A stretch of DNA of 64,000 nt from a virus, in the IMG/VR virus record IMGVR_UViG_3300020420_000008, positions 82,610 to 146,609 of that record; one strand, 5' to 3'. The notes under the pieces are model-generated. The model searched no databases. It was given only the letters and a program-made list of their open reading frames with translations, and was not told the DNA's origin. Shown here piece by piece: positions 1 to 64,000 of this stretch. The translations under genes and the position numbers were made by a program. Within the stretch, counting starts at the first letter, position 1. Each line of letters opens with the position of its first letter.

Positions 1-500
1 GAGGTGCTGGAGGTGGTGATGGCGGACGTGCCGCCGGTGGTGGATTTGTTGGTGGTGGTGCAGGTAGTAATTCTGGAGGAGGCTCAGGTAGTACTGGTAG
101 TATTGCACACTCGGCGGCAGGAAGTGCTGAAGGTAGTAATATTGCAGGACGTGGTGGTACAGCTGGTGGAGGAGGAGGCGGCTGGGGCCGAGATCAAAAT
201 AAAGGTAATACAACGAGAACGACAGCAGGCTCCGGTGGCGGAGGTGGAAGAGCATTTCCTGGAACTGGTGGCGGTGGTGGTAGTAATCCTGGCTTTGCAA
301 ATCCTGGAGGTGGTGGAGGAAGTTCTACTGGTGGAGGCGGGGGTGGCTCCACTCATACCGGCGGTGGTGGCGGTGGTTGGGGTTCTTCTGGTGGTGGCGC
401 CGGTGGAGGCGGCGGTGGTGGCGGTGGTAGAGCCGTACATCGAAACGGAAGAAGTATTTCACACAACAACAATAGATTTCATGGATCAATAGCAGGATAA
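1..500 (+). CDS. Gly-rich tail-fibre tip/adhesin, C-terminal part (5' end outside window)
   Basis: The open frame enters from the left edge with its first complete codon at position 3 and stops at TAA 498-500. It encodes about 165 residues that are mostly glycine, in runs such as GGGGGG separated by Ser, Thr, Asn, Trp and Pro, and ends in a basic, Asn/His-containing tail. Long glycine tracts of this kind form polyglycine-II lattices in the tip adhesin gp38 of T-even phages such as S16, and similar tails occur on many marine phage fibres. I infer a receptor-binding or virion-surface role. The +1-shifted frame is also open and reads as Val/Glu-rich protein, but that is a by-product of GGT/GGA codons. 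The N-terminus is missing, so the family cannot be fixed. Confidence 0.6.
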   Translation, partial: GAGGGDGGRAAGGGFVGGGAGSNSGGGSGSTGSIAHSAAGSAEGSNIAGRGGTAGGGGGGWGRDQNKGNTTRTTAGSGGGGGRAFPGTGGGGGSNPGFANPGGGGGSSTGGGGGGSTHTGGGGGGWGSSGGGAGGGGGGGGGRAVHRNGRSISHNNNRFHGSIAG

Positions 501-505
501 TTATT

Positions 506-1402
506 ATGTATATGAACGCAGATATGATGAAGAAAACACTTAATTTATGTGATGAAGCTCACAAAGGATATGAAATAGGACTTAAAATATTACAGGATAA
601 AGGATATCTATCTTTATATAATGAACATGGAGAAAGTCATGCAGGTTTGATGACAATCCCTGAGTGGTTGCTTGTATATAGAACATTTGTTAATTCATAT
701 TGGCCCGAAGATAAAGTAAAAGAATTAGAAGATGCATACTCTCAAGAAGATAATGAAAATGATGTAACACCGAGTTTTAAAAATGATACAGCATTATTAA
801 AACAATTGTCAGATGTTTATGTTACTACTACTAAAGATAGAAATCCAGATTTAACAGAAGAAGAAATAAAATCTAAAGATAAACAATGGTGGTTTGACGA
901 GAATCAAGGTCCATATGGTTATTCATTTTGGATGATTGATAAAACAAAACCAGCACCTATTGAAGCCGTAATATATTGGAATAATCATACTGTAACAAAT
1001 GATTGGTATATAACAATAGATGGTTATGAAACACAAGGTACAAAAGAAGTATTAAATAACAAGACTGTAGAAGAAATAAAAGCTAGATTAGATGAATTAG
1101 TTACAGAGAGAGTAGGAGAACCATTAGCTTCTCAAGATGTAGAACCTGTTGACTTTGATGAATATGGTGGAGTAATAATGAATAAAAGTATGAAAGACGC
1201 TGATGATGAAGATACTTTTATGGTTACAGATCATCTAGGCAATTCAGTTGCGGTAGATGGTATGGAGAAAGCTATAGAAACTGCTACAGCATATAGAAAG
1301 GCTAAAGCAGAGTTTCAATTATCTTTTTTCATATGGAGAAAAATAACTGAACCAGGTGGTTATTTTGCTTGGAGAGAAGAGAATATAGCAGATTACTTAT
1401 AG
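506..1402 (+). CDS. hypothetical protein, 298 aa
   Basis: Not recognised. The product is soluble-looking and acidic, with Trp/Tyr-rich stretches, a helical N-terminus (MKKTLNLCDEAHKGYEIGLK) and a long Glu/Lys-rich middle. It follows the Gly-rich adhesin after 5 nt and precedes a late promoter, so it probably belongs to the adhesin/tail transcript and might be a fibre chaperone or assembly factor; that is only positional inference. No clear ribosome binding site precedes the ATG at 506. In-frame ATGs at 512, 524 and 527 are alternatives. Confidence 0.7.
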   Translation: MYMNADMMKKTLNLCDEAHKGYEIGLKILQDKGYLSLYNEHGESHAGLMTIPEWLLVYRTFVNSYWPEDKVKELEDAYSQEDNENDVTPSFKNDTALLKQLSDVYVTTTKDRNPDLTEEEIKSKDKQWWFDENQGPYGYSFWMIDKTKPAPIEAVIYWNNHTVTNDWYITIDGYETQGTKEVLNNKTVEEIKARLDELVTERVGEPLASQDVEPVDFDEYGGVIMNKSMKDADDEDTFMVTDHLGNSVAVDGMEKAIETATAYRKAKAEFQLSFFIWRKITEPGGYFAWREENIADYL

Positions 1403-1411
1403 TACTCATAT

Positions 1412-1419
1412 TATAAATA
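1412..1419 (+). promoter_or_regulatory. T4-type late promoter
   Basis: Exact TATAAATA lies 22 nt before the ATG at 1442, in an intergenic gap. It matches the T4 late promoter recognised by the gp55 sigma factor, which is encoded in this window. A start about 6 nt downstream would leave a short leader carrying the AAAGGTG ribosome binding site. Confidence 0.8.
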
Positions 1420-1441
1420 GTACATAAACAAAGGTGTTAAG

Positions 1442-1792
1442 ATGGGTGCTAAAGCTAACATAGTCGTGGATCAAGGTACAGATTTCGCAACAACAATCAC
1501 TGTTAGAGACAATAGTGGTGTTGCTGTAAATCTTACAAACTACACCGGACATGGACAAATAAGAAAACATTATACTTCAACTGTTGCACATAATATGCAG
1601 ATAGTATTTGAAAGTCCAAGAGAAAGTGGGCAATTAACAATGAAGCTATCTAGAGGACAGACAGCAAACTTAGCTTCGGGAAGATATGTTTATGATGTAG
1701 AAGTAACAGATAGTGCAAACACACGTTCAAGATTGATAGAAGGCATAGTCACAGTAACACCACAAGTAACACGCAGTAACGAGAGTACATAA
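1442..1792 (+). CDS. small beta-rich virion structural protein
   Basis: 116 residues with no cysteines, rich in Thr, Val and Ser. The pattern of short beta strands (DFATTITVRDNSGVAVNLT, then SGRYVYDVEVTD) resembles the small Ig-like or baseplate-adaptor proteins that precede large fibre genes in marine T4-like phages. It is the first gene after a late promoter and is followed after 2 nt by the 1093-residue protein, so the two are probably co-translated and act together in the virion. The family name is an inference from shape and context, not a recognised motif. Confidence 0.7.
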   Translation: MGAKANIVVDQGTDFATTITVRDNSGVAVNLTNYTGHGQIRKHYTSTVAHNMQIVFESPRESGQLTMKLSRGQTANLASGRYVYDVEVTDSANTRSRLIEGIVTVTPQVTRSNEST

Positions 1793-1794
1793 AA

Positions 1795-4700
1795 ATGGCG
1801 GACTTTGATGTTACGCTAGGTTCAAATAAAGGTAACTTAAATGTAGAGTTCGATAAACCTACGCAAGATTTAACTTTAAAGAATCAGGCGGCTACTAAGA
1901 CAAATATAAGAGACTTCAACGATGTTGATAGCAACACTTTTCAAGGTGCACCGGCGGCGAATGGTGAGTCTATACTTGTCTATAATGCCAATACAAAACT
2001 CTTTCAGTTACGCTCAGGTAATATAAGACTTAGAGAAAATCCAGCACATTATTCAGGATTAAAGTATACAGCCGAAGGTGCTTTTATACCTGACACAAAC
2101 AATGCTTACGATTTAGGTTCTCCAGGAAGAAGATTTAGAACACTATTCTTATCTGGCGAAACAATTAAGTTAGGTAATTTAAATCTTTCTGATTCAGGTG
2201 ATACAATCACTATCACAAAAGATACTATTATCGATGGTGTTATTCAGAATGTTGTTATTGGTACTCTCAGCACACAAACTCTAAACACAGATAATTTTGA
2301 AGCCGCCAATCTAGTAGCGAATAGTACATTTACTGTAGAAACACCAAGAGCCTTTTTTAATCAAGGTATGACTGTAAAGTCGGGTGTCATACAAGCGAGT
2401 AATACACATCTTCATGCAAATAATATATCGATAAGAAATAATCTAACTGTCAACGGTGCTATCATACTCAGAGGTAGCACAATGAATCTTGGTGATGGCG
2501 GTGATGTCATAAATCTTGGTGCTACAGTTAATACTAGTATTTTACCTACAAGTTCTAATTTGCTTGATATTGGTGCGCCTGCACAGAAATACGCAAATGT
2601 ATTTACAACAAGCGTAAAAGGTTTACAAACACCAACAGAAGGTACAGATGGTGCTAATAAAGCATATGTAGACGATAGTATAGGCAATATAAGCACAACG
2701 GCAGATGGCACAACACTAGGTACTGGTTTCAATACACTGAATGATGGCGCATCAGTAGGATTTCAAGCTAGTGATAATTTAATATCCACTCTTGATAATA
2801 TCAATGAGACAGCTTTTAATATTTTTAAAAATACATATGTTCGTGATGTAACTTTTGCTTCAGATAAAACATCAGGTGGTGCTGGCACGACTGTTACTCT
2901 TACATTGACTGTAACAGGAAATGCAACTAGATTTGATATTAATTGGGGCGATGGTTCTACTGATACTGACGTAACTGATACAACACCGAGTCATACATAT
3001 ACATCAAATGCAGGTTCTCCATATACAGTTGTAGTTACTGCTAGAAATCATAATGCTATTTCAGGTTCTAAGGGAAGTTCAGCATCTTTTACAAGAACAA
3101 ATTTCATAACAATATTCTTAGCTGATCCAGTTCCTTCATTTACTATTCATGATGCATCGACAGATGGTAACTTAATAACAACAACATCTACAGGTGTACC
3201 GGTATATTTAAATAATACAACGACTAATATACCAAATACAGCTATTACAGCAACTTTCTCCGTAAATTGGGGAGACGGCACTGCTACTGAAAATGTTACA
3301 GGAAAAACAGAAAATGGTGGACCTCAAGGTGGTAGGTTAGCACACACATATACAAATGCATCAGGTACAGGAAGACATACAGTAACACTAAACGTAGTTA
3401 GTTTTGATGCTGGTGATCCTTCTGTTCTGCCTCTCAGTACAACTTCATTGATAAAAGTATTTGATGCTTCTATAGCATCACCTAATCATCTAGGTACAAA
3501 GACAATATCGCTCAACACTTCTTCTGTTGGTACGAATCCTAAAGTTGCATCAGGTTTTACAACAAACGGTGTTTCAGGAACAAACGCTGGTGATAACGTA
3601 ACTCGCTATACTACATCAGGTGCAATTGCAACTGCCGCCATGGGCTCATTTTTCTTTCAAGCAGATGGTGGTACTCTAAGTGCATTTGTAGATGGTAGTG
3701 CAGACGGACAAAAAGCTATTACTAATGCAAATGATGAAGGAACTTTTACAAGTCTCATCATTGACGATGAGCAAGATTATAACAGCTTTGATGCAGATGG
3801 CAATACTGTAGCAGTAAATAGTAGAATATATGCTCCAGGATTATTCGAAGGTTATAAAGCACGAATATCAAAGAGTAATTTCTCAACAGGCTTACACTCT
3901 CTTCAATTACAATCAACTGCTGGTAATACTAACACATTGAAGTTTATCAGAGATGATGTAACAATAACACCTACAACAAGTGTAGGTTCTGCAACACTTA
4001 CACAGGCGTCAGCTGGTACATTATCTTATATATCAGGTATACCTTACTATACAAATGATGCAACACTCACTCTTGCTGGTGTAACTGTACAAAGTTTTAC
4101 AGGACAAACTTTTCAAGACACAACATCACCTGTAGTAGTAGAAAACTCTACTGACTTAGAAGGCACATCAGGTAATGCAATAGGAACAAATAACTTTACA
4201 TACGCAAATATAGATGGTAGTACAACTATGTTAGAAAGTGGTACACCAAAAGTAAATATAGGAACAGCATCACCTTACGCTCTAGGTAATCTTACAGTAA
4301 ATGTAAATGGTGGCGGTAAACGTGTAGAAAGATTACAAGTAAAAGCAAAGAACTCAAACGGAACTGGTAGTGCTGTAATATTAGCATCGCCTGCAATACA
4401 AGCATATAATGGTAGTAAATCGTTTGATGAGACTGCGATACCTGTATCAGACTCACTAGGTGCTGGCTTTGATAATGATGCCAAACGTATTCATAGTTTG
4501 ACTGGTGGTGCAGTAGCATTTAGTAATTCTACTGATTACTTTGCAGATAACGCTTTTACAGGTGCCCAAACAGTAGCAGGCACAACTGAAGCGATAGTGC
4601 GATACGATACACTAAAGCACTTCACAACTGATTTGTCAAGTGGTTATTTACCAGCTGGACCTAATTTAAATACAGGACGTTCAGGTGCCCAACATTTTGT

Positions 4701-5076
4701 TTTTGCTTTCAAGAGAACAACTGTTTCACGTTTTAGTATTACGCTTACGGGTAAAGTATCAGGACTTTTTGTAGCTGTTCCTAATACTGCAATGGATACA
4801 GCATCAGGTATAAATGGTTGGGGAGATGCGTCAATACAATATGCAGGTTCTGGTGTTCCTGGTTCAGACACAAGTAACGGCGGTAACGGAAGTAACGGTA
4901 TTGCAGAAACAGGTTCTGATAAAATTATAGATGGTACAAATTATAGTAATCAAACATTTACAATGACACTTGGTACTGTGTCTTCATCAAACTCATTTAA
5001 TAATCAGATACTTATCTCTATAGTCCTAAATAGTGATGATAGTTTAACTGCACTATCGATAGGAGTACCGAGTTAA
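1795..5076 (+). CDS. large virion/tail-fibre protein with two PKD-like domains
   Basis: 1093 residues. The N-terminal 270 residues are typical of marine phage fibre proteins, with repeated N-L-x-V-x-G-like beta-solenoid strands and a DLGSPGRRFRTLFLSG segment. Two PKD-like domains follow, recognised by WGDG at residues 384-387 and 492-495, each followed by an HTYT strand about 20-40 residues later. The remainder is Ser/Thr/Gly-rich beta structure with no catalytic motif. PKD domains in surface proteins usually serve as spacers or bind carbohydrate or protein. Its stop overlaps the next ATG (TAATG at 5074-5078), indicating coupling with the following structural gene. I infer a late virion protein exposed on the tail. 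Confidence 0.75.
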   Translation: MADFDVTLGSNKGNLNVEFDKPTQDLTLKNQAATKTNIRDFNDVDSNTFQGAPAANGESILVYNANTKLFQLRSGNIRLRENPAHYSGLKYTAEGAFIPDTNNAYDLGSPGRRFRTLFLSGETIKLGNLNLSDSGDTITITKDTIIDGVIQNVVIGTLSTQTLNTDNFEAANLVANSTFTVETPRAFFNQGMTVKSGVIQASNTHLHANNISIRNNLTVNGAIILRGSTMNLGDGGDVINLGATVNTSILPTSSNLLDIGAPAQKYANVFTTSVKGLQTPTEGTDGANKAYVDDSIGNISTTADGTTLGTGFNTLNDGASVGFQASDNLISTLDNINETAFNIFKNTYVRDVTFASDKTSGGAGTTVTLTLTVTGNATRFDINWGDGSTDTDVTDTTPSHTYTSNAGSPYTVVVTARNHNAISGSKGSSASFTRTNFITIFLADPVPSFTIHDASTDGNLITTTSTGVPVYLNNTTTNIPNTAITATFSVNWGDGTATENVTGKTENGGPQGGRLAHTYTNASGTGRHTVTLNVVSFDAGDPSVLPLSTTSLIKVFDASIASPNHLGTKTISLNTSSVGTNPKVASGFTTNGVSGTNAGDNVTRYTTSGAIATAAMGSFFFQADGGTLSAFVDGSADGQKAITNANDEGTFTSLIIDDEQDYNSFDADGNTVAVNSRIYAPGLFEGYKARISKSNFSTGLHSLQLQSTAGNTNTLKFIRDDVTITPTTSVGSATLTQASAGTLSYISGIPYYTNDATLTLAGVTVQSFTGQTFQDTTSPVVVENSTDLEGTSGNAIGTNNFTYANIDGSTTMLESGTPKVNIGTASPYALGNLTVNVNGGGKRVERLQVKAKNSNGTGSAVILASPAIQAYNGSKSFDETAIPVSDSLGAGFDNDAKRIHSLTGGAVAFSNSTDYFADNAFTGAQTVAGTTEAIVRYDTLKHFTTDLSSGYLPAGPNLNTGRSGAQHFVFAFKRTTVSRFSITLTGKVSGLFVAVPNTAMDTASGINGWGDASIQYAGSGVPGSDTSNGGNGSNGIAETGSDKIIDGTNYSNQTFTMTLGTVSSSNSFNNQILISIVLNSDDSLTALSIGVPS

Positions 5077-5918
5077 TGGCAATATCTGATTCACAGAAAG
5101 TAGATTATTTGTGGAAAAAGCTTGGTTATGGTAAAGCTAAGACTGACACAAATACCAATAAGAAAGCGCCTAACGAAGCGATAGACTCACCTTTGCTGAT
5201 GAGAGGTGATATCATATGGGCTCAAGCAGACTTGATACCATCTACGATACCCGATGCAACTAATACTCATGTAAGAGTTTACAAGGCTACTACAGCAATA
5301 GAAACTACAGAAGATAATACAGCAACAGCAAATAGAACTTGGAAAACAGGACAAACAGATTGGATACCAACACAGTTTGGTTCTACATATCTTGTCAAAG
5401 TATATACTGATTCGGCAGGGGCGGCAAATGCACCTTCAACAGGCACACAGCTTTTCGCAACTGGTTCTGGTAATGATGATGAATGGTTCTTTGACTATGA
5501 GGCTGGTGTACTACATTTTATAGGTTCAAATATACCATCGTCAGTCTCAGGTAAAAAAGTTTTCATAGAAGGTGCTAGATACATAGGTGCAAAAGGTATA
5601 GCTTCTGCTAATAACATGACTACACTAGGTGCTAAAATTGTACAAGCAAATACCATCTCTATGGCGAATACTACATCAACATCATCACTAAAAATAACAG
5701 GTGCAAATAGTACTGTAAAATCAGCAAATGTTGTTATAGAAAAAGTTGCAACTATAGGAGAACTTAGATTAGGTAATCATATAGATAATGGTGTACTTAT
5801 AGGAAGAACATTTAATAAAAGAGTAGGTTTTGTTGCACCAGGAAGTTTTGGAACAGTTTTTCAAATCGCCGCCAATGGTACACCTACTTTTACTAATCTA
5901 ACAGGTGGTAGCTACTAA
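5076..5918 (+). CDS. virion structural protein of marine T4-like phages, 280 aa
   Basis: Begins with MAISDSQKVDYLWKKLGYGK and continues with a Thr/Ala-rich beta region; such proteins sit among fibre genes in cyanophage-like myoviruses and are found in virions. The start overlaps the preceding stop by one base. The C-terminal third carries NGVLIGRTFNKRVGFVAPGS-like segments, which resemble a small attachment or trimerisation domain. No enzymatic motif is visible. The role as an adaptor or fibre component is inferred from context. Confidence 0.7.
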   Translation: MAISDSQKVDYLWKKLGYGKAKTDTNTNKKAPNEAIDSPLLMRGDIIWAQADLIPSTIPDATNTHVRVYKATTAIETTEDNTATANRTWKTGQTDWIPTQFGSTYLVKVYTDSAGAANAPSTGTQLFATGSGNDDEWFFDYEAGVLHFIGSNIPSSVSGKKVFIEGARYIGAKGIASANNMTTLGAKIVQANTISMANTTSTSSLKITGANSTVKSANVVIEKVATIGELRLGNHIDNGVLIGRTFNKRVGFVAPGSFGTVFQIAANGTPTFTNLTGGSY

Positions 5919-5933
5919 TTATGAAAGAGTGAA

Positions 5934-6605
5934 ATGAGTGATTATTCATATATAAATCCAAAATCTTTTGAAGAATCTAGCAATCAAGCCATAGCAGAAC
6001 TACATGAAACTATAATAACTTTACGTGCTAGAATATTTACTTTAGAAAAAGAAGTTAAAGATGAAAAAGAAAAATTAAAACATGCGAAAAATGATGTTTT
6101 ACTTAAAGAGAAAGCTTTCGATAACGGTTTAAAATTATTAAATACAGGTGATGAAGAATTATTAAGATTGAGAAAAGAAGTGAAATATTATGAAGATAAT
6201 ATAGATTTGGTATGGAAAAGAAGAATACGTCCTGAAAAACTTAAACAAGAAAAAGAAGAAAAAATTAAAAAAAGTGTCATAGGTAGACTTGGTGCAGTAG
6301 GTTGGCAAAAGATTATAACTGATTTAAAACGAGCTTTTGATAGAGATAGAAAAAAATTCGAACAAACTCAAACTAAATACAGTAAATTAGTAGAAGATAA
6401 TGAAAATATGCCTGTTCCTGACTCTGTTATGCAGTCAATAGACGAAAGAGTAACGGATTTGCAGAATGAATTAAAGCTTGCAAAAGAAGATTTAGAGTAT
6501 TATAAAAAATTTATTAAAGATAAGTCTGTAATAACAAAGAGACTAAACGCTACAGGAAGACAACAACGTAAAAGTTTAAGAGAACAATTAGGTATTAAGA
6601 AATAA
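5934..6605 (+). CDS. coiled-coil protein, 223 aa
   Basis: Almost the whole chain is charged Lys/Glu-rich helix with heptad-like spacing. Continuous coiled coil is likely from about residue 15 to 80 and again from 150 to 205. There is no signal peptide or membrane segment. It is preceded by GAAAGAGTGA as a ribosome binding site and is the last gene before the late promoter at 6613. Position among virion genes suggests a fibre-assembly chaperone or rod-like structural piece, but I do not recognise the family. Confidence 0.7.
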   Translation: MSDYSYINPKSFEESSNQAIAELHETIITLRARIFTLEKEVKDEKEKLKHAKNDVLLKEKAFDNGLKLLNTGDEELLRLRKEVKYYEDNIDLVWKRRIRPEKLKQEKEEKIKKSVIGRLGAVGWQKIITDLKRAFDRDRKKFEQTQTKYSKLVEDNENMPVPDSVMQSIDERVTDLQNELKLAKEDLEYYKKFIKDKSVITKRLNATGRQQRKSLREQLGIKK

Positions 6606-6612
6606 TAATTAT

Positions 6613-6620
6613 TATAAATA
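6613..6620 (+). promoter_or_regulatory. T4-type late promoter
   Basis: Exact TATAAATA lies 44 nt before the ATG at 6665, between the coiled-coil gene and a long fibre gene. The leader carries AAGGAG at 6650-6655 as a strong ribosome binding site. Confidence 0.8.
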
Positions 6621-6664
6621 AACAATAGATTAACTTAAAGAAGAGAATTTAAGGAGCTTTTCAA

Positions 6665-9600
6665 ATGGCAAGTGTTAACACAATTATAATAAAAAACTCA
6701 GCCGTAACTGGTAAAACACCAGTTGCCTCTGATTTAGAAGTAGGCGAATTGGCTCTGAATACGGCTGATGGTTTACTTTTTACAAAGCAAGCTGATAGTA
6801 CAATTATCAAGATAGCAGGAGATAATCTATCTTTAACAAATGAAGTTGTAAATGATGGAGCCGCCAACGAAGGTGCTAAAATAAATCTTATCAACGCTCT
6901 AGCATCAGGTAACGTAAACGAAGGATCGTTTACAATCGAAGGTTCTTCCACTGTACAAGTAACTCATGACTCAACAAATAATAAAGTCGTACTAAGTTCA
7001 GGTGGTGGAACAGTTACAGGTATATCCTCAGGAGGCACAACTGTTAATCCAGCATCAGGAGTTATAGACTTTGTTGGTGGGAATGGTATTACTGTAACTG
7101 CTAATGATGGCACTGATGCCTTAACTTTAGCAATAGGTGGTGCTGATAGTAGTTCAAATGCAGTTTCCGGTGTCAAGACATATTCAACACAACAGATATT
7201 CAACGCTGGACTTACAACAGGTAATGGAGCTACTAGTGCAGGATTCATTCACTTTTTAGAAGATAGTACCGATGGCACTAACAAAGTAATATTGCAAGGT
7301 GCATCAAGTGGTAGTGATATAACCTTAACTCTTCCTGTTGTAACAAGTACAACTCTTGTAGGTGAAGCTGGTGCCCAAACTCTTACAGAAAAAACACTTA
7401 CCGCACCAACAATTAACGGCGTAGTTGGAGGTACAACTACTTCACAGACAATTACAACACTTAACACATCAACTATAAATCTTGGTGGGGCGGCAATAAC
7501 ATCAACAGCCGCCGAACTTAACTTACTTGATGGTGTAGCAGGACTTGTACAAGCTGACTTTACAAAACTGGCGGCAGTCGATGCAACGGCAGCCGAACTT
7601 AATATATTAGACGGAGATACTTCTGCTACATCTACCACAGTTGCTGATGCAGACAGAGTAGTATTGAACGACAATGGTACTATGGTACAGGTTGCCGTAA
7701 CAGACTTGGCTGCCTACTTTGACGATGAAATCACAGCAATGCCTAATCTTGTTGCAACTGGTGCGTTAAACTCAGGTACTATTACTTCTGGTTTTGGTAA
7801 CATAAACAACGGCGCTTCAACAATAACTACAACAGGACAAATCAGTGGTGGCGCTCTTGTAGTTGATACTATAACAGTTGATGGTTCAACAGTAACTGCA
7901 TCAGGAGATTTAACACTAGATAGTGGTGGTGATATCGTTTTAGATGCTGACGGCGCAAACGTAACAATAAAAGATGCTGGCGCATCAGTATTAGATATTG
8001 CAAACAGTTCAGGAGACGTAGAACTTACAGTTAGCACAGCCGACAAAAACTTTGCAATCAAAGGAACAGATGGTAGTTCAGGCATAACAGCCTTAGACAT
8101 AGACATGGCACTTGCAGGTAAAGCAACCTTTAATGGTGAAATAGTCACAACAAGCTCTATTACTGGTGGTTCTTTAGTTGCAGATGGTACAACAATAAAC
8201 AACTCAACTATAACTGATACTGGATCCAACTTTAAAATAGACGCTTCCGGTTCAATTAATCTTGATGCCGCCGGTTCTGGAGCCGTGGGTACTATTTCGT
8301 TTGCAGATGCTGGATTAAACTATGGTATAATCTTACCAAGTGCTAATGACGATTTCATGCTTCGTCCAGCACAAACTGATAAAGACATAATACTTCAAGG
8401 TAATGATGACGGTTCTGTAATAGATATGTTAAAGCTAGATGCTAGTGATGCAGGTAATGCAACATTTAGTGGCTCAATAACATCAACAGCAGGAGATGTA
8501 ACCATAACAGCTGGTGATTTAAATATCACTAAGAGTGCATCTGAACAAGCAGAAATAAATCTTTTTGAAGCTACTGGCGCAGGCACTAACAAAATCACAG
8601 TAAAACCTGCTACAGCAACTTTAGGTGGTGATACTGTTCTTACTTTACCGGCAGAAACTGGCTTAGTAATTACAACCGCATCTTCAAACATAGTTAACGC
8701 AAACATAAGTGGATCGGCGGCAATAGCAGATAGTAAGCTTGCTAAAATTACAACAACTGATAAAGTTGGTGCCCAATCTATCGATATAACTTCAGCAACA
8801 GACGGCTCTTCTGGTGGCGGCGCATTTGCTCTAGCTGATGATGACTTTTTCTTGGTACATGACACTGGTGCTGGAGCTACTAAGAAAGTATTGATGTCAC
8901 AACTAGAAACTTATGTTGGTATCGGTGCAGGTGGTTTAGCAATCACAGCAATTGACATAGATGGTGGTACAGATATTGGTGCTGATCTTGTAGATGGTGA
9001 CTTGTTCATTGTTGACGATGGTGCAAACGGAACAAATAGAAAATCTGCAATATCTAGAATTGGTGATTATATCTTTAATAAGATATCAACCGCCACAGCC
9101 ACGGACATATCTATAACCGATGCTGGTGTTGCTACTATTAATCCTAATTCTGTTGCAATGGGTACTGACACAACTGGTAACTATGTTGCTACTATAGCTG
9201 TTGGTTCAAACTTACAAACAACTGGCGCCTCTACAGGCGAAACTATAGCACACACAATCAACTTAGCTACAAATCCAGACATTGCAGGAACATTAGCTGT
9301 TACTGGTGATGTCACAATGGACGCATCTGCTAGTGTTGCTGGTAATCTAACTGTTACAGGAAACTTAGAAGTAAACGGTACAACAACTACTGTTAATACT
9401 GATAACTTATCAGTAGAAGATTCACTAATCGAACTTGCGAGAGGTAACACCTCTGATACACTAGACGTAGGGTTCTTTGGAAATTTCGGCGCCGGCTCAG
9501 ATGTTGATCAAGCAGGTTTAGTAAGAGATGCAGATCATGGTTCAACAGTAAACGGTGTAACACTACCTAAACCTTTCGTACTATTTACCGATCATGATAC

Positions 9601-9805
9601 TACTCCTGATTCTGGAACAGTTAACTTCACAGGTACAGAAGGAACAGATTGGAGCTATGCACCTCTAGCAGTTGGACATATATCACTTGGTGCATCAGGA
9701 GCCGCCGGTACTGCACATATCAAAAGATTAACCGCAGGTTCTGGCTCACTAGCAAACATTGTTGGTGAAATAAAGCACTTCAAGATAGATGGTGGAACAT
9801 ACTAA
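6665..9805 (+). CDS. long tail-fibre-like protein, 1046 aa
   Basis: The N-terminus (VNTIIIKNSAVTGKTP, then LEVGELALNTADGLLFTK) is the attachment domain shared by many marine phage fibre proteins and recurs in the gene at 9900. It is followed by hundreds of residues of repetitive beta structure rich in Ala, Thr, Gly, Asp and Ser, with recurring AAELNLLDG and GDVTI strands. The last 150 residues contain the VNTDNLSVEDSLIELARG segment that ends many such proteins. No catalytic motif is visible. It is probably a trimeric fibre shaft transcribed from the late promoter at 6613. Ala-Ala pairs are nearly all GCC GCC or GCG GCN (see findings). Confidence 0.8.
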   Translation: MASVNTIIIKNSAVTGKTPVASDLEVGELALNTADGLLFTKQADSTIIKIAGDNLSLTNEVVNDGAANEGAKINLINALASGNVNEGSFTIEGSSTVQVTHDSTNNKVVLSSGGGTVTGISSGGTTVNPASGVIDFVGGNGITVTANDGTDALTLAIGGADSSSNAVSGVKTYSTQQIFNAGLTTGNGATSAGFIHFLEDSTDGTNKVILQGASSGSDITLTLPVVTSTTLVGEAGAQTLTEKTLTAPTINGVVGGTTTSQTITTLNTSTINLGGAAITSTAAELNLLDGVAGLVQADFTKLAAVDATAAELNILDGDTSATSTTVADADRVVLNDNGTMVQVAVTDLAAYFDDEITAMPNLVATGALNSGTITSGFGNINNGASTITTTGQISGGALVVDTITVDGSTVTASGDLTLDSGGDIVLDADGANVTIKDAGASVLDIANSSGDVELTVSTADKNFAIKGTDGSSGITALDIDMALAGKATFNGEIVTTSSITGGSLVADGTTINNSTITDTGSNFKIDASGSINLDAAGSGAVGTISFADAGLNYGIILPSANDDFMLRPAQTDKDIILQGNDDGSVIDMLKLDASDAGNATFSGSITSTAGDVTITAGDLNITKSASEQAEINLFEATGAGTNKITVKPATATLGGDTVLTLPAETGLVITTASSNIVNANISGSAAIADSKLAKITTTDKVGAQSIDITSATDGSSGGGAFALADDDFFLVHDTGAGATKKVLMSQLETYVGIGAGGLAITAIDIDGGTDIGADLVDGDLFIVDDGANGTNRKSAISRIGDYIFNKISTATATDISITDAGVATINPNSVAMGTDTTGNYVATIAVGSNLQTTGASTGETIAHTINLATNPDIAGTLAVTGDVTMDASASVAGNLTVTGNLEVNGTTTTVNTDNLSVEDSLIELARGNTSDTLDVGFFGNFGAGSDVDQAGLVRDADHGSTVNGVTLPKPFVLFTDHDTTPDSGTVNFTGTEGTDWSYAPLAVGHISLGASGAAGTAHIKRLTAGSGSLANIVGEIKHFKIDGGTY

Positions 9806-9812
9806 TAAATAG

Positions 9813-9841
9813 TTGACAAGCTAACGAATCTATTATATAAT
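9813..9841 (+). promoter_or_regulatory. consensus sigma-70 promoter
   Basis: TTGACA at 9813-9818, a 17-nt spacer and TATAAT at 9836-9841, identical to the bacterial housekeeping consensus in both boxes. It sits in the gap before the fibre gene at 9900, an unexpected place for an early-type promoter. The -10 box is the centre of an 18-bp palindrome. Confidence 0.75.
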
Positions 9842-9845
9842 AGAT
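9828..9845. repeat. 18-bp perfect palindrome over the -10 box
   Basis: ATCTATTATATAATAGAT equals its own reverse complement and is centred on TATAAT. It may be an operator for a dimeric DNA-binding protein, or may fold as a hairpin. Its position over the promoter makes regulation plausible, but no cognate repressor is recognised. Confidence 0.7.
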
Positions 9846-9848
9846 AGC

Positions 9849-9856
9849 TATAAATG
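9849..9856 (+). promoter_or_regulatory. variant late promoter (TATAAATG)
   Basis: TATAAATG is one base from the late consensus and lies 43 nt before the ATG at 9900, directly after the sigma-70-type promoter. The gene may therefore be read from both early and late RNA polymerase forms. Confidence 0.5.
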
Positions 9857-9863
9857 TAAATGT

Positions 9864-9883
9864 ATCCTTTTTTAAGGATTTTT
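9864..9883 (+). terminator. weak terminator- or attenuator-like hairpin
   Basis: ATCCTT and AAGGAT pair around a TTTT loop and are followed by a short T run. It lies between the promoters and the start codon at 9900, so it could attenuate transcription into the fibre gene. The stem is only 6 bp. Confidence 0.4.
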
Positions 9884-9899
9884 AGGAAGACGGCTAGAT

Positions 9900-11456
9900 A
9901 TGCCTAGTGTTAATGTAATAACCTTAAAACGGTCCGCCGTTAAGGGTAAAGTCCCTACAATTAGTAACCTGACTTCAGGTGAATTGGCAGTTAACACTAG
10001 AGATGGTAGACTATATTCAGCAAACACTACTCACGTATATGAAATAGGTGCAAATCCCCATAACCTAACAGTGGGTTCTGGTGGATTTTCTATTGCAAAT
10101 GGTAATATTACATTTCCTAGTGCAGATGGTACTGAAAATCAAATACTTAAAACAGATGGAGCAGGCACTCTTTCATTTCAAGATGCAGGCTCAATAGGTA
10201 CAACCAATCTAACTCTCACAGGTAATACAGCTTTCTCAGGCAACAATATCTTTGCTGGTACTGTTACTTTTAATGAAGAAGTAACATCAACACAACAATT
10301 TAACTTTGAAGGACCGGTTACATTTAAAGGTGACGCAGTTTATCAAGGTTCTTCAAGACACACCGCAAATGTTTCCATTCGTGCTTCTCTCGCTGTACAG
10401 CAATATGAATTTACATCTAATACAGGACAAACATTATTTAAAGGTACTTCAGATAGTCAAGGACTTTTAAGTTATACTCCTGGTAATATATCAGTATATA
10501 AAGATGGTATAAAATTACGTCCCACTATAGACTTTGCAGAAACGGATTCTGGCACTGTTACACTTCAAGACGGAACATCTAATAATAATATTATTACAAT
10601 TGAACAATATGGTTCAAATCATTTTCAACATTACACTTATGTTGCAACAAACGGACAAACAACATTTACAGGTGCTGACTCTACAGGAAAAACATTATCA
10701 TATACTGCACAAAATCCTTTAGGCGGTGGTGTTAAAGTATATCTAAACGGTGTAAGATTACGAGCAAATACAGATGTTGTAGCAACAAACGGAACAGATG
10801 TTGTTCTTCAAGATGGTACAAGTAATAATGATGTTGTGATGATTGAATCTTTAGGTGCTTATCCTTATCAATCATTTGAATATACAGCAATCAAGGGACA
10901 AACAACATTTAACGGACTTGATAGATTTGGTAAACAGTTAGAATATGAAATAGACAAAGCTACAGTCTACTTAAATGGTGTAAAACTTAAAGAAGGCACA
11001 GACTGGACTGCTATTAATGGTGAAAGAGTTGTATTACAAGAACCTGTTTCAAATAATGATGTTATAACTATTGACTCACATGGACCGGAACCTGCAATCC
11101 TTTCCGCTCAAAATGAAATTCATTATGCTAATACAACAGTTCTAAAAACAAAAGAGATTTTATTATTTGACGATTTATCATCAACAGTTGTAGATCAATT
11201 TCCTACAACAGATTTCATTTCAGCACAATATCTTATACAAGCTACAAATCCAAACGGCGTATCATTTGCCACCTACAATGTTGCACATGATAGAGGACAA
11301 TCATTCTTATCAGAATTTGGACGTATAAATAGCAATGGAAGTATTATGACAGTTACCTCAGATGTTTCTGAGAACTTGTTAAGAATTAAGGTTGAGCCAC
11401 AGACAACAAATACAAAGCTTAAAATTCAAGCTACAAGAATGAGGAAAGCAAGATAA
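9900..11456 (+). CDS. tail-fibre-like protein with repeated domains, 518 aa
   Basis: Shares its N-terminal attachment domain (VNVITLKRSAVKGKVP, then LTSGELAVNTRDGRLY) with the gene at 6665. Residues about 165-400 hold three tandem repeats of 70-75 residues, each running GQTxFxG, xGKxLxY, VYLNGVKLR-like, D, and VVLQDGTSNNDVVxI. Such repeats are typical of fibre or appendage proteins. The C-terminal part is a separate beta domain ending in KIQATRMRKAR. The start is supported by AGGAAG at 9884-9889, and the stop overlaps the next ATG. Expression may be early and late, given the compound promoter region upstream. Confidence 0.75.
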   Translation: MPSVNVITLKRSAVKGKVPTISNLTSGELAVNTRDGRLYSANTTHVYEIGANPHNLTVGSGGFSIANGNITFPSADGTENQILKTDGAGTLSFQDAGSIGTTNLTLTGNTAFSGNNIFAGTVTFNEEVTSTQQFNFEGPVTFKGDAVYQGSSRHTANVSIRASLAVQQYEFTSNTGQTLFKGTSDSQGLLSYTPGNISVYKDGIKLRPTIDFAETDSGTVTLQDGTSNNNIITIEQYGSNHFQHYTYVATNGQTTFTGADSTGKTLSYTAQNPLGGGVKVYLNGVRLRANTDVVATNGTDVVLQDGTSNNDVVMIESLGAYPYQSFEYTAIKGQTTFNGLDRFGKQLEYEIDKATVYLNGVKLKEGTDWTAINGERVVLQEPVSNNDVITIDSHGPEPAILSAQNEIHYANTTVLKTKEILLFDDLSSTVVDQFPTTDFISAQYLIQATNPNGVSFATYNVAHDRGQSFLSEFGRINSNGSIMTVTSDVSENLLRIKVEPQTTNTKLKIQATRMRKAR

Positions 11457-11818
11457 TGGCAAAGAGTAAGGCAAGAATATTTGCAGATTTAGCAGATAAG
11501 TATTCGCAAGTATCAACGACAGCAACAGGTACAGCAATACAAACAGTTGACTCTGTACAAGCTTTAGATACTAGTTCTGTAGTTTTTAATATTATGGCAA
11601 CAAAAGGAACCGACTTTCATTATTGTACTGTAGTAGTCGCTATGACTTCAGCTACAGATTGTGACTTTACACAGTTCGGTGATATTCAATCTTCTAATCT
11701 CGTTACTTTTACGGCAGACTCAGACATAGGTCCTCCTAGAATTTTAAGACTCAGAGCAACGCCTGCAACTACTGGTACCCTAAATCTAAAAATAACACGC
11801 ATAGGCGTTGCTAGATAA
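11456..11818 (+). CDS. small virion-associated beta protein, 120 aa
   Basis: Starts at the A of the preceding TAA (TAATG). The first 20 residues are basic and helical (KSKARIFADLADKYSQ) and the rest forms short Thr/Val-rich beta strands ending in LNLKITRIGVAR. The end resembles the C-terminus of the preceding fibre protein (LKIQATRMRKAR), suggesting related C-terminal domains. It is probably a fibre partner or cap, translated with the preceding gene. The function is inferred from context only. Confidence 0.7.
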   Translation: MAKSKARIFADLADKYSQVSTTATGTAIQTVDSVQALDTSSVVFNIMATKGTDFHYCTVVVAMTSATDCDFTQFGDIQSSNLVTFTADSDIGPPRILRLRATPATTGTLNLKITRIGVAR

Positions 11819-11825
11819 CTCTTAT

Positions 11826-11833
11826 TATAAATA
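11826..11833 (+). promoter_or_regulatory. T4-type late promoter
   Basis: Exact TATAAATA lies 28 nt before the ATG at 11862, in the short gap after the 120-aa gene. It should drive the largest fibre gene and the paralogs behind it, which have no late box of their own. Confidence 0.8.
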
Positions 11834-11861
11834 AGAGAAATTAGACGGATAGGGAAATCTA

Positions 11862-14800
11862 ATGGCATCTTCAAAAGAATTTGTAGTCAAACATGGTTTG
11901 GCTATTGGAACACCAAGCAATATAGTTTTCAATTCAAGCGGAGTTTTACAAGCTTCAGCAACGGCAAACGCAACAATCAATATAACAGGTTTCGATATTG
12001 ATGGTGCTACTGACATAGGAGCAGATTTAGTCGATGCTGATTTGCTCATTGTTGATGATGGTGCTGGAGGTACGAATAGAAAAACAGCACTATCAAGAAT
12101 CAAGAAATATGTTTACTCAGCCGTATCAGGTGACGCAACAGTAAGTGATACTGGTGCTTTAACAATCGCCGCCACATCAATTGAGAACTCTATGTTAGCA
12201 GGTTCTATTGCTAACGATAAATTGTCAAATTCTACAGTAAGCTTTGGTGGAGTTTCATTGGCACTCGGTGCGTCAGACGCAACACCAGCTTTTGATTTGT
12301 CAGATGCTACAAATTATCCCACAAGTTCTCTATCTGGTACTATCACAAACACACAGTTAGCAGGTTCTATTGCTAACTCAAAACTAACTAATTCAACTAT
12401 TACAGTTACAGATGGCTCTAACTCTACTGCAACAGCGTTAGGTGGTACAATAACTTTTTCTGGTACTGCAAACGAAACTACAGTCTCAGAAAGTTCAGGT
12501 ACAGTCACAGTAGGTTTACCAGATAATGTTACGTTAGCATCAAATCTAAACGTAGGAAAAAATGTAGTCATTAGTGGTAACTTAACAGTATCAGGAACAC
12601 AAACTGTAATAGACACTAATACTTTAAATGTTGGTGATAATATTATCACACTGAATAGTGATGAGACAGGTACACCATCACAAAATGCTGGTATCGAAGT
12701 CGAAAGAGGTACAGGTACAAACGTACAACTAAGATGGAATGAAACTTCAGATAAGTGGCAGTTTACAAATGATGGTTCTTCATATGAAGATATAGGTGCT
12801 GGTATCACAGTACAAGAAGAAGGTTCTGCATTATCAACGGCGGCTACTACATTAAACTTTGTAGGTTCGGCAGTTACAGCTACAGGTTCAGGTGCTACAA
12901 AAACAATTACAATAGCTGATAGTGATCTTGTTGCTGACACATCGCCTCAGTTAGGCGGCGACTTAGATTTAAATGGTAGTAGTATTATAGGTTCAGGACA
13001 TATTGATATTGGTGATAACAACAGATTGAAATTAGGTGCATCAGATGATTTACAAATATATCATGATGGTTCTCATAGTTATATCAATGAAACTGGTACT
13101 GGATATCTAATACTAAAGTCTAGTGAAATACAAATACAGTCTGATGGTGGTGAAGACATGGCTAAGTTTGAGCCAGATGGTTCAGTCAGACTTTATCACA
13201 ATAATGTAGAAAAAATTACAACAACTTCTGGTGGCGTCACAGTAGCTGGTAATATAGTTGTAACAGGAACAGTTGATGGTGTAGATGTGGCGGCTCTTAG
13301 CACATCAGTATCAGGTAAATTAACAGACGTAGTAGATGATACTTCACCTCAACTCGGTGGTAGCTTAGATGCACAAACAAATAATATAACAAATGTTGGT
13401 AAACTTGGTATTGGTACTACCAGTGTTGGTTCAGATTTTAGTTTACATGTTGAAAAATCTGGTGAAAATAATGTAATGATTACAGGTGATACGAGTACAT
13501 TAGGATCAAGATTAACACTAAAAAATACTAATACTGGTGCTAATGCCTTTAATCAGATTGAATTTGCAGATGCAGGTGGACAGTCTACAAGTGCTATCAC
13601 AGGATATAATACGGATCAATCAAATAACTATGGAGATTTAGCATTCTCTACAAGAGATGCACAAGGTTCACCACCAGCCGAAAGAGTTCGTATCAAAAGA
13701 GATGGTAAAGTTGGTATCGGAAAAACAAGTCCAAGTACAGCACTTGATGTAAATGGTACAGTTACAGCTACAGCTTTCGCCGGAGATGGTTCTGCATTAA
13801 CAGGTGTACCAAATAGTGTATCAAATGGTAGTAACGATAGAATACTTACATCAACTGGTGGAAATGGAATAAATGCTGAATCAGACTTTCAGTTCGATGG
13901 TACCAACGTATTCATTCCAGCTGAAATCAGACATATTGGAGATCCAGATACTAAACTAGGATTTACTACTGATACAATTACATTGACTGCTGGTGGAGTT
14001 GCCATACAAACGATGACATCTTCTCAGATAAAAATTATTGATAGTAAAGAATTGGCGTTTGGTACTGCTGACGATATGACATTGATGCATGATGGTACTA
14101 ATTCTGAAATTAGAAACAGAACTGGTGAACTACAAGTCAGAGCAAACACCATAAAATTAAAAAATAATGATAATAACGAAACTTATCTCTCTGGTGTAAA
14201 TGGTGGCGCTGTAGAACTTTATCATAATAACATTAAGAAATTAGAAACAACATCAACAGGTGCTACAGTAACAGGAGCAGTTGTAGCTACAACTGCACAA
14301 ATAGGTGGTACAGATGGTGTTGCTGTATCACAAGGTGCAATATCTATCAAGAATGGTGGCGCTCAATCATATATAGATTTCTACTGCGAATCATCAAACG
14401 CACATTATGCTAGACTACTAGCTCCTGCACATGCTGACTTTTCTGGTAATATTTCTATTACTCTTCCTTCAGGAGATGATACACTTGTTGGTAGAGCAAC
14501 GACAGATACATTAACAAATAAAACACTAACATCTCCTAATATAACTACGCCATCTATATCTGATCCTACTGTTACAGGTAAAGCAGATATGGCTACTGTT
14601 CAATTAGATACTATAGCAGTAGAAAATCCAGCATCACATCACACATATACAACAACAGTTGCAAGTAAAACTTCAGCACACCCGTATACAGGACAAGGTT
14701 CTTCAAGTGCATATTTCTTAGATGGTAAAGAATCACCATCTATAGTTCTAGCACCAAATATGACATATAGATTCGATCAAGCTGATAATACAAACAATGG

Positions 14801-17054
14801 ACACCCTTTACGATTTTATCTAGATGCCGCCAAGACTACAGCTTATACAACTGGTGTTACAAATAATGGAACTCCAGGAAGTTCAGGTGCGTATACACAG
14901 ATTGTTGTGACAGATGCAACTCCACCAGTTCTTTACTACCAATGTTCAGCACATGGCTACATGGGTTCTGTTGCTTCATCTCTTACAGAGGGTACAACAG
15001 ATCATCTAACAGAAGGCTCAACAAATCTATACTACACAGATGCTAGAGTTAATACACATTTAAATACAGGTTCTGCATCTTCAGGACAAATTCTTGGTTG
15101 GAATGGAAGCGACTTTGCTTGGCAAGCCGATGGTGGTGGTAGTGCTATCACAATTCAAGATGAAGGTTCTTCATTATCAACAGCCGCCTCAACAATTAAC
15201 TTTGTAGGTGCTGGAGTTACTGCATCAGGTACAGGTGCAACAAAGACTATCACAATTTCAGGTGGTGGTGGAGGTAGTTCGCTTTCCGTTAAAGATGAGG
15301 GTTCTGCGTTATCAACAGCCGCCACAACACTAAACTTTGTAGGTGCTGGAGTTGTTGCTTCTGGTACAGGTGCTGAGAAAACAATTACTATAGCTGGCGG
15401 TGGTAGTGGCATTACAGTACAAGACGAAGGCTCAGCACTATCTACATCTGGAACGACATTAAATTTTGTCGGCTCAGGTGTTACAGCATCAGGTACAGGT
15501 GCAACTAAAACAATAACAATCTCTGGTGGTGGTGGAGGTTCAGGTGGTTCTACAGGCATTGGAGGACAATTTACTACTGGAACTGGTAATGGTTCAACAA
15601 CAGCATTTACATCACCTGTTAATACAAACTTAGCGAATAATCTTATTGTGTCTGTAGATGGAATAATGCAACGTCCGACAACAGACTACACAGTATCAGG
15701 TACAACAGTCACTTTTGGCACTGCACCACCTACGGGAACAGCAGTTATGGTTCGTTCTTTCCAAGGTGCGATGAGTTCAAAAGCAGACTTTACTATACAA
15801 AACTTTACAGCTAATGGTTCTAATACTGTTTATAAACTAGCAGAGTCAGTAACAAGTGGAGATCACGTATTAGTATCTATTAATGGTATCATTCAAAGAA
15901 ATGCAACTGATTATACTTATAGTACAGCCACTGGAAATATTACTTTCGATGCCGCCCCAACATCAGGCGACATAATTAGTTTTAGAACTTTTGACTTACA
16001 ACAAAGCACTTCTGCTACTGTAAGTGATACTGCACCAACTAATCCTAGAAATGGTGATTTTTGGTTTGACTCATCGTCAGCTAAATTGTATATGCGATAT
16101 GAAGATGGCAGTTCTAATCAGTGGGTATCATTGAGTGTTTCAGGTACAGATGGTTCAGATGGTTCAGGAGCTGTTACATCTTATACTAACTTAGCTGGAT
16201 TTCCTAGTTCTGGTAACAGTGTAGGAGATTTTGCTTTTGCACAAGATACAAAAGCAATATATCATTGGGACGGCACTGAATGGGATAGAATCAACGCAGG
16301 TGGTGATGAGAATCCTAGATTAACAACAACACCAGCAACAACGCTTTCACTAGATGGTTCAACTGGAGCTAATGGAACATTAGTAATTGCCGCCTCAGAT
16401 CCAGAGGGTTTTCCAATCACGTATTCACATGACACGAATCCAGCAAGTCCCAATCAAGTAACAAGTATTACAAACTCTGGCGGTACATTTACAGTAGTAC
16501 CATCGACAAACTCAGCACATGCTGGTACTTTTACACTAAGATTGAAAGCAAGTGATGGTGTACACATTACATCTCACGCAGTAGCTGTCACTCTAGCATT
16601 CATTAAGTCATATAGGTATATTAAAGTAGTAATAAATTCTGTACAAGGCGGAGGAACCCAAGCCCAAGTTACAGAATTGTCAATTGCTGATAATTCACAG
16701 ACAACTTCTCAAGTTACGGCGGCTAGTTTTACATCTTATGGAACATCGGCTCCAGATCCAAACACTCATTTAAATACTAACTCTACTGGAACAAGTAGTT
16801 CTCACACTAACTTAAATTTTACTGGTGGAACTTGGACGGCAGAAATTGACTTAGGAAATACATATGATGTAGGAACAGGAATTAAATACCTACAAGTAGG
16901 TACATCAGATGATGCTAATCGTTTTCCTAATAGTGTTACTGTATATGGTGCAAATCAATCAAATTATTCTGATCAAGAAGCAATAGTAACAAATGCTAGT
17001 GTTCCAGCATATAATGGTGTCCGTCAAATGAGACTTGTAGATTTGGATTCATAG
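11862..17054 (+). CDS. giant modular tail-fibre protein, 1730 aa, with cupredoxin-like domain
   Basis: The order of modules is: an N-terminal attachment region (FVVKHGLAIGTPSNIVF); a beta-solenoid shaft with two DLQIYHDGSHSYI / DMTLMHDGTNSEI-type segments common in marine phage fibres; a cupredoxin-like domain at about 925-1040, with His981 in GHPLRF and Cys1028, His1031 and Met1034 in QCSAHGYM; three related DEGSALSTAATTLNFVG repeats; an NPRNGDFWFD module; a cadherin-like DPEGFPITY module; and a discoidin-like end (YRYIKVVINSVQ). The last modules recur in the next two genes. It is probably a trimeric long fibre or side appendage. Copper binding is inferred from residue spacing only. Confidence 0.8.
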   Translation: MASSKEFVVKHGLAIGTPSNIVFNSSGVLQASATANATINITGFDIDGATDIGADLVDADLLIVDDGAGGTNRKTALSRIKKYVYSAVSGDATVSDTGALTIAATSIENSMLAGSIANDKLSNSTVSFGGVSLALGASDATPAFDLSDATNYPTSSLSGTITNTQLAGSIANSKLTNSTITVTDGSNSTATALGGTITFSGTANETTVSESSGTVTVGLPDNVTLASNLNVGKNVVISGNLTVSGTQTVIDTNTLNVGDNIITLNSDETGTPSQNAGIEVERGTGTNVQLRWNETSDKWQFTNDGSSYEDIGAGITVQEEGSALSTAATTLNFVGSAVTATGSGATKTITIADSDLVADTSPQLGGDLDLNGSSIIGSGHIDIGDNNRLKLGASDDLQIYHDGSHSYINETGTGYLILKSSEIQIQSDGGEDMAKFEPDGSVRLYHNNVEKITTTSGGVTVAGNIVVTGTVDGVDVAALSTSVSGKLTDVVDDTSPQLGGSLDAQTNNITNVGKLGIGTTSVGSDFSLHVEKSGENNVMITGDTSTLGSRLTLKNTNTGANAFNQIEFADAGGQSTSAITGYNTDQSNNYGDLAFSTRDAQGSPPAERVRIKRDGKVGIGKTSPSTALDVNGTVTATAFAGDGSALTGVPNSVSNGSNDRILTSTGGNGINAESDFQFDGTNVFIPAEIRHIGDPDTKLGFTTDTITLTAGGVAIQTMTSSQIKIIDSKELAFGTADDMTLMHDGTNSEIRNRTGELQVRANTIKLKNNDNNETYLSGVNGGAVELYHNNIKKLETTSTGATVTGAVVATTAQIGGTDGVAVSQGAISIKNGGAQSYIDFYCESSNAHYARLLAPAHADFSGNISITLPSGDDTLVGRATTDTLTNKTLTSPNITTPSISDPTVTGKADMATVQLDTIAVENPASHHTYTTTVASKTSAHPYTGQGSSSAYFLDGKESPSIVLAPNMTYRFDQADNTNNGHPLRFYLDAAKTTAYTTGVTNNGTPGSSGAYTQIVVTDATPPVLYYQCSAHGYMGSVASSLTEGTTDHLTEGSTNLYYTDARVNTHLNTGSASSGQILGWNGSDFAWQADGGGSAITIQDEGSSLSTAASTINFVGAGVTASGTGATKTITISGGGGGSSLSVKDEGSALSTAATTLNFVGAGVVASGTGAEKTITIAGGGSGITVQDEGSALSTSGTTLNFVGSGVTASGTGATKTITISGGGGGSGGSTGIGGQFTTGTGNGSTTAFTSPVNTNLANNLIVSVDGIMQRPTTDYTVSGTTVTFGTAPPTGTAVMVRSFQGAMSSKADFTIQNFTANGSNTVYKLAESVTSGDHVLVSINGIIQRNATDYTYSTATGNITFDAAPTSGDIISFRTFDLQQSTSATVSDTAPTNPRNGDFWFDSSSAKLYMRYEDGSSNQWVSLSVSGTDGSDGSGAVTSYTNLAGFPSSGNSVGDFAFAQDTKAIYHWDGTEWDRINAGGDENPRLTTTPATTLSLDGSTGANGTLVIAASDPEGFPITYSHDTNPASPNQVTSITNSGGTFTVVPSTNSAHAGTFTLRLKASDGVHITSHAVAVTLAFIKSYRYIKVVINSVQGGGTQAQVTELSIADNSQTTSQVTAASFTSYGTSAPDPNTHLNTNSTGTSSSHTNLNFTGGTWTAEIDLGNTYDVGTGIKYLQVGTSDDANRFPNSVTVYGANQSNYSDQEAIVTNASVPAYNGVRQMRLVDLDS

Positions 17055-17076
17055 TAAGAAGATAGGAGAATAGAAA

Positions 17077-18321
17077 ATGGCATTAAACTTTCCAGATAGT
17101 CCAAGCAACGGAGATGTTGCACATGGATTCACTTATAATTCAACTAAAGGTGTTTGGGAAGCGAATAGAGATGCGGTTGTAAGTGATACTGCACCAAGTA
17201 ATCCTAGAAATGGTGAGTTCTGGTTTGACTCAACAACAGCTAAACTATATGTTCGTTATGAAGATGGTGATTCTAATCAATGGGTAACTGTAAACGGAGC
17301 AGACGGAGCCGCCGGTGCCTCTGCAACACCAACTGTATATGCAAATACTTCTGTGTTACCATCTTCTGGTAACTCAACAGGAGATTTAGCTTTCGCAACA
17401 CTTACAAAATCTCTACATGTTTGGGACGGTTCTGAGTGGGATAGAATTAGTTCAGGTGGTGATGAGATTCCTACATTGACAACAACACCAGCATCAACTC
17501 ATAGTTTAAATAGTGATGGAACAAATACGGCAATAACAATTGCCGCCTCAGATCCAGATGGTTTTCCAATTACATACTCACATGACACGAATCCAGCAAG
17601 TCCTAATCAGGTAACTAATATCGTAAATAATAATGGAGTGTTCACATTAGTACCTTCAACTAACAATGCACATGCTGGTAACTTTACACTAAGATTAAAA
17701 GCAAGTGATGGTGTTAGTATTAAATCTCATTCAATAAACGTGGGATTATCTTTCAATACTACATTTACTTTTGATACTTCTGAGTCTACTATTAATACTA
17801 ATTATACTGGTGATAATAAAGTAGAAGTGGTAGTGTCGGCAGGTAGTGCATCGGCAACAGCACAACAGTCTGGTAAACTCGGTAAAGGTTATATTGAATT
17901 TAAAATGATTAGCATATTTAGTACACTCATGGTAGGTGTACAAGTTGGAACAAATACAGGTGGTTACAATGCTTCAACTGGACACTACACTTATGCTTCC
18001 AATGGTGGTGGATATCCAGGAGGTTATGGTGCAACGCCAGGAGGTAGTGGAGGATTTACTAATAATGATATAATAATGTTAGCTTATGATACAGAAGCCG
18101 GTTCAAATGGACAAGTTTGGTGGGGTAAAAATGGAACTTGGAGATCCGGTGTAGTGCCAGGAACTAATGCAGGAAACGATTTAGGCACAGATTCAAGTTC
18201 GGTTGGACTTCAGCCTGCTTTTCATAATGGTTCTAGTAGTTCTGGTACTGCTCAAGTAGAACTCATAAGTCATACACAAGGCGCACAATATACAATACCA
18301 ACTGGTTGGAGTTTAGCGTAA
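17077..18321 (+). CDS. fibre-associated protein with cadherin-like and SPRY-like modules, 414 aa
   Basis: Residues 1-90 repeat the short FPDSPSNGDVAHGFTYN and NPRNGEFWFDSTTAKLY modules. Residues about 130-225 repeat the cadherin-like DPDGFPITYSHDTNPASP module of the preceding giant protein. The C-terminal 185 residues look like a SPRY/concanavalin-like sandwich (GKLGKGYIEFKM, then DIIMLAYDTEAGSNGQVWWG and KNGTW). The first 37 nt are nearly identical to the start of the next gene. It is preceded by TAGGAG as ribosome binding site and has no promoter of its own, so it is probably read from 11826. Glycan or receptor binding is an inference. Confidence 0.75.
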   Translation: MALNFPDSPSNGDVAHGFTYNSTKGVWEANRDAVVSDTAPSNPRNGEFWFDSTTAKLYVRYEDGDSNQWVTVNGADGAAGASATPTVYANTSVLPSSGNSTGDLAFATLTKSLHVWDGSEWDRISSGGDEIPTLTTTPASTHSLNSDGTNTAITIAASDPDGFPITYSHDTNPASPNQVTNIVNNNGVFTLVPSTNNAHAGNFTLRLKASDGVSIKSHSINVGLSFNTTFTFDTSESTINTNYTGDNKVEVVVSAGSASATAQQSGKLGKGYIEFKMISIFSTLMVGVQVGTNTGGYNASTGHYTYASNGGGYPGGYGATPGGSGGFTNNDIIMLAYDTEAGSNGQVWWGKNGTWRSGVVPGTNAGNDLGTDSSSVGLQPAFHNGSSSSGTAQVELISHTQGAQYTIPTGWSLA

Positions 18322-18344
18322 TTAATAGGGTAGGAGAATAATAA

Positions 18345-19451
18345 ATGGCATTAAACTTTCCAAATAGTCCAAGCAACGGAGCTACAGCACATGGATTCAC
18401 TTATAATTCTAGTAAAGGCGTTTGGAACTCAGGAGGAGTTGCTGATACTGCGGTAACAGTATACGCAAACTTGGCGGCATTTCCTAGTTCAGGTAATACT
18501 GTTGGAGATTATGCTTTTGCTACAAATACGAAAGCATTATATGTCTGGGACGGAGCAGAATGGGATAGAATAAGCACTGGTAATAACGAAACACCAAGAC
18601 TGACTACAACACCAGCATCAACACATGATTTAAGTGGTAGTGGATCGAATACACAAATAACAATTGCCGCCTCAGATCCTGAAGGATTTCCTGTTACCTA
18701 TTCATATGATACAAATCCAGCAAATCCAAATCAGATAACCAATGTTGTTGAGAATAATGGTGTATTTACATTAGTACCTTCAACTAATAATGCACATGCT
18801 GGTAGCTTCACATTGAGACTCAAGGCAAATGATGGTGTTTCAACTATTTCTCACCCTATAACTGTGTCGTTAGCTTTCAATACCACATTTACATTTAATA
18901 CATCTAGTTCTGTTATCAATAGTAATTATACTGCTAATAATAAACTTGAAGCTTATGTGCAGAACTCTGATGCACCTGCGGTATCATCACAATCTGGTAA
19001 ACTTGGTAAAGGCTACCTCGAAATCAAATTTATTAGTACTACTAATTCCGCAGATCCAATGTTAGGTTTACAAGTCGGAACAAGTACAGGTAAATATCAT
19101 CAGGGTGGTGCATGGATTCACGTTGTCAATGGTAAAGGTTGGCCCAGTAACGATTACGCATATGGACTTGGTGGATCCGGATCTAACTCTATTGGCGTTA
19201 ATGATATATTAATGATAGCTTATGATACAGCCGCCGGTTCGAACGGACAAGTTTGGTTTGGTAAAAATGGAACTTGGGGTAGGAATCCAGCATCTACTAC
19301 AGGATATGGTGTTAATGCCGATTCAAGTTCGGCTGGATTTCGTGTTGCGGTTGATGGGACAAATGCTTCAAAACAAACGCATCAAATAGAAATCATAAGT
19401 CACACTCAAGGCGCTCAATATACAATACCAACTGGTTGGGCTCTAGCATAA
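18345..19451 (+). CDS. paralog of the preceding fibre-associated protein, 368 aa
   Basis: Same architecture as the preceding gene but without the NPRNGEFWFD module: FPNSPSNGATAHGFTYN start, cadherin-like DPEGFPVTYSYDTNPANP module, then the SPRY-like half with GKLGKGYLEIKF and GSNGQVWFGKNGTW. Both genes end in QYTIPTGW(S/A)LA. The pair clearly arose by duplication. The most divergent part is the loop region of the SPRY-like half, as expected if that face contacts a variable receptor. The ribosome binding site is GTAGGAG. Confidence 0.75.
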   Translation: MALNFPNSPSNGATAHGFTYNSSKGVWNSGGVADTAVTVYANLAAFPSSGNTVGDYAFATNTKALYVWDGAEWDRISTGNNETPRLTTTPASTHDLSGSGSNTQITIAASDPEGFPVTYSYDTNPANPNQITNVVENNGVFTLVPSTNNAHAGSFTLRLKANDGVSTISHPITVSLAFNTTFTFNTSSSVINSNYTANNKLEAYVQNSDAPAVSSQSGKLGKGYLEIKFISTTNSADPMLGLQVGTSTGKYHQGGAWIHVVNGKGWPSNDYAYGLGGSGSNSIGVNDILMIAYDTAAGSNGQVWFGKNGTWGRNPASTTGYGVNADSSSAGFRVAVDGTNASKQTHQIEIISHTQGAQYTIPTGWALA

Positions 19452-19461
19452 CGTATGCTAT

Positions 19462-19469
19462 TATAAATA
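19462..19469 (+). promoter_or_regulatory. T4-type late promoter
   Basis: Exact TATAAATA lies 20 nt before the ATG at 19490, in the gap after the second SPRY-like gene. Confidence 0.8.
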
Positions 19470-19489
19470 GAGAAAAAGGAATATAAAGC

Positions 19490-20278
19490 ATGGTACAGAA
19501 AGTTCCATTTACATCGATAAAAGCTAGTGGTAAAATTGCAAGTACGGGCAATGCTAATATTGACATTGAGCCACATGGAACGGGTGATGTTCTAATAGGT
19601 AATTTTCACTTTGATGCAGATCAATCTATAACTAATTCAAATGACAATCATGTGTTAACATATGATCACAGTGGAGGAAAAATAAGTTTAGAAGCTTCTT
19701 TATCTGATGTTGTTTCTGATACGAGTCCACAATTAGGCGGTAGTTTAGATGTAAATGGAAATAAAATTGTTTCAACAAGCGGTGCTGATATTGATATTGA
19801 ACCTAATGGTACAGGTGATGTTTTACTAGGTAATTTTAAATTTGATGCTGATCAATCTATAACTAATTCTAATGACAATCACGTACTGACATACGATCAT
19901 AGTGCAGGTAAAATAAGTTTAGAAGCTGTCTCAGGTGGAGGTGGAGGAGAAGGCGCCAACATAGTTACGCTAAATCAGAATGGTAATGTTACTATACATA
20001 CAGGCACTGCTAGATGGTATGCGCCTTACAATTTAACTATAAGCAAAATAGATGCAAGAGTAGATACGGCACCTACTGGAGCAAGTATCAATATCACAAT
20101 AAAGAAAAACGGTTCATCGGCGGCAACTATGTCTATCGCCGCCAGTGCAGTAAAAGCAGAAAACACTACAGGCTTTTCTATGAGTGAAGATGATTATTTA
20201 ACAGTAGATACTACTCAAATAGGTTCAACTGATCCAGGTACAAATTTGAAAATTATCTTTCACTATGCTCAAGCATAG
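19490..20278 (+). CDS. virion-associated protein with internal duplication, 262 aa
   Basis: Two copies of a unit of about 75 residues (ANIDIEPHGTGDVLIGNF, then DADQSITNSNDNHVLTYDH) stand at about residues 15-70 and 95-150. The nucleotide sequence of the copies is also highly similar, pointing to a recent duplication. A Gly linker (SGGGGGEG) leads to a C-terminal beta sandwich of about 105 residues. Transcribed from its own late promoter. It is probably a fibre or decoration protein; no family is recognised. Confidence 0.7.
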   Translation: MVQKVPFTSIKASGKIASTGNANIDIEPHGTGDVLIGNFHFDADQSITNSNDNHVLTYDHSGGKISLEASLSDVVSDTSPQLGGSLDVNGNKIVSTSGADIDIEPNGTGDVLLGNFKFDADQSITNSNDNHVLTYDHSAGKISLEAVSGGGGGEGANIVTLNQNGNVTIHTGTARWYAPYNLTISKIDARVDTAPTGASINITIKKNGSSAATMSIAASAVKAENTTGFSMSEDDYLTVDTTQIGSTDPGTNLKIIFHYAQA

Positions 20279-20284
20279 AATAAA

Positions 20285-20292
20285 TATAAATA
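20285..20292 (+). promoter_or_regulatory. T4-type late promoter
   Basis: Exact TATAAATA lies 33 nt before the ATG at 20326. The leader contains ACGGAG as ribosome binding site. Confidence 0.8.
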
Positions 20293-20325
20293 GGGTATTA
20301 AATTTAAAAAAACGGAGATTAAAAA

Positions 20326-20625
20326 ATGGCATTGACTGATGCAGACGAAAAAGCTGAAGTGATAGCACTATACGGCATTCAATTATTTTCAGGTGAAGGT
20401 GAATTTCCAACTGCCGATACAGCCTTAACAGTTTATCGTGCTGATTTGGGTATAGATGAAAAATATCTAGCTAGTGATTATCATTCTCCTATGCCAGAAA
20501 ATGAGGCTGACTTAATAAACTGGTGGATGGGTGGTACAAGAGATGGTAAGCATGAAATTGTAATGATAGGAACACACACGTTAACTGATCCAGATAATGT
20601 CTGGACAGAATGGACAGGGAGTTAA
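20326..20625 (+). CDS. small hypothetical virion-region protein, 99 aa
   Basis: Acidic, Trp-rich near the end (INWWMGGTRDG, VWTEWTGS), with a helical N-terminus (LTDADEKAEVIALYGIQLF). It is first in a late transcript and 3 nt from the 367-residue gene behind it. It is probably a structural or assembly partner of that protein. No family is recognised. Confidence 0.65.
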   Translation: MALTDADEKAEVIALYGIQLFSGEGEFPTADTALTVYRADLGIDEKYLASDYHSPMPENEADLINWWMGGTRDGKHEIVMIGTHTLTDPDNVWTEWTGS

Positions 20626-20628
20626 GAT

Positions 20629-21732
20629 ATGTATATAAAATATGTTTCATCATTATCGAGTGACGAATATAGTAGAGCCACGTTTATGCTGGATGTTGCT
20701 GGTTTAGCAACTGGTACTAAAACTTCAACTGATGATTTAAATTCTTTGTCTTGCAACAAAGCCGCCAGTGTAATTTCAGGAACTAGCCCTACGTCAGGCA
20801 TATATACTCAATCAGCATCTTCTATATCTAATACTTCACAAGATGATTACTATCTTTGGATAAACAAATATCATTATGCTAAAGGTAATCCATCTACTTT
20901 TCAAGCACAAAATAGAATACAAATGGGCTGGACTGATAGTTATTATTTTAGACTTAGACATCAAGACAAAGACGGCGGCAACGCAATGTATACTAATAGT
21001 GGCTTTTGGGGACAATATTCCTCAACATCTTACAACTATGGTAAATTGTTCTATGCAATGAGTTCGATTCAAGAAGCTCATATTGTTCTTAATGATACAA
21101 CTTTTTTTATAATGATAAAAAGTACCGGAACTGAAACAAGTATAGATCACGCTTACTGGAGCTTGAATGATATAGAATATGTTCAATCGATTGATGATTA
21201 TCAGTATCAAGCTAATAACAAATATAGTCCTTTCATGAGTTGGTGGGGCTTTAATCTGAATACCATGTATAATAATGGTACCTCTAATACATCAACTAAT
21301 AATCATAGAAATGGTATGTATAGATGTCAATATGTTGATAGACAAGGCACAATGAGAAATTGTACTCCTTATGATAGTTACAATTATGCTTTTGGACACG
21401 TAACAACAACAACTGGTAAGTATTGTAGTATGCACCCTAGAATGGGAGAAAGACAGTTTAAAGTTACAGGAACTGGGGCGGCAAATCATCATATGTTAGT
21501 ACCTTGCGTATATGACGGTACCATGAAAGATGAAACTTCTGATCCTAGAAAAGGTGCTATGCCGAATGTATTTCGTACTACAGACAACTATTTTGATGAT
21601 GGTGACGTATTATTAGATGGCTCAACTAGATACAGAGTTTTTAGAGTACATAAAACAGGACATGCAAACTTTACTTCAGCAACAGAAGAAGCTTTTTACG
21701 CATTTCCAGAAAATAATGTTCCTTACAGTTAA
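20629..21732 (+). CDS. hypothetical fibre/receptor-binding protein, 367 aa
   Basis: Rich in Tyr, Trp, Asn, Ser and Thr with few repeats, unlike the shaft proteins before it; such composition fits a globular tip or lectin-like domain. Segments such as FWGQYSSTSYNYGKLFYAMS and SPFMSWWGFNLNTMYNN show dense aromatics. There is no signal peptide or membrane segment. It lies in the same transcript as the preceding 99-aa gene and a 65-aa gene behind. The receptor role is an inference from composition and location. Confidence 0.65.
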   Translation: MYIKYVSSLSSDEYSRATFMLDVAGLATGTKTSTDDLNSLSCNKAASVISGTSPTSGIYTQSASSISNTSQDDYYLWINKYHYAKGNPSTFQAQNRIQMGWTDSYYFRLRHQDKDGGNAMYTNSGFWGQYSSTSYNYGKLFYAMSSIQEAHIVLNDTTFFIMIKSTGTETSIDHAYWSLNDIEYVQSIDDYQYQANNKYSPFMSWWGFNLNTMYNNGTSNTSTNNHRNGMYRCQYVDRQGTMRNCTPYDSYNYAFGHVTTTTGKYCSMHPRMGERQFKVTGTGAANHHMLVPCVYDGTMKDETSDPRKGAMPNVFRTTDNYFDDGDVLLDGSTRYRVFRVHKTGHANFTSATEEAFYAFPENNVPYS

Positions 21733-21747
21733 TAGTTAGGATATATC

Positions 21748-21945
21748 ATGCCTTCAAACGAAAGTGCAAGTAAAACTACTGCTAACACAGCACCTCCAGG
21801 AACTTCAGCAGGTTTAAGTAGAGAAAATAAAGGAACTGTTAGTGATGTTACTTTATATAAAATGAAAGGAGGTAGTCAGCAATTGATTGCCTCTCCTAAT
21901 TTTATAATCAAGCAAACGGTTCCAGTGCAAAGTTGGAGCGACTAG
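21748..21945 (+). CDS. small structural-region protein, 65 aa
   Basis: A low-complexity Ser/Thr/Ala-rich first half (ESASKTTANTAPPGTSAG) and a short beta C-terminus ending in VPVQSWSD. The ribosome binding site TTAGGATATATC precedes the ATG. Its stop codon lies inside a 14-bp palindrome. It closes the adhesin region before the neck genes. The function is unknown. Confidence 0.6.
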   Translation: MPSNESASKTTANTAPPGTSAGLSRENKGTVSDVTLYKMKGGSQQLIASPNFIIKQTVPVQSWSD

Positions 21946-21954
21946 TTAACTAGT
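21941..21954. repeat. 14-bp palindrome ACTAGTTAACTAGT
   Basis: Perfect palindrome covering the stop codon of the 65-aa gene, 4 nt before the late box at 21958. Arms of this length could form a small hairpin at the end of the upstream message. Confidence 0.6.
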
Positions 21955-21957
21955 TAT

Positions 21958-21965
21958 TATAAATA
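21958..21965 (+). promoter_or_regulatory. T4-type late promoter
   Basis: Exact TATAAATA lies 28 nt before the gp13 start at 21994. It should drive the neck-terminase series, in which no further late box is seen until 27560. Confidence 0.85.
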
Positions 21966-21993
21966 GTGACATAATTAGCATAAGGAAGTAGTT

Positions 21994-22737
21994 ATGTCAA
22001 CCCCTAATTCAAAAGCGACACTAAAAGATTATTGTCTTAGAAGACTAGGACACCCTGTAGTTGAAATAAACATAGATGATGATCAGGTAGATGATAGAAT
22101 AGATGATGCTCTTGCATATTACCGAGACTATCATTATGATGGTACTGAAAGAGACTTTCTTAAACATCAAATAACATCTACAGATAGAACAAATAAGTTT
22201 ATCACAGTACCAGCAAATGTAAGTGGCGTTATAAATGTATTTCCAATAGGAACAGGACTTAACGCTAATAATCTATTTAATCTCAGATATCAATTAACAC
22301 TCAATGAAGTCTACGACTGGAGCAAATCTGCGTTTGCAGGTTATGTGTCTACCATGGAGAATATTGCACTGATGCAAGAAATATTTGTAGGTAAACAAAG
22401 TATAAGATTCGCTAGACATACAGATAAATTACACATAGACATGGATTGGGAAAAGAAGACAACTGTAGGTGAATTTATAATAATAGAATGTTATAGAGTG
22501 CTAGATCCAGATGTACACACTTCCGTATGGGGCGATTGGTGGTTGAGACAATATACAACACAACTTATCAAACGTCAATGGGGAGAAAATCTAAAGAAGT
22601 TTGAAGGCTTACAACTTCCTGGTGGTGTACAATTTAACGGACAAACTATCTGGAGCGAAGCTGACGAAGAAATAAAAAGATTAGAAGAAGAAATAATATC
22701 AAAGTTTTCCATGCCTGTCATGGATATGATTGGATAA
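21994..22737 (+). CDS. gp13: neck protein gp13
   Basis: Strong resemblance to T4-like gp13: a helical N-terminus TLKDYCLRRLGHPVVEINI, then DDQVDDRIDDALAYYRDYHYDG, and an end with WWLRQYTTQLIKRQWGENLKKF. With gp14, gp13 forms the neck ring that closes the filled head and joins the tail. The length of 247 residues is shorter than T4 gp13 (about 309) but usual for marine relatives. The gene order 13-14-15-16-17 follows directly, which supports the assignment. The ribosome binding site is AAGGAAG. It is expressed late from 21958. Confidence 0.93.
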   Translation: MSTPNSKATLKDYCLRRLGHPVVEINIDDDQVDDRIDDALAYYRDYHYDGTERDFLKHQITSTDRTNKFITVPANVSGVINVFPIGTGLNANNLFNLRYQLTLNEVYDWSKSAFAGYVSTMENIALMQEIFVGKQSIRFARHTDKLHIDMDWEKKTTVGEFIIIECYRVLDPDVHTSVWGDWWLRQYTTQLIKRQWGENLKKFEGLQLPGGVQFNGQTIWSEADEEIKRLEEEIISKFSMPVMDMIG

Positions 22738-22741
22738 TAAC

Positions 22742-24253
22742 ATGCCAACGAATTTTTATTTTGATAATTTTGCTCACACAGGACAGCAAAATTTAATAGA
22801 AGATTTAATTATCGAATCTATCAAAATATATGGTTACGATAATTTTTACATACCTAGAACAATCGTAAAAGAAGATGATTTGTTTGGTGAAGATGTATTA
22901 TCTAAATTCGATAATGCTTTGCCATTAGAAATGTATATTAAAAACGTAGAAGGATTTGATGGTGAAGGTGAGTTTCTTTCAAGATTTAATGTGGAAGTGA
23001 GAGATCAGATAACTTTTTCTATAGCACAAAGAAGATGGCAAGAAGAAGTATCTATAGACGATAGAAAGATAGATGAACAAGGAGAAAGAATAAATCGTCC
23101 AGTAGAAGGTGATTTGATATTCTTTCCTCTTACAGGACAACTATATGAAATAAAATATGTCGATAAACAACCTATCTTTTATCAGATGGGACAGCTACAG
23201 ATGTATGATTTGCGTTGCGAACTATTTGAGTTTAGCCACGAAAGAATTGACACTGGTGTCAAAGCGATTGATGACTTGGCTGCCAGACATACTATCAATG
23301 TTCTTAACTTTCAAATACTTCTTGAAGCATCTAAAGAACGTGCATTGGGTACTACTGTACTAACAAATGATAAAGTTACAGGTGTATCGTTAAGCAATCT
23401 TGGTGATTATGATGCTAGTCCTACAGTAACATTTGGTGCACCGCCTGCCGCCCAAGTTGCTATAGCTACATCAACAATAAGTTCAGGAGCTGTTACAGGA
23501 GCTACAGTAAATTCAAATTTACAAGGTTCTGGTTATATAGCCAATGTACCTGTTACTTTTAGCAGTCCAGAAACAACGCAAAGAATACAAGCTACAGCTA
23601 CAGCTACAATTTCAGGAGGTTCAGTAAGTGCAGTTACATTAACAGAGAATGGTGGTTTTTATACTTCTGCTCCACCAGTTTCAGTATCAGCATCACCTTC
23701 AGGTGATGATGCGGTTCTTACATCAACTATTGCAGGTAATCAGCTTTTACAAATTTTAATTCAAAGCGGTGGTTCAGGATACACTTCTGCTCCTACAATT
23801 ACGATAGGTACACCTAATAATGCTATACATTTTGCCGCCTCTGGTATAGCAGTTCCTGATGCAAAAGGTAATATAGGTAATATAATAATAACAGGTGGCG
23901 GTAAATATTATGAAAATGCACCTAGCGTTACTATAGGTAATCCTCCAGATTCTATTAGAGCCACAGGTACAGCACAGATATCAGGTACACAAGTATCAGG
24001 CATAACTATTACAAATCAAGGTAGAGGTTATGTAAACGTAAATGGCACACCTTTCGTTCCCTCTGTAACTTTCTCAGTAGAGACATTTACAGGTGGCATT
24101 AGACTTGAAGATGGTGATGGATTGTTATTAGAAGCTACAGCAAATACAACTCATGAAAACTCTACAGCTAACAATGTTTTCTTTGAAACTAACAAATCAG
24201 GATTTATAGATTTCTCCGAACTGAATCCTTTTAGTGAAGGAACTGATTGGTAA
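22742..24253 (+). CDS. gp14: neck protein gp14 with a large repeat insertion
   Basis: Residues 1-210 match gp14 of marine T4-like phages (PTNFYFDNFAHTGQQNLIED, YIPRTIVKEDDLFGED, IDDRKIDEQGERINRP), and the last 20 residues (GFIDFSELNPFSEGTDW) match its conserved end. Between them, at about 211-450, lie about six repeats of 35-45 residues with a GxGYxSAPxVTI core, making the protein 503 residues against about 256 in T4. gp14 forms the lower neck ring. I chose the ATG at 22742 because homologs start with MxTNxYF; a TTG 12 nt earlier is also open. The stop overlaps the gp15 start by one base. Confidence 0.9.
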   Translation: MPTNFYFDNFAHTGQQNLIEDLIIESIKIYGYDNFYIPRTIVKEDDLFGEDVLSKFDNALPLEMYIKNVEGFDGEGEFLSRFNVEVRDQITFSIAQRRWQEEVSIDDRKIDEQGERINRPVEGDLIFFPLTGQLYEIKYVDKQPIFYQMGQLQMYDLRCELFEFSHERIDTGVKAIDDLAARHTINVLNFQILLEASKERALGTTVLTNDKVTGVSLSNLGDYDASPTVTFGAPPAAQVAIATSTISSGAVTGATVNSNLQGSGYIANVPVTFSSPETTQRIQATATATISGGSVSAVTLTENGGFYTSAPPVSVSASPSGDDAVLTSTIAGNQLLQILIQSGGSGYTSAPTITIGTPNNAIHFAASGIAVPDAKGNIGNIIITGGGKYYENAPSVTIGNPPDSIRATGTAQISGTQVSGITITNQGRGYVNVNGTPFVPSVTFSVETFTGGIRLEDGDGLLLEATANTTHENSTANNVFFETNKSGFIDFSELNPFSEGTDW

Positions 24254-25089
24254 TGTTTGGACAGTTTCACTATCATAGCGCCATAAGAAAGTATATTATC
24301 ATGTTTGGTAATATGTTTAACGATATAGATGTCGTGCGTTTTAACAGTGCTGGCGATAATGTTCAACAGCTAAGAGTACCTATTGCTTATGGACCTAGAG
24401 AGAAGTTTCTAGCAAAACTTAGGGCAGATCCAGATGGTAGAAGAGAGATAGCAATGGTTCTACCAAGATTATCATTTGAATTAACTTCAATGAACTACGC
24501 ACCTGAACGAGTGTTAAATAGAACACATAAACAATTAGGCATAGGCGGTGGTAATAATTCACTTAGAAAAACTTTTACGCCAGCGCCATATGATTTAGAT
24601 ATGTCATTATATGCGATGTTTGCTAATCAAGAAGATGCTGTGCAAGTTGTAGAACAAATCTTACCTTACTTTCGTCCAGAGTGGACAAACAGTGTAAAGA
24701 TTGTACCTGAATTGAATACATATGTTGATGTGCCTACTATATTAAATGGTATGACAATAGAAGATAGTTATGATGGTAATTTTGAAGAAAGACGAGCCCT
24801 CATATATACATTTACTTTTAAAATAAAAGGGTATCTATTTGGACCAGTAACAAATAAAGGTATCATTCGTAGAACACTTGTTAATACATTTGATCCTCAA
24901 GCAAATACAGCAACAGGTAATGTCATTATAAGTACTAGTGACACTAAGTTACAAAGACTTACTTTGACACCAGGTTTACTTGCAAACGGACAACCTACAT
25001 CTAATAGTTCGGCGAGTATACCAATTTCACAAATAAGTGCAAACTCTAATTTTGGTTTTGCTTTTGATAGGGAAGATTTTTTTAACTAA
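24253..25089 (+). CDS. gp15: tail terminator / sheath stabiliser gp15
   Basis: The N-terminus MFGQFHYHSAIRKYIIMFG aligns with T4 gp15 (MFGYFYNSSFRRY), followed by VRFNSAGDNVQQLRVPIAYG, VVEQILPYFRPEW and IKGYLFGPV, all characteristic of the family. gp15 hexamers cap the contracted or extended sheath and tube and bind the neck. Length 278 residues against 272 in T4. The start at 24253 overlaps the gp14 stop (TAATG). An in-frame TTG two codons earlier is rejected because homologs start MFG. The stop again overlaps the next start. Confidence 0.92.
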   Translation: MFGQFHYHSAIRKYIIMFGNMFNDIDVVRFNSAGDNVQQLRVPIAYGPREKFLAKLRADPDGRREIAMVLPRLSFELTSMNYAPERVLNRTHKQLGIGGGNNSLRKTFTPAPYDLDMSLYAMFANQEDAVQVVEQILPYFRPEWTNSVKIVPELNTYVDVPTILNGMTIEDSYDGNFEERRALIYTFTFKIKGYLFGPVTNKGIIRRTLVNTFDPQANTATGNVIISTSDTKLQRLTLTPGLLANGQPTSNSSASIPISQISANSNFGFAFDREDFFN

Positions 25090-25499
25090 TGAAAAATAAT
25101 GTGACAGATGGACTAAACAAAGTTTTCGAAGTGGGGACGGATTTAGTGGAAGTAGATAAAGAAAAGAAACAAGCAGATGTACCTCAAGATGTAGATAACG
25201 ATTATAAGTACGCAAGAGAAAACTTATATGGCGTTATCGAAAAGGGCACAGACGCACTAGATAGCTTACTTGACTTAGCAAAAGCGAGTGAACACCCTAG
25301 AGCATTTGAAGTAGTGGCACAACTTACGAAGACACTTGTAGATGCTAATAAAGACTTACTTGATATACAAAAGAAAGTTAAAGACTTAAAAAAAGAAGAT
25401 GATGATAAGCAACAACCTCAAAATGTTACAAATGCTTTATTTGTTGGTAGCACAGCCGAGTTGCAGAAAATGATATCCGGAAGGAATGAAGATGTATGA
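25089..25499 (+). CDS. gp16: terminase small subunit gp16
   Basis: 136 residues, mostly charged helix (YKYARENLYGVIEKGTDALD, then ARAFEVVAQLTKTLVDANKD-like segments) with the family end motif NALFVGSTAELQKM. gp16 oligomers recognise DNA and stimulate the gp17 motor. It is slightly shorter than T4 gp16 (164). Its last 8 nt overlap the chosen start of the nuclease gene, which separates it from gp17; in T4 the two terminase genes are adjacent. Confidence 0.88.
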   Translation: MKNNVTDGLNKVFEVGTDLVEVDKEKKQADVPQDVDNDYKYARENLYGVIEKGTDALDSLLDLAKASEHPRAFEVVAQLTKTLVDANKDLLDIQKKVKDLKKEDDDKQQPQNVTNALFVGSTAELQKMISGRNEDV

Positions 25500-25908
25500 A
25501 TATAATGTAAAAATAGTAAAAGTGATTGATGGTGATACAGTAGACGTAGACATAGACTTAGGCTTTGGAGTTTGGTTACATAAAGAAAGAGTACGACTAT
25601 ATGGTATTGATACGCCAGAGTCAAGAACAAGTGATGTAAAAGAAAAGTTTTTTGGACAGAGAGCAAAAGCTTTTCTTACTAAATGGGTAACAGCTGGTGA
25701 TGTCACATTAAGAACAAAGACATATGATGCGAAAGGTAAGTTTGGTAGAATACTTGGTGAGTTATGGTATGCAGGTGAACATAATATAAATCAAAAATTG
25801 ATAGATGAGCATCATGCAGTTGCGTATCACGGACAATCGAAAGAAGAAATACAAGAGCAACATTTAAAGAATAGAGAATTATTGCTTGAAAAAGATCCTG
25901 TAAGATAA
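25492..25908 (+). CDS. staphylococcal-nuclease-like (SNase) protein
   Basis: 138 residues with the complete thermonuclease active-site pattern: Asp13/Asp15 in IDGDTVD, Arg35 and Glu43 in RLYGIDTPE, and Arg86 in GRILGEL, with the Tyr/His-rich C-terminal helix region. The family cleaves DNA or RNA with Ca2+. There is no signal peptide, so it acts inside the cell. I chose the second ATG (25492) because AAGGA at 25481-25485 is then 6 nt away; the ATG at 25486 directly abuts the ribosome binding site. It lies between the terminase subunits and overlaps both, so it is made late, with packaging. Roles in host DNA breakdown or packaging are inferences. Confidence 0.88.
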   Translation: MYEYNVKIVKVIDGDTVDVDIDLGFGVWLHKERVRLYGIDTPESRTSDVKEKFFGQRAKAFLTKWVTAGDVTLRTKTYDAKGKFGRILGELWYAGEHNINQKLIDEHHAVAYHGQSKEEIQEQHLKNRELLLEKDPVR

Positions 25909-27548
25909 TGTCTACTCTAACATATCTTGGTAATCCTAATCTAAAAGCAAAAGGCGTATCTGTAAACTTTGATAAAGAAAATATCAAAGAATACATAAAA
26001 TGTTCTAAAAATCCTGTATATTTTGCAAAAAACTACGTAAAGATTATTAACGTAGATAAAGGACTTGTTCCTTTCAAGTTATATAAATTTCAAAAAGAAA
26101 TGGTTGAAACTTTCAATAAAAATCGTTTCAGTATATGTAAACTACCTAGACAGTCAGGTAAATCAACTACAGTCACAGCTTATATATTATGGTTGATACT
26201 ATTCAAAGATAGTCAAAATATAGCCATTCTTGCAAACAAAGGTTCTCTTGCAAGAGACTTATTAGGTAAGATACAGTTTGCATATGAATACTTACCAAAA
26301 TGGTTACAGCAAGGTATTGTTGTATGGAATAAAGGTAACATTGAGTTAGAGAATAGCTCTAAGGTTGTTGCCGCCGCCACTTCATCGTCAGCTATTCGTG
26401 GTGGTTCGTATAATCTCATATTCTTAGACGAGTTTGCCTTTGTTGGTAATAATCTAGCGGAAGAGTTCTTCAGTTCTGTTTATCCTACAATATCTTCTGG
26501 ACAAACTTCTAAAGTAATTATAGTATCTACACCAAATGGTATGAATCATTTCTATAAAATGTGGACTGATGCTGAAGAAAAGAACAGCCAGTACGTACCT
26601 ATAGAAGTACACTGGAGCCAAGTTCCAGGAAGAAACGAGAAATGGAAGAAAGAAACAGTTGCAAATACTTCTGAAGAACAGTTTCGTCAAGAGTTTGAGT
26701 GTGAGTTTTTAGGTTCAGCTGGTACACTTATACACCCTACTAAACTTAGAGTATTAGCACATGTGACACCTATAAAGAAATGGCAAGATGTTGAGATATA
26801 TGAAGAACCAAAACAAGATGCAATATACACAATGTCTGTTGATGTGTCAAGAGGTGTTGGTTTAGATTATTCTGCTTTTATTGTTGTAGATATATCACAG
26901 ATGCCTTATAAACTTGTAGCAAAATATAGAAGTAAGGATATATCACCACTATTATACCCTACTATTATTTACAATGTAGCAAAGTATTATAACGAAGCTT
27001 ACGTATTAGTAGAAATAAATGATATAGGACAACAAGTCGCTGATATATTACATCAAGATTTAGAGTATGAAAATATGTTAGCAACGTCTGTGAAAGGTAG
27101 GGCAGGACAACAAATAAGTGGTGGATTTTCCGGTTCATCATCTATGGGTATCAGAACTACAAAACAAGTAAAAAGAATAGGGTGTTCTAATCTAAAAGAT
27201 TTGATTGAGCAAGATAAATTTATTGTACAAGACTATGAAACGATTGTAGAATTATCAACATTTATAAGTAGGGGTGGTAGTTATGAATCTGAAGAAGGTT
27301 CTCATGATGATTTAGTTATGTGTTGCGTTTTATTTTCTTGGTTAGCTAAACAAACATATTTTAGAGATATAACAAATACCGACATACGACAGAAAATTTA
27401 TGATGAAAAGCTGAGAATGTTAGATGATGAAGCACTACCTTTTGCTATCATCGATGATGGACAACCAGAAGAGGGTGTTGTTCACTCACAAGAAGATATA
27501 GAAGAATTTATCAGAAAAGGAAACAAAGATAGCTTTAGTGTATTCTAA
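25908..27548 (+). CDS. gp17: terminase large subunit gp17
   Basis: 546 residues. The ATPase domain has Walker A at 79-86 (LPRQSGKS), Walker B with Asp174-Glu175 (FLDEF) and the ATSSSAIRGGS coupling region. The nuclease domain has the acidic cluster Asp312 (VDVSRG), Glu369/Asp372 (VEINDIG) and Asp467/Asp468 (HDDL). gp17 drives DNA into the prohead and cuts the concatemer. T4 gp17 has 610 residues. The start overlaps the SNase stop (TAATG). All key residues are present. Confidence 0.96.
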   Translation: MSTLTYLGNPNLKAKGVSVNFDKENIKEYIKCSKNPVYFAKNYVKIINVDKGLVPFKLYKFQKEMVETFNKNRFSICKLPRQSGKSTTVTAYILWLILFKDSQNIAILANKGSLARDLLGKIQFAYEYLPKWLQQGIVVWNKGNIELENSSKVVAAATSSSAIRGGSYNLIFLDEFAFVGNNLAEEFFSSVYPTISSGQTSKVIIVSTPNGMNHFYKMWTDAEEKNSQYVPIEVHWSQVPGRNEKWKKETVANTSEEQFRQEFECEFLGSAGTLIHPTKLRVLAHVTPIKKWQDVEIYEEPKQDAIYTMSVDVSRGVGLDYSAFIVVDISQMPYKLVAKYRSKDISPLLYPTIIYNVAKYYNEAYVLVEINDIGQQVADILHQDLEYENMLATSVKGRAGQQISGGFSGSSSMGIRTTKQVKRIGCSNLKDLIEQDKFIVQDYETIVELSTFISRGGSYESEEGSHDDLVMCCVLFSWLAKQTYFRDITNTDIRQKIYDEKLRMLDDEALPFAIIDDGQPEEGVVHSQEDIEEFIRKGNKDSFSVF

Positions 27549-27559
27549 ATAACACTTTT

Positions 27560-27567
27560 TATAAATA
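27560..27567 (+). promoter_or_regulatory. T4-type late promoter
   Basis: Exact TATAAATA lies 51 nt before the gp18 start at 27619, with AGAAGGAG as ribosome binding site in the leader. Confidence 0.85.
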
Positions 27568-27618
27568 TTGAGTAATTCAATAGATTAAAATCTTGTTATT
27601 CTTAGAAGGAGATAAACA

Positions 27619-29565
27619 ATGGCATTTCAAGTATCACCTGGAGTAAATGTAAGCGAAGTTGATCTTACTACTGTTGTGCCTGCCGTTTCAACAACAACTG
27701 GAGCGATAGCTGGACATTTTCGTTGGGGACCTGCTGATAAGAGAGTACTAATCGATTCTGAAGATAGATTAGTTTCCAACTTTCACAAGCCTAACGCAAA
27801 TACAGCCGATGACTTCTTTACGGCAGCCAATTTTTTAGCATATGGTAACTCTCTAGTTACAGTGAGAGTGGTAGACAGTACAGTAGCAAAGAACGCAGTT
27901 TCTGGCACTGTTGCCGCCTACATCTCAAACGATGATTATTATAACGAAGCATATTCACACAACTCAAGCAGTGGAGATTGGGTTGCGAGATATCCTGGTA
28001 TATTAGGTAACAGTGTAAAAGTATCTGTCTGTCAAAGCAAGGCGGCTTACGAAAGTGCTAGTACTCTGCATACCGCAACATATTCAATAACTCAAAACAC
28101 AAAAACTTTGGTATTTAACCAAGACTCAATAACATTAACCACCGACTTCACAGTTGGAGATATATTATTATTGGGTACGAACTTAGAACAAAGAAAAATT
28201 ACAGCAATATCTGGTAACAACATCACACTAGACAGTAACTATACTGGCGACACACTTACTAGAAGTAACAGTGCGATTACAAGAAGATGGGAGTTCTTCA
28301 ACTCATTTGATCATGCACCGACAACTACAATCTCCGCTAACACAGTAAATTCTGAAGGCGATGCAATACATGTTGCAGTTGTAGATGAAGATGGACATAT
28401 CACAGGAACAGCAGGTTCTATGATAGAATCATATTCACATGTGTCAATAGCGTCTGATGCTAAGACTGAACAAGGAGGGAACAACTTCTATAAAGATGTT
28501 ATCAATAATAACTCAAACTGGATATGGTGGGGAGCCCACAATGCAAACTTGACAAATGCTGGACAAGAAGCTAAAAAAGGCAATGACGGAACAGCAGGTT
28601 CAGGTAATAGCTTTGGTGGTGCTACAAAACCAGTAACAAATAGTTTATCACTTGGTAAAGATGGTGGTATACCTACAACAGCAAACTACACAGCTGGATA
28701 TAATAAGTTTAAATCAGCCGATGATGTTGATGTATCACTTATATTAGGTTCATCTGCCGACACAACTCTTGCTACACATTTAATCAATAATATAGCTGAA
28801 CATAGAAAAGATTGTGTTGCGGTGATATCACCTGAAAGAACAGACGTAGTTAATAATGATAGCTACGATGGTAAACAAGCACAAGATATTGTAGCATTCA
28901 GAAATACCTTACCTTCATCTTCATACAGCGTAATGGATTCAGGTTGGAAATACATGTATGATAAGTATAATGATATATTCAGATATGTGCCTCTAAACGG
29001 AGATACAGCTGGACTCATGGTACAATCAGACTTGACAAGAGATCCATGGTTCTCACCAGCTGGTTATAACAGAGGTAATGTCAAGAATGCAGTTAAACTA
29101 GCATTCAATCCATCGAAAGCAGATAGAGATGAACTCTACAAGAGTGGTGTAAATCCAGTTGTATCATTTCCAGGACAAGGAACAGTTCTGTTTGGTGATA
29201 AGACAATGCTCACACAACCAAGTGCTTTTGATAGAATAAACGTAAGAAGACTATTCATTGTACTAGAAAAAGCAATTGCAACGGCAGCCAAATTCACACT
29301 ATTTGAATTTAACGATGCTTTCACACAATCGCAGTTCAAAAATCTAGTAGAACCATTCTTACGAGATGTTCAAGGACGAAGAGGTATTACAGATTTCGCA
29401 GTTGTATGTGACGGAACAAACAATACAGGAGAAGTGATTGATAGAAATGAATTTGTTGGTGACATATATGTCAAACCATCACGTTCAATAAACTTCATTC
29501 AACTTAATTTTGTAGCAGTACGTTCAGGCATAGAATTTTCTGAAATAGTAGGCAAAGCAACATAA
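27619..29565 (+). CDS. gp18: tail sheath protein gp18
   Basis: 648 residues against 659 in T4. The N-terminus FQVSPGVNVSEVDLTTVVP and the C-terminal sequence FVGDIYVKPSRSINFIQLNF are characteristic of contractile sheath proteins, as is the NVRRLFIVLEKAIATAAKF segment near residue 545. gp18 forms the six-start contractile sheath around the gp19 tube. The middle region (about 100-350) is the variable surface domain. The stop codon lies inside a CATAAATA late-like box for gp19. Confidence 0.95.
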   Translation: MAFQVSPGVNVSEVDLTTVVPAVSTTTGAIAGHFRWGPADKRVLIDSEDRLVSNFHKPNANTADDFFTAANFLAYGNSLVTVRVVDSTVAKNAVSGTVAAYISNDDYYNEAYSHNSSSGDWVARYPGILGNSVKVSVCQSKAAYESASTLHTATYSITQNTKTLVFNQDSITLTTDFTVGDILLLGTNLEQRKITAISGNNITLDSNYTGDTLTRSNSAITRRWEFFNSFDHAPTTTISANTVNSEGDAIHVAVVDEDGHITGTAGSMIESYSHVSIASDAKTEQGGNNFYKDVINNNSNWIWWGAHNANLTNAGQEAKKGNDGTAGSGNSFGGATKPVTNSLSLGKDGGIPTTANYTAGYNKFKSADDVDVSLILGSSADTTLATHLINNIAEHRKDCVAVISPERTDVVNNDSYDGKQAQDIVAFRNTLPSSSYSVMDSGWKYMYDKYNDIFRYVPLNGDTAGLMVQSDLTRDPWFSPAGYNRGNVKNAVKLAFNPSKADRDELYKSGVNPVVSFPGQGTVLFGDKTMLTQPSAFDRINVRRLFIVLEKAIATAAKFTLFEFNDAFTQSQFKNLVEPFLRDVQGRRGITDFAVVCDGTNNTGEVIDRNEFVGDIYVKPSRSINFIQLNFVAVRSGIEFSEIVGKAT

Positions 29566-29568
29566 ATA
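29561..29568 (+). promoter_or_regulatory. variant late promoter (CATAAATA)
   Basis: One base from TATAAATA, overlapping the gp18 stop and 19 nt before the gp19 start. Position at the boundary of two major tail genes supports function. Confidence 0.6.
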
Positions 29569-29587
29569 GGGACACAGGAGAAAAAAC

Positions 29588-30136
29588 ATGGCTTTTAACG
29601 TAAATGAGTTTGCTGGCGCCCTAAAATCAGGTGGTGCAAGAAATTCACTCTTTCAAGTAAATATCACAAATCCTATAAACGGAGTTGCTGATGCTACTGT
29701 TCCTTTTATGTGTAAAGGCGCTCAAGTGCCTGCCGCCACATTGGGAACAATCGAAGTACCATACTTTGGTAGACAAATCAAAGTTGCAGGAAATAGAACT
29801 TATGCTGAGTGGGCACCTACTATTATAAATGATGAAGACATGAGTATACGAAATGCAATGGAACAATGGAATCATTCAATCAACAGTGTTCAAGGAAACT
29901 TGAGAGCCACTGGTGGTTCTGCTCCAAGTCTATACAAAGCTTCAGCACAAGTTACTCAGTTCTCAAAGACAGGTGAAATTTTAAGAGTGTATGATTTTGT
30001 AGGATTGTACCCATCTGAAGTATCTACTATAGATATGGCGTGGGACGCTGAAACAATTCAAGAGTATACTGTTACATTTCAGTACGACTATTGGCAAGTA
30101 TCAGGCGGAACTACTGGTAACGCTGGCGGAATTTAA
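29588..30136 (+). CDS. gp19: tail tube protein gp19
   Basis: 182 residues (T4: 163). The pattern MAFNVNEFAGALKSGGARNS followed by LFQVNIT, a VPFMCKGAQVPAATLG segment, and a C-terminal YTVTFQYDYWQVSG matches tail tube proteins of marine T4-like phages. It polymerises into the rigid inner tube inside the sheath. The ribosome binding site is ACAGGAG. It directly follows gp18, as in T4. Confidence 0.94.
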   Translation: MAFNVNEFAGALKSGGARNSLFQVNITNPINGVADATVPFMCKGAQVPAATLGTIEVPYFGRQIKVAGNRTYAEWAPTIINDEDMSIRNAMEQWNHSINSVQGNLRATGGSAPSLYKASAQVTQFSKTGEILRVYDFVGLYPSEVSTIDMAWDAETIQEYTVTFQYDYWQVSGGTTGNAGGI

Positions 30137-30159
30137 ACCGAATTGATGATTTCGTGAGT

Positions 30160-30167
30160 CATAAATA
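30160..30167 (+). promoter_or_regulatory. variant late promoter (CATAAATA)
   Basis: One base from consensus, in the 58-nt gap between gp19 and gp20 and 27 nt before the gp20 start. Confidence 0.6.
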
Positions 30168-30194
30168 GTATAAGACACACGTAAAGGATATAAT

Positions 30195-31727
30195 ATGGCA
30201 GAAGAAAGAAAAGGTTTTCTGCGAGAAGCAGTAGAACTATTCGGATTTCGTATAGGGCGTCCCGAAAGAGAACAACCACTTCCCTCATTTGTACCACCTT
30301 CTCAAGATGATGGCGCTATCGCTATCAATGAGGGTGGTGCTTTCGGCACAACAGTTGATTTAGATAATAGAATCAAAAGTGAAACTCAATTAATCACAAA
30401 ATATAGAGAGATGGCTCTGCAACCAGAGGCAGAGAAAGCTATTGATGATATTGTTAATGAAGCAATTATCATTGACGATAACAAAATGCCTGTTGAGATG
30501 GACTTAGATGAAATTGAAGAACTCTCTGACGATATTAAAGATATAATGAGAGAAGAGTTTACACATTGCTTGAAGCTTTTAAAAATGAACACAAAAGGTT
30601 ATGATGTGTTTCGTAACTGGTATGTTGATGGTAAACTATTTTATCATATTGTAATTGATTTAAAAAGTCCTAGATTAGGTATTAAAGAACTACGATATAT
30701 TGATCCTAGAAAGATTAAGAAAGTTAAGAAACCTGTAAGAAACAGAAAAACAATAGAACAAACTGCAAGCACATTAGGTAAAGAAGTACTATCAAAAAAG
30801 TTCGAAGAATTTTATCTATTTCAAAGCAAAGGTACAAATGACTCAGGTTCAGGCATCAAAATAGCACCTGATGCTATAGCATATTGTCACAGCGGTGTTA
30901 TGGATACACGAAACTATAATGTATTAGGACACATGCATAAAGCAATAAAACCTCTCAATCAGTTGAGAATGCTAGAAGATGCTACAGTTATCTATAGACT
31001 TGCAAGGGCACCTGAAAGAAGAATATTCTACATTGATGTTGGTAACTTACCAAAACAAAAAGCTGAACAATATCTACGAGATATGATGGTGAAGCATAAG
31101 AATAAATTAGTATATGACGCAAACACTGGTGAAGTAAGAGATGATAGAAAGTTTCTTACAATGCTTGAAGACTACTGGTTACCAAGACGAGAAGGTGGTA
31201 GAGGTACAGAGATAACAACATTACCTGGAGGGCAAAATTTAGGTGAACTAGAAGATGTACAATATTTTAGACGTAAGCTGTATGAGTCTTTGAACGTACC
31301 TGTATCAAGATTAGAGCAAGAAACGCAGTTCAATGTTGGTAGAGCGTCAGAGATAACAAGAGATGAAATTAAATTCTCAAAGTTTATTACAAGACTACGT
31401 TCTAAGTTTTCTGAATTGTTTATGATATTACTTGAAAAGCAGTTATTACTTAAAGGTGTCATGACATTTGGTGAATGGAATGAAATCAAAGATTTGATTA
31501 AGTTTGACTATCAAGAAGATAACCATTTCTCAGAACTTAGAGATGCAGAAGTATTACGAGAAAGATTAACATTATTACAAGAAATTGATCAATATACTGG
31601 TAAATATTTCTCTACAGATTGGATTAGAACTAATGTTTTAAAACAAACTGACGAAGAGAAAGAAGATATAGACAAACAAATAGAAGCCGAAGCAGAAACA
31701 GAAGAACCTGCTGATGAAGAAGAATAA
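30195..31727 (+). CDS. gp20: portal protein gp20
   Basis: 510 residues (T4: 524). Recognisable segments are LREAVELFGFRIGRP at the N-terminus, LITKYREMALQPEAEKAIDD, the RLARAPERRIFYIDVGNLPK helix-strand motif and LNVPVSRLEQE, all hallmarks of T4-family portals. Twelve copies form the DNA entry ring at the head vertex, where prohead assembly starts and terminase docks. The C-terminus is acidic (AEAETEEPADEEE). It is followed by the core genes 67 and 21-23, as in T4. Confidence 0.96.
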   Translation: MAEERKGFLREAVELFGFRIGRPEREQPLPSFVPPSQDDGAIAINEGGAFGTTVDLDNRIKSETQLITKYREMALQPEAEKAIDDIVNEAIIIDDNKMPVEMDLDEIEELSDDIKDIMREEFTHCLKLLKMNTKGYDVFRNWYVDGKLFYHIVIDLKSPRLGIKELRYIDPRKIKKVKKPVRNRKTIEQTASTLGKEVLSKKFEEFYLFQSKGTNDSGSGIKIAPDAIAYCHSGVMDTRNYNVLGHMHKAIKPLNQLRMLEDATVIYRLARAPERRIFYIDVGNLPKQKAEQYLRDMMVKHKNKLVYDANTGEVRDDRKFLTMLEDYWLPRREGGRGTEITTLPGGQNLGELEDVQYFRRKLYESLNVPVSRLEQETQFNVGRASEITRDEIKFSKFITRLRSKFSELFMILLEKQLLLKGVMTFGEWNEIKDLIKFDYQEDNHFSELRDAEVLRERLTLLQEIDQYTGKYFSTDWIRTNVLKQTDEEKEDIDKQIEAEAETEEPADEEE

Positions 31728-31729
31728 AT

Positions 31730-31737
31730 TATAAATA
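31730..31737 (+). promoter_or_regulatory. T4-type late promoter
   Basis: Exact TATAAATA lies 17 nt before the ATG at 31755, immediately after the gp20 stop. Confidence 0.8.
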
Positions 31738-31754
31738 AGTGAAAGGAAATAATT

Positions 31755-31985
31755 ATGGCTGACTATAGTACAAAAGACGCAATAGATTTTGCAGTAGATG
31801 GTAAATCTCAAGATTTTAAAAATGCTATACATGATATATTAGCAGATAGAGTTCAATCTGCTATTGAAATAAAAAAATTAGATGTTACTAGTACTTTTAT
31901 GCAAGCTGATGATGTAGATACGCTACCTTCAGAAGTTGAGCCAGAAGAAACAGAGGATAAATCCGATGAAACTACAGAGGTTTAA
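31755..31985 (+). CDS. gp67: prohead core protein gp67
   Basis: 76 residues with a short helical first half (TKDAIDFAVDGKSQDFKNAI, then ILADRVQSAIEIKK) and a strongly acidic tail (EVEPEETEDKSDETTE). Size, acidity and the place between genes 20 and 21 match T4 gp67, an internal scaffold protein cleaved by gp21. Its last 20 nt overlap the next small gene. Confidence 0.8.
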   Translation: MADYSTKDAIDFAVDGKSQDFKNAIHDILADRVQSAIEIKKLDVTSTFMQADDVDTLPSEVEPEETEDKSDETTEV

Positions 31986-32178
31986 ACAGTTTGACGAAAA
32001 TATCGCCGCCGATTTTGCGAATATGGATAAGCAAGATGATGATCAAGAAGCCAAAGAACTGAAGCCACGTTCTAAAGGTGAAGAGAATTTTGTAAAAATG
32101 CATACATATTCAAAGTCTGATGCTGAGCCAGCAGGACAGGATCATATATTTAATGGTGATATAAAAAATGTTAAGTGA
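31966..32178 (+). CDS. small core-region protein, 70 aa
   Basis: Begins MKLQRFKQFDENIAADFANM and continues acidic/basic, ending in GQDHIFNGDIKNVK. It overlaps gp67 by 20 nt and the next gene by 11 nt, in different frames, so the three are translationally linked. It may be a prohead core component, as expected for the stretch between 67 and 21. An upstream in-frame TTG (31936) would lengthen it but has no better ribosome binding site. Confidence 0.6.
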   Translation: MKLQRFKQFDENIAADFANMDKQDDDQEAKELKPRSKGEENFVKMHTYSKSDAEPAGQDHIFNGDIKNVK

Positions 32179-32404
32179 GAGCGTATTAGATACACTGCGT
32201 AAAATTGTAAAAGATAAGCAGGCATCAAAAGTAAAATTTAAAAATGGTAAAATGATGAATATTGATATGACAACTGCAAATATGATAGTGCAGTCATATG
32301 ATAAAAGAATTACAAAGCCTGAATTAAAGAAGAAAGTTGAGAAGATGATTGATGGAAGTCCTGAAGGACTTATGAAAGTATTAGATATTATGTATAAGAA
32401 ATAG
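32168..32404 (+). CDS. gp68-like prohead core protein (tentative), 78 aa
   Basis: Helical and basic (LDTLRKIVKDKQASKVKFKN, then KPELKKKVEKMIDG, MKVLDIMYKK). Location after gp67 and before gp21, and a size below 100 residues with helix-rich character, fit the gene 68 position of T4-like phages. Similarity to T4 gp68 itself is not obvious to me, so the assignment is by synteny. Confidence 0.6.
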   Translation: MLSESVLDTLRKIVKDKQASKVKFKNGKMMNIDMTTANMIVQSYDKRITKPELKKKVEKMIDGSPEGLMKVLDIMYKK

Positions 32405-32413
32405 GGTAAAGAA

Positions 32414-32668
32414 ATGGCAATATCAATAAAGGGAACAGCAACAGCACTTGCTACAGGCACTACAAAGTTTAAAACTGCAACGGCTGTTTATCTTTGCGGA
32501 CATACCTCTGCAACTGAAGTCACATTAAGAAATGAAGATGATGACGCAGATTTAGGTACCATTAAGATACCAGCTAACGGAACTGTCGTAGTTAATCTAG
32601 TAATAGGACAAGGACTCAGAGGTCCAACTACAGTGTTAGGCACACATGTTGCCTCTGGTGGGAGTTAA
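32414..32668 (+). CDS. small beta-rich structural protein, 84 aa
   Basis: All short beta strands (ISIKGTATALATGTTKFKTA, then TIKIPANGTVVVNLVIGQGL), resembling small head or fibre decoration proteins of marine myophages. It is placed between core genes and the protease gene and separated from gp21 by only 2 nt, so it is co-expressed with head genes. No T4 counterpart is known to me; a head-decoration role is inferred. Confidence 0.65.
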   Translation: MAISIKGTATALATGTTKFKTATAVYLCGHTSATEVTLRNEDDDADLGTIKIPANGTVVVNLVIGQGLRGPTTVLGTHVASGGS

Positions 32669-32670
32669 AG

Positions 32671-33324
32671 ATGGCACTGAAACTCATAACTGAAACTACA
32701 GAAGAAGTAAAATATCTTACTGAAGAAAAAAATGGTAAGAAAGCATTGCATATTGAAGGTATCTTCATGCAAGGTGATATTAAGAATAAGAATGGTAGAA
32801 TGTATCCTAAAGATATACTACTAAAAGAAGTAAATAGATATAACAAAGAATATATTGCTAAGAATAGAGCATATGGAGAATTAGGACATCCACAAGGTCC
32901 AACTATCAATCTAGAAAGAGTATCGCATATGATAACACAACTAGAACCGGATGGTTCAAACTTTATGGGTAAAGCTAAGATTATGACAGATACACCATAT
33001 GGTAAAATAGTTGAGTCACTTATAAATGAAGGCGCTCAATTAGGAGTATCAAGTCGTGGTATGGGTAGTCTAAAACAAGTAAATGGTACTAACGAGGTGC
33101 AGAAAGATTTTTATCTAGCAACTGCCGCCGACATTGTGGCAGATCCGTCAGCACCAAATGCGTTTGTAAATGGCATCATGGAAAGTAAAGAATGGGTATG
33201 GGATAACGGAATCATTAGAGAAGCCGATATCGCTAGTATGCATAAAGAGGTTAAGACAGCCTCAAAAAGTGAATTAGAGAATGTTAAACTAAAAGTTTTT
33301 GAAAATTTTCTTTCAAAATTATGA
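32671..33324 (+). CDS. gp21: prohead protease gp21
   Basis: 217 residues (T4: 212). Serine protease of the herpesvirus-assemblin-like fold: probable catalytic His73 in GELGHPQ and Ser127 or Ser128 in GVSSRGMG. NGRMYPKDIL and ITQLEPDGSNFMGKAKI are family-typical. It degrades the core and trims gp23 during head maturation. The gp23 sequence in this window has a fitting site after Glu61 (LLGE/AAP). No key residue is missing. Confidence 0.94.
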   Translation: MALKLITETTEEVKYLTEEKNGKKALHIEGIFMQGDIKNKNGRMYPKDILLKEVNRYNKEYIAKNRAYGELGHPQGPTINLERVSHMITQLEPDGSNFMGKAKIMTDTPYGKIVESLINEGAQLGVSSRGMGSLKQVNGTNEVQKDFYLATAADIVADPSAPNAFVNGIMESKEWVWDNGIIREADIASMHKEVKTASKSELENVKLKVFENFLSKL

Positions 33325-33327
33325 TTT

Positions 33328-33335
33328 TATAAATA
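33328..33335 (+). promoter_or_regulatory. T4-type late promoter
   Basis: Exact TATAAATA lies 40 nt before the gp22 start at 33376, directly after the gp21 stop. The leader has AAAAGGAG. Confidence 0.85.
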
Positions 33336-33375
33336 GATTGTAAATAACTTAAAATCGATCAAAAGGAGCAAGTAC

Positions 33376-34512
33376 ATGTCCGATCAAGTTCAAGAAACAA
33401 ATCTAGAGGAAGATGAAATCCTCGATGATGTAGTTGCTGATCAGGAAGTTGAAGTTGACTTAGATGATAGCATTGATGAGGCGAAAAAAGCATCAATGGG
33501 CGATCCTTCAGAAATTCCAGATCCAGAAGCTAAAACAAATTCAGGTAAAGAAGCACCAAAAGGTGGAGAACCTATGGTGAAATTACCAAACACAAAAGTT
33601 GGTATGATTCAGGCGGCTATGAATCACCTAAAGTCTATGAAAAAAGTTCAGGTTCAAGATATGGTTAATGCTATGATGAAGCCAGAAGGTTATGGAAGCA
33701 TCACAAGCAAAAAGCATAAGTACGGTGAAGAAGTTGAAAATGATTCACCAACATTATCTGAGGTAATAAAAGTATCTAAAGAAGATATTGATGTATCTGA
33801 AGATATGAAAGCTATGTTTGGTTCTGAAGATTTATCAGAAGACTTCAGAGATAAAGCAACAACTATCTTTGAATCTGCTGTTCTTTCAAAAGTAAATGAA
33901 GTATTAGAGTCTGCTACAATAGACATGAATGCTGAAATTGAAGCTGAAAGAGCAACCGCAAGAGCAGACATGGAAAGTAAGCTTGATGATTATCTAGACT
34001 ACGTTGTAAACGAGTGGGTAAAAGAAAATGAACTAGCTATTGAAAAAGGCATACGTTCAGAAATCGTAGAGAATTTCATGGTAGGACTTAGAAATCTTTT
34101 CACAGAAAACTATATCGACATTCCTGAAGATAAAGTAGATATTGTTGATGAGATGGCAGCCAAAGTCGAAGAGCAAGAACAAGCTGTTAACGAAGAAATA
34201 GAGAAGAACATTGAACTTAAAAAAGAGTTGAATGCTCTAAAAATGGACAAAGCCTTAGACGAAGTAAGTGAAGGACTCACTGAAACACAAAAGGAAAAGT
34301 TTATATCTTTAGCTGAAGGCGTTGATTATGAAGGTGATGACTACAGCGATAAGTTAAAGACTATAAAAGAGAACTACTTCCCACAAGAAGAAGTTGTTGA
34401 AAATAAAGATGTGTCTGATGAGGAACCTCTAGAAAATTTAGAGGAAGAAACAAAAGTGAACGGCTCTATGGCAAATTATATGAATGCCATATCTCGAAGC
34501 ATCAAAAAGTAG
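33376..34512 (+). CDS. gp22: prohead scaffold protein gp22
   Basis: 378 residues, very acidic, with long helices and coiled-coil segments (EIEAERATARADMESKLDDY, EEQEQAVNEEIEKNIELKKE). The end ANYMNAISRSIKK is typical of T4-like gp22. It forms the internal scaffold around which gp23 assembles and is then digested by gp21. The N-terminal 45 residues are an Asp/Glu-rich leader. It is longer than T4 gp22 (269). Confidence 0.9.
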   Translation: MSDQVQETNLEEDEILDDVVADQEVEVDLDDSIDEAKKASMGDPSEIPDPEAKTNSGKEAPKGGEPMVKLPNTKVGMIQAAMNHLKSMKKVQVQDMVNAMMKPEGYGSITSKKHKYGEEVENDSPTLSEVIKVSKEDIDVSEDMKAMFGSEDLSEDFRDKATTIFESAVLSKVNEVLESATIDMNAEIEAERATARADMESKLDDYLDYVVNEWVKENELAIEKGIRSEIVENFMVGLRNLFTENYIDIPEDKVDIVDEMAAKVEEQEQAVNEEIEKNIELKKELNALKMDKALDEVSEGLTETQKEKFISLAEGVDYEGDDYSDKLKTIKENYFPQEEVVENKDVSDEEPLENLEEETKVNGSMANYMNAISRSIKK

Positions 34513-34517
34513 TAAAT

Positions 34518-34525
34518 TATAAATA
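34518..34525 (+). promoter_or_regulatory. T4-type late promoter
   Basis: Exact TATAAATA lies 39 nt before the gp23 start at 34565, with AAAAGGAG as ribosome binding site. A dedicated promoter fits the most abundant virion protein. Confidence 0.87.
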
Positions 34526-34564
34526 TTGATTAATAGGCTGAAATTAGTTTAAAAGGAGACTAAA

Positions 34565-35953
34565 ATGTATCAATCTGATGAACTTCAAAAGAAGTGGCAG
34601 CCAGTTCTTGAGCATCCTGATTTAGCAGAGATTAAAGATGCACATAAAAGAGCCGTAACTGCAACTCTTCTTGAAAACCAAGAAAGATCCGCCAGAGAGG
34701 AATCTCATGGTACTGGTGGATATCAAGCTCCTTCGCTCTTAGGCGAGGCGGCGCCAACTAACGCAATGGGTGCGTCATCATCAACTGCTAGTGATGGCTC
34801 AATTGACACTTTCGATCCAGTGTTAATCTCGCTCGTAAGACGTTCTATGCCAAATCTAATTGCATATGACATCTGTGGTGTACAACCAATGAGCGGTCCA
34901 ACAGGACTTATCTTTGCGATGAGATCCCGACTATCAACACAAGGTGGAACTGAAGCACTGTTCAACGAAACAAACACAGTGTTCTCTGGTTCGGCGGCAG
35001 GAAATAACGCATCACAAGATGTTATAGATGGTGGTTCAACACCTCTACAACAAGCCGGTGCAGATCCAACCGCAAGAGCATCAGGTTCAGGATACACCGT
35101 TGGTACTGGTATGACAACTGCACAGGCTGAAGCACTAGGTGATGGTGCGTCAAATGCTTTCCAAGAAATGGCTTTCTCAATTGAGAAAATCTCAGTGACT
35201 GCTGTTTCAAGAGCATTAAAAGCTGAGTACACAATGGAATTAGCACAAGACTTGAAAGCAATTCATGGACTTGATGCTGAAACCGAATTGTCAAACATAC
35301 TATCTGCTGAAATCTTAGCTGAAATCAACAGAGAAGTTGTGAGAACAATTAACTACACAGCTACAGCTGGTTCACAAAATAACGTGACAACCGCAGGTAC
35401 TTTTGACTTAGACACAGACTCAAACGGACGTTGGAGTGTAGAAAAGTTCAAAGGTTTAATGTTTAACATCGAAAGAGATGCTAACGAAATCGCAAAAGCT
35501 ACCAGACGAGGGAAAGGTAACATGATGATCTGCTCATCAGATGTTGCTTCTGCTCTTCAAATGGCTGGTGTTCTCGACTATACACCTGCTCTTAACAACA
35601 ATCTACAAGTAGATGACACAGGTAACACCTTTGCTGGTGTTCTTAATGGAAGAATTAAGGTGTATATCGATCCTTATTTCTCACCTGCAAACTCCGGTGC
35701 ATCTGCTGAGAACTACTACACATTAGGCTATAAAGGTTCAAGTGCATTTGATGCTGGACTTTTCTACTGCCCATATGTACCTCTACAGATGGTAAGAGCA
35801 ATTGGAGAGAATACTTTCCAACCAAAAATCGGCTTCAAAACTAGATATGGAATGGTAGCAAACCCATTCGCAACATCTAATGCCGATGGTGCAATAGCTT
35901 TTGCTAAGAAGAACATCTACTACAGATTGTCTAAAGTAGCAAACTTAATGTAA
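34565..35953 (+). CDS. gp23: major capsid protein gp23
   Basis: 462 residues (T4: 521 before cleavage). Characteristic segments are LVRRSMPNLIAYDICGVQPM, TGLIFAMRSR, MAFSIEKISVTAVSRALKAEYTMELAQDLKAIHGLDAE (read in parts) and FKTRYGMVANPF near the end. The HK97-fold protein builds the head lattice. A gp21-type cleavage site (LLGE then AAP) falls after residue 61, matching the T4 site at 65. Codon choice is enriched in GCG/GCC where two Ala meet. It is followed by a strong terminator. Confidence 0.97.
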   Translation: MYQSDELQKKWQPVLEHPDLAEIKDAHKRAVTATLLENQERSAREESHGTGGYQAPSLLGEAAPTNAMGASSSTASDGSIDTFDPVLISLVRRSMPNLIAYDICGVQPMSGPTGLIFAMRSRLSTQGGTEALFNETNTVFSGSAAGNNASQDVIDGGSTPLQQAGADPTARASGSGYTVGTGMTTAQAEALGDGASNAFQEMAFSIEKISVTAVSRALKAEYTMELAQDLKAIHGLDAETELSNILSAEILAEINREVVRTINYTATAGSQNNVTTAGTFDLDTDSNGRWSVEKFKGLMFNIERDANEIAKATRRGKGNMMICSSDVASALQMAGVLDYTPALNNNLQVDDTGNTFAGVLNGRIKVYIDPYFSPANSGASAENYYTLGYKGSSAFDAGLFYCPYVPLQMVRAIGENTFQPKIGFKTRYGMVANPFATSNADGAIAFAKKNIYYRLSKVANLM

Positions 35954-35978
35954 TTAGTTTACAAGTTTACGTAAAACA

Positions 35979-36004
35979 AAAAGGGCGTTTCGGCGCCCTT
36001 TTTT
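35979..36004 (+). terminator. rho-independent terminator after gene 23
   Basis: AAAAGGGCGT and GGCGCCCTTTT pair around a TTCG tetraloop, giving a GC-rich stem followed by a T run. It ends the gp23 transcript and stands just before the late box at 36013. Confidence 0.92.
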
Positions 36005-36012
36005 ATTGTTCT

Positions 36013-36020
36013 TATAAATA
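36013..36020 (+). promoter_or_regulatory. T4-type late promoter
   Basis: Exact TATAAATA lies 20 nt before the ATG at 36041, 8 nt after the gp23 terminator, so expression of the next gene is uncoupled from gp23. AAGGAG follows as ribosome binding site. Confidence 0.85.
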
Positions 36021-36040
36021 GTGGATAAGGAGTATTAGAT

Positions 36041-36577
36041 ATGAGTTCACTACAAAGAACAATGCCTGAGAATTTAAGTTTTCTCTCACCTACAGGTTTT
36101 AAATTTGCAATACAGAAGTTACCTCATGTAAACTATTTCTGCACTAGTGCAGATATTCCTGATATAACTTTAGGACAAGTTGATCAAGAAAACTTATTCA
36201 TAAGAATACCTGTACCAGGAGATAAACTAGCATTCTCACCTTTAAACTTATCGTTTGCTATAGATGAAGATATGAAGAACTTCAAAGAGATATACGATTG
36301 GTTAATAGGTTTAGGTTATCCAGATAACTTTGAACAAAGAGCAAATCTACAAAGTGCCTTACAACAAAGAAACGAAAGATCAGGTTTAGTATATTCTGAT
36401 GGTAGTTTAATTATTACAACTGCACAATATCAACCAAATATATTAATAAACTTCATAGACTTATATCCCATAAGTATAGGTGGTTTAGAATTTAGTACTC
36501 AAAGTACCGATATCGAATATTTGCAAGGCTCCGTTTCATTCAATTATAGAAAGTATACGATTGACTTTATAAAATAA
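36041..36577 (+). CDS. tail/baseplate structural protein in the gene 3 position, 178 aa
   Basis: Segments LSFLSPTGFKFAIQKLPHVN, FIRIPVPGDKLAFSPLNLSF, DWLIGLGYPDNFEQ and VSFNYRKYTIDFIK mark a family of tail-tube-like structural proteins found after gene 23 in marine T4-like phages. The PVPGDKL then LNLSFAIDEDM pattern and a beta-rich end suggest the tail-tube fold seen in gp19, gp54 and gp3 relatives. In cyanophages gene 3 (tail completion) sits here. Exact identity among tube, initiator and terminator proteins is uncertain. It has its own late promoter. Confidence 0.7.
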   Translation: MSSLQRTMPENLSFLSPTGFKFAIQKLPHVNYFCTSADIPDITLGQVDQENLFIRIPVPGDKLAFSPLNLSFAIDEDMKNFKEIYDWLIGLGYPDNFEQRANLQSALQQRNERSGLVYSDGSLIITTAQYQPNILINFIDLYPISIGGLEFSTQSTDIEYLQGSVSFNYRKYTIDFIK

Positions 36578-36589
36578 ATATGTTATAGT
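36561..36589 (+). promoter_or_regulatory. sigma-70-type promoter positioned for a leaderless transcript
   Basis: TTGACT at 36561-36566, a 17-nt spacer and TATAGT at 36584-36589, overlapping the end of the preceding gene. Six bases separate the -10 box from the ATG at 36596, so transcription would begin at the start codon. There is no Shine-Dalgarno sequence before that ATG. It likely opens the uvsY-uvsW-55-47-46 transcript. Confidence 0.65.
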
Positions 36590-36595
36590 GATAGT

Positions 36596-36829
36596 ATGAT
36601 TGTAAAAAATGATAAGTATATACTTGATCTACAAGGCTCTTTAGGCACTGTCTATGGAGAAGGTAAGTTATTGTTCAAAGGTTTCAGTGGTACTGCAATC
36701 AAAGAATATATAAGATACGTCCCCGAACATCGACATAAATTTAGAGGTGTCAAAGAGCATCAACGTAAATTGGAGCTTGCTAAAGACTATGAGCAAGCTA
36801 AACTTAAAGCAAGGGAAAATAATAAATGA
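36596..36829 (+). CDS. small basic protein, 77 aa
   Basis: Lys/Arg-rich, with a beta-like first half (KYILDLQGSLGTVYGEGKLL) and a helical tail (EHQRKLELAKDYEQAKLKAR). It is the first gene of the recombination cluster. It has no visible ribosome binding site and lies exactly one promoter length from TATAGT, so it may be translated from a leaderless message. Its function is unknown; it does not look like the late coactivator gp33. Confidence 0.65.
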   Translation: MIVKNDKYILDLQGSLGTVYGEGKLLFKGFSGTAIKEYIRYVPEHRHKFRGVKEHQRKLELAKDYEQAKLKARENNK

Positions 36830-37080
36830 ATTGGTTAGTAGTAGTGATATTCTCAGGCGTTGTCGGAGGATATCAAGATTTATATATTTTACAGAAACCT
36901 TCTTTCGTTTCAAGAGAAGAATGTAGAACAAAATTAAGCACAGAAGAACTCAAAGTTGCACTCACAAAGCAACTAACAAAAGAGTATCCAGCTTATAAGC
37001 CTATCGAAAGAATAGTTTGTGCAACAGAGAAACAAATACAACAAGTATTAAATGATAGTTATGGTAAAAGAGATACATGA
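36826..37080 (+). CDS. small protein with N-terminal signal/membrane segment, 84 aa
   Basis: The hydrophobic start MNWLVVVIFSGVVGGYQDLY is a possible membrane anchor or signal sequence, followed by a charged part with two cysteines (EECRTK, RIVCATE) that might pair outside the membrane. It overlaps the preceding stop (ATGA) and the uvsY start (ATGA), so it is translated within the early cluster. Not recognised. Confidence 0.65.
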   Translation: MNWLVVVIFSGVVGGYQDLYILQKPSFVSREECRTKLSTEELKVALTKQLTKEYPAYKPIERIVCATEKQIQQVLNDSYGKRDT

Positions 37081-37508
37081 AAATAGAAGATATTATGGAG
37101 ATGTGGACTAAAGATAGTTCCATCGATGAAACCGAATTAGCTACTGAAAGTTCTAACATACCTGTACTTCACAACAAATATCTAAAAATATTCATGGCAG
37201 AGCGTATAAAACTATTTTCTGCGAAAGCTGAACTTAAAAAGAAACGTAGAGTTTTACTTGAATATTATCTTGGTGAACTTGATCAAGAAGAACTTAAAGA
37301 ACTTGGTAGAGAACCTTTCTATAAGAAACTATTAAAGAACGAAGTTGATTTATATATCGATAGTGATAACTCATTGACAGAGCAAAGTTTGCGAGTGTCG
37401 GTACAAGAAGAAAAGGTGAACTATTTAGAAGCTGTTTTACGACAAATAAATAACAGAGGATTTCAAATAAAAAATGCAATCGACTGGAACAGATTCATTA
37501 CAGGATAG
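37077..37508 (+). CDS. uvsY: recombination mediator UvsY
   Basis: 143 residues (T4: 137). MKIEDIMEMWTKDSSIDETE, then IPVLHNKYLKIFMAERIKL and AIDWNRFITG are diagnostic of UvsY in T4-like phages. It loads the recombinase UvsX on gp32-coated single-stranded DNA. A helical, Lys-rich core fits DNA binding. The start overlaps the preceding stop and the end overlaps the next small gene by 35 nt. Confidence 0.92.
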   Translation: MKIEDIMEMWTKDSSIDETELATESSNIPVLHNKYLKIFMAERIKLFSAKAELKKKRRVLLEYYLGELDQEELKELGREPFYKKLLKNEVDLYIDSDNSLTEQSLRVSVQEEKVNYLEAVLRQINNRGFQIKNAIDWNRFITG

Positions 37509-37692
37509 AGAAGAAGTAGTAACTAAACTGAAATTGAGAATAGCTAAATTTAAAAAAGATCATGCTGAAATATGGAACAAGAAGTACGACTATCCAGAAG
37601 TGAGAGTAGTAGAAGAGACTCAATCAGAGTCAGAAAATACAACTCCGTCTATATACAAGTTGATGCTGAAAAATCAACTTGCAGAGAAATAA
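37474..37692 (+). CDS. small protein overlapping uvsY and uvsW, 72 aa
   Basis: MQSTGTDSLQDREEVVTKLK, then a basic helix and KKYDYPEVRVVEE. The composition is that of a folded small protein, not of a random frame. It shares 35 nt with uvsY and 121 nt with uvsW in a different frame. The ATG has AGAGGA about 15 nt upstream, a rather long spacing. It is either a real overlapping gene or evidence that uvsW starts later than annotated. Confidence 0.55.
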   Translation: MQSTGTDSLQDREEVVTKLKLRIAKFKKDHAEIWNKKYDYPEVRVVEETQSESENTTPSIYKLMLKNQLAEK

Positions 37693-39122
37693 GTGAGTAC
37701 TTTACATTTGATGTTCCTGGTGCATCATTTATGCCAGCATATCGCAATCGCTATTGGGACGGTAAAATTAGATTATTCAATCTTAATACAAAGCTTATCT
37801 ATAGCGGACTTATATATCACATAAAACTATTTGCAGAACAGCGTGACTATGATTTATTTTTAGAAGATAATCTAGATTCTGTTCATGATATATCTATACC
37901 TCAATTGAAATCCTTTACTAAAGATTATAAAATAAAACCTTACGACTATCAGCTTGGCGCTTTCGCTCATGCTTTAAGAACAGAAAGAGCGTTAATACTT
38001 TCACCAACTGCAAGTGGTAAATCATTAATTATATTCATGTTATGTGATTATCTGAAAGGTAGAAAGCTTATCATCGTTCCTACCACTTCATTAGTATTTC
38101 AGTTAGATAAAGATTTCGAATCATATTATACTAACAGGATTTATTCTACACACTTAATCATGTCCGGACAAGACAAAAATGCAGATGCAGACATTTTTAT
38201 TTCTACATGGCAATCTATTTACAAACAACCAAAGAAATGGTTCGATCAGTTCGATGTTGTGATAGGTGATGAAGCACATCTATTCAAAGCTAATTCTCTT
38301 ACGAAGATAATGACTAAATTAGAAAACTGTAATTATAGATATGGTTTTACAGGTACACTAGATGATACACAAACTCATAGATTGGTTTTAGAAGGTTTAT
38401 TTGGTTCTGTTATGAAAGCTATTTCTACGAAAGAACTTATAGATACTGATAGAATAGCTGATTTGAGAATAAAAGCATTAGTTCTAAAATATCCTGAAAA
38501 TGTTCGTAAGATGATGGCTAAACAAAAATATGATGTAGAGATGAAATTTATTGCTAGTTGGGAACCTAGAAATAATTTCATAAAGAACTTAGCAATAAGT
38601 AGAAAAGGTAATACACTATTGCTATTTCAATATGTAGAAAAGCATGGAAAGGTGTTGTATAATCTCATAAATAGTGCAGTATCAGACAGAAAAGTATTTT
38701 TTATTCATGGAGGTGTTGATGCTGAGGAAAGAGAAGAAGCAAGAGAGATTACAGAAAAAGAGAGTGATGCCATTATCATTGCTAGTTATGGAACTTTCTC
38801 AACTGGTATCAACATACGAAACTTACATAATATTATTTTTGCTTCTCCTAGTAAGTCCCGTATAAGAAACTTACAATCTATAGGAAGAGGTTTACGTAAA
38901 GGCGACAAAAAGAGTGTAGCCACTCTTTATGATATATCTGATGATTTGACTTACAAATCTTGGAATAATTTTACACTTAAACACTTTGCTGTAAGAGTAA
39001 AGATTTATAATGAAGAAGAGTTTGATTATAAGATATACAATATAAGGTTAAAAGATGATAGTAATAATAAAACTAACGAGCGGAGAAACAATATTAGCGA
39101 GGCAGTTCTACCGATCCAATGA
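37572..39122 (+). CDS. uvsW: UvsW RNA-DNA and DNA helicase
   Basis: Superfamily 2 helicase. The N-terminal domain (YFTFDVPGASFMPAYRNRYW, DGKIRLF) is the UvsW-specific DNA-binding part. Then come YQLGAFAHALRTERALILSP, Walker A TASGKS, DEAH motif II (GDEAH), motif III FTGTL, and motif VI QSIGRGLRKGDK. UvsW unwinds R-loops and branched DNA and helps the switch from origin- to recombination-dependent replication. About 516 residues (T4: 587). The first 20 residues are basic and overlap the preceding small gene, so the true start could lie slightly downstream. Confidence 0.93.
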   Translation: MEQEVRLSRSESSRRDSIRVRKYNSVYIQVDAEKSTCREISEYFTFDVPGASFMPAYRNRYWDGKIRLFNLNTKLIYSGLIYHIKLFAEQRDYDLFLEDNLDSVHDISIPQLKSFTKDYKIKPYDYQLGAFAHALRTERALILSPTASGKSLIIFMLCDYLKGRKLIIVPTTSLVFQLDKDFESYYTNRIYSTHLIMSGQDKNADADIFISTWQSIYKQPKKWFDQFDVVIGDEAHLFKANSLTKIMTKLENCNYRYGFTGTLDDTQTHRLVLEGLFGSVMKAISTKELIDTDRIADLRIKALVLKYPENVRKMMAKQKYDVEMKFIASWEPRNNFIKNLAISRKGNTLLLFQYVEKHGKVLYNLINSAVSDRKVFFIHGGVDAEEREEAREITEKESDAIIIASYGTFSTGINIRNLHNIIFASPSKSRIRNLQSIGRGLRKGDKKSVATLYDISDDLTYKSWNNFTLKHFAVRVKIYNEEEFDYKIYNIRLKDDSNNKTNERRNNISEAVLPIQ

Positions 39123-39426
39123 CAAAATAACTGTTATTGATCCTTTGAAGATGGAGTTTGTTACTGATATGGGTATGCCTGCTATGCATTCAACTTTTTG
39201 GATACCTTTGTCGAAAGAAGAAATTAGCATTGACATAGACATGTCACATGTGATAATATGTACGGAAGCACCTACAGATTTATCGCAGTTTTATACTAAC
39301 TCTATGATTAAAATAAAACAAGGCGATACTGAAGAAAGTAAAAAACTTATTGAGGAGAAAGTTAAGAATGCTATTAAACAATTCACAAAGCATACATCTA
39401 ATACAAGTAGTTGGACAATGCACTGA
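39055..39426 (+). CDS. hypothetical protein between uvsW and 55, 123 aa
   Basis: Begins MIVIIKLTSGETILARQFY, a short beta-barrel-like pattern reminiscent of Sm-like folds (inference only). The middle is MHSTFWIPLSKEEISIDIDM and the tail is a Lys-rich helix. It overlaps the uvsW end by 68 nt in another frame and its stop overlaps the gp55 start (TGATG). Proteins of this kind are found next to uvsW or 55 in marine T4-like phages, without known function. Confidence 0.7.
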   Translation: MIVIIKLTSGETILARQFYRSNDKITVIDPLKMEFVTDMGMPAMHSTFWIPLSKEEISIDIDMSHVIICTEAPTDLSQFYTNSMIKIKQGDTEESKKLIEEKVKNAIKQFTKHTSNTSSWTMH

Positions 39427-39989
39427 TGGTTAAAGCTAAAAGACAAAAACATAATTATGTTGACAATAAAAAATTTTTAGCTGAGATGATAACATATAGA
39501 AGATCAGTTACACAAGCAACTGACTTTGGTGTAGAACGTCCTAGAGTACCTTTTTATATTGGTGATTGTATCATGAAAATTGCTACACACTTATCATACA
39601 AACCTAATTTTATAAACTACACATTTAGAGAAGAGATGATATCAGATGGCGTAGAAAATTGCTTACAGTATATTGATAACTTTGATCCTGAAAAGTCTAA
39701 GAATCCTTTCGCATATTTTACACAGATTATATATTTTGCATTTCTAAGACGAATACAGAAAGAAAAGAAATATCTATATACAAAATATAAAGCATCAGAA
39801 AACACAAATTTGTTTGGAGAAACTTCAGAAAACTCTGGAGAGAACGGCAGAAATTATAATGATAAAATTAAATATAATGAGTGGAGTGAAGAATATATGA
39901 ATGATTTTATAGAAAACTTTGAGGAAAATAAAAGAAAGAAAAAGAGAAAAATTATCGCACCTTTAGATAAGTTTATGGCTGAGCAATGA
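39426..39989 (+). CDS. gp55: late-transcription sigma factor gp55
   Basis: 187 residues (T4: 185). NFINYTFREEMISDGVENCL, FDPEKSKNPFAYFTQIIYFA and FLRRIQKEKKY are the sigma region 2-like motifs shared by gp55 proteins. It binds the host RNA polymerase core and recognises TATAAATA; the many such boxes in this window are its likely targets. Activation needs the clamp gp45 (present at 51083). I chose the ATG at 39426, overlapping the preceding TGA, over a TTG five codons upstream. Confidence 0.95.
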   Translation: MVKAKRQKHNYVDNKKFLAEMITYRRSVTQATDFGVERPRVPFYIGDCIMKIATHLSYKPNFINYTFREEMISDGVENCLQYIDNFDPEKSKNPFAYFTQIIYFAFLRRIQKEKKYLYTKYKASENTNLFGETSENSGENGRNYNDKIKYNEWSEEYMNDFIENFEENKRKKKRKIIAPLDKFMAEQ

Positions 39990-41047
39990 GAATAGCTATC
40001 ATTAATGACACTCACTGGGGTGCTAGAAATGATTCACAACAATTCTTAGATTATTTCAAAAAGTTTATAGATAATATATTTCTACCTTACATAGATGAAA
40101 ACAAAATAGATACTGTCATACATCTTGGTGATATCGTAGATAGACGTAAGTACATAAACTATGTCACACTTAGACATCTAAAAGATAATCTGATACAGCC
40201 GTTGTTAGATAGAAAAGTGAACCTAAATGTTATCATTGGTAATCATGATGTACCCTACAAGAATACTAATGAAATAAACTCTATGGCAGAATTGTTCGAT
40301 AAGCATAGTGTAAAATATTATTCAGAACCTGAAGTCGTAACATTTGATGGTACTGATATACTACTTGTGCCTTGGATAAACACATCTAATTATGCGAACT
40401 CTATGGATATGATAAAGAATACAAAAGCACAGATTTGTATGGGACATCTAGAGATAGCAGGTTGTACTCTCATGAGAGGTATAACTTCCGATCATGGTAT
40501 TAGTATAGATACTTTCAAACATTTTGACACAGTACTTTCAGGACACTTTCATACAAAATCTACAAGTAATAATGTGCATTATCTTGGTACACAATATGAA
40601 CTGACTTGGACAGATTACCAAGATCCTAAAGGCTTTCATGTGTTTGACACAAACACTAGAGAGATAGAGATGGTACGAAATCCATATCGTATGTTTCATA
40701 AAGTATTCTATGATGATGTAAAGAATACTTCAGAAGAGATACTACACAAAGATTACTCCATGTTTGGTAACACATATGTCAAAGTGATTACACAAGAAAA
40801 AGAAAATCCATATACATTTGATTTGTTCATGGACAAACTCTATCAAGAAAATCCTATCGCAGTACAGATTGTAGATGATCACTTGAACTTACATTTAGAA
40901 GGTGATGACGATTTAATCAATCAAACTCAAGATACTGTGACTATATTATCTAACTACATTGAGAACATGGAGACTAATGTACCAAAGAAAAGACTCGACA
41001 ACTTAATGAGAACCTTGTATAATGAAGCTTTATATATGGAAGTGTAA
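39986..41047 (+). CDS. gp47: recombination nuclease subunit gp47 (Mre11-like)
   Basis: 353 residues (T4: 339). Calcineurin-like phosphoesterase motifs appear in order: NDTHWG at 7-12, HLGDIVDRR, IIGNHD, MGHLEIAG and SGHFHTKS. With gp46 it forms the Mre11-Rad50-type nuclease that resects DNA ends, degrades host DNA and supports recombination-dependent replication. The start overlaps the gp55 stop (ATGA) and the stop overlaps the gp46 start. Confidence 0.95.
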   Translation: MRIAIINDTHWGARNDSQQFLDYFKKFIDNIFLPYIDENKIDTVIHLGDIVDRRKYINYVTLRHLKDNLIQPLLDRKVNLNVIIGNHDVPYKNTNEINSMAELFDKHSVKYYSEPEVVTFDGTDILLVPWINTSNYANSMDMIKNTKAQICMGHLEIAGCTLMRGITSDHGISIDTFKHFDTVLSGHFHTKSTSNNVHYLGTQYELTWTDYQDPKGFHVFDTNTREIEMVRNPYRMFHKVFYDDVKNTSEEILHKDYSMFGNTYVKVITQEKENPYTFDLFMDKLYQENPIAVQIVDDHLNLHLEGDDDLINQTQDTVTILSNYIENMETNVPKKRLDNLMRTLYNEALYMEV

Positions 41048-42759
41048 TGATATACTTTGAAAATATTCGATGGAAGAACTTTCTATCAACAGGTAATCAA
41101 TGGACAAACATACCTTTAAACACACACTCAAATACAATTATAGTAGGTGAGAATGGTGCTGGTAAGTCAACGATACTTGATGCACTATGTTTTGTACTGT
41201 TTAACAAACCTTTTCGTAAAATAAGTAAATCGCAAATGTTAAACTCAATCAACATGGGCGGACTTGAAGTAGAAGTAAAATTTAGAATTGGTAAGATGAA
41301 CTATACTATACGTAGAGGTATGAAACCAAATATATTTGAAATACATCAAGACAGCACTTTACTCAATCAACCAGGTTCAGCTAGAGATTATCAGAAGCAA
41401 CTAGAAGAAACTATACTTAAACTAAACTTTAAATCTTTCACACAGATAGTTGTTCTTGGTGCATCTACATTTATACCTTTCATGCAACTGTCTGTGTCGC
41501 ATAGACGAGAGGTGATAGAAGATTTATTAGATATTAGTATATTCTCTAATATGGGTAAACTATTGAAAGATAGAGTTGCAGAGAACAAAGAATCTATACG
41601 TGACTCAGACTACCAGATAGATTTACTTAAAACAAAAATAGATACACAACAATCCTACATTCGAAAACTAAAAGAGCAGAATGATGATACAATAGCTACA
41701 TTTCAAAACTTGATAGATGGTGCCCAAGATGAAATCAATGACTTAACACAACTATCAAATGGTATAGTTGAGAAGATAGAGTTTCTATCAGAAGATGTTG
41801 CACCTCTCAAAGTCAATGAAAATAAGAAAGCTAAACTTATCGACATTCACAATAGAATGCAAAGAAAGATAAAGAATGCGGAGAAGAGAATAGCTTTCTT
41901 CAATGATAATGCGGAGTGTCCTACTTGTTCTCAAGATATCAGTGATGATATTCGTGATAGTAAAATATCAGAAACAAATGCTACCATAGTAGAAGTAAAA
42001 GCTGGTGAAGGCGAGTTGCAAAAACAATTATCTGAACTCGATGGTAAAATAAATGATATGTTATCAGCACAACAAAGATTGGTAGGATTACAAACAGAGA
42101 TTGCTGAAAACAATTCTAGTATAAAATCTCTGAATAAATCTATACAGAAAAACCAGAAAGAAATAGAGAAGATAAAAGATACTGGTGTCGATAGTGCTGA
42201 AACATATGAGAAACTTAAACTTTATGAAGACGATAAGAGACTCAACGAACAGAGAAAAGAAGAGTTAGTTAATGATAGAGAACTATTCAGTGTAGCAGTA
42301 AATATGCTCAAAGATGATGGTATCAAAAAGAAAATCATCAAACAGTATGTGCCAGTTATGAACAAACTTATCAACAAATATTTGGCTGCCTTAGATTTCT
42401 TTGTACTGTTCGAACTAGATGAACAGTTCAATGAAGTTATTAAGAGTAGACATAGAGATGAGTTTTCGTATGCATCATTCTCGGAAGGTGAGAAAATGAG
42501 AATAGACTTAGCATTACTATTCACATGGCGTTCTATAGCAAAACTCAAAAACTCTATCAATACAAATCTACTAATACTTGATGAAGTATTCGATGCATCT
42601 CTAGATAATAATGGTTGTGATGAATTTCTAAAACTATTGAACCAGCTAGATAACCAGACAAATGTATTTGTAATATCTCATAAAGGTGATATACTATCTG
42701 AGAAGTTTAAGAATCAGATACGATTTGAGAAATATAAAAACTTTAGTAGGGTGGCATAA
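41047..42759 (+). CDS. gp46: recombination nuclease ATPase gp46 (Rad50-like)
   Basis: 570 residues (T4: 560). Walker A at 34-42 (GENGAGKST), a long coiled coil interrupted by the zinc-hook CPTC at about residue 292, the signature SFSEGEKMRIDLAL and Walker B LLILDEVFD. It is the partner of gp47, whose gene it overlaps by one base. The end overlaps the methyltransferase start (TAATG). It is complete and apparently functional. Confidence 0.96.
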   Translation: MIYFENIRWKNFLSTGNQWTNIPLNTHSNTIIVGENGAGKSTILDALCFVLFNKPFRKISKSQMLNSINMGGLEVEVKFRIGKMNYTIRRGMKPNIFEIHQDSTLLNQPGSARDYQKQLEETILKLNFKSFTQIVVLGASTFIPFMQLSVSHRREVIEDLLDISIFSNMGKLLKDRVAENKESIRDSDYQIDLLKTKIDTQQSYIRKLKEQNDDTIATFQNLIDGAQDEINDLTQLSNGIVEKIEFLSEDVAPLKVNENKKAKLIDIHNRMQRKIKNAEKRIAFFNDNAECPTCSQDISDDIRDSKISETNATIVEVKAGEGELQKQLSELDGKINDMLSAQQRLVGLQTEIAENNSSIKSLNKSIQKNQKEIEKIKDTGVDSAETYEKLKLYEDDKRLNEQRKEELVNDRELFSVAVNMLKDDGIKKKIIKQYVPVMNKLINKYLAALDFFVLFELDEQFNEVIKSRHRDEFSYASFSEGEKMRIDLALLFTWRSIAKLKNSINTNLLILDEVFDASLDNNGCDEFLKLLNQLDNQTNVFVISHKGDILSEKFKNQIRFEKYKNFSRVA

Positions 42760-43289
42760 TGGGCAAGCGAAGTGATTTTGAAAGAAAAGAGAGAGATTTC
42801 TATCCTACACCAGAAGAGGCAGTTTTACCTTTATTACCTCACATAGAGAACGCTTTTAAATTTATAGAACCTTGTGCTGGTGATGGTTCATTGACAAGAC
42901 ATCTAATGAAATATAAAGATCCTTGGTGTGTACTACAATCTGATATAGAACCGAAACATGGTGTACGTGAGGGCGATGCATTTGATATAGAAGCAGACTT
43001 GTATTCTCATGTGGATTATTGTATTACTAACCCACCTTGGGATAGAAAGATACTACACCCACTAATAGAAAAATTAACAAGCATAGCACCAACTTGGCTA
43101 CTATTTGATGCTGATTGGATACACACGAAACAAAGCAAACCTTATTTAAAACATTTAAAAAAAGTAGTGAGTGTTGGTAGAGTTAAATGGATACCAGGAA
43201 CAAAGTCAGTGGGTAAAGATAATTGTTGCTGGTACTTTTTCACACCTGCATATGAATATGGTATAATAGAATTTTATGGAAGAGAATAA
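42759..43289 (+). CDS. DNA methyltransferase-like protein (NPPW amino-MTase)
   Basis: 176 residues. FYPTP at 14-18, the SAM-binding EPCAGDGS at 37-44 and the catalytic NPPW at 91-94 are those of N6-adenine or N4-cytosine DNA methyltransferases of the small phage type; NPPW is the amino-MTase form. A target-recognition domain is minimal, so specificity cannot be read. It is fused to the end of gp46 by a one-base overlap and followed by the accessory block 43291-46256. It may modify phage DNA against restriction. RNA or small-molecule methylation cannot be excluded. Confidence 0.85.
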   Translation: MGKRSDFERKERDFYPTPEEAVLPLLPHIENAFKFIEPCAGDGSLTRHLMKYKDPWCVLQSDIEPKHGVREGDAFDIEADLYSHVDYCITNPPWDRKILHPLIEKLTSIAPTWLLFDADWIHTKQSKPYLKHLKKVVSVGRVKWIPGTKSVGKDNCCWYFFTPAYEYGIIEFYGRE

Positions 43290-43290
43290 A

Positions 43291-43497
43291 ATGTGGAATG
43301 TGCCAAATATATTAAAATTTAAAAAACCTGAAGTAGAATCTAAAGAAATAGAAATAAAAGAAGTAGATACTAGAGTAAACATACACACACTCTACAAACA
43401 TAGATGGGTTTGGTATCATTTGATATTATGTATACAAGTGATCTTGACAAACATACTTTTAGTTGGTATACTAGTAACATTAGCAATAAAATTATGA
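43291..43497 (+). CDS. single-pass membrane protein, 68 aa
   Basis: An acidic/basic first half (KPEVESKEIEIKEVDTRVNI) and a hydrophobic segment of about 25 residues (LILCIQVILTNILLVGILVT) at the C-terminus, giving one membrane span with the N-terminus likely inside. I chose the ATG at 43291 because GGAAGAGA lies 7 nt upstream; a start at 43276 would place that site inside the gene. It sits between the methyltransferase and the DruA-like gene. The function is unknown. Confidence 0.65.
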   Translation: MWNVPNILKFKKPEVESKEIEIKEVDTRVNIHTLYKHRWVWYHLILCIQVILTNILLVGILVTLAIKL

Positions 43498-43503
43498 GAG
43501 ACA

Positions 43504-44811
43504 ATGACTAATAGAGATTTATACAGACTCAACGAACAAGAACATAAAGATAAAGATATATCAAGGATATACAAAACTTGGACAGAGAGTGAAGATTTAG
43601 ATTCTATACCTGATATAGACTCTAAGCAATTATCAGAAGATTTAACAAGCGACTTAACAGAAGTATGTTCTATGAACGTATCAGAATATACTCTATTTAA
43701 AAAATGGCTTGAGATACAAGGTAAATATCCTACAGAGAAAAGAAACACATTATTTGATGGTGTGCAACGAGTTTTACTAGATGATAGTCAGTCTAGAACT
43801 ATATCTAGAATTAGAAGTCAAATCTGGAAACCAGAGAGTGTTGACGATTATATGAAACTAGAACCTGAAATGGTTTTATGTAATAAGAATCCTGATGAAA
43901 TTGCTCAATATAATACTCTAAGATCCTTTATCAGCACTGCCGAAAATAATAATAATGTTGGTAGAAATCTATACTACTATATTATAGATAAAGTTACAAA
44001 AAAATATCTAGGCACAATCTGTATGTCTTCTGATTATCTAGATTTAACACCAAGAGATAATTATATTGGTTGGACTAGAGAAAAGAAAACCGAAGATAAG
44101 ATGATAAACTATACTACAGTTGGCTCTACAATTGTACCAACACAACCTCTAGGTTTTAATTATGTTGGTGGTAAGTTGCTTGCTCTATTATGTTTATCTG
44201 ATACAGTACAGAAAGATTGGAAAGAACAGTATGGTGATACATTAGTATCTGTAACTACAACATCACTATATGGAAAAGCAAAAGTTGGTGGTATGTCACA
44301 ATATGATAATCTCAAACATTGGAAGAAGATGGGATATTCACAAGGTTCTGTAGCGTATAAACCAAAGAAAGAAACAACGAAACGATTACGTGACTGGTTA
44401 AAAAAGTATTATTCTGAAAAATACTTTGAATGGTATGTTGCACTCAAACCTAGTGGACAACCATACAAACGTGATCACAAGAATCGTTCACACCAATTCG
44501 CATTCTCAAAGTTAGGTATAGATAAGTCTATAGTAAGATCCGAACATCAAAGAGGTATCTACTATTCACCACTATACACAAACACTTGTGAGTTTTTGCG
44601 AGGCGAGATTTCAGAGGACAAACTTGTCAAATCTTTTGATACAAGTACAGAGTATCTAGTCAATCTCTGGAAGGACAAGTATGCACGAAAGCGAATAACC
44701 TCTCTCATAAACAGTGATCGTGTGTCCTCTGAAACTTTATTCTATGACGATTTAGCTTATCTTGATTGGGAAGATTGTAAAGAAAAGTACTTGACTCAAG
44801 TAGGTAGATAA
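43504..44811 (+). CDS. DruA-like protein (DUF4338)
   Basis: 435 residues. The middle has the DUF4338 pattern: NLYYYIIDKVTKKYLGTIC-like strand, SSDYLDLTPRDNYIGW at about 176-191, LLALLCLSD, DWKEQYGDTLV at about 238-248 and YSQGSVAYKPKK near 281. DUF4338 is the domain of DruA in Druantia anti-phage systems and also occurs alone in phages and mobile elements. The last 130 residues are basic with many Tyr and Trp. The biochemical activity of the family is not settled. It lies 6 nt after the membrane-protein gene. Assignment by pattern recognition; none of the other Druantia genes is present. Confidence 0.7.
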   Translation: MTNRDLYRLNEQEHKDKDISRIYKTWTESEDLDSIPDIDSKQLSEDLTSDLTEVCSMNVSEYTLFKKWLEIQGKYPTEKRNTLFDGVQRVLLDDSQSRTISRIRSQIWKPESVDDYMKLEPEMVLCNKNPDEIAQYNTLRSFISTAENNNNVGRNLYYYIIDKVTKKYLGTICMSSDYLDLTPRDNYIGWTREKKTEDKMINYTTVGSTIVPTQPLGFNYVGGKLLALLCLSDTVQKDWKEQYGDTLVSVTTTSLYGKAKVGGMSQYDNLKHWKKMGYSQGSVAYKPKKETTKRLRDWLKKYYSEKYFEWYVALKPSGQPYKRDHKNRSHQFAFSKLGIDKSIVRSEHQRGIYYSPLYTNTCEFLRGEISEDKLVKSFDTSTEYLVNLWKDKYARKRITSLINSDRVSSETLFYDDLAYLDWEDCKEKYLTQVGR

Positions 44812-44820
44812 TGCTATTAT
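44791..44820 (+). promoter_or_regulatory. sigma-70-type promoter
   Basis: TTGACT at 44791-44796, an 18-nt spacer and TATTAT at 44815-44820, across the end of the DruA-like gene. It gives the next gene its own transcript with a leader of about 25 nt that contains AAGAGAGG. Confidence 0.55.
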
Positions 44821-44852
44821 AGAATCATCAAATTAAAGAGAGGTATTATATT

Positions 44853-46256
44853 ATGGACGTATGCGAAAGGCTAGAAAGCCCTCTCAGGGAAGTTATGCTT
44901 TTACCTGATTTTATAGAGAAGGCTGGATTATTAACAACACAAACAATGGTAGCAGATTACTCTCACCAAGCTAATAGAAAAACTAGGTGGAGTGAAGAGA
45001 TGATGAGTATGTTTTTTCGTTCATCTGTTCTTAATCAACTTCCAGCACCTATAGTTATTGTAGATTTAGAGAAGTGTTTAGAACATGCTAACGAGACAAA
45101 TAATCAATCGGATATTGTGTACTTTACATTATGGTTTATTCAAAATGGTGCAAAATATTTAATATTAGATGGTAACAATAGAATTATGGTTACAAAAAAA
45201 ATATTAAATGATGAAGTAAAGTTACCAACAGATATTCCTTTACATACAGGACCTGATGGTAAACTAGTACAAACATCAAATATAAAGTTAGGTGCTACTT
45301 TTTCTACATTAGATAAAGCTTTAAGAGATTCTTTTGATACTAGTGAAGTAGAAGTTCATGTATACACAAAATTAACAGAAGTAAAAATGGGCTTAGTTTT
45401 TCAAATCTATAATTTAGGTTCACCATTAATTGATCCTGAATTTAGAAATTCTTTCGGCGGACTCATTGTTAAAGCTTATAGAGATTTAGCAGATAAATGG
45501 GAAAATTTGTTTGAAAAATTAGATATGACATCTACAAATATTAATAGAAGATCGATTGAGCAGTGGATGGCGTATGCTTTCAATATCTGGTTTCATGACA
45601 TTAAAAAACCTTGTACTAAAAAGGTTTTAGATAATCTAAGTTTACCAAATCAAAAATCTACTGAACTAGAAATTATTGGTTTTGAAAAAGCTATGAATAC
45701 TTTTTTGAAAATTGTTGATACTAGTAAAATTGTTGGTTTACAAAAAAGTAATGCAGTTTTAGATGCTTGGGCAATATATGTTCAGCAAACTAGAACTGAA
45801 AATAAAGTATTTAAAAATGACGAAACTATTTTAAAGTTTACAACAGATGTTGCTGACAGTATCTATCATCTATTAGAATTAAAAGGTGATGATGGTAAAG
45901 CTAAAACATATGAAACAGGTAAAGATGTTTTTAAAACTTTCAAAACCTTACTAGGTAACAAAACTGCTAGTAATAATAATGAAAGAAATAAGTTAATCTT
46001 AGAACAGTTAGTTGACTTAGATAAATATTTTGTACCTAAAACTAAAAGAGTTGCATCAGACTTAGATGCATCAATTGTCGCCAATAGTCAAAATTGGAAA
46101 ACTAAAGATGGTACTCCTATCCCATATGATCAACTTAAAAAATTTCACAAGGGACATATAGTACCTTTTTCAAAGAGCAAAGATTCTTCTAAAGAAAACC
46201 TTATAATACAAACACCTGAAGAAAATTTAAAGCTAGGTGCAAAAGAAGCAATTTAA
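44853..46256 (+). CDS. DUF262-HNH protein (GmrSD-like nuclease family)
   Basis: 467 residues. The N-terminal DUF262/ParB-like motif LILDGNNRI (Asp106-Arg110) corresponds to the DGQQR motif that binds or hydrolyses nucleotide in GmrSD-type enzymes. The C-terminus has an HNH-like motif: His432, His435 in HKGHIVP and Asn449, followed by N and K. The long helical middle is typical. Relatives include modification-dependent restriction enzymes and other defence proteins. The gene is richer in A+T than its neighbours, suggesting separate origin. The targets and any self-protection are unknown. RBS AGAGAGG. Confidence 0.75.
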   Translation: MDVCERLESPLREVMLLPDFIEKAGLLTTQTMVADYSHQANRKTRWSEEMMSMFFRSSVLNQLPAPIVIVDLEKCLEHANETNNQSDIVYFTLWFIQNGAKYLILDGNNRIMVTKKILNDEVKLPTDIPLHTGPDGKLVQTSNIKLGATFSTLDKALRDSFDTSEVEVHVYTKLTEVKMGLVFQIYNLGSPLIDPEFRNSFGGLIVKAYRDLADKWENLFEKLDMTSTNINRRSIEQWMAYAFNIWFHDIKKPCTKKVLDNLSLPNQKSTELEIIGFEKAMNTFLKIVDTSKIVGLQKSNAVLDAWAIYVQQTRTENKVFKNDETILKFTTDVADSIYHLLELKGDDGKAKTYETGKDVFKTFKTLLGNKTASNNNERNKLILEQLVDLDKYFVPKTKRVASDLDASIVANSQNWKTKDGTPIPYDQLKKFHKGHIVPFSKSKDSSKENLIIQTPEENLKLGAKEAI

Positions 46257-46259
46257 AGG

Positions 46260-46288
46260 TTGACATTCATATCGTTTTGAGTCATACT
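46260..46288 (+). promoter_or_regulatory. sigma-70-type promoter
   Basis: TTGACA at 46260-46265, a 17-nt spacer and CATACT at 46283-46288, in the gap before the gene at 46318. Confidence 0.65.
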
Positions 46289-46317
46289 GTAAGAGTAATA
46301 AGAGAGAGTGATTCGTA

Positions 46318-48570
46318 ATGACATTAAATATTCAATCAAAAGAAGTTCTTGCACGGCTACTCGCCACTGAGAACATTACTGTTGAGCATCAAAATGTTTC
46401 TACTGCGAGTTTCAATGTAAAAGATCGAGTTCTAATATTGCCTATGTGGGACGATATGCAGAACTTCACATATGATCATTTAGTTGGACATGAAGTAGGA
46501 CATGCTTTATTCACTGATGCTGACGAATGGGCTTCAGCTATCGAAAAGCACGGCAAGAACTTCAAAGGTTTTCTAAACATCGTAGAAGATGCTAGAATAG
46601 AAAAGAAAATCCAGAGAACATATCCTGGTTTGAAAAGATCCTTCATTCAATCATACAAGAAAATGTTGAGTGAGGGTTTTTTCGGTAGAGATGAAACAGA
46701 AATCAATACTTTCGAACTTATTGATAGACTCAATGTTTACTTCAAGTGCGGTATGTCAACTGGTACAAAATTTGCTGATGATGAAAAGAAGTGGTTAGAC
46801 ATTATCGCTAAGATAGAAACTCAAGATGAAGCTTACAAAGTTGCTCTTGAGTTATTTGAGTTAGCAAAAGAGAAAAAAGAAAAAGAGCAACAGGCTCAAA
46901 AAGAGTCAGAAGAGGAGATGCAAGAAGATGGAGAAGATGATGATAATTTCAGCTTTGCTGACGGTGACATGGATTATGACGATTATGATATCGATGAAGA
47001 TGGAGACGATAGTTCTGAAGATGGCTCTAGCGAAGGCGAAAGCGAAGACTCAGATTTAGAAGAAACTGAAGAAGAACTAAAAGGTTCTGGTGAGAAGAGC
47101 GACTCTGAAGATAAAGAAGAAGAAGTAGAAACACCAGTTCAACAAGTTTCACATTCAAAAGTCGGTGGTGAGTCACCTGAGCCTCTAAATCCTAATCTAC
47201 CTATTGCAGAAACTGACGCTTTGTTAGAAGATAACATAAAGTCTTTAAGTCCTACAAATGGTAAAGCAGTTATCAATGTGACACTTGATATGAACTTAAA
47301 GACATATCAAGATAGAATTTTTAGTTACAAGAAAATACTTTCTGATAAAGATACTGGCGGTGCGATACATGCTGGTTCTGGTATGTACAAAGATTTTCAA
47401 GTCAACAATAAAAAAGCTATCAACTACATGGTAAAAGAATTTGAAATGAAGAAAAAAGCTTCTGAGTATAAGAGAGCAACAGTTTCTAAAACTGGTGTTC
47501 TTGATACACTCAAGATGAACAACTACAAATTCTCTGATGATATCTTCAAGAAAATGACAATCGTTCCTGATGGTAAAAATCACGGACTAGTAATGTTCAT
47601 AGATTGGAGTGGTTCTATGGCAAGCAATCTTTCTAACACTGTTGATCAGTTGATTAATTTAGTTAGCTTTTGCCGACAAGTTCAGATACCTTTTCAAGTT
47701 TATGCTTTCAGCGATAACAGTACACTAGCTTATGATATGTTTGGTAATAGAGAAGCTAAAGAAAAAATGAGAGTCAATACAAAAGGTTATACTACTCTAC
47801 AAGATGATTTTCACCTACTTGAGTTCTTCAACAATAAAATGTCAAGAACTGAGTTTCAGAAAATGTGTGCTTTTGTACTAGCAGTTGGTAAGTATTGGGA
47901 AAATAGATACAGACTCGATAGTAAGTATGGCGAATATTGGGTTCCAAGAAAGTTCTGGTTGTCAGGTACTCCTTTGAATGATGCAATACTTTCTGCTCAT
48001 GCAATAGTAAAAGCTTTTCAAAAGACTAATAGAATTGACATAGTGAATACAGTATTCCTAACTGACGGTGCTAGTAACTATTCTTACTACAATAGAGATT
48101 ATGCTACTAGAGCAAACATTGCACCATGGAATGAGACTTGGATATTCACGAATGAAGTTACTAAAAAGTCTTTACGATTAACTCAAAGCGGTACAAATAG
48201 ACTTGGTATCAATACAACTCCGACACTTCTAAAGTCTCTAGCTGACTACACAAATTCGAATGTGATTGGATTTCACATTCTACCTAAAAACAAGAGAACT
48301 GCACTAAATGATATGGGACACGATTTAAAGCACCACCAAAAAGAGAGTATGTGGGCTAGATTACTTCACGATTCATTTGTAGTGAATACCACAAATGGTT
48401 ATACTAAGCAGTTTCTAGTTCAAAGTTCAAAGCTTGCAACATCTAATGGTGCTATCGAAGTTGACGATGGTGCTACAAAAGGAAAGATTAGACAAGCTTT
48501 CAAAAAAGCTACTACTGGTTCTAGAACTAGTCGAGTGATGTTATCACAATTTATTGAATTAGTAGCTTGA
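46318..48570 (+). CDS. metallopeptidase-like and VWA-domain protein (CobT-like)
   Basis: 750 residues. HEVGH at 58-62 with Glu90 in VEDARIE is a zinc-peptidase-like HExxH site. An acidic linker with many Asp/Glu lies at about 190-265. A von Willebrand A domain follows with the MIDAS motif DWSGS (Asp429, Ser431, Ser433) and later TDGAS. Proteins of this plan in marine T4-like phages are often called CobT-like or peptidase. The MoxR/CobS-like ATPase follows, forming the usual AAA-VWA pair that remodels or inserts cofactors into a partner protein. Own promoter at 46260. The substrate is unknown. Confidence 0.85.
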   Translation: MTLNIQSKEVLARLLATENITVEHQNVSTASFNVKDRVLILPMWDDMQNFTYDHLVGHEVGHALFTDADEWASAIEKHGKNFKGFLNIVEDARIEKKIQRTYPGLKRSFIQSYKKMLSEGFFGRDETEINTFELIDRLNVYFKCGMSTGTKFADDEKKWLDIIAKIETQDEAYKVALELFELAKEKKEKEQQAQKESEEEMQEDGEDDDNFSFADGDMDYDDYDIDEDGDDSSEDGSSEGESEDSDLEETEEELKGSGEKSDSEDKEEEVETPVQQVSHSKVGGESPEPLNPNLPIAETDALLEDNIKSLSPTNGKAVINVTLDMNLKTYQDRIFSYKKILSDKDTGGAIHAGSGMYKDFQVNNKKAINYMVKEFEMKKKASEYKRATVSKTGVLDTLKMNNYKFSDDIFKKMTIVPDGKNHGLVMFIDWSGSMASNLSNTVDQLINLVSFCRQVQIPFQVYAFSDNSTLAYDMFGNREAKEKMRVNTKGYTTLQDDFHLLEFFNNKMSRTEFQKMCAFVLAVGKYWENRYRLDSKYGEYWVPRKFWLSGTPLNDAILSAHAIVKAFQKTNRIDIVNTVFLTDGASNYSYYNRDYATRANIAPWNETWIFTNEVTKKSLRLTQSGTNRLGINTTPTLLKSLADYTNSNVIGFHILPKNKRTALNDMGHDLKHHQKESMWARLLHDSFVVNTTNGYTKQFLVQSSKLATSNGAIEVDDGATKGKIRQAFKKATTGSRTSRVMLSQFIELVA

Positions 48571-48594
48571 CAAACCCACCAGGTTTGCTATCCT
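48567..48594 (+). promoter_or_regulatory. sigma-70-type promoter
   Basis: TTGACA at 48567-48572, a 16-nt spacer and TATCCT at 48589-48594; the first bases overlap the preceding stop. The spacer holds a small inverted repeat (AAACC and GGTTT). It precedes the AAA+ gene at 48641. Confidence 0.6.
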
Positions 48595-48640
48595 AATAAT
48601 GTAAGTGATTCGTTTGATAATTAAATAGAGAGGTTATATT

Positions 48641-49819
48641 ATGTATTTATCACCACGTAAAAAGCTTTTTGTCGATACCGCCACCAGCAAGTTTGGTGTC
48701 GGTGCGATTTTAAATCGACAAGAAGTTCAAAGTGCCGCCGATGATGCAAACATTCCATTTCCATGGTGGTTCTGGAAAACTGCTAAAGTCGGTTACAATC
48801 AGTTTCAACTACCTTCAGTAGGTGGTCCTGAAACAGTTACTGCAACTATGACAGGTGTTGCACCTGTCGCATCTAGTGATGCACAGGTTAATTTACAACC
48901 TGCACCTAAAGTTTCTCTTTCAGTAGAGACTACTGCTTTTACAGAAAATCTAGTACCAGCAGTTGATCCTTTATTTGTTCCTTTTGGTAACTTCACCAAG
49001 ATAAAGCAGATAATATCTTCAAAGATGTTCTATCCTGTTTACGTTACTGGTTTGTCAGGTAACGGAAAAACTTTCGGTATTGAGCAAGCATGTGCCCAAG
49101 CCCGAAGAGAAGTTATTCGAATTAACTTCACTGTAGAAACTGATGAAGATGATCTTATCGGTGGTTTTAGACTCATCGATGGCGATACTAAGTTCTTCAA
49201 AGGTCCTATCATCAATGCGATGGAGAAAGGCGCAGTTGCTTTACTTGACGAGTTAGACTTAGCTAACCCTGCCAAAGTAATGTGCTTACAATCAATTCTT
49301 GAAGGCAAAGGTTACTTCATTAAAAAGACAGGTGAGTTTATCAAGCCTGCTCCTGGTTTCACCGTGATTGCTACTGCGAACACAAAAGGTAAAGGTTCTG
49401 ACGATGGTAGATTCATCGGTACTAACGTGATGAATGAAGCTTTCTTAGAAAGATTTCCTATCACTGTTGAGCAAGAGTATCCACCAGTTGCTACTGAAAA
49501 GAAAATACTTGGTAAAGTATTTACTGACTTGGGTATCTCTGACGATGGTTTTGTTGCCAAGCTTGTTGATTGGGCTGACATTATCAGAAAAACTTTCTAT
49601 GATGGTGGTGTCGATGAAATCATTTCAACCCGAAGATTAGTTCACATAGCGAAAGCTTTCTCAATCTTCAACGATAAAATGACAGCCATCGATATGTGCA
49701 TCAATCGATTTGACGAGGACACCAAGTTGTCATTCAAAGACTTGTACACCAAAATCGATGTAGAAGTTTCAGAAACACCTGACACTGCTATTGAGAATGA
49801 AGAAGAGATTCCATTCTGA
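48641..49819 (+). CDS. cobS-like: MoxR/CobS-like AAA+ ATPase
   Basis: 392 residues. Walker A GLSGNGKT at 137-144, a DDLIGGFRL segment, Walker B LLDELD, sensor motif ATANTKGKGS and a late Arg-containing STRRLVH helix place it in the MoxR/CobS clade. cobS-like genes are frequent in marine T4-like phages; a role in cobalamin synthesis has been proposed but is unproved. Here its neighbour is the VWA protein, favouring a MoxR-VWA chaperone pair. The N-terminal 120 residues are specific to phage forms. It has its own promoter and is followed by a terminator. Confidence 0.87.
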   Translation: MYLSPRKKLFVDTATSKFGVGAILNRQEVQSAADDANIPFPWWFWKTAKVGYNQFQLPSVGGPETVTATMTGVAPVASSDAQVNLQPAPKVSLSVETTAFTENLVPAVDPLFVPFGNFTKIKQIISSKMFYPVYVTGLSGNGKTFGIEQACAQARREVIRINFTVETDEDDLIGGFRLIDGDTKFFKGPIINAMEKGAVALLDELDLANPAKVMCLQSILEGKGYFIKKTGEFIKPAPGFTVIATANTKGKGSDDGRFIGTNVMNEAFLERFPITVEQEYPPVATEKKILGKVFTDLGISDDGFVAKLVDWADIIRKTFYDGGVDEIISTRRLVHIAKAFSIFNDKMTAIDMCINRFDEDTKLSFKDLYTKIDVEVSETPDTAIENEEEIPF

Positions 49820-49840
49820 TAAAAAAAATATATAACCTTG

Positions 49841-49871
49841 AAAAGCCTGTCTTGACAAAGATGGGCTTTTT
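49841..49871 (+). terminator. rho-independent terminator with a -35 box in its loop
   Basis: AAAAGCCTGTCTT pairs with AAGATGGGCTTTT (13 bp, two G-T pairs) around the loop GACA, followed by T. It ends the cobS-like transcript. TTGACA of the next promoter spans the top of the stem and the loop. Confidence 0.85.
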
Positions 49872-49881
49872 AGTATATACT
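49852..49881 (+). promoter_or_regulatory. sigma-70-type promoter inside the terminator
   Basis: TTGACA at 49852-49857, an 18-nt spacer and TATACT at 49876-49881. A start near 49888 leaves a leader of about 25 nt with AAAAGGA before the TTG start at 49913. It probably drives the glycosyltransferase and the DNA-polymerase accessory genes. Confidence 0.7.
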
Positions 49882-49912
49882 CATAACAATATATTATGAA
49901 AAGGAATATAAC

Positions 49913-50800
49913 TTGGAAATACAAATTGAATTAGCTGAATTACGTAAGAAAAAAATATTCGTAGCTACGCCAATGTATGGTGGTATGTGTCACGGTATGT
50001 ACACTAAAGCATCATGCGACTTAGCAAAAATAACACAAGCGTATGAGATGGATGTTAAGATGTTCTATCTCTTTAATGAGTCTCTAATTACCAGAGCAAG
50101 AAATTATTGTGTTGACGAATTTCTACGTAGCGATTATACTCATATGATGTTTATAGATTCTGATATTGGTTTTGATCCTAACGATGTATTATCTTTAGCT
50201 ATTATTGCTGATGAAGGTAATAGAGATATCGTATGTGGTCCATATCCAAAGAAAACTATAGCTTGGGAAAAAATTAAAAAAGCAGTTGAGATGGGATTCG
50301 GAGATAAAAATCCTAATGAACTAGAAAACTTTGGTGGAGATTACGTATTTAATCCAGCTAGTGATGCTTTAGAAATGAGACTAGATGAACCTATCGAAGT
50401 GTTAGAGGGTGGTACAGGTTTCATGATGATAACTAGAAACGCTTTTAAGAAATTTGATGAAGCATATCCAGATTTGAGATATTTTCCCGATCATGTTAGA
50501 ACAAAACACTTTGATGGTAGTAGAGATATCGGTATGTATTTTCAAGCACTAATAGATCCAGAGTCAAAAAGATATCTTTCAGAAGATTATATGTTTTGTC
50601 AGTGGATGAAAAAAGCTGGAGTACCAACATGGTATTGTCCTTGGATGAAATTATCCCACACAGGTAGTTATGTATTTGGTGGTAGTTTATTAGATTTAGC
50701 ACAATTAGGTGTATCAGCAACTGCCGATCCAGTAGAAATTGAAAAAACTAAAAAGAAGGAACCAAAAGGCATACAACTTAACTTAGGAGAAATTGAATGA
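49913..50800 (+). CDS. glycosyltransferase-like protein (GT-A fold)
   Basis: 295 residues. VATPMYGGMCHGMYTKAS at the N-terminus, the DxD-type MMFIDSDIGFDP motif at about 78-89, CGPYPKKTI, and LSEDYMFCQW are typical of the GT-A proteins carried by cyanophage-like myoviruses. It could transfer sugar to DNA, virion proteins or host surface; the substrate is unknown. The start is TTG, supported by AAAAGGA 8 nt upstream; no in-frame ATG lies at the start of the conserved region. The end overlaps the next start (ATGA). Confidence 0.78.
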   Translation: MEIQIELAELRKKKIFVATPMYGGMCHGMYTKASCDLAKITQAYEMDVKMFYLFNESLITRARNYCVDEFLRSDYTHMMFIDSDIGFDPNDVLSLAIIADEGNRDIVCGPYPKKTIAWEKIKKAVEMGFGDKNPNELENFGGDYVFNPASDALEMRLDEPIEVLEGGTGFMMITRNAFKKFDEAYPDLRYFPDHVRTKHFDGSRDIGMYFQALIDPESKRYLSEDYMFCQWMKKAGVPTWYCPWMKLSHTGSYVFGGSLLDLAQLGVSATADPVEIEKTKKKEPKGIQLNLGEIE

Positions 50801-51096
50801 GTGAGAAAGTAAACTTTAAATTTGGTGAAGATAAAATTCTTAAAGAGTTGTATGATTATGTATCTGCAACTTATAGAGGACACTATTCGACAAACCAGTT
50901 TCAATCAACCGAGTTTATCATAGATTGTGGACACGGAGAAGGTTTCATGCTTGGTAATATAATCAAGTATGCACAGAGATATGGTAAGAAGAATGGCAAG
51001 AACAGAGCGGACTTGCTGAAAGTTGCTCACTATGCTATAATGGCGTTACATATAGATTCAAATCAAGCAGGAGAAAATGATGATGCAAATAAGTGA
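50797..51096 (+). CDS. DUF3310 protein (SaV-like), 99 aa
   Basis: The segment GFMLGNIIKYAQRYGKKNGK followed by ADLLKVAHYAI is the DUF3310 signature found in small phage proteins near replication genes. The function in phages is not established; a nucleotide-metabolism role is sometimes proposed. It overlaps the glycosyltransferase stop by 4 nt and the clamp gene by 14 nt. Confidence 0.8.
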   Translation: MSEKVNFKFGEDKILKELYDYVSATYRGHYSTNQFQSTEFIIDCGHGEGFMLGNIIKYAQRYGKKNGKNRADLLKVAHYAIMALHIDSNQAGENDDANK

Positions 51097-51748
51097 TGAT
51101 ACAATTGAAGTACTAAAAAACTTCTCAACAATAAATCCATCTTTGTCGTTCAAAGCTGGTAATACTATTCGTACTGTTTCTGAACAGAAGAATATTCTAG
51201 CACAAGCAGTGATAGGAGAAAGCTTGCCTATGAATTTTGCAATCTATGAACTTAATCAATTTTTAGGTTTAGCAAGTTTGTATGATAAACCGGACTTTGC
51301 TTTTGGTGAGAAAGAAGTTGTGATTAGTGAAGGCAGTAGTAAATCAAAGTATACATACACTGATCCATCTATGGTGACTTCTGCTCCTGATAAAAATCTT
51401 GAGTTAGACAATGCTGATGTTTCTGTAAAAATATCTGCTGACGATATGAAAAGAGTTCTATCTGCCGCCAACCAACTGGGTTTACCTGAAGTTGTAGTTA
51501 GAGGTGAAGAAGGTAGTATTGCTATAGTAGCAACAGATACAAAGAACCCTACATCAAATGAGCATAGTGTTTCTCTTGGTTCTACCAATGATAACTTCTC
51601 TATGGTTTTTAAAACAGAGAACTTGCAGAAGCTTGGTACTAGTGACTATGACGTAGCCATATCTAAAGCAGGTATAGCACACTTCAAATCTACTTCAAAA
51701 AATATTCAATATTGGATTGCAACAGAGACTAATTCAAGTTATAATTAA
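51083..51748 (+). CDS. gp45: sliding clamp gp45
   Basis: About 221 residues (T4: 228). MQISDDTIEVLKNFSTINPS aligns with the T4 gp45 start; the rest shows two clamp-like domains (INEL-like strands, then VSLGSTNDNFSMVFKTENLQ). The trimeric ring holds DNA polymerase gp43 on DNA and also activates late transcription with gp55. Three successive ATGs (51077, 51080, 51083) are possible; the third fits homologs, with AGGAG about 9 nt upstream. Loader genes 44 and 62 follow, as in T4. Confidence 0.92.
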   Translation: MQISDDTIEVLKNFSTINPSLSFKAGNTIRTVSEQKNILAQAVIGESLPMNFAIYELNQFLGLASLYDKPDFAFGEKEVVISEGSSKSKYTYTDPSMVTSAPDKNLELDNADVSVKISADDMKRVLSAANQLGLPEVVVRGEEGSIAIVATDTKNPTSNEHSVSLGSTNDNFSMVFKTENLQKLGTSDYDVAISKAGIAHFKSTSKNIQYWIATETNSSYN

Positions 51749-51776
51749 GAAATTGAAATTTATATTATGGTGATTC

Positions 51777-52718
51777 ATGCGAGAAGATTTTTTGTGGGTA
51801 GAGAAGTATCGCCCAAAGACTATAAAAGATACTGTACTAAGTCCTGAGTTAAAGACTCTATTTCAAACTTTCGTTGATAATAACAATGTGCCCAATCTTC
51901 TTCTAACAGGCTCACAAGGCATAGGTAAAACTACTGTTGCTAAAGCTATGTTAGAAGAACTAGGTGCTGACTATATTGTTATCAATGGTTCTGATGAAGG
52001 TAGATTGATTGATACACTCAGAACTAAGATTAAAAACTTTGCCTCATCTGTATCTCTAGCAGGTGGGCGTAAGTATGTAATTCTTGATGAAGCAGATTAT
52101 TGTAATGCTGAAACTGTTCAGCCTGCTCTCAGAAACTTTATGGAAGAATTTAGTAAGAACTGTGGTTTTATAATGACATGTAACTTTGTCAATAAGATTA
52201 TACAACCACTTCATAGTCGATGTTCAGTTGTAGAATTTAAGATAGCAAACAAAGATAAGCCTGCTATGGCTAAAGAATTGTATGCTAGAATACTAGACAT
52301 TCTCAAACAAGAAAATATAAGCTTTGAAGAGAAAGTAATTCTAGAAGTTCTTGCGAAGCATTTTCCCGATAATCGTAGAATACTAAATGAGTTACAAAGA
52401 TATTCTGCAACAGGACATATTGATAGTGGTATACTTGCTAATCTATCAGAGACAAGCATTAAAGAACTTATGCAACTTTTGAAAGACAAAGAGTTCACTT
52501 CAGTTCGTAAATGGGTAGGTAAAAATATTGATGGTGATGTTGCACCAATGTTTCGTAAAATATATGATACTATAACTCAGTATGTAAAACCTACAAGTAT
52601 TCCTCAAGTTGTTGTTACTCTTGCTGACTATCAATACAAATCTGCGTTTGTAGCTGATCAAGAAGTTAACTTCATGGCTTTTCTCACAGAGTTGATGGTA
52701 GAAACAGAATGGCAGTAA
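51777..52718 (+). CDS. gp44: clamp loader large subunit gp44
   Basis: 313 residues (T4: 319). WVEKYRPKTIKDTVLSPELK at the N-terminus, Walker A TGSQGIGKTT at 44-53, Walker B VILDEAD, the SRC arginine-finger motif (HSRCSVVEF) and a C-terminal helical collar region. Four copies with one gp62 load the gp45 ring using ATP. The end overlaps the gp62 start by 10 nt. The ribosome binding site is a weak GGTGA close to the ATG. Confidence 0.95.
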   Translation: MREDFLWVEKYRPKTIKDTVLSPELKTLFQTFVDNNNVPNLLLTGSQGIGKTTVAKAMLEELGADYIVINGSDEGRLIDTLRTKIKNFASSVSLAGGRKYVILDEADYCNAETVQPALRNFMEEFSKNCGFIMTCNFVNKIIQPLHSRCSVVEFKIANKDKPAMAKELYARILDILKQENISFEEKVILEVLAKHFPDNRRILNELQRYSATGHIDSGILANLSETSIKELMQLLKDKEFTSVRKWVGKNIDGDVAPMFRKIYDTITQYVKPTSIPQVVVTLADYQYKSAFVADQEVNFMAFLTELMVETEWQ

Positions 52719-53107
52719 AGACTAATCCTTTTGACTATATCACTGCTATCAATGTATCAAAGAAAAATCTCATGCGAGGTAGTAACAACGATACGATAGC
52801 AGAGAAAGATTATAGTTCTTTTCTAACTAATCGTTCACTATCTTATTTCGCAGATACGATAGGTTATGCTAACGAAATGAATCAGAGACATCACACAGAT
52901 AATCTTCCTCAATTCGAATATTTACTAAATATTGTCAGAGCCAAGAAACGGTTCTCAAAATGGGTGAAAAAAGAAAATGATAGGGATATATCTCTTGTGA
53001 AAGATTATTATGGATATAATAACACAAAAGCTATACAAGCACTGTCAATTCTAACTCCCGAACAAATGAAATTTATTAGAGAGAAGTTAAATAAAGGTGG
53101 AGTATGA
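52709..53107 (+). CDS. gp62: clamp loader small subunit gp62
   Basis: 132 residues, shorter than T4 gp62 (187) but usual in marine relatives. NPFDYITAINVSKKNLMRGS and the all-helical remainder are family-typical. It completes the gp44/62 loader. It overlaps gp44 by 10 nt and regA by 4 nt, keeping the T4 order 45-44-62-regA and likely setting subunit ratio by translational coupling. Confidence 0.9.
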   Translation: MAVKTNPFDYITAINVSKKNLMRGSNNDTIAEKDYSSFLTNRSLSYFADTIGYANEMNQRHHTDNLPQFEYLLNIVRAKKRFSKWVKKENDRDISLVKDYYGYNNTKAIQALSILTPEQMKFIREKLNKGGV

Positions 53108-53499
53108 TTGAGATAAGTAGTTTAGTAGAAGTAAAGTTGAAAGAAGACGAAGACTTCCTAAAGATAAGAGAAACACTTACACGTATAGGTGTAGCTAGTA
53201 GAAAAGATAAGACATTGTTCCAGAGTTGTCATATACTTCATAAGCAAGGAAAGTATTATATTACACACTTCAAAGAACTTTTTTCTATGGACGGAAAACC
53301 CAGTAATTTTACAGAAGATGATATATCACGTAGAAATTCTATAGCTAATTTACTAGCAGAATGGGGATTAGTAGAATTAGTTGATCCCGATAAATCAAAA
53401 GAACCAGTGTCACCACTTTCACAAATAAAAGTTTTACCACATAAGGAAAAAGATGAGTGGAACTTGGCGGCAAAATATAACATAGGAAAGAAAAGATAA
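53104..53499 (+). CDS. regA: translational repressor RegA
   Basis: 131 residues (T4: 122). FLKIRETLTRIGVASRKDKT, SCHILHKQGKYYITHFKELF and DEWNLAAKYNIGKKR align with T4 RegA along its length. It binds ribosome binding sites of early mRNAs and blocks their translation, including its own operon in T4. It shows a small insertion (VDPDKSKEPVSPLS) near residue 100. The start and stop both overlap neighbours. Confidence 0.95.
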   Translation: MIEISSLVEVKLKEDEDFLKIRETLTRIGVASRKDKTLFQSCHILHKQGKYYITHFKELFSMDGKPSNFTEDDISRRNSIANLLAEWGLVELVDPDKSKEPVSPLSQIKVLPHKEKDEWNLAAKYNIGKKR

Positions 53500-54005
53500 T
53501 GGGGAGAAGAATGAGATATACTACCAACTTTGATAAAGTAGAAGATTTTATGAGAGCATTTGGACAAGATGTAAAAGATAACCCTACTATGTTAGATGAA
53601 AAAACTTTACAACTAAGATTAGAACTTATAGAAGAAGAACTGAGAGAGTTATATCTTGGTGTTGAAAGAAAGAACATGTTAGAGATTGCTGATGCTCTTA
53701 CTGACTTACTGTACGTTACATACGGCATGGGTGCCGCCATGGGTATAGAACTAGACTATTGTTTCGATGAAGTTCATAGAAGTAACATGTCGAAGTTAGG
53801 TGAAGACGGTAAACCAATCTATAGAGAAGATGGTAAAGTGTTAAAAGGTCCCAACTACAAACCACCAAACATGTATGATACAGTATATCATGAAGAAGTA
53901 TTAGCAAAGCTAAACAAAATAGAAGAAAATTCTCCTAATGTTGATAGGGATCAATTAGCACAATTAAGTTTATTTGACGATGACTCTGCCGTCACAGGTA
54001 AGTGA
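53499..54005 (+). CDS. mazG-like: MazG-like nucleotide pyrophosphohydrolase
   Basis: 168 residues. The all-alpha NTP pyrophosphatase pattern is LRLELIEEELREL followed by EIADALTDLLYVTYG, giving the EExxE and ExxD metal-binding acids. A C-terminal extension (RSNMSKLGEDGKPIYREDGK) is like that of the phosphoribosyl-ATP-pyrophosphatase-type MazG proteins of marine phages. It may hydrolyse non-canonical or dNTPs, or lower ppGpp as proposed for cyanophage MazG. The ATG at 53499 overlaps regA; a second ATG at 53511 has GGGGAGAAG directly upstream and may be the real start. Confidence 0.87.
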   Translation: MGRRMRYTTNFDKVEDFMRAFGQDVKDNPTMLDEKTLQLRLELIEEELRELYLGVERKNMLEIADALTDLLYVTYGMGAAMGIELDYCFDEVHRSNMSKLGEDGKPIYREDGKVLKGPNYKPPNMYDTVYHEEVLAKLNKIEENSPNVDRDQLAQLSLFDDDSAVTGK

Positions 54006-54006
54006 C

Positions 54007-54035
54007 TTGACAAAAGTATAAATTTTTGTTATTAT
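54007..54035 (+). promoter_or_regulatory. sigma-70-type promoter before hsp20
   Basis: TTGACA at 54007-54012, a 17-nt spacer and TATTAT at 54030-54035, right after the MazG-like gene. The -10 box overlaps the late box. Confidence 0.7.
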
Positions 54036-54040
54036 AAATA
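54033..54040 (+). promoter_or_regulatory. T4-type late promoter before hsp20
   Basis: Exact TATAAATA shares its first three bases with the TATTAT box, so hsp20 can be read by early and late RNA polymerase from nearly the same start. Confidence 0.8.
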
Positions 54041-54108
54041 CAGTTGAAGTATGCCTATTAAGGGTGCTTCTTAATTTTAATATTCTAGCTTAATAAAGGA
54101 GAATAGCA

Positions 54109-54537
54109 ATGAATAACCTTACCACATTTGACATCAATAAATTCACTCCCTATGCTGTAGGATTCGATAGAGTATTGGATCAACTTATGAATCATACTCA
54201 TAATATGGCAACTTCAACGGGTTTTCCTCCATACAATATCGTAAAACACGATGAGTATGAATTTACAATTGAGATGGCGTTAGCAGGATTCTCAAAAGAG
54301 GATATAGAAGTCGTTGTAGAAGACGGCACTATTACAGTTAAATCAGTATACGATGATAAAGTCGAGAACGCTGAAGTACTTCATAGAGGTATCTCGCAGA
54401 AAAAATTTACACGTAAATTTACTATCGCTGACGATATCGAAGTAAAAGGTGCAGAACTCATAAATGGATTGTTAGAGATTCAGTTAGAGAGAATTGTACC
54501 GGAGCATAAAAAGCCAAAGGTTATAAAAATCAAATAA
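54109..54537 (+). CDS. hsp20: small heat-shock protein Hsp20
   Basis: 142 residues with an alpha-crystallin domain at about 40-135: PPYNIVKHDEYEFTIEMALA, GFSKEDIEVVVEDGTITVKS, FTRKFTIADDIEVKGAELIN and GLLEIQLERIVPE. The IbpA-type family prevents protein aggregation; copies are common in marine T4-like phages, with a presumed role in virion assembly or host stress. The leader is about 65 nt long with AAAGGAG close to the ATG and a small inverted repeat (ATTAAG and CTTAAT). Driven by the dual promoter. Confidence 0.95.
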   Translation: MNNLTTFDINKFTPYAVGFDRVLDQLMNHTHNMATSTGFPPYNIVKHDEYEFTIEMALAGFSKEDIEVVVEDGTITVKSVYDDKVENAEVLHRGISQKKFTRKFTIADDIEVKGAELINGLLEIQLERIVPEHKKPKVIKIK

Positions 54538-54560
54538 AGCCAATTAGTCTTTTTAGCATT

Positions 54561-54568
54561 TATAAATA
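54561..54568 (+). promoter_or_regulatory. T4-type late promoter inside a terminator
   Basis: Exact TATAAATA lies 45 nt before the ATG at 54614. Its last four bases are the first bases of the terminator stem, so transcripts starting here lack most of the left arm. Confidence 0.8.
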
Positions 54569-54602
54569 AGGGTTGAAGTAAAATTCAGCCCTTATTTTTT
54601 TT
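54565..54602 (+). terminator. rho-independent terminator after hsp20
   Basis: AATAAGGGTTGAA pairs with TTCAGCCCTTATT (13 bp, one G-T pair) around GTAAAA, followed by seven or more T. It should stop upstream transcripts before the endolysin gene. Confidence 0.9.
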
Positions 54603-54613
54603 GGAGAGGTTAA

Positions 54614-55219
54614 ATGTTTGGACTATTTAAGAAGACGGGTTTAAAAAAGCAAGCTAAAACTGCTACTAAACCTAAGACAGAAACAAAAGCGAAAAAGGAC
54701 AATGGTATGGCGAAATCAAATTATGATAAGTGTTTAAAAATAATTCTACATCATGAAGGTGGATATGTAAATCACCCAAAAGATCCTGGTGGAGAAACTA
54801 ACCTCGGAGTTACTAAGAGAGTATATGAAGAGTGGGGTGGTAAAAAGAATATGAAAGATTTGAAAGTTGCTGACGTTGCACCAATATATGAAAAGAACTA
54901 TTGGGGACGTTGTAAATGTGATAGCTTACCAGCTGGTTTAGATTTATGCGTCTTTGATTTTGGTGTTAACGCTGGAACAAAAAGGGCAGGCATCTATCTA
55001 CAAAAAATGGTTGGTGCAACTCCTGACGGAGCAGTTGGACCTAATACACTAAAACAAGTTGACGCTTGGATAAAAGAACATGGTGTAGAACACGCTGTCA
55101 AATCTTATCAAGAAGCACGACAAGGATATTATGAAAGACTTTCTACTTTTAAAACTTTCGGTAGAGGTTGGACAAGAAGAGTTACAGAGACTACGGAAAC
55201 AGCTTTAAAGATGATCTAA
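54614..55219 (+). CDS. endolysin, glycoside hydrolase family 108
   Basis: 201 residues. HHEGGYVNHPKDPGGETNLG (catalytic Glu near residue 52) and the C-terminal peptidoglycan-binding-like half (ATPDGAVGPNTLKQVDAWIK) define GH108 lysozyme-like enzymes that cleave the glycan strand. The first 35 residues are Lys-rich and of low complexity, with no signal peptide or signal anchor, so a holin is expected elsewhere. An in-frame ATG at 54707 (MAKSNYDK) would give just the enzyme. The promoter/terminator arrangement upstream restricts expression to late times. Confidence 0.9.
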   Translation: MFGLFKKTGLKKQAKTATKPKTETKAKKDNGMAKSNYDKCLKIILHHEGGYVNHPKDPGGETNLGVTKRVYEEWGGKKNMKDLKVADVAPIYEKNYWGRCKCDSLPAGLDLCVFDFGVNAGTKRAGIYLQKMVGATPDGAVGPNTLKQVDAWIKEHGVEHAVKSYQEARQGYYERLSTFKTFGRGWTRRVTETTETALKMI

Positions 55220-55220
55220 A

Positions 55221-58200
55221 ATGGTTTACAGAAACAAAACATTCGCTAACAATGTAGTCGTTGGTTTGAGTTCTGGAAAAGTTGAGTTAAGTGCTGACAG
55301 TGGAGATTTAAAAATCAAATCTGGTGGCTCAACAGCAACAGTTCGTCCAGGACTAGGCATAGTAGAACAACAGTCATTTGCAATTGTTGCTAACAAGGCG
55401 GCACTACCATTACCTCCCACAGGTATAAATAACGGAGCTTTATACTTTACTACTGCATCTAGTGAATTGTTTATGAAATCAGGTGGTGGTTGGTATAGAG
55501 TATCGATGGTGAATACAAGTCCATCAATAACTCTAAACAAAACTACAGCAACAATAGATGCAAGCAATTTAACTTTAGATGTAAACTATACAACAGTAGA
55601 ACCAGAAGGTACACCAGTCACTGTTGCTTTAGCTAATTCAGGTATTGCTGATACAAATGTAGCTACTATTACACACACAACTTCAAACAATAATATACGA
55701 GTAGTATTCGATGGTTCTACCGATTTGACAGATGCAACAATCACTGCAACTGTCACAGATGGTGTAAATACAGGTGTAGGAACAATTACATTTACCACTG
55801 CATACTCTATAAAGCAGTCTAGAGATACTCTTGTATTATTAAAAGCTAATTCAGAAGGCGGACATAATTATTCATTCAGTGATCAATCTGATAGTAATCA
55901 TACTGTTACACCTACAGGACATGCAAGAACATCATCACATAGTCCTTATCGTCCTAATGGATATTCAATAAGATTAAATGGTGGTGGATATATCGATGTT
56001 GCCGCCTCTTCTGATTTTGAATTTACAGGACAGTGGACAATAGAATTTTGGTTTTGGGGTGATGAACAACAAAGTAGTTCAGGAGTATCAGGCTGGCATG
56101 ATATGTTTTCGTATGGAAGTAGTACATCACCAGCTTATATGGAAATAAACAATGATGGTTACGTTGCAACAAGTAGTGGTATGTTTGGTTCTGTTGGTAG
56201 TAATCAGAGTGGAGAAACACACCCGATAAAATGGAATCGCTGGAATCATATAGCTTTTAGTAGAGATGGTAGTAATGTTGTACGTCATTATGTAAACGGA
56301 AGATATATGGCAAAAGCTACAGTATCAGGAACAGTAGGCTCTTCAAGCACTAATCCAAGAATTGGTGATACTGGTGAGGCGGCTGATTGTCATTTATATG
56401 ATTATAGAATATCAAACACAGCTAGATATACTTCTGAATATGGTTTCGATTTACCTGATGCACCTCATGAAAGTGATGCAAATACAATGCTTCTTATCTG
56501 TAAAAATAATATGTTAAAAGATTACAGTTCAAGAGGACACGCAATAACTATCGGAGATCATAACTATGGCTCACGTTACAAATATTTAGGACATACACCT
56601 TTTGATAAAGGTGGTTATAATGCAAGTAAACATGGTAACTCTGCTATTCTAACAAATGCACGTTCAGCGTCTTACTTAAAGCTACCTCGCTCTGCCGATC
56701 TGTATGATTGGAATCCTTCAAGTGATCATTATACTCTAGAGTTTTGGTTATATCAAAGAGCCTTTAGAAAAGGTAGTCCTAATAATTCACCAAATATTTT
56801 TTCTCATGCAACAGGTACAAATAATACTTTTTATTGGGGTTTAGGTGCTAATCCAGAGGCTTCACCAGGAGGTGGTAAATTAAGTTTTTATTACTATAAT
56901 GGTAGTGCCCAACTTTTAACTGGAAGCACATTGATGTATGAAAATACATGGTATCATGTTGCTTTTCATAAAGACAATTCCGGTAATATAAAAATATATC
57001 TAAATGGTGTACAAGATATAAGTTCTAGTGTTTCTGGAACACCTCAAACAAATTCTGGTACTGATGTGTGGATAGGTAGAGCCCAAAATAGTACAGTTGC
57101 TAATTGTAATATAGCTGATGTTAGAATTGTAAGAGGTGAAGCAGTTTATACTGGAGCATTCACACCACCAACTGGCCCTCTTACAAAAACTGGTGGTACA
57201 TACTCATCAACAACAAATGTCAATACAGCTATAACTGCATCAAATACTAAATTACTTTTAAACTTTCCTACGGGAATAGAAGATTTAGCACAATGTTCAG
57301 ATCAGATAGAGTTTTATAAAACAAATAATTCGGATGTAGAGGGTGATACAGATGTAGTAAAATATACAGGTAAACCTACAATAAAAACTAACTATAGTAC
57401 TGGTTTTCTTAATATACATGCACCCTTACATGAGTTATATAATTCACCGTGGACAATTGAAATGTGGGTACGACTAACTCAAAGTGGACAGGCAAGTATA
57501 TTTTTTGACTCTGATTCAGGTACTTATGGTGGTAATCTTAATGCTCGAATGGATTATGCGGATAGTAGTAGAACTTTCTATATGGACTTAGCACTTAGCT
57601 TAACTAAAGCATACACTTCATCTGAAATAACATTTTTAAATACTTGGAATCATTTGGCTTTTCAGAGAAATCCCAGAAATTTTCAAGATAGTGATAACGG
57701 TATATTATCAGTATTTGCAAATGGTACTATATTAGCAAGTATGAACACACTTACAAATTATGCAAGTGCAAGTGCTGATGGTAATGTTTGGAGTGCTTTG
57801 AGACTTCTAGGTTCTCAAGGACCAGCTGGAGGTTATCAAGCGTTTACTGGTAACTCGCAAGATGTTAGAGTTTCGTCTATAGCAAGATATCCATTCATAC
57901 CGATAAAAAATACTTTAACAACTACAAATTCAGAAAGAACTGGTGTAAGTGTAAGTTCGGCATCTAATACAAAATTTCTTGCATTCACTACAACTACAAC
58001 CACAACAGATGCAACATCTGGACATACAATAACATCTCACGGAGGACCTACTGGTGTCAACTGGGGTCCTGCTCCTGGTATGAAATCTGTTTACTTTGAT
58101 GGTAGTGGAGATTATTTTACAGTGCCAACAAGCGATGCTTTGAATTTTGGCACAGGACACTATACAATGGAATTTTGGATTAACACACGACAATCTGGAG

Positions 58201-58595
58201 CTTGGATTTGGTATAATGCACAAGGCGATACTGGTATTAGAATGTCAATAGGATATAATGGTTCTTCTAGTCCTCGTCCAGGACAAATAGAAATAAATGA
58301 ACAAGTAAGTAATAATGATAATCATTATTATTCTCATTGTAGAATAGACGATGGCGTTTGGCATCACGTAGCATTTTGTAGAGGTACTTCAAGAAGAATT
58401 TTCATAGATGGTAAATTACAGTGGAGAGGTGGAGCGATAAATAGAAATATGAATAACTCTAACACTAATTATATTGGTAGAAGAAATACTGGTGCTGGAC
58501 AGTTTAAAGGTTATCTATCTAATTTTAGAATAATAAAAGGAGAAGCATTGTACGCAGAAAATTTTACACCACCATCTGCACTACTTGCGGGTTAA
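55221..58595 (+). CDS. giant adhesin-like protein with four LamG-type domains, 1124 aa
   Basis: After an N-terminal attachment region of about 100 residues and a cadherin/Ig-like domain (EPEGTPVTVALANSG) come four concanavalin/LamG-like sandwiches. Each has an opening strand such as YFDGSGDYFTVP, a TIEFWF-type core, a WNHIAF or WHHVAF strand and a closing YIGR/ADVRIVRGEAVYT segment (about residues 245-400, 470-650, 735-890 and 950-1120). Such domains bind glycans or proteins. It follows the endolysin by 1 nt. Probably a late virion fibre or surface appendage. Confidence 0.75.
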   Translation: MVYRNKTFANNVVVGLSSGKVELSADSGDLKIKSGGSTATVRPGLGIVEQQSFAIVANKAALPLPPTGINNGALYFTTASSELFMKSGGGWYRVSMVNTSPSITLNKTTATIDASNLTLDVNYTTVEPEGTPVTVALANSGIADTNVATITHTTSNNNIRVVFDGSTDLTDATITATVTDGVNTGVGTITFTTAYSIKQSRDTLVLLKANSEGGHNYSFSDQSDSNHTVTPTGHARTSSHSPYRPNGYSIRLNGGGYIDVAASSDFEFTGQWTIEFWFWGDEQQSSSGVSGWHDMFSYGSSTSPAYMEINNDGYVATSSGMFGSVGSNQSGETHPIKWNRWNHIAFSRDGSNVVRHYVNGRYMAKATVSGTVGSSSTNPRIGDTGEAADCHLYDYRISNTARYTSEYGFDLPDAPHESDANTMLLICKNNMLKDYSSRGHAITIGDHNYGSRYKYLGHTPFDKGGYNASKHGNSAILTNARSASYLKLPRSADLYDWNPSSDHYTLEFWLYQRAFRKGSPNNSPNIFSHATGTNNTFYWGLGANPEASPGGGKLSFYYYNGSAQLLTGSTLMYENTWYHVAFHKDNSGNIKIYLNGVQDISSSVSGTPQTNSGTDVWIGRAQNSTVANCNIADVRIVRGEAVYTGAFTPPTGPLTKTGGTYSSTTNVNTAITASNTKLLLNFPTGIEDLAQCSDQIEFYKTNNSDVEGDTDVVKYTGKPTIKTNYSTGFLNIHAPLHELYNSPWTIEMWVRLTQSGQASIFFDSDSGTYGGNLNARMDYADSSRTFYMDLALSLTKAYTSSEITFLNTWNHLAFQRNPRNFQDSDNGILSVFANGTILASMNTLTNYASASADGNVWSALRLLGSQGPAGGYQAFTGNSQDVRVSSIARYPFIPIKNTLTTTNSERTGVSVSSASNTKFLAFTTTTTTTDATSGHTITSHGGPTGVNWGPAPGMKSVYFDGSGDYFTVPTSDALNFGTGHYTMEFWINTRQSGAWIWYNAQGDTGIRMSIGYNGSSSPRPGQIEINEQVSNNDNHYYSHCRIDDGVWHHVAFCRGTSRRIFIDGKLQWRGGAINRNMNNSNTNYIGRRNTGAGQFKGYLSNFRIIKGEALYAENFTPPSALLAG

Positions 58596-58621
58596 CTAAA
58601 TAGATAAAAAAGAGAATAATT

Positions 58622-61600
58622 ATGGTAACAAAACTATCTTATACGGCAAATAGTATCACACTAGGCACAGGTACAAGTAAAGTTGTTTTAGGTGCAGACA
58701 GTGGCAATCTGATAGTAAAAGACTCACAGGCAAATACATCTATTCTTGAACCGGGACTTGGCGTACAAGGTGCTAGTGCTGTTGCAACTTATGCGAATCC
58801 TGCCGCCTTACCATTTAATCCTATATCATCTGCTGGTAGTTTAGCATATACGACATCAACTGGTGCATTATATATGTCAAATGGTTCTGGTTGGTATAAG
58901 ATAACATTAGTAAATACTGCACCATCTATTTCTTTATCATCAACAACTGCTAGTCCTACAGCTACAAATCTTACTTTAGATTTCACATACACTGTAACAG
59001 AACCAGAAGGCACTCCAACTAATGTTAGTATAGCTAACTCTGGTATTGCAACTACAGGTAATGTTGCTGTAACACATACAACAAGCAACAATCATGTGAG
59101 ATTAGTATTCGATGGTACTACGAAATATAGTGGAGATGCTTCTGTTACATTAACTGTAACAGATGGTGTCAATACAGGCACTGGAACTATAACAATCTCT
59201 ACTGCTTATTATTCCGGTACAAATACTTCCGAAACTGTTACATTATTAAAAGCTACAGGCACAGGAAATAATGACAATTGGGACGATAAGTCTCCAAGCA
59301 ATCACACTATTCTTGACTACGGAGCGATTGAACAAGTAGCTTTTAGTCCTTATCGTGACAATGGGTATTCAATATATTTTGATGGTAATGGAGATTATCT
59401 GACAATTCCTGATAGTTCTGATTTTGATTTTACTACAGGCAATGGTGACTTTACCATAGAATCTTGGATATATAAAACAAATGCTTCTGAATCTGCGTGG
59501 TATACTCAAAGAGATAGTTCAACAGCAGAACTTATGATTTTTTTAGATCATAATATATCTGGATATTCAGCAGGATCAGTTTCAATAGAGTATGATTCAG
59601 CACAATATACATTTAATGCTGGTATACAACAAAATAAATGGCAACATATTGCTTTAGTAAGAACTGGTACAACTGTTAAATGGTTTACAGATGGTATAGA
59701 AAGAGATAGTAGAAGTGAACCAGCTTCACTAGCAAATTATGCACATGAAATCTATATAGGCAGTTGGAGAACTTTATCAAGATATTATGAAGGTTACATA
59801 AGTGATTTAAGAGTAGTTAAAGGAACTGCGGTTTATACAGGAAACTTTACAACACCAACTAGTAGACTGACAAATGTAACAAATACAAAACTATTGATAG
59901 GCGGTAATAGTCTTAGTGATAATAAGCCTGCAACTACAGCAACGCAAAAATCATTATACTTTGGAACAAATAGTAATAATTACCTTCTCAATTATGGTGA
60001 TGAGTCTGCCTTAGAATTTGGTACAAACAGTTGGACAATTGAAGCTTGGATATATTCTACGGGAACTATGTCTAATGCTGGTATTTTCAGTAGAGGTGCT
60101 AACGGATCTTTTTGGCATTCTTTACATATGACTAGTGCATCAACCATTAAATATGTTTTAAGTAATGGTGCTGGACAAGAATGGAACTTTACTAGTAGTG
60201 GTAGTCAGATACCAACAAATACGTGGACTCACGTAGCACTTGTAAGAAGATTTGGTACTGATATAAAACTATATGTAAACGGAACTGCAATTAAAACTGA
60301 CACATCTTCTGCTTCTACAACACTAGGTGATAGCACTGGAGATTTCAAAATAGGATTTGAAAGATTCCAAGGAAGTGGTGGTGGTTTCAACGGGTATATT
60401 TCTAACTTTAGATTTGTAAACGGCACTGCGGTTTATACAGGAAACTTTACAACACCATCAAGTCCATTGACTAATATTACAAACACAGTAATATTACATC
60501 ATGGATTAACAAATGAAGTTAGTGGTGGTGTAGGAAATCCAACAAACACCAGTGTGACTGTAAATAATCTTAGTCCTTTCAATACTATTCACACAATTAC
60601 ACCTAATGGTGATGTTTTTATGGCGGCATATTCTCCTTATGATAGAGAAAATGCATATACAACTGCAACAGGTGGTGGATCTGCTCGTCTACGTCCTCAA
60701 GGAGGTAATGATTATTTTGGAGCAACATCTTCTTCAGATTTTGCTATGGGAACAGGAGACTTTACTTTAGAAGTATGGGTTTATCCAGAAAACTTATCAG
60801 TTCATCAAATGATTTTGGATACTATTACTCCAGGAGTTTCAGGTAGTCAAGCTGGTAGATTTGTTGCTTATTTAAATCCTAACAAACTAGCTTATTATCG
60901 TCCAGGAACAGGAACTACTACATCAAGCGGATCGCAAACTGTAAAACTGTTTTCATGGAATCATCTCGCATGGGTTAGAAATAGTGGTACTCTAAAAATG
61001 TACTTAAATGGAGAAGAAACACATAGCGTTGCAGAAACATATAATTTTTCACTAACAAATTTAAGCTTAGGAAGAGATGCCGCCAGTGGTGGTGCAGGAC
61101 AGGCAAGATCCTACTGGAGTGATCTTCGTTTAGTGAAAGGCACTGCCGTATACACAAGTGAGTTTACTCCACCAACTGCACCTCTTGGAACTATATCAGG
61201 AACTGTTCTTCATTTACCATTCACAGATTTTAGAATCTTTGATAAATCTCAAAGCTATCTACCACCTCAGTCAGTAAGCACAGATCGTCTTGGTATAAAT
61301 GGTAGCGTTGTCGCATCATCTACACAACAACACTTTTCAGAAAACACTGTATATTTTGATGGTAGTAGTGATTATATCGATATTACAAATCCTATATCTG
61401 GACTTGAAGATCATACACATGAAGCATGGGTATATCCTACTGGTGGTGATTCTACTTATGGAGGTTTTTGGTCCTCAATCACAACAAATGGTGCTACAGG
61501 TATTAATGTATCAAGGGACTTAGCAGGAGGACCTTCCAATAGCTCGGCGGCTATAGCTACGTTTAGTGGAGGAGTACCAGCTGATGAATGGAGCCATGTC

Positions 61601-62515
61601 ATGTTACAGAGACAAAGTGGTGTTCATTCTCTTTACAAAAATGGAGAATTTCAAGGATCTTCAACTGTAGCCGCAAGTTTCACTTCAACAGTTTTAAGAT
61701 TAGGATCTAGATATAATAATAATACAACTTGGAGTTTTGGTGGTTATATGCACGATTTTAGAGTGAGTAAAGGTTTATCTCGTTATCCCTATATTTCATC
61801 AAAAGTAACACTTACTCAAACTAATTCTGGTATGATAAAACCTGACGGCACGACACCTACCGCTACAGCATCAAATACTAAACTTCTTGCATGTCATCAT
61901 TCTACAAAAACTACAGAAGGTTCTGCTACTGGACATACTATTACTTCAGCAGGCTCTACTGCTTCTGGTACAATTGTTCCTAAGTATGGAATGAACTCAG
62001 TTCATTTTCCCAATGGTGATAGTGATTACTTTCAAATTGCGGCTTCTGCTGAACATCAGATTTACGGTGGTGATTATACAGTAGAAGCGTGGTTATATCC
62101 AACTGCATTTAATACCAATTATAATTATTTTGTCACTAAAGGTGGTAATAGTACAAGAGAGTGGGGATTTAGTATTAGTGCATCAAATATAATAGCTTAC
62201 TGGAGTACAAATGGTAGTAGTAGTGGTGATTCAACTGTTACTAAAACAGTAACTAATAAATTAAATGAGTGGATGCACGTAGCTTTTGTAAAAAATGGTA
62301 CTGATATTGCAATATTTAAAAATGGTAGTTTCATAGGTAACGGAACTTTTAATTCAATCTACAGCGGTAATGGTGTAACTACAATAGGAAGACTATGGCA
62401 ATATACTGGTATTTCACATCAATACAGCGGATATATTTCTAATCTTAGAATTGTTAAAGGACAGGCATTATATGCTAAAAACTTTACACCTTCAACTGAA
62501 GCACTTATAAGTTAG
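58622..62515 (+). CDS. paralogous giant protein with five LamG-type domains, 1297 aa
   Basis: Same plan as the preceding gene: N-terminal attachment region, cadherin/Ig-like domain (EPEGTPTNVSIANSG), then five LamG-type sandwiches opening with YFDGNGDYLTIP, YFGTNSNNYLLN, RLRPQGGNDYFGA, YFDGSSDYIDI and HFPNGDSDYFQIA. Two 33-nt exact copies exactly 600 nt apart show recent domain duplication. This gene holds the only two exceptions to the GCCGC rule of the window (61670 and 62038). Preceded by AAGAG. Receptor or glycan binding is inferred. Confidence 0.75.
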   Translation: MVTKLSYTANSITLGTGTSKVVLGADSGNLIVKDSQANTSILEPGLGVQGASAVATYANPAALPFNPISSAGSLAYTTSTGALYMSNGSGWYKITLVNTAPSISLSSTTASPTATNLTLDFTYTVTEPEGTPTNVSIANSGIATTGNVAVTHTTSNNHVRLVFDGTTKYSGDASVTLTVTDGVNTGTGTITISTAYYSGTNTSETVTLLKATGTGNNDNWDDKSPSNHTILDYGAIEQVAFSPYRDNGYSIYFDGNGDYLTIPDSSDFDFTTGNGDFTIESWIYKTNASESAWYTQRDSSTAELMIFLDHNISGYSAGSVSIEYDSAQYTFNAGIQQNKWQHIALVRTGTTVKWFTDGIERDSRSEPASLANYAHEIYIGSWRTLSRYYEGYISDLRVVKGTAVYTGNFTTPTSRLTNVTNTKLLIGGNSLSDNKPATTATQKSLYFGTNSNNYLLNYGDESALEFGTNSWTIEAWIYSTGTMSNAGIFSRGANGSFWHSLHMTSASTIKYVLSNGAGQEWNFTSSGSQIPTNTWTHVALVRRFGTDIKLYVNGTAIKTDTSSASTTLGDSTGDFKIGFERFQGSGGGFNGYISNFRFVNGTAVYTGNFTTPSSPLTNITNTVILHHGLTNEVSGGVGNPTNTSVTVNNLSPFNTIHTITPNGDVFMAAYSPYDRENAYTTATGGGSARLRPQGGNDYFGATSSSDFAMGTGDFTLEVWVYPENLSVHQMILDTITPGVSGSQAGRFVAYLNPNKLAYYRPGTGTTTSSGSQTVKLFSWNHLAWVRNSGTLKMYLNGEETHSVAETYNFSLTNLSLGRDAASGGAGQARSYWSDLRLVKGTAVYTSEFTPPTAPLGTISGTVLHLPFTDFRIFDKSQSYLPPQSVSTDRLGINGSVVASSTQQHFSENTVYFDGSSDYIDITNPISGLEDHTHEAWVYPTGGDSTYGGFWSSITTNGATGINVSRDLAGGPSNSSAAIATFSGGVPADEWSHVMLQRQSGVHSLYKNGEFQGSSTVAASFTSTVLRLGSRYNNNTTWSFGGYMHDFRVSKGLSRYPYISSKVTLTQTNSGMIKPDGTTPTATASNTKLLACHHSTKTTEGSATGHTITSAGSTASGTIVPKYGMNSVHFPNGDSDYFQIAASAEHQIYGGDYTVEAWLYPTAFNTNYNYFVTKGGNSTREWGFSISASNIIAYWSTNGSSSGDSTVTKTVTNKLNEWMHVAFVKNGTDIAIFKNGSFIGNGTFNSIYSGNGVTTIGRLWQYTGISHQYSGYISNLRIVKGQALYAKNFTPSTEALIS
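59825..59857 (+). repeat. 33-nt direct repeat, copy 1
   Basis: The stretch from ACTGCGGTTT to ACAACACCA is identical to 60425-60457, exactly 600 nt downstream and in the same reading frame. It encodes the closing strand of a LamG-type domain. Confidence 0.85.
60425..60457 (+). repeat. 33-nt direct repeat, copy 2
   Basis: Identical to 59825-59857. Recombination between the copies would delete or duplicate one 200-residue domain in frame. Confidence 0.85.
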
Positions 62516-62523
62516 GAGTTAAC

Positions 62524-62778
62524 ATGCAAATAGGTAACGTAACTAATCAATATATCAATACATATATCAATGAGGGTACACAAGTTGCTAATCAACAGTA
62601 TGCTCAGAACCAACAGAGAGTAGAAGAGTATAATCAAGCACAGTGGCAAAGAGAGCAAGAGAAAAGACAGTATCAGTGGATGGCGTACATAATGATGATG
62701 CAGTTTTTCGCAAAGAACAATATGTGGAACATGCTAAACGATATGCGGATTCAAAGAACATTGGATATAATGGCATGA
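62524..62778 (+). CDS. Gln-rich helical protein, 84 aa
   Basis: MQIGNVTNQYINTYINEGTQ followed by a helix very rich in Gln, Glu, Arg and Tyr (about residues 25-55) and a Met-rich amphipathic end (WMAYIMMMQFF). RBS TAGGAG. It ends the giant-adhesin transcript. Not recognised; it might be a small structural or lysis-linked protein. Confidence 0.6.
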   Translation: MQIGNVTNQYINTYINEGTQVANQQYAQNQQRVEEYNQAQWQREQEKRQYQWMAYIMMMQFFAKNNMWNMLNDMRIQRTLDIMA

Positions 62779-62858
62779 ACAAAGAAGTATTTCTTACACA
62801 TTTCTCTATGCTAGTTATTGGTATAGTTACTGGTTACGCAATATATAATTATCTGTAA
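62775..62858 (+). CDS. tiny membrane protein, 27 aa
   Basis: The ATG overlaps the preceding stop (ATGA at 62775-62778). The product is MNKEVFLTHFSMLVIGIVTG followed by YAIYNYL, a single hydrophobic segment with a charged N-terminus. Such mini-proteins occur next to lysis genes and PstS in marine phages, but nothing proves a role. A longer frame starting at GTG 62643 is rejected. Confidence 0.5.
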   Translation: MNKEVFLTHFSMLVIGIVTGYAIYNYL

Positions 62859-62861
62859 AGT

Positions 62862-62891
62862 TTCATAAAACCTTCATACTTACATTTCATA
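62862..62891 (+). promoter_or_regulatory. Pho-box-like direct repeats before pstS
   Basis: TTCATA occurs at 62862, 62873 and 62886. The first two are 11 nt apart, the spacing of PhoB half-sites (consensus near TGTCATA). It suggests that the host phosphate regulator controls this phage gene, as shown for some cyanophages. Confidence 0.55.
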
Positions 62892-62909
62892 AGAAAAACT
62901 AAATAAAAA

Positions 62910-62939
62910 AATAGAGAACCATGGTAGTGATTCTCTATT
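62910..62939 (+). other. leader hairpin before pstS
   Basis: AATAGAGAA and TTCTCTATT (9 bp) pair around a 12-nt loop that contains CCATGG. There is no T run after it, so it is not a clear terminator; it could stabilise or control the pstS message. Confidence 0.55.
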
Positions 62940-62971
62940 AAGTTCAACAGATTTTAAAGAAAGGAAATTCT

Positions 62972-63922
62972 ATGAATAAATCAGTTGTAATACTATTTAG
63001 TATAATTATTTCTCTATTTTCAGCAAACTTTGCATTTTCTAGAGAATACGTAACGTCAGTAGGTTCTTCTACTGTATATCCATTTACAACTTTAGCCGCC
63101 GAAAAATTCGCAAAATTAGGCAATGCATCACCCGTTGTAGAGTCAACAGGAACTGGTGGAGGAATGAAATTATTTTGTGCCGGTATTGGACTTAACACAC
63201 CAGATTTGACTGGTGCATCAAGAGCCATCAAAAGTTCCGAAGTAGAACTTTGTGAAAAAAATGGTGTAACACCATTAGAAAATCTTATAGGTTATGATGG
63301 TATTACATTCTCAAACTCAAAGAAAGCTAAACAACTCTCTGTAACAAAAGAAGAAATATATAAAGCGGTTTCTCTTAAAATCGAAGGTAAAGATAATCCT
63401 TACATTTATTGGAGTGATATAAATCCAGAACTACCTAAAATGAAAATAGATGTCTTAGTACCACCACCATCATCAGGTACAAGAGATGCTTTCGTAGAAC
63501 TTGTACTACATTCTGTATGTAAGAAAATATACAAAATGCCTAAGAAAGGTGTAGATGGATATAAGCAGAATTGTTCTGCATTAAGAGAAGATGGACTAGT
63601 TACTGAAACAGGTGAAAATGATAATCTTGTTGTAGAGAAACTAACCTCAGATATAAATCGATTTGGTGTATTCGGATTTTCTTTCTTAGATCAAAATAAA
63701 GACAAAGTTCAAGGTTCTATCGTAGATGGTGTTGCTCCTACATTTGATACTATTGCAGATGGTTCTTACAAAGTATCACGTCCTTTATTCTTCTATGCAA
63801 AGAAAGAACACCTTGGTATTATTCCAGGACTTCAAGAATTTGTTGATTTCTATAATTCAGATGTAATCATAGGACAAGATGGTGTTGCCTCATCTAGAGG
63901 ACTTATACCTCTTGCAAAGTAA
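62972..63922 (+). CDS. pstS: phosphate-binding protein PstS
   Basis: 316 residues with a signal peptide (MNKSVVILFSIIISLFSANF, cut near AFS-RE). TSVGSSTVYPFTTLAAEKFA and ESTGTGGGMKLFC carry phosphate-binding Ser and Thr, and PPPSSGTRDAFVEL supplies the classical SGTRD-type site. It acts in the periplasm and feeds phosphate to the host PstCAB transporter during infection. It is an auxiliary metabolic gene of marine T4-like phages. Upstream lie Pho-box-like repeats and AAAGGAAA as ribosome binding site. Confidence 0.96.
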   Translation: MNKSVVILFSIIISLFSANFAFSREYVTSVGSSTVYPFTTLAAEKFAKLGNASPVVESTGTGGGMKLFCAGIGLNTPDLTGASRAIKSSEVELCEKNGVTPLENLIGYDGITFSNSKKAKQLSVTKEEIYKAVSLKIEGKDNPYIYWSDINPELPKMKIDVLVPPPSSGTRDAFVELVLHSVCKKIYKMPKKGVDGYKQNCSALREDGLVTETGENDNLVVEKLTSDINRFGVFGFSFLDQNKDKVQGSIVDGVAPTFDTIADGSYKVSRPLFFYAKKEHLGIIPGLQEFVDFYNSDVIIGQDGVASSRGLIPLAK

Positions 63923-63925
63923 AAC

Positions 63926-63954
63926 TTGACTCATCTCATAGCATCTGTTATTAT
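63926..63954 (+). promoter_or_regulatory. sigma-70-type promoter for gene 43, overlapped by a dyad
   Basis: TTGACT at 63926-63931, a 17-nt spacer and TATTAT at 63949-63954, 6 nt before the ATG at 63961. The predicted start is the A of the ATG. The -10 box sits between the arms of a 13-bp inverted repeat. Confidence 0.65.
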
Positions 63955-63967
63955 GATGCTATGAGAT
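63933..63967. repeat. 13-bp inverted repeat over the gene 43 start
   Basis: ATCTCATAGCATC (63933-63945) and GATGCTATGAGAT (63955-63967) are perfect complements around TGTTATTAT. The right arm contains the start codon. It may act as DNA operator or as an RNA hairpin hiding the start. Confidence 0.85.
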
Positions 63968-64000
63968 TCTACACAAACGCTTTTGTTCGTGGTAACTACG
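63961..64000 (+). CDS. gp43: DNA polymerase gp43, first 13 codons (3' end outside window)
   Basis: The frame reads MRFYTNAFVRGNY to the window edge. FYTN followed by a GN pair is the usual start of gp43 in marine T4-like phages, and gene 43 follows regA in T4. Only 13 residues are visible, so the call rests on this short match and on synteny. No Shine-Dalgarno sequence precedes the ATG. Confidence 0.6.
   Translation, partial: MRFYTNAFVRGNY

What the first reader, a model, noticed from the sequence alone, without database searches (positions are those of the whole stretch)
42759..46256. Phage-borne block of methyltransferase, membrane protein, DruA-like and DUF262-HNH proteins
Four consecutive genes after 46 are not T4 core genes. 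The first is an NPPW amino-methyltransferase, the third carries a DUF4338 pattern (as in DruA of Druantia), and the fourth joins a DGNNR DUF262 motif to an HNH motif (as in GmrSD-type enzymes). Modification, a membrane component and two defence-type nuclease-like proteins together suggest an inter-phage exclusion or anti-host-defence cassette. I do not know this exact combination as a described system.
Basis: partly seen in the sequence, partly recalled or inferred. Interest (0 to 1): 0.75.

Follow-up and report, generated by a model that had tools for sequence, protein, structure and literature searches.

The report
Phage DNA-modification slot with DruA-like acyltransferase
Between two conserved genes of a T4-like water phage sits a gene pair, a DruA-like protein with an acetyltransferase fold and a sensor-nuclease, in the exact place where its closest relatives carry a DNA-sugar-coating enzyme, which suggests that the DruA family chemically marks DNA and that such phages swap marking and cutting genes here.

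Summary
The four ORFs are real and lie where stated: an orphan amino-methyltransferase, a 73-aa single-span membrane protein, a DruA-family protein (PF14236, E 1.5e-22) and a very divergent DUF262-HNH protein. They are not a four-gene system. Of 94 other loci with the DruA-like gene, only one (L002, a close relative) has the same set, and its DUF262-HNH gene is a 23%-identical substitute. The methyltransferase and membrane protein recur in T4-like phages without the other two.

The real unit is smaller. DruA + DUF262-HNH (43504-46256) is a block with sharp edges. Close relatives (gene 46 96-98% identical) match the window up to 43500 and again from 46290, but carry a TET-associated DNA glycosyltransferase (TAGT) with two other proteins instead. 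T4 and T6 are reported to differ similarly (beta-glucosyltransferase versus TAGT).

The DruA-like protein is not nuclease-like: its AlphaFold model (pLDDT 89) hits GNAT acetyltransferases almost exclusively, in line with a published note that DUF4338 is a GNAT domain.

Best reading: a DNA-hypermodification slot holding a Mom-like acyltransferase and a GmrSD/SspE-like nuclease, probably aimed at competing DNA. Fold and exchange are shown; chemistry and target are inferred. The window's HNH motif may be impaired.

The parts
42759..43289 (+). Orphan amino-methyltransferase (EPCAGDG ... NPPW), 176 aa; neighbour of the slot, not part of the exchanged block
   Evidence: phrog_799 DNA methyltransferase 6.5e-35; recurs directly after gene 46 in many T4-like contigs without DruA
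43276..43497 (+). Small protein, 73 aa, one predicted C-terminal membrane span; neighbour of the slot
   Evidence: sequence; no family match; 73 related loci in varied positions
43504..44811 (+). DruA-family (PF14236/DUF4338) protein, 435 aa, predicted GNAT-fold acyltransferase; first gene of the exchanged block
   Evidence: PF14236 1.5e-22; AF2 pLDDT 89.2, pTM 0.84; PDB hits mostly GNAT; invariant VPxQPxGxNxxGGKLL motif at 211-226
44853..46256 (+). Divergent DUF262-HNH protein, 467 aa (DGNNR at 106-110; H435, N449, N458; G434 where relatives have Asp); second gene of the exchanged block
   Evidence: family by intermediates; AF2 model weak, pLDDT 66
43501..46289 (.). Extent of the stretch with no DNA similarity to close relatives L182, L204, L261, L262, L264, which carry 116 aa + TAGT + 419 aa here
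   Evidence: blastn: window matches end at 43498-43500 and resume at 46290
44791..44820 (+). Sigma-70-like promoter match (TTGACT-18-TATTAT) at the end of the DruA-like gene, also present in L002 before its different DUF262-HNH gene
   Evidence: consensus match only, promoter matches in the region are no more numerous than in shuffles
46260..46288 (+). Sigma-70-like promoter match (TTGACA-17-CATACT) before the peptidase gene, at the right edge of the block
   Evidence: consensus match only
41047..42759 (+). Left landmark: gene 46 (recombination nuclease subunit)
   Evidence: (SMC_N/AAA_23), synteny with gene 46 of Pelagibacter phages
46318..48570 (+). Right landmark: phrog_459 peptidase
   Evidence: phrog_459 6e-189

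Best explanation
The interval between gene 46 (with its methyltransferase and membrane-protein neighbours) and the peptidase gene is an exchange slot for DNA-hypermodification genes in this lineage of T4-like phages. In this phage it holds a two-gene block. (1) The DruA-like protein is a GNAT-fold acyltransferase that most likely transfers an acyl-type group from a CoA donor to bases of the phage's own DNA, as Mom of phage Mu does in kind, and so marks or protects it. Shown: DruA-family membership, predicted GNAT fold, a conserved acyl-CoA-type motif, replacement of its block by a DNA-glycosyltransferase block. Inferred: that the substrate is DNA, and the chemistry. (2) The DUF262-HNH protein is a phage version of the GmrSD/BrxU/SspE class: a nucleotide-binding DUF262 sensor of DNA modification joined to an HNH nuclease, most likely aimed at DNA other than the phage's own (a competing phage, or the host). 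Shown: the family, and the exchange at this place. Inferred: sensing and target. The window's allele may be altered or weak, because the Asp before the HNH histidine is Gly.
For: DNA similarity to relatives with 96-98% identical gene 46 stops at 43500 and resumes at 46290; the block is replaced by TAGT (PF20691 7.9e-43; phrog_842) and two other proteins. TAGT is in all six relatives' records and not in this phage's 146.6-kb record; DruA is in none of those six; no TAGT among the DruA loci. Published precedent for different DNA-modification enzymes at one syntenic place in T4/T6 (PMC13390438). DruA model hits GNATs almost exclusively; DUF4338 called GNAT in PMC10853773; conserved motif. DruA-like gene sits among replication genes, between 44 and 62, in cyanophages. 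DUF262-HNH relatives in bacteria carry GmrSD_N + HNH, one beside a DNA methyltransferase and helicases on a plasmid. Jumbo-phage precedent for Mom domains fused to endonucleases (PMC7824862).
Against: No chemistry is shown; GNATs modify proteins, tRNA and small molecules too. No sequence link to Mu Mom. Single PDB hits are weak (best E 0.018). DruA and DUF262-HNH are mostly not adjacent in other phages and some long records with the nuclease lack DruA. The six TAGT records are fragments, so absence of DruA there is not proven. TAGT could act on other acceptors; no thymidylate-synthase-type base hydroxymethylase was found in these records and the Tet_JBP search had no working control. The window's HNH deviates at G434 and is a very long branch.
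Confidence: 0.4

Rival explanations
1. The DruA-like GNAT modifies a protein (for example RNA polymerase or a replisome component) or tRNA of the host during takeover, and DUF262-HNH is an unrelated neighbour. The slot is simply a place where accessory genes come and go.
For: Most GNATs act on proteins or small molecules, and phage GNATs such as Rac modify RNA polymerase (PMC7824862). The slot also holds peptide deformylase, 2OG-oxygenase, JmjC/cupin and MazG genes in other phages.
Against: In the closest relatives the exchanged block carries a DNA-type glycosyltransferase; the family's best-known member is in a DNA-targeting defence system; in cyanophages the gene is embedded in replication genes.
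Confidence: 0.33
2. DUF262-HNH is a free-standing homing-type endonuclease that spreads between co-infecting phages into intergenic places; DruA is a resident gene, and the sporadic, swapped distribution of the nuclease reflects homing rather than defence.
For: Sporadic presence: directly after DruA only here and in L002, after the CobS/MoxR gene or after the hsp gene in others; near-identical flanks with a foreign allele between them in L002.
Against: DUF262 sensor domain and 460-aa size are those of GmrSD-type restriction enzymes; in the closest relatives the whole DruA + DUF262 block is exchanged, not the nuclease alone; members up to full length are stable at one place over large divergence (L336-L347).
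Confidence: 0.15
3. DruA plus DUF262-HNH act as a phage-borne restriction-modification pair: DruA marks self DNA and the nuclease cuts DNA without that mark.
For: Adjacent, co-oriented and exchanged as one block; all cyanophages with a full-length relative of the nuclease also have a DruA-like gene.
Against: The nuclease was exchanged while DruA stayed 96% identical (L002); nearly all DruA loci lack it; in S-SSM7 the two genes are over 100 kb apart; nucleases without DruA exist.
Confidence: 0.1
4. One reading: methyltransferase, membrane protein, DruA and DUF262-HNH act together in exclusion or anti-defence.
For: The four genes are adjacent and co-oriented here and in L002.
Against: One of 94 other DruA loci has the set. 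The methyltransferase and membrane protein stay in place in relatives that lack DruA and DUF262-HNH. The membrane protein occurs in many other places.
Confidence: 0.04

Closest known systems
DruA of the Druantia type I defence system (PF14236 / DUF4338)
   Same: Same Pfam and PADLOC family.
   Different: No Druantia partners next to it; no MrfA-type Zn domain (PF09369), expected of the DruE helicase, in the record; a stand-alone, widespread phage gene placed among replication genes.
DruA-like proteins of Synechococcus phages (Phold paper, PMC12774648; S-PRM1)
   Same: Homologous over the central GNAT region, 35-41% identity.
   Different: Located between genes 44 and 62 there; N- and C-terminal parts diverge; no DUF262-HNH neighbour.
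DUF4338 proteins of Pelagibacter phages Mosig EXVC030M and HTVC008M
   Same: 51-55% identical, same place after gene 46 and before the peptidase.
   Different: Flanking genes differ (2OG oxygenases, peptide deformylase, MazG; JmjC/cupin); no methyltransferase, membrane protein or DUF262-HNH.
Mom-family GNAT DNA modifiers (phage Mu; jumbo phages)
   Same: Predicted GNAT fold in a phage; Mom domains are joined to endonucleases in jumbo phages (PMC7824862).
   Different: No sequence similarity to Mu Mom detectable; nuclease here is a separate DUF262-HNH protein; DNA acylation not shown.
GmrSD / BrxU / SspE modification-sensing nucleases
   Same: DUF262 (DGxxR) N-terminal part and HNH-type C-terminal part.
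   Different: DGNNR in place of DGQQR; HNH rather than DUF1524; in a phage; window allele has GH for DH.
T4 beta-GT / T6 TAGT exchange locus
   Same: Different DNA-modification enzymes at one syntenic position in related phages (PMC13390438); the same kind of exchange here with TAGT.
   Different: Here one of the alternatives is a DruA-like GNAT with a nuclease, not another glycosyltransferase.

Membership tests
DruA / DUF4338 protein family | Match to PF14236 over its curated cut-off | tested here: met
   80.5 bits against 27, E 1.5e-22, profile 44-297 of 297
Druantia defence system | DruE (YprA-like helicase) and other Dru proteins beside DruA | tested here: not met
   Neighbours are gene 46, methyltransferase, membrane protein, DUF262-HNH, peptidase; PF09369 MZB absent from the record with working controls
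GNAT acyltransferases | GNAT fold with acyl-CoA motif between strand 4 and helix 3 | tested here: met
   AF2 pLDDT 89; top PDB hits almost all GNAT, prob up to 0.90, but E at best 0.018; invariant VPxQPxGxNxxGGKLL placed between strand 204-212 and helix 218-229. Predicted model, not a solved structure
Mom DNA modification enzymes | Sequence relation to Mom | tested here: not met
   hhalign with Mu Mom: probability 0.2%
Mom DNA modification enzymes | Acyl-type modification of adenine in DNA | not testable with these tools
   needs nucleoside mass spectrometry
GmrSD-type (DUF262 + HNH) nucleases | DUF262 / GmrSD_N domain | tested here: inconclusive
   No direct profile match; relation only through intermediates: L163 2.9e-4 under cut-off, bacterial relatives up to 6e-28; DGNNR conserved
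GmrSD-type (DUF262 + HNH) nucleases | Intact HNH active site | tested here: inconclusive
   H435, N449, N458 present, but Asp before H is Gly and the GG is lost in the window allele; L002 and nearly all others intact; HNH_4 21.7 bits against cut-off 22
GmrSD-type (DUF262 + HNH) nucleases | Nucleotide-dependent cleavage of DNA by modification state | not testable with these tools
   needs purified protein
Amino-DNA methyltransferases | Motif I and motif IV (NPPW) and family match | tested here: met
   EPCAGDG and NPPW; phrog_799 6.5e-35; no Pfam match
   1 of 94 other DruA loci; methyltransferase and membrane protein occur without the rest

The most novel reading that the evidence does not exclude
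DUF4338/DruA proteins are a widespread family of DNA acyltransferases, so Druantia type I would involve DNA modification; and in T4-like phages whose hosts have almost no restriction systems, DruA- and TAGT-type marks together with phage-borne DUF262-HNH nucleases form a modification/restriction arms race among the phages themselves.
Probability: 0.17. Interest if true: 0.8.

Novelty: new variant of a known kind. Interest (0 to 1): 0.5.

Why it matters
No paper read here states what DruA does in Druantia. A natural exchange of a DruA-like gene block for a DNA-glycosyltransferase block between nearly identical phages is a functional clue and makes a direct test possible: look for a modified base in phages that carry the gene. 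DruA-like genes are very common in aquatic T4-like viruses (a capped search found at least 595 stretches), so a new DNA mark there would change how phage-host and phage-phage conflict in sea and lakes is understood.

Tried and rejected
Four-gene unit: rejected by the neighbourhood census. DruA as nuclease-like: rejected by predicted fold. Direct sequence link to Mu Mom: none. A shared N-terminal part with DndC (E 0.0012) was checked across 43 homologues; only 2 match, so it was dropped. The relatives' 419-aa protein as a second DUF262/ParB-like protein (suspected from its NGNSF motif): no support. The PDB fold search with the DUF262-HNH model gave only weak hits, among them ParB-like PadC and Cas9 HNH, because the model is poor. 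Tet_JBP search had no working control and says nothing; no thymidylate-synthase-type enzyme in the record or its relatives' fragments. Pattern searches with the window's own DUF262-HNH sequence found no relative; using L002 and the L163 relative as query found 40 loci. Placement of the window DUF262-HNH in a tree is unreliable because of its long branch.
Full report
Setting. The window is positions 82610-146609 of a 146,609-base viral record. Genes 47 and 46, a phrog_459 peptidase, a CobS/MoxR-type ATPase, the sliding clamp, genes 44 and 62 and regA follow the order of T4-like marine phages. The nearest isolates by the DruA-like protein are Pelagibacter phages Mosig and HTVC008M at 51-55%, so the host is uncertain.

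The four genes. ORF1 is a compact orphan amino-methyltransferase (phrog_799). ORF2 is a 73-aa protein with one hydrophobic span; its start overlaps the end of the methyltransferase gene by 14 nt. ORF3 is a DruA-family protein (PF14236 at 1.5e-22; PADLOC DruA). ORF4 matches no DUF262 model directly and HNH_4 only just under cut-off. Through L002's protein it joins a family of phage and bacterial DUF262-HNH proteins.

Are they a set? In 94 loci from other viruses that carry the DruA-like gene, the gene usually stands after gene 46, most often behind a peptide deformylase gene (Pfam check), and before either the peptidase or the downstream replication genes. Only L002 has the methyltransferase, the membrane protein and DUF262-HNH around it. 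The methyltransferase stands after gene 46 in many T4-like contigs without DruA, and the membrane protein is common between genes 47 and 46 or after regA. In cyanophages the DruA-like gene lies between genes 44 and 62. The four-gene unit is therefore not supported.

What is exchanged. Against contigs L182, L204, L261, L262 and L264, whose gene 46 protein is 96-98% identical, the DNA matches the window up to about 43500 and again from 46290. The missing stretch is exactly DruA + DUF262-HNH. They carry a 116-aa protein, a TAGT glycosyltransferase (PF20691 7.9e-43, phrog_842) and a 419-aa protein instead. L274 and L301 have TAGT with other proteins, including further glycosyltransferase-like ones, in the same slot. 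TAGT is in all six records and not in the window's record. DruA is in none of those six, though they are fragments, and no TAGT lies in the DruA loci. In L002 the DruA-like protein is 96% identical to the window's, the flanking DNA is nearly identical on both sides, and only DUF262-HNH is replaced by a 23%-identical relative. T-even phages give a precedent: T4 beta-GT and T6 TAGT at syntenic positions (PMC13390438).

What DruA is. An alignment of 43 phage homologues gave a model with pLDDT 89 and pTM 0.84. The first 50 PDB hits are almost all GNAT acyltransferases; single E-values are weak (best 0.018) but the agreement is broad. Strand 204-212 is followed by the invariant VPxQPxGxNxxGGKLL leading into helix 218-229, the layout of the GNAT acyl-CoA motif (own knowledge). 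PMC10853773 calls DUF4338 a GNAT domain. PMC12774648 had already noted DruA-like structures in Synechococcus phages. No sequence link to Mu Mom was found.

What DUF262-HNH is. The bacterial relatives have GmrSD_N and HNH domains; one lies on a Rhizobium plasmid beside a DNA methyltransferase and helicases. Forty viral loci were found. In several T4-like contigs it lies a few genes downstream of DruA, but long records with the nuclease and without DruA exist. The window's copy keeps DGNNR, H435, N449 and N458 but has G434 where relatives have Asp and lacks the GG; it is a very long branch, and its model is poor. Impaired cleavage is possible.

Mechanism. The evidence favours a modification slot: a GNAT that marks DNA, and a DUF262-HNH protein that tests and cuts DNA in a different state of modification. 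Known DUF262 proteins sense modified DNA and hydrolyse nucleotides (PMC10952713). The substrate and target here are inferences. PMC7029224 reports almost no restriction-modification in SAR11; if this phage infects such hosts, rival phages are the likelier target. Rivals are a protein- or tRNA-modifying GNAT, a homing-type nuclease gene, and a strict restriction-modification pair.

Novelty. The parts belong to known families, and phage DruA-like proteins have been reported. New here, as far as the open library at hand shows, are the exchange of a DruA + DUF262-HNH block with a TAGT block in near-identical phages, and a phage family of DUF262-HNH proteins that recurs near DruA.

Noticed in passing
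L132:5704-5766, L111:4117-4179, L106:3736-3879, L153:3705-3844 and others, mostly between the DruA-like and peptidase genes: A compact tRNA-Gly-like RNA (63-70 nt, GCGG...CCGCTCCA, with a tiny or missing D-arm) lies where the window has DUF262-HNH. Covariation supports the fold (score 0.445 against 0.151 in shuffles; 85% of cells paired against 35-50% when slid), yet ARAGORN and Rfam at gathering thresholds find nothing.
   Followed up: partly
window 43276-43497: The 73-aa membrane protein has at least 73 related viral loci, often between genes 47 and 46 or after regA; a recurrent small T4-like phage membrane protein with no family.
   Followed up: partly
L262:5605-6861, L182:6110-7366: The 419-aa partner of TAGT in the relatives has no match in phage records, no PHROG and no convincing Pfam family.
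   Followed up: partly
L352 record (G018:C1:4552-5847 and 20536-21483); HTVC008M: Some phages hold two DruA-like genes.
   Followed up: no
window 43504-44811, residues 9-91 of the protein: Weak match of the N-terminal part to the C-terminal part of DndC (E 0.0012); only 2 of 43 homologues repeat it.
   Followed up: yes
BFVD entries A0A3G4ZXG3 (Faunusvirus), A0A5K0UAJ3 (Yasminevirus), A0A3G4ZRA1 (Dasosvirus): Uncharacterized giant-virus proteins are strong structural matches to the DruA-like model (E 2.5e-19 to 5.9e-10).
   Followed up: no
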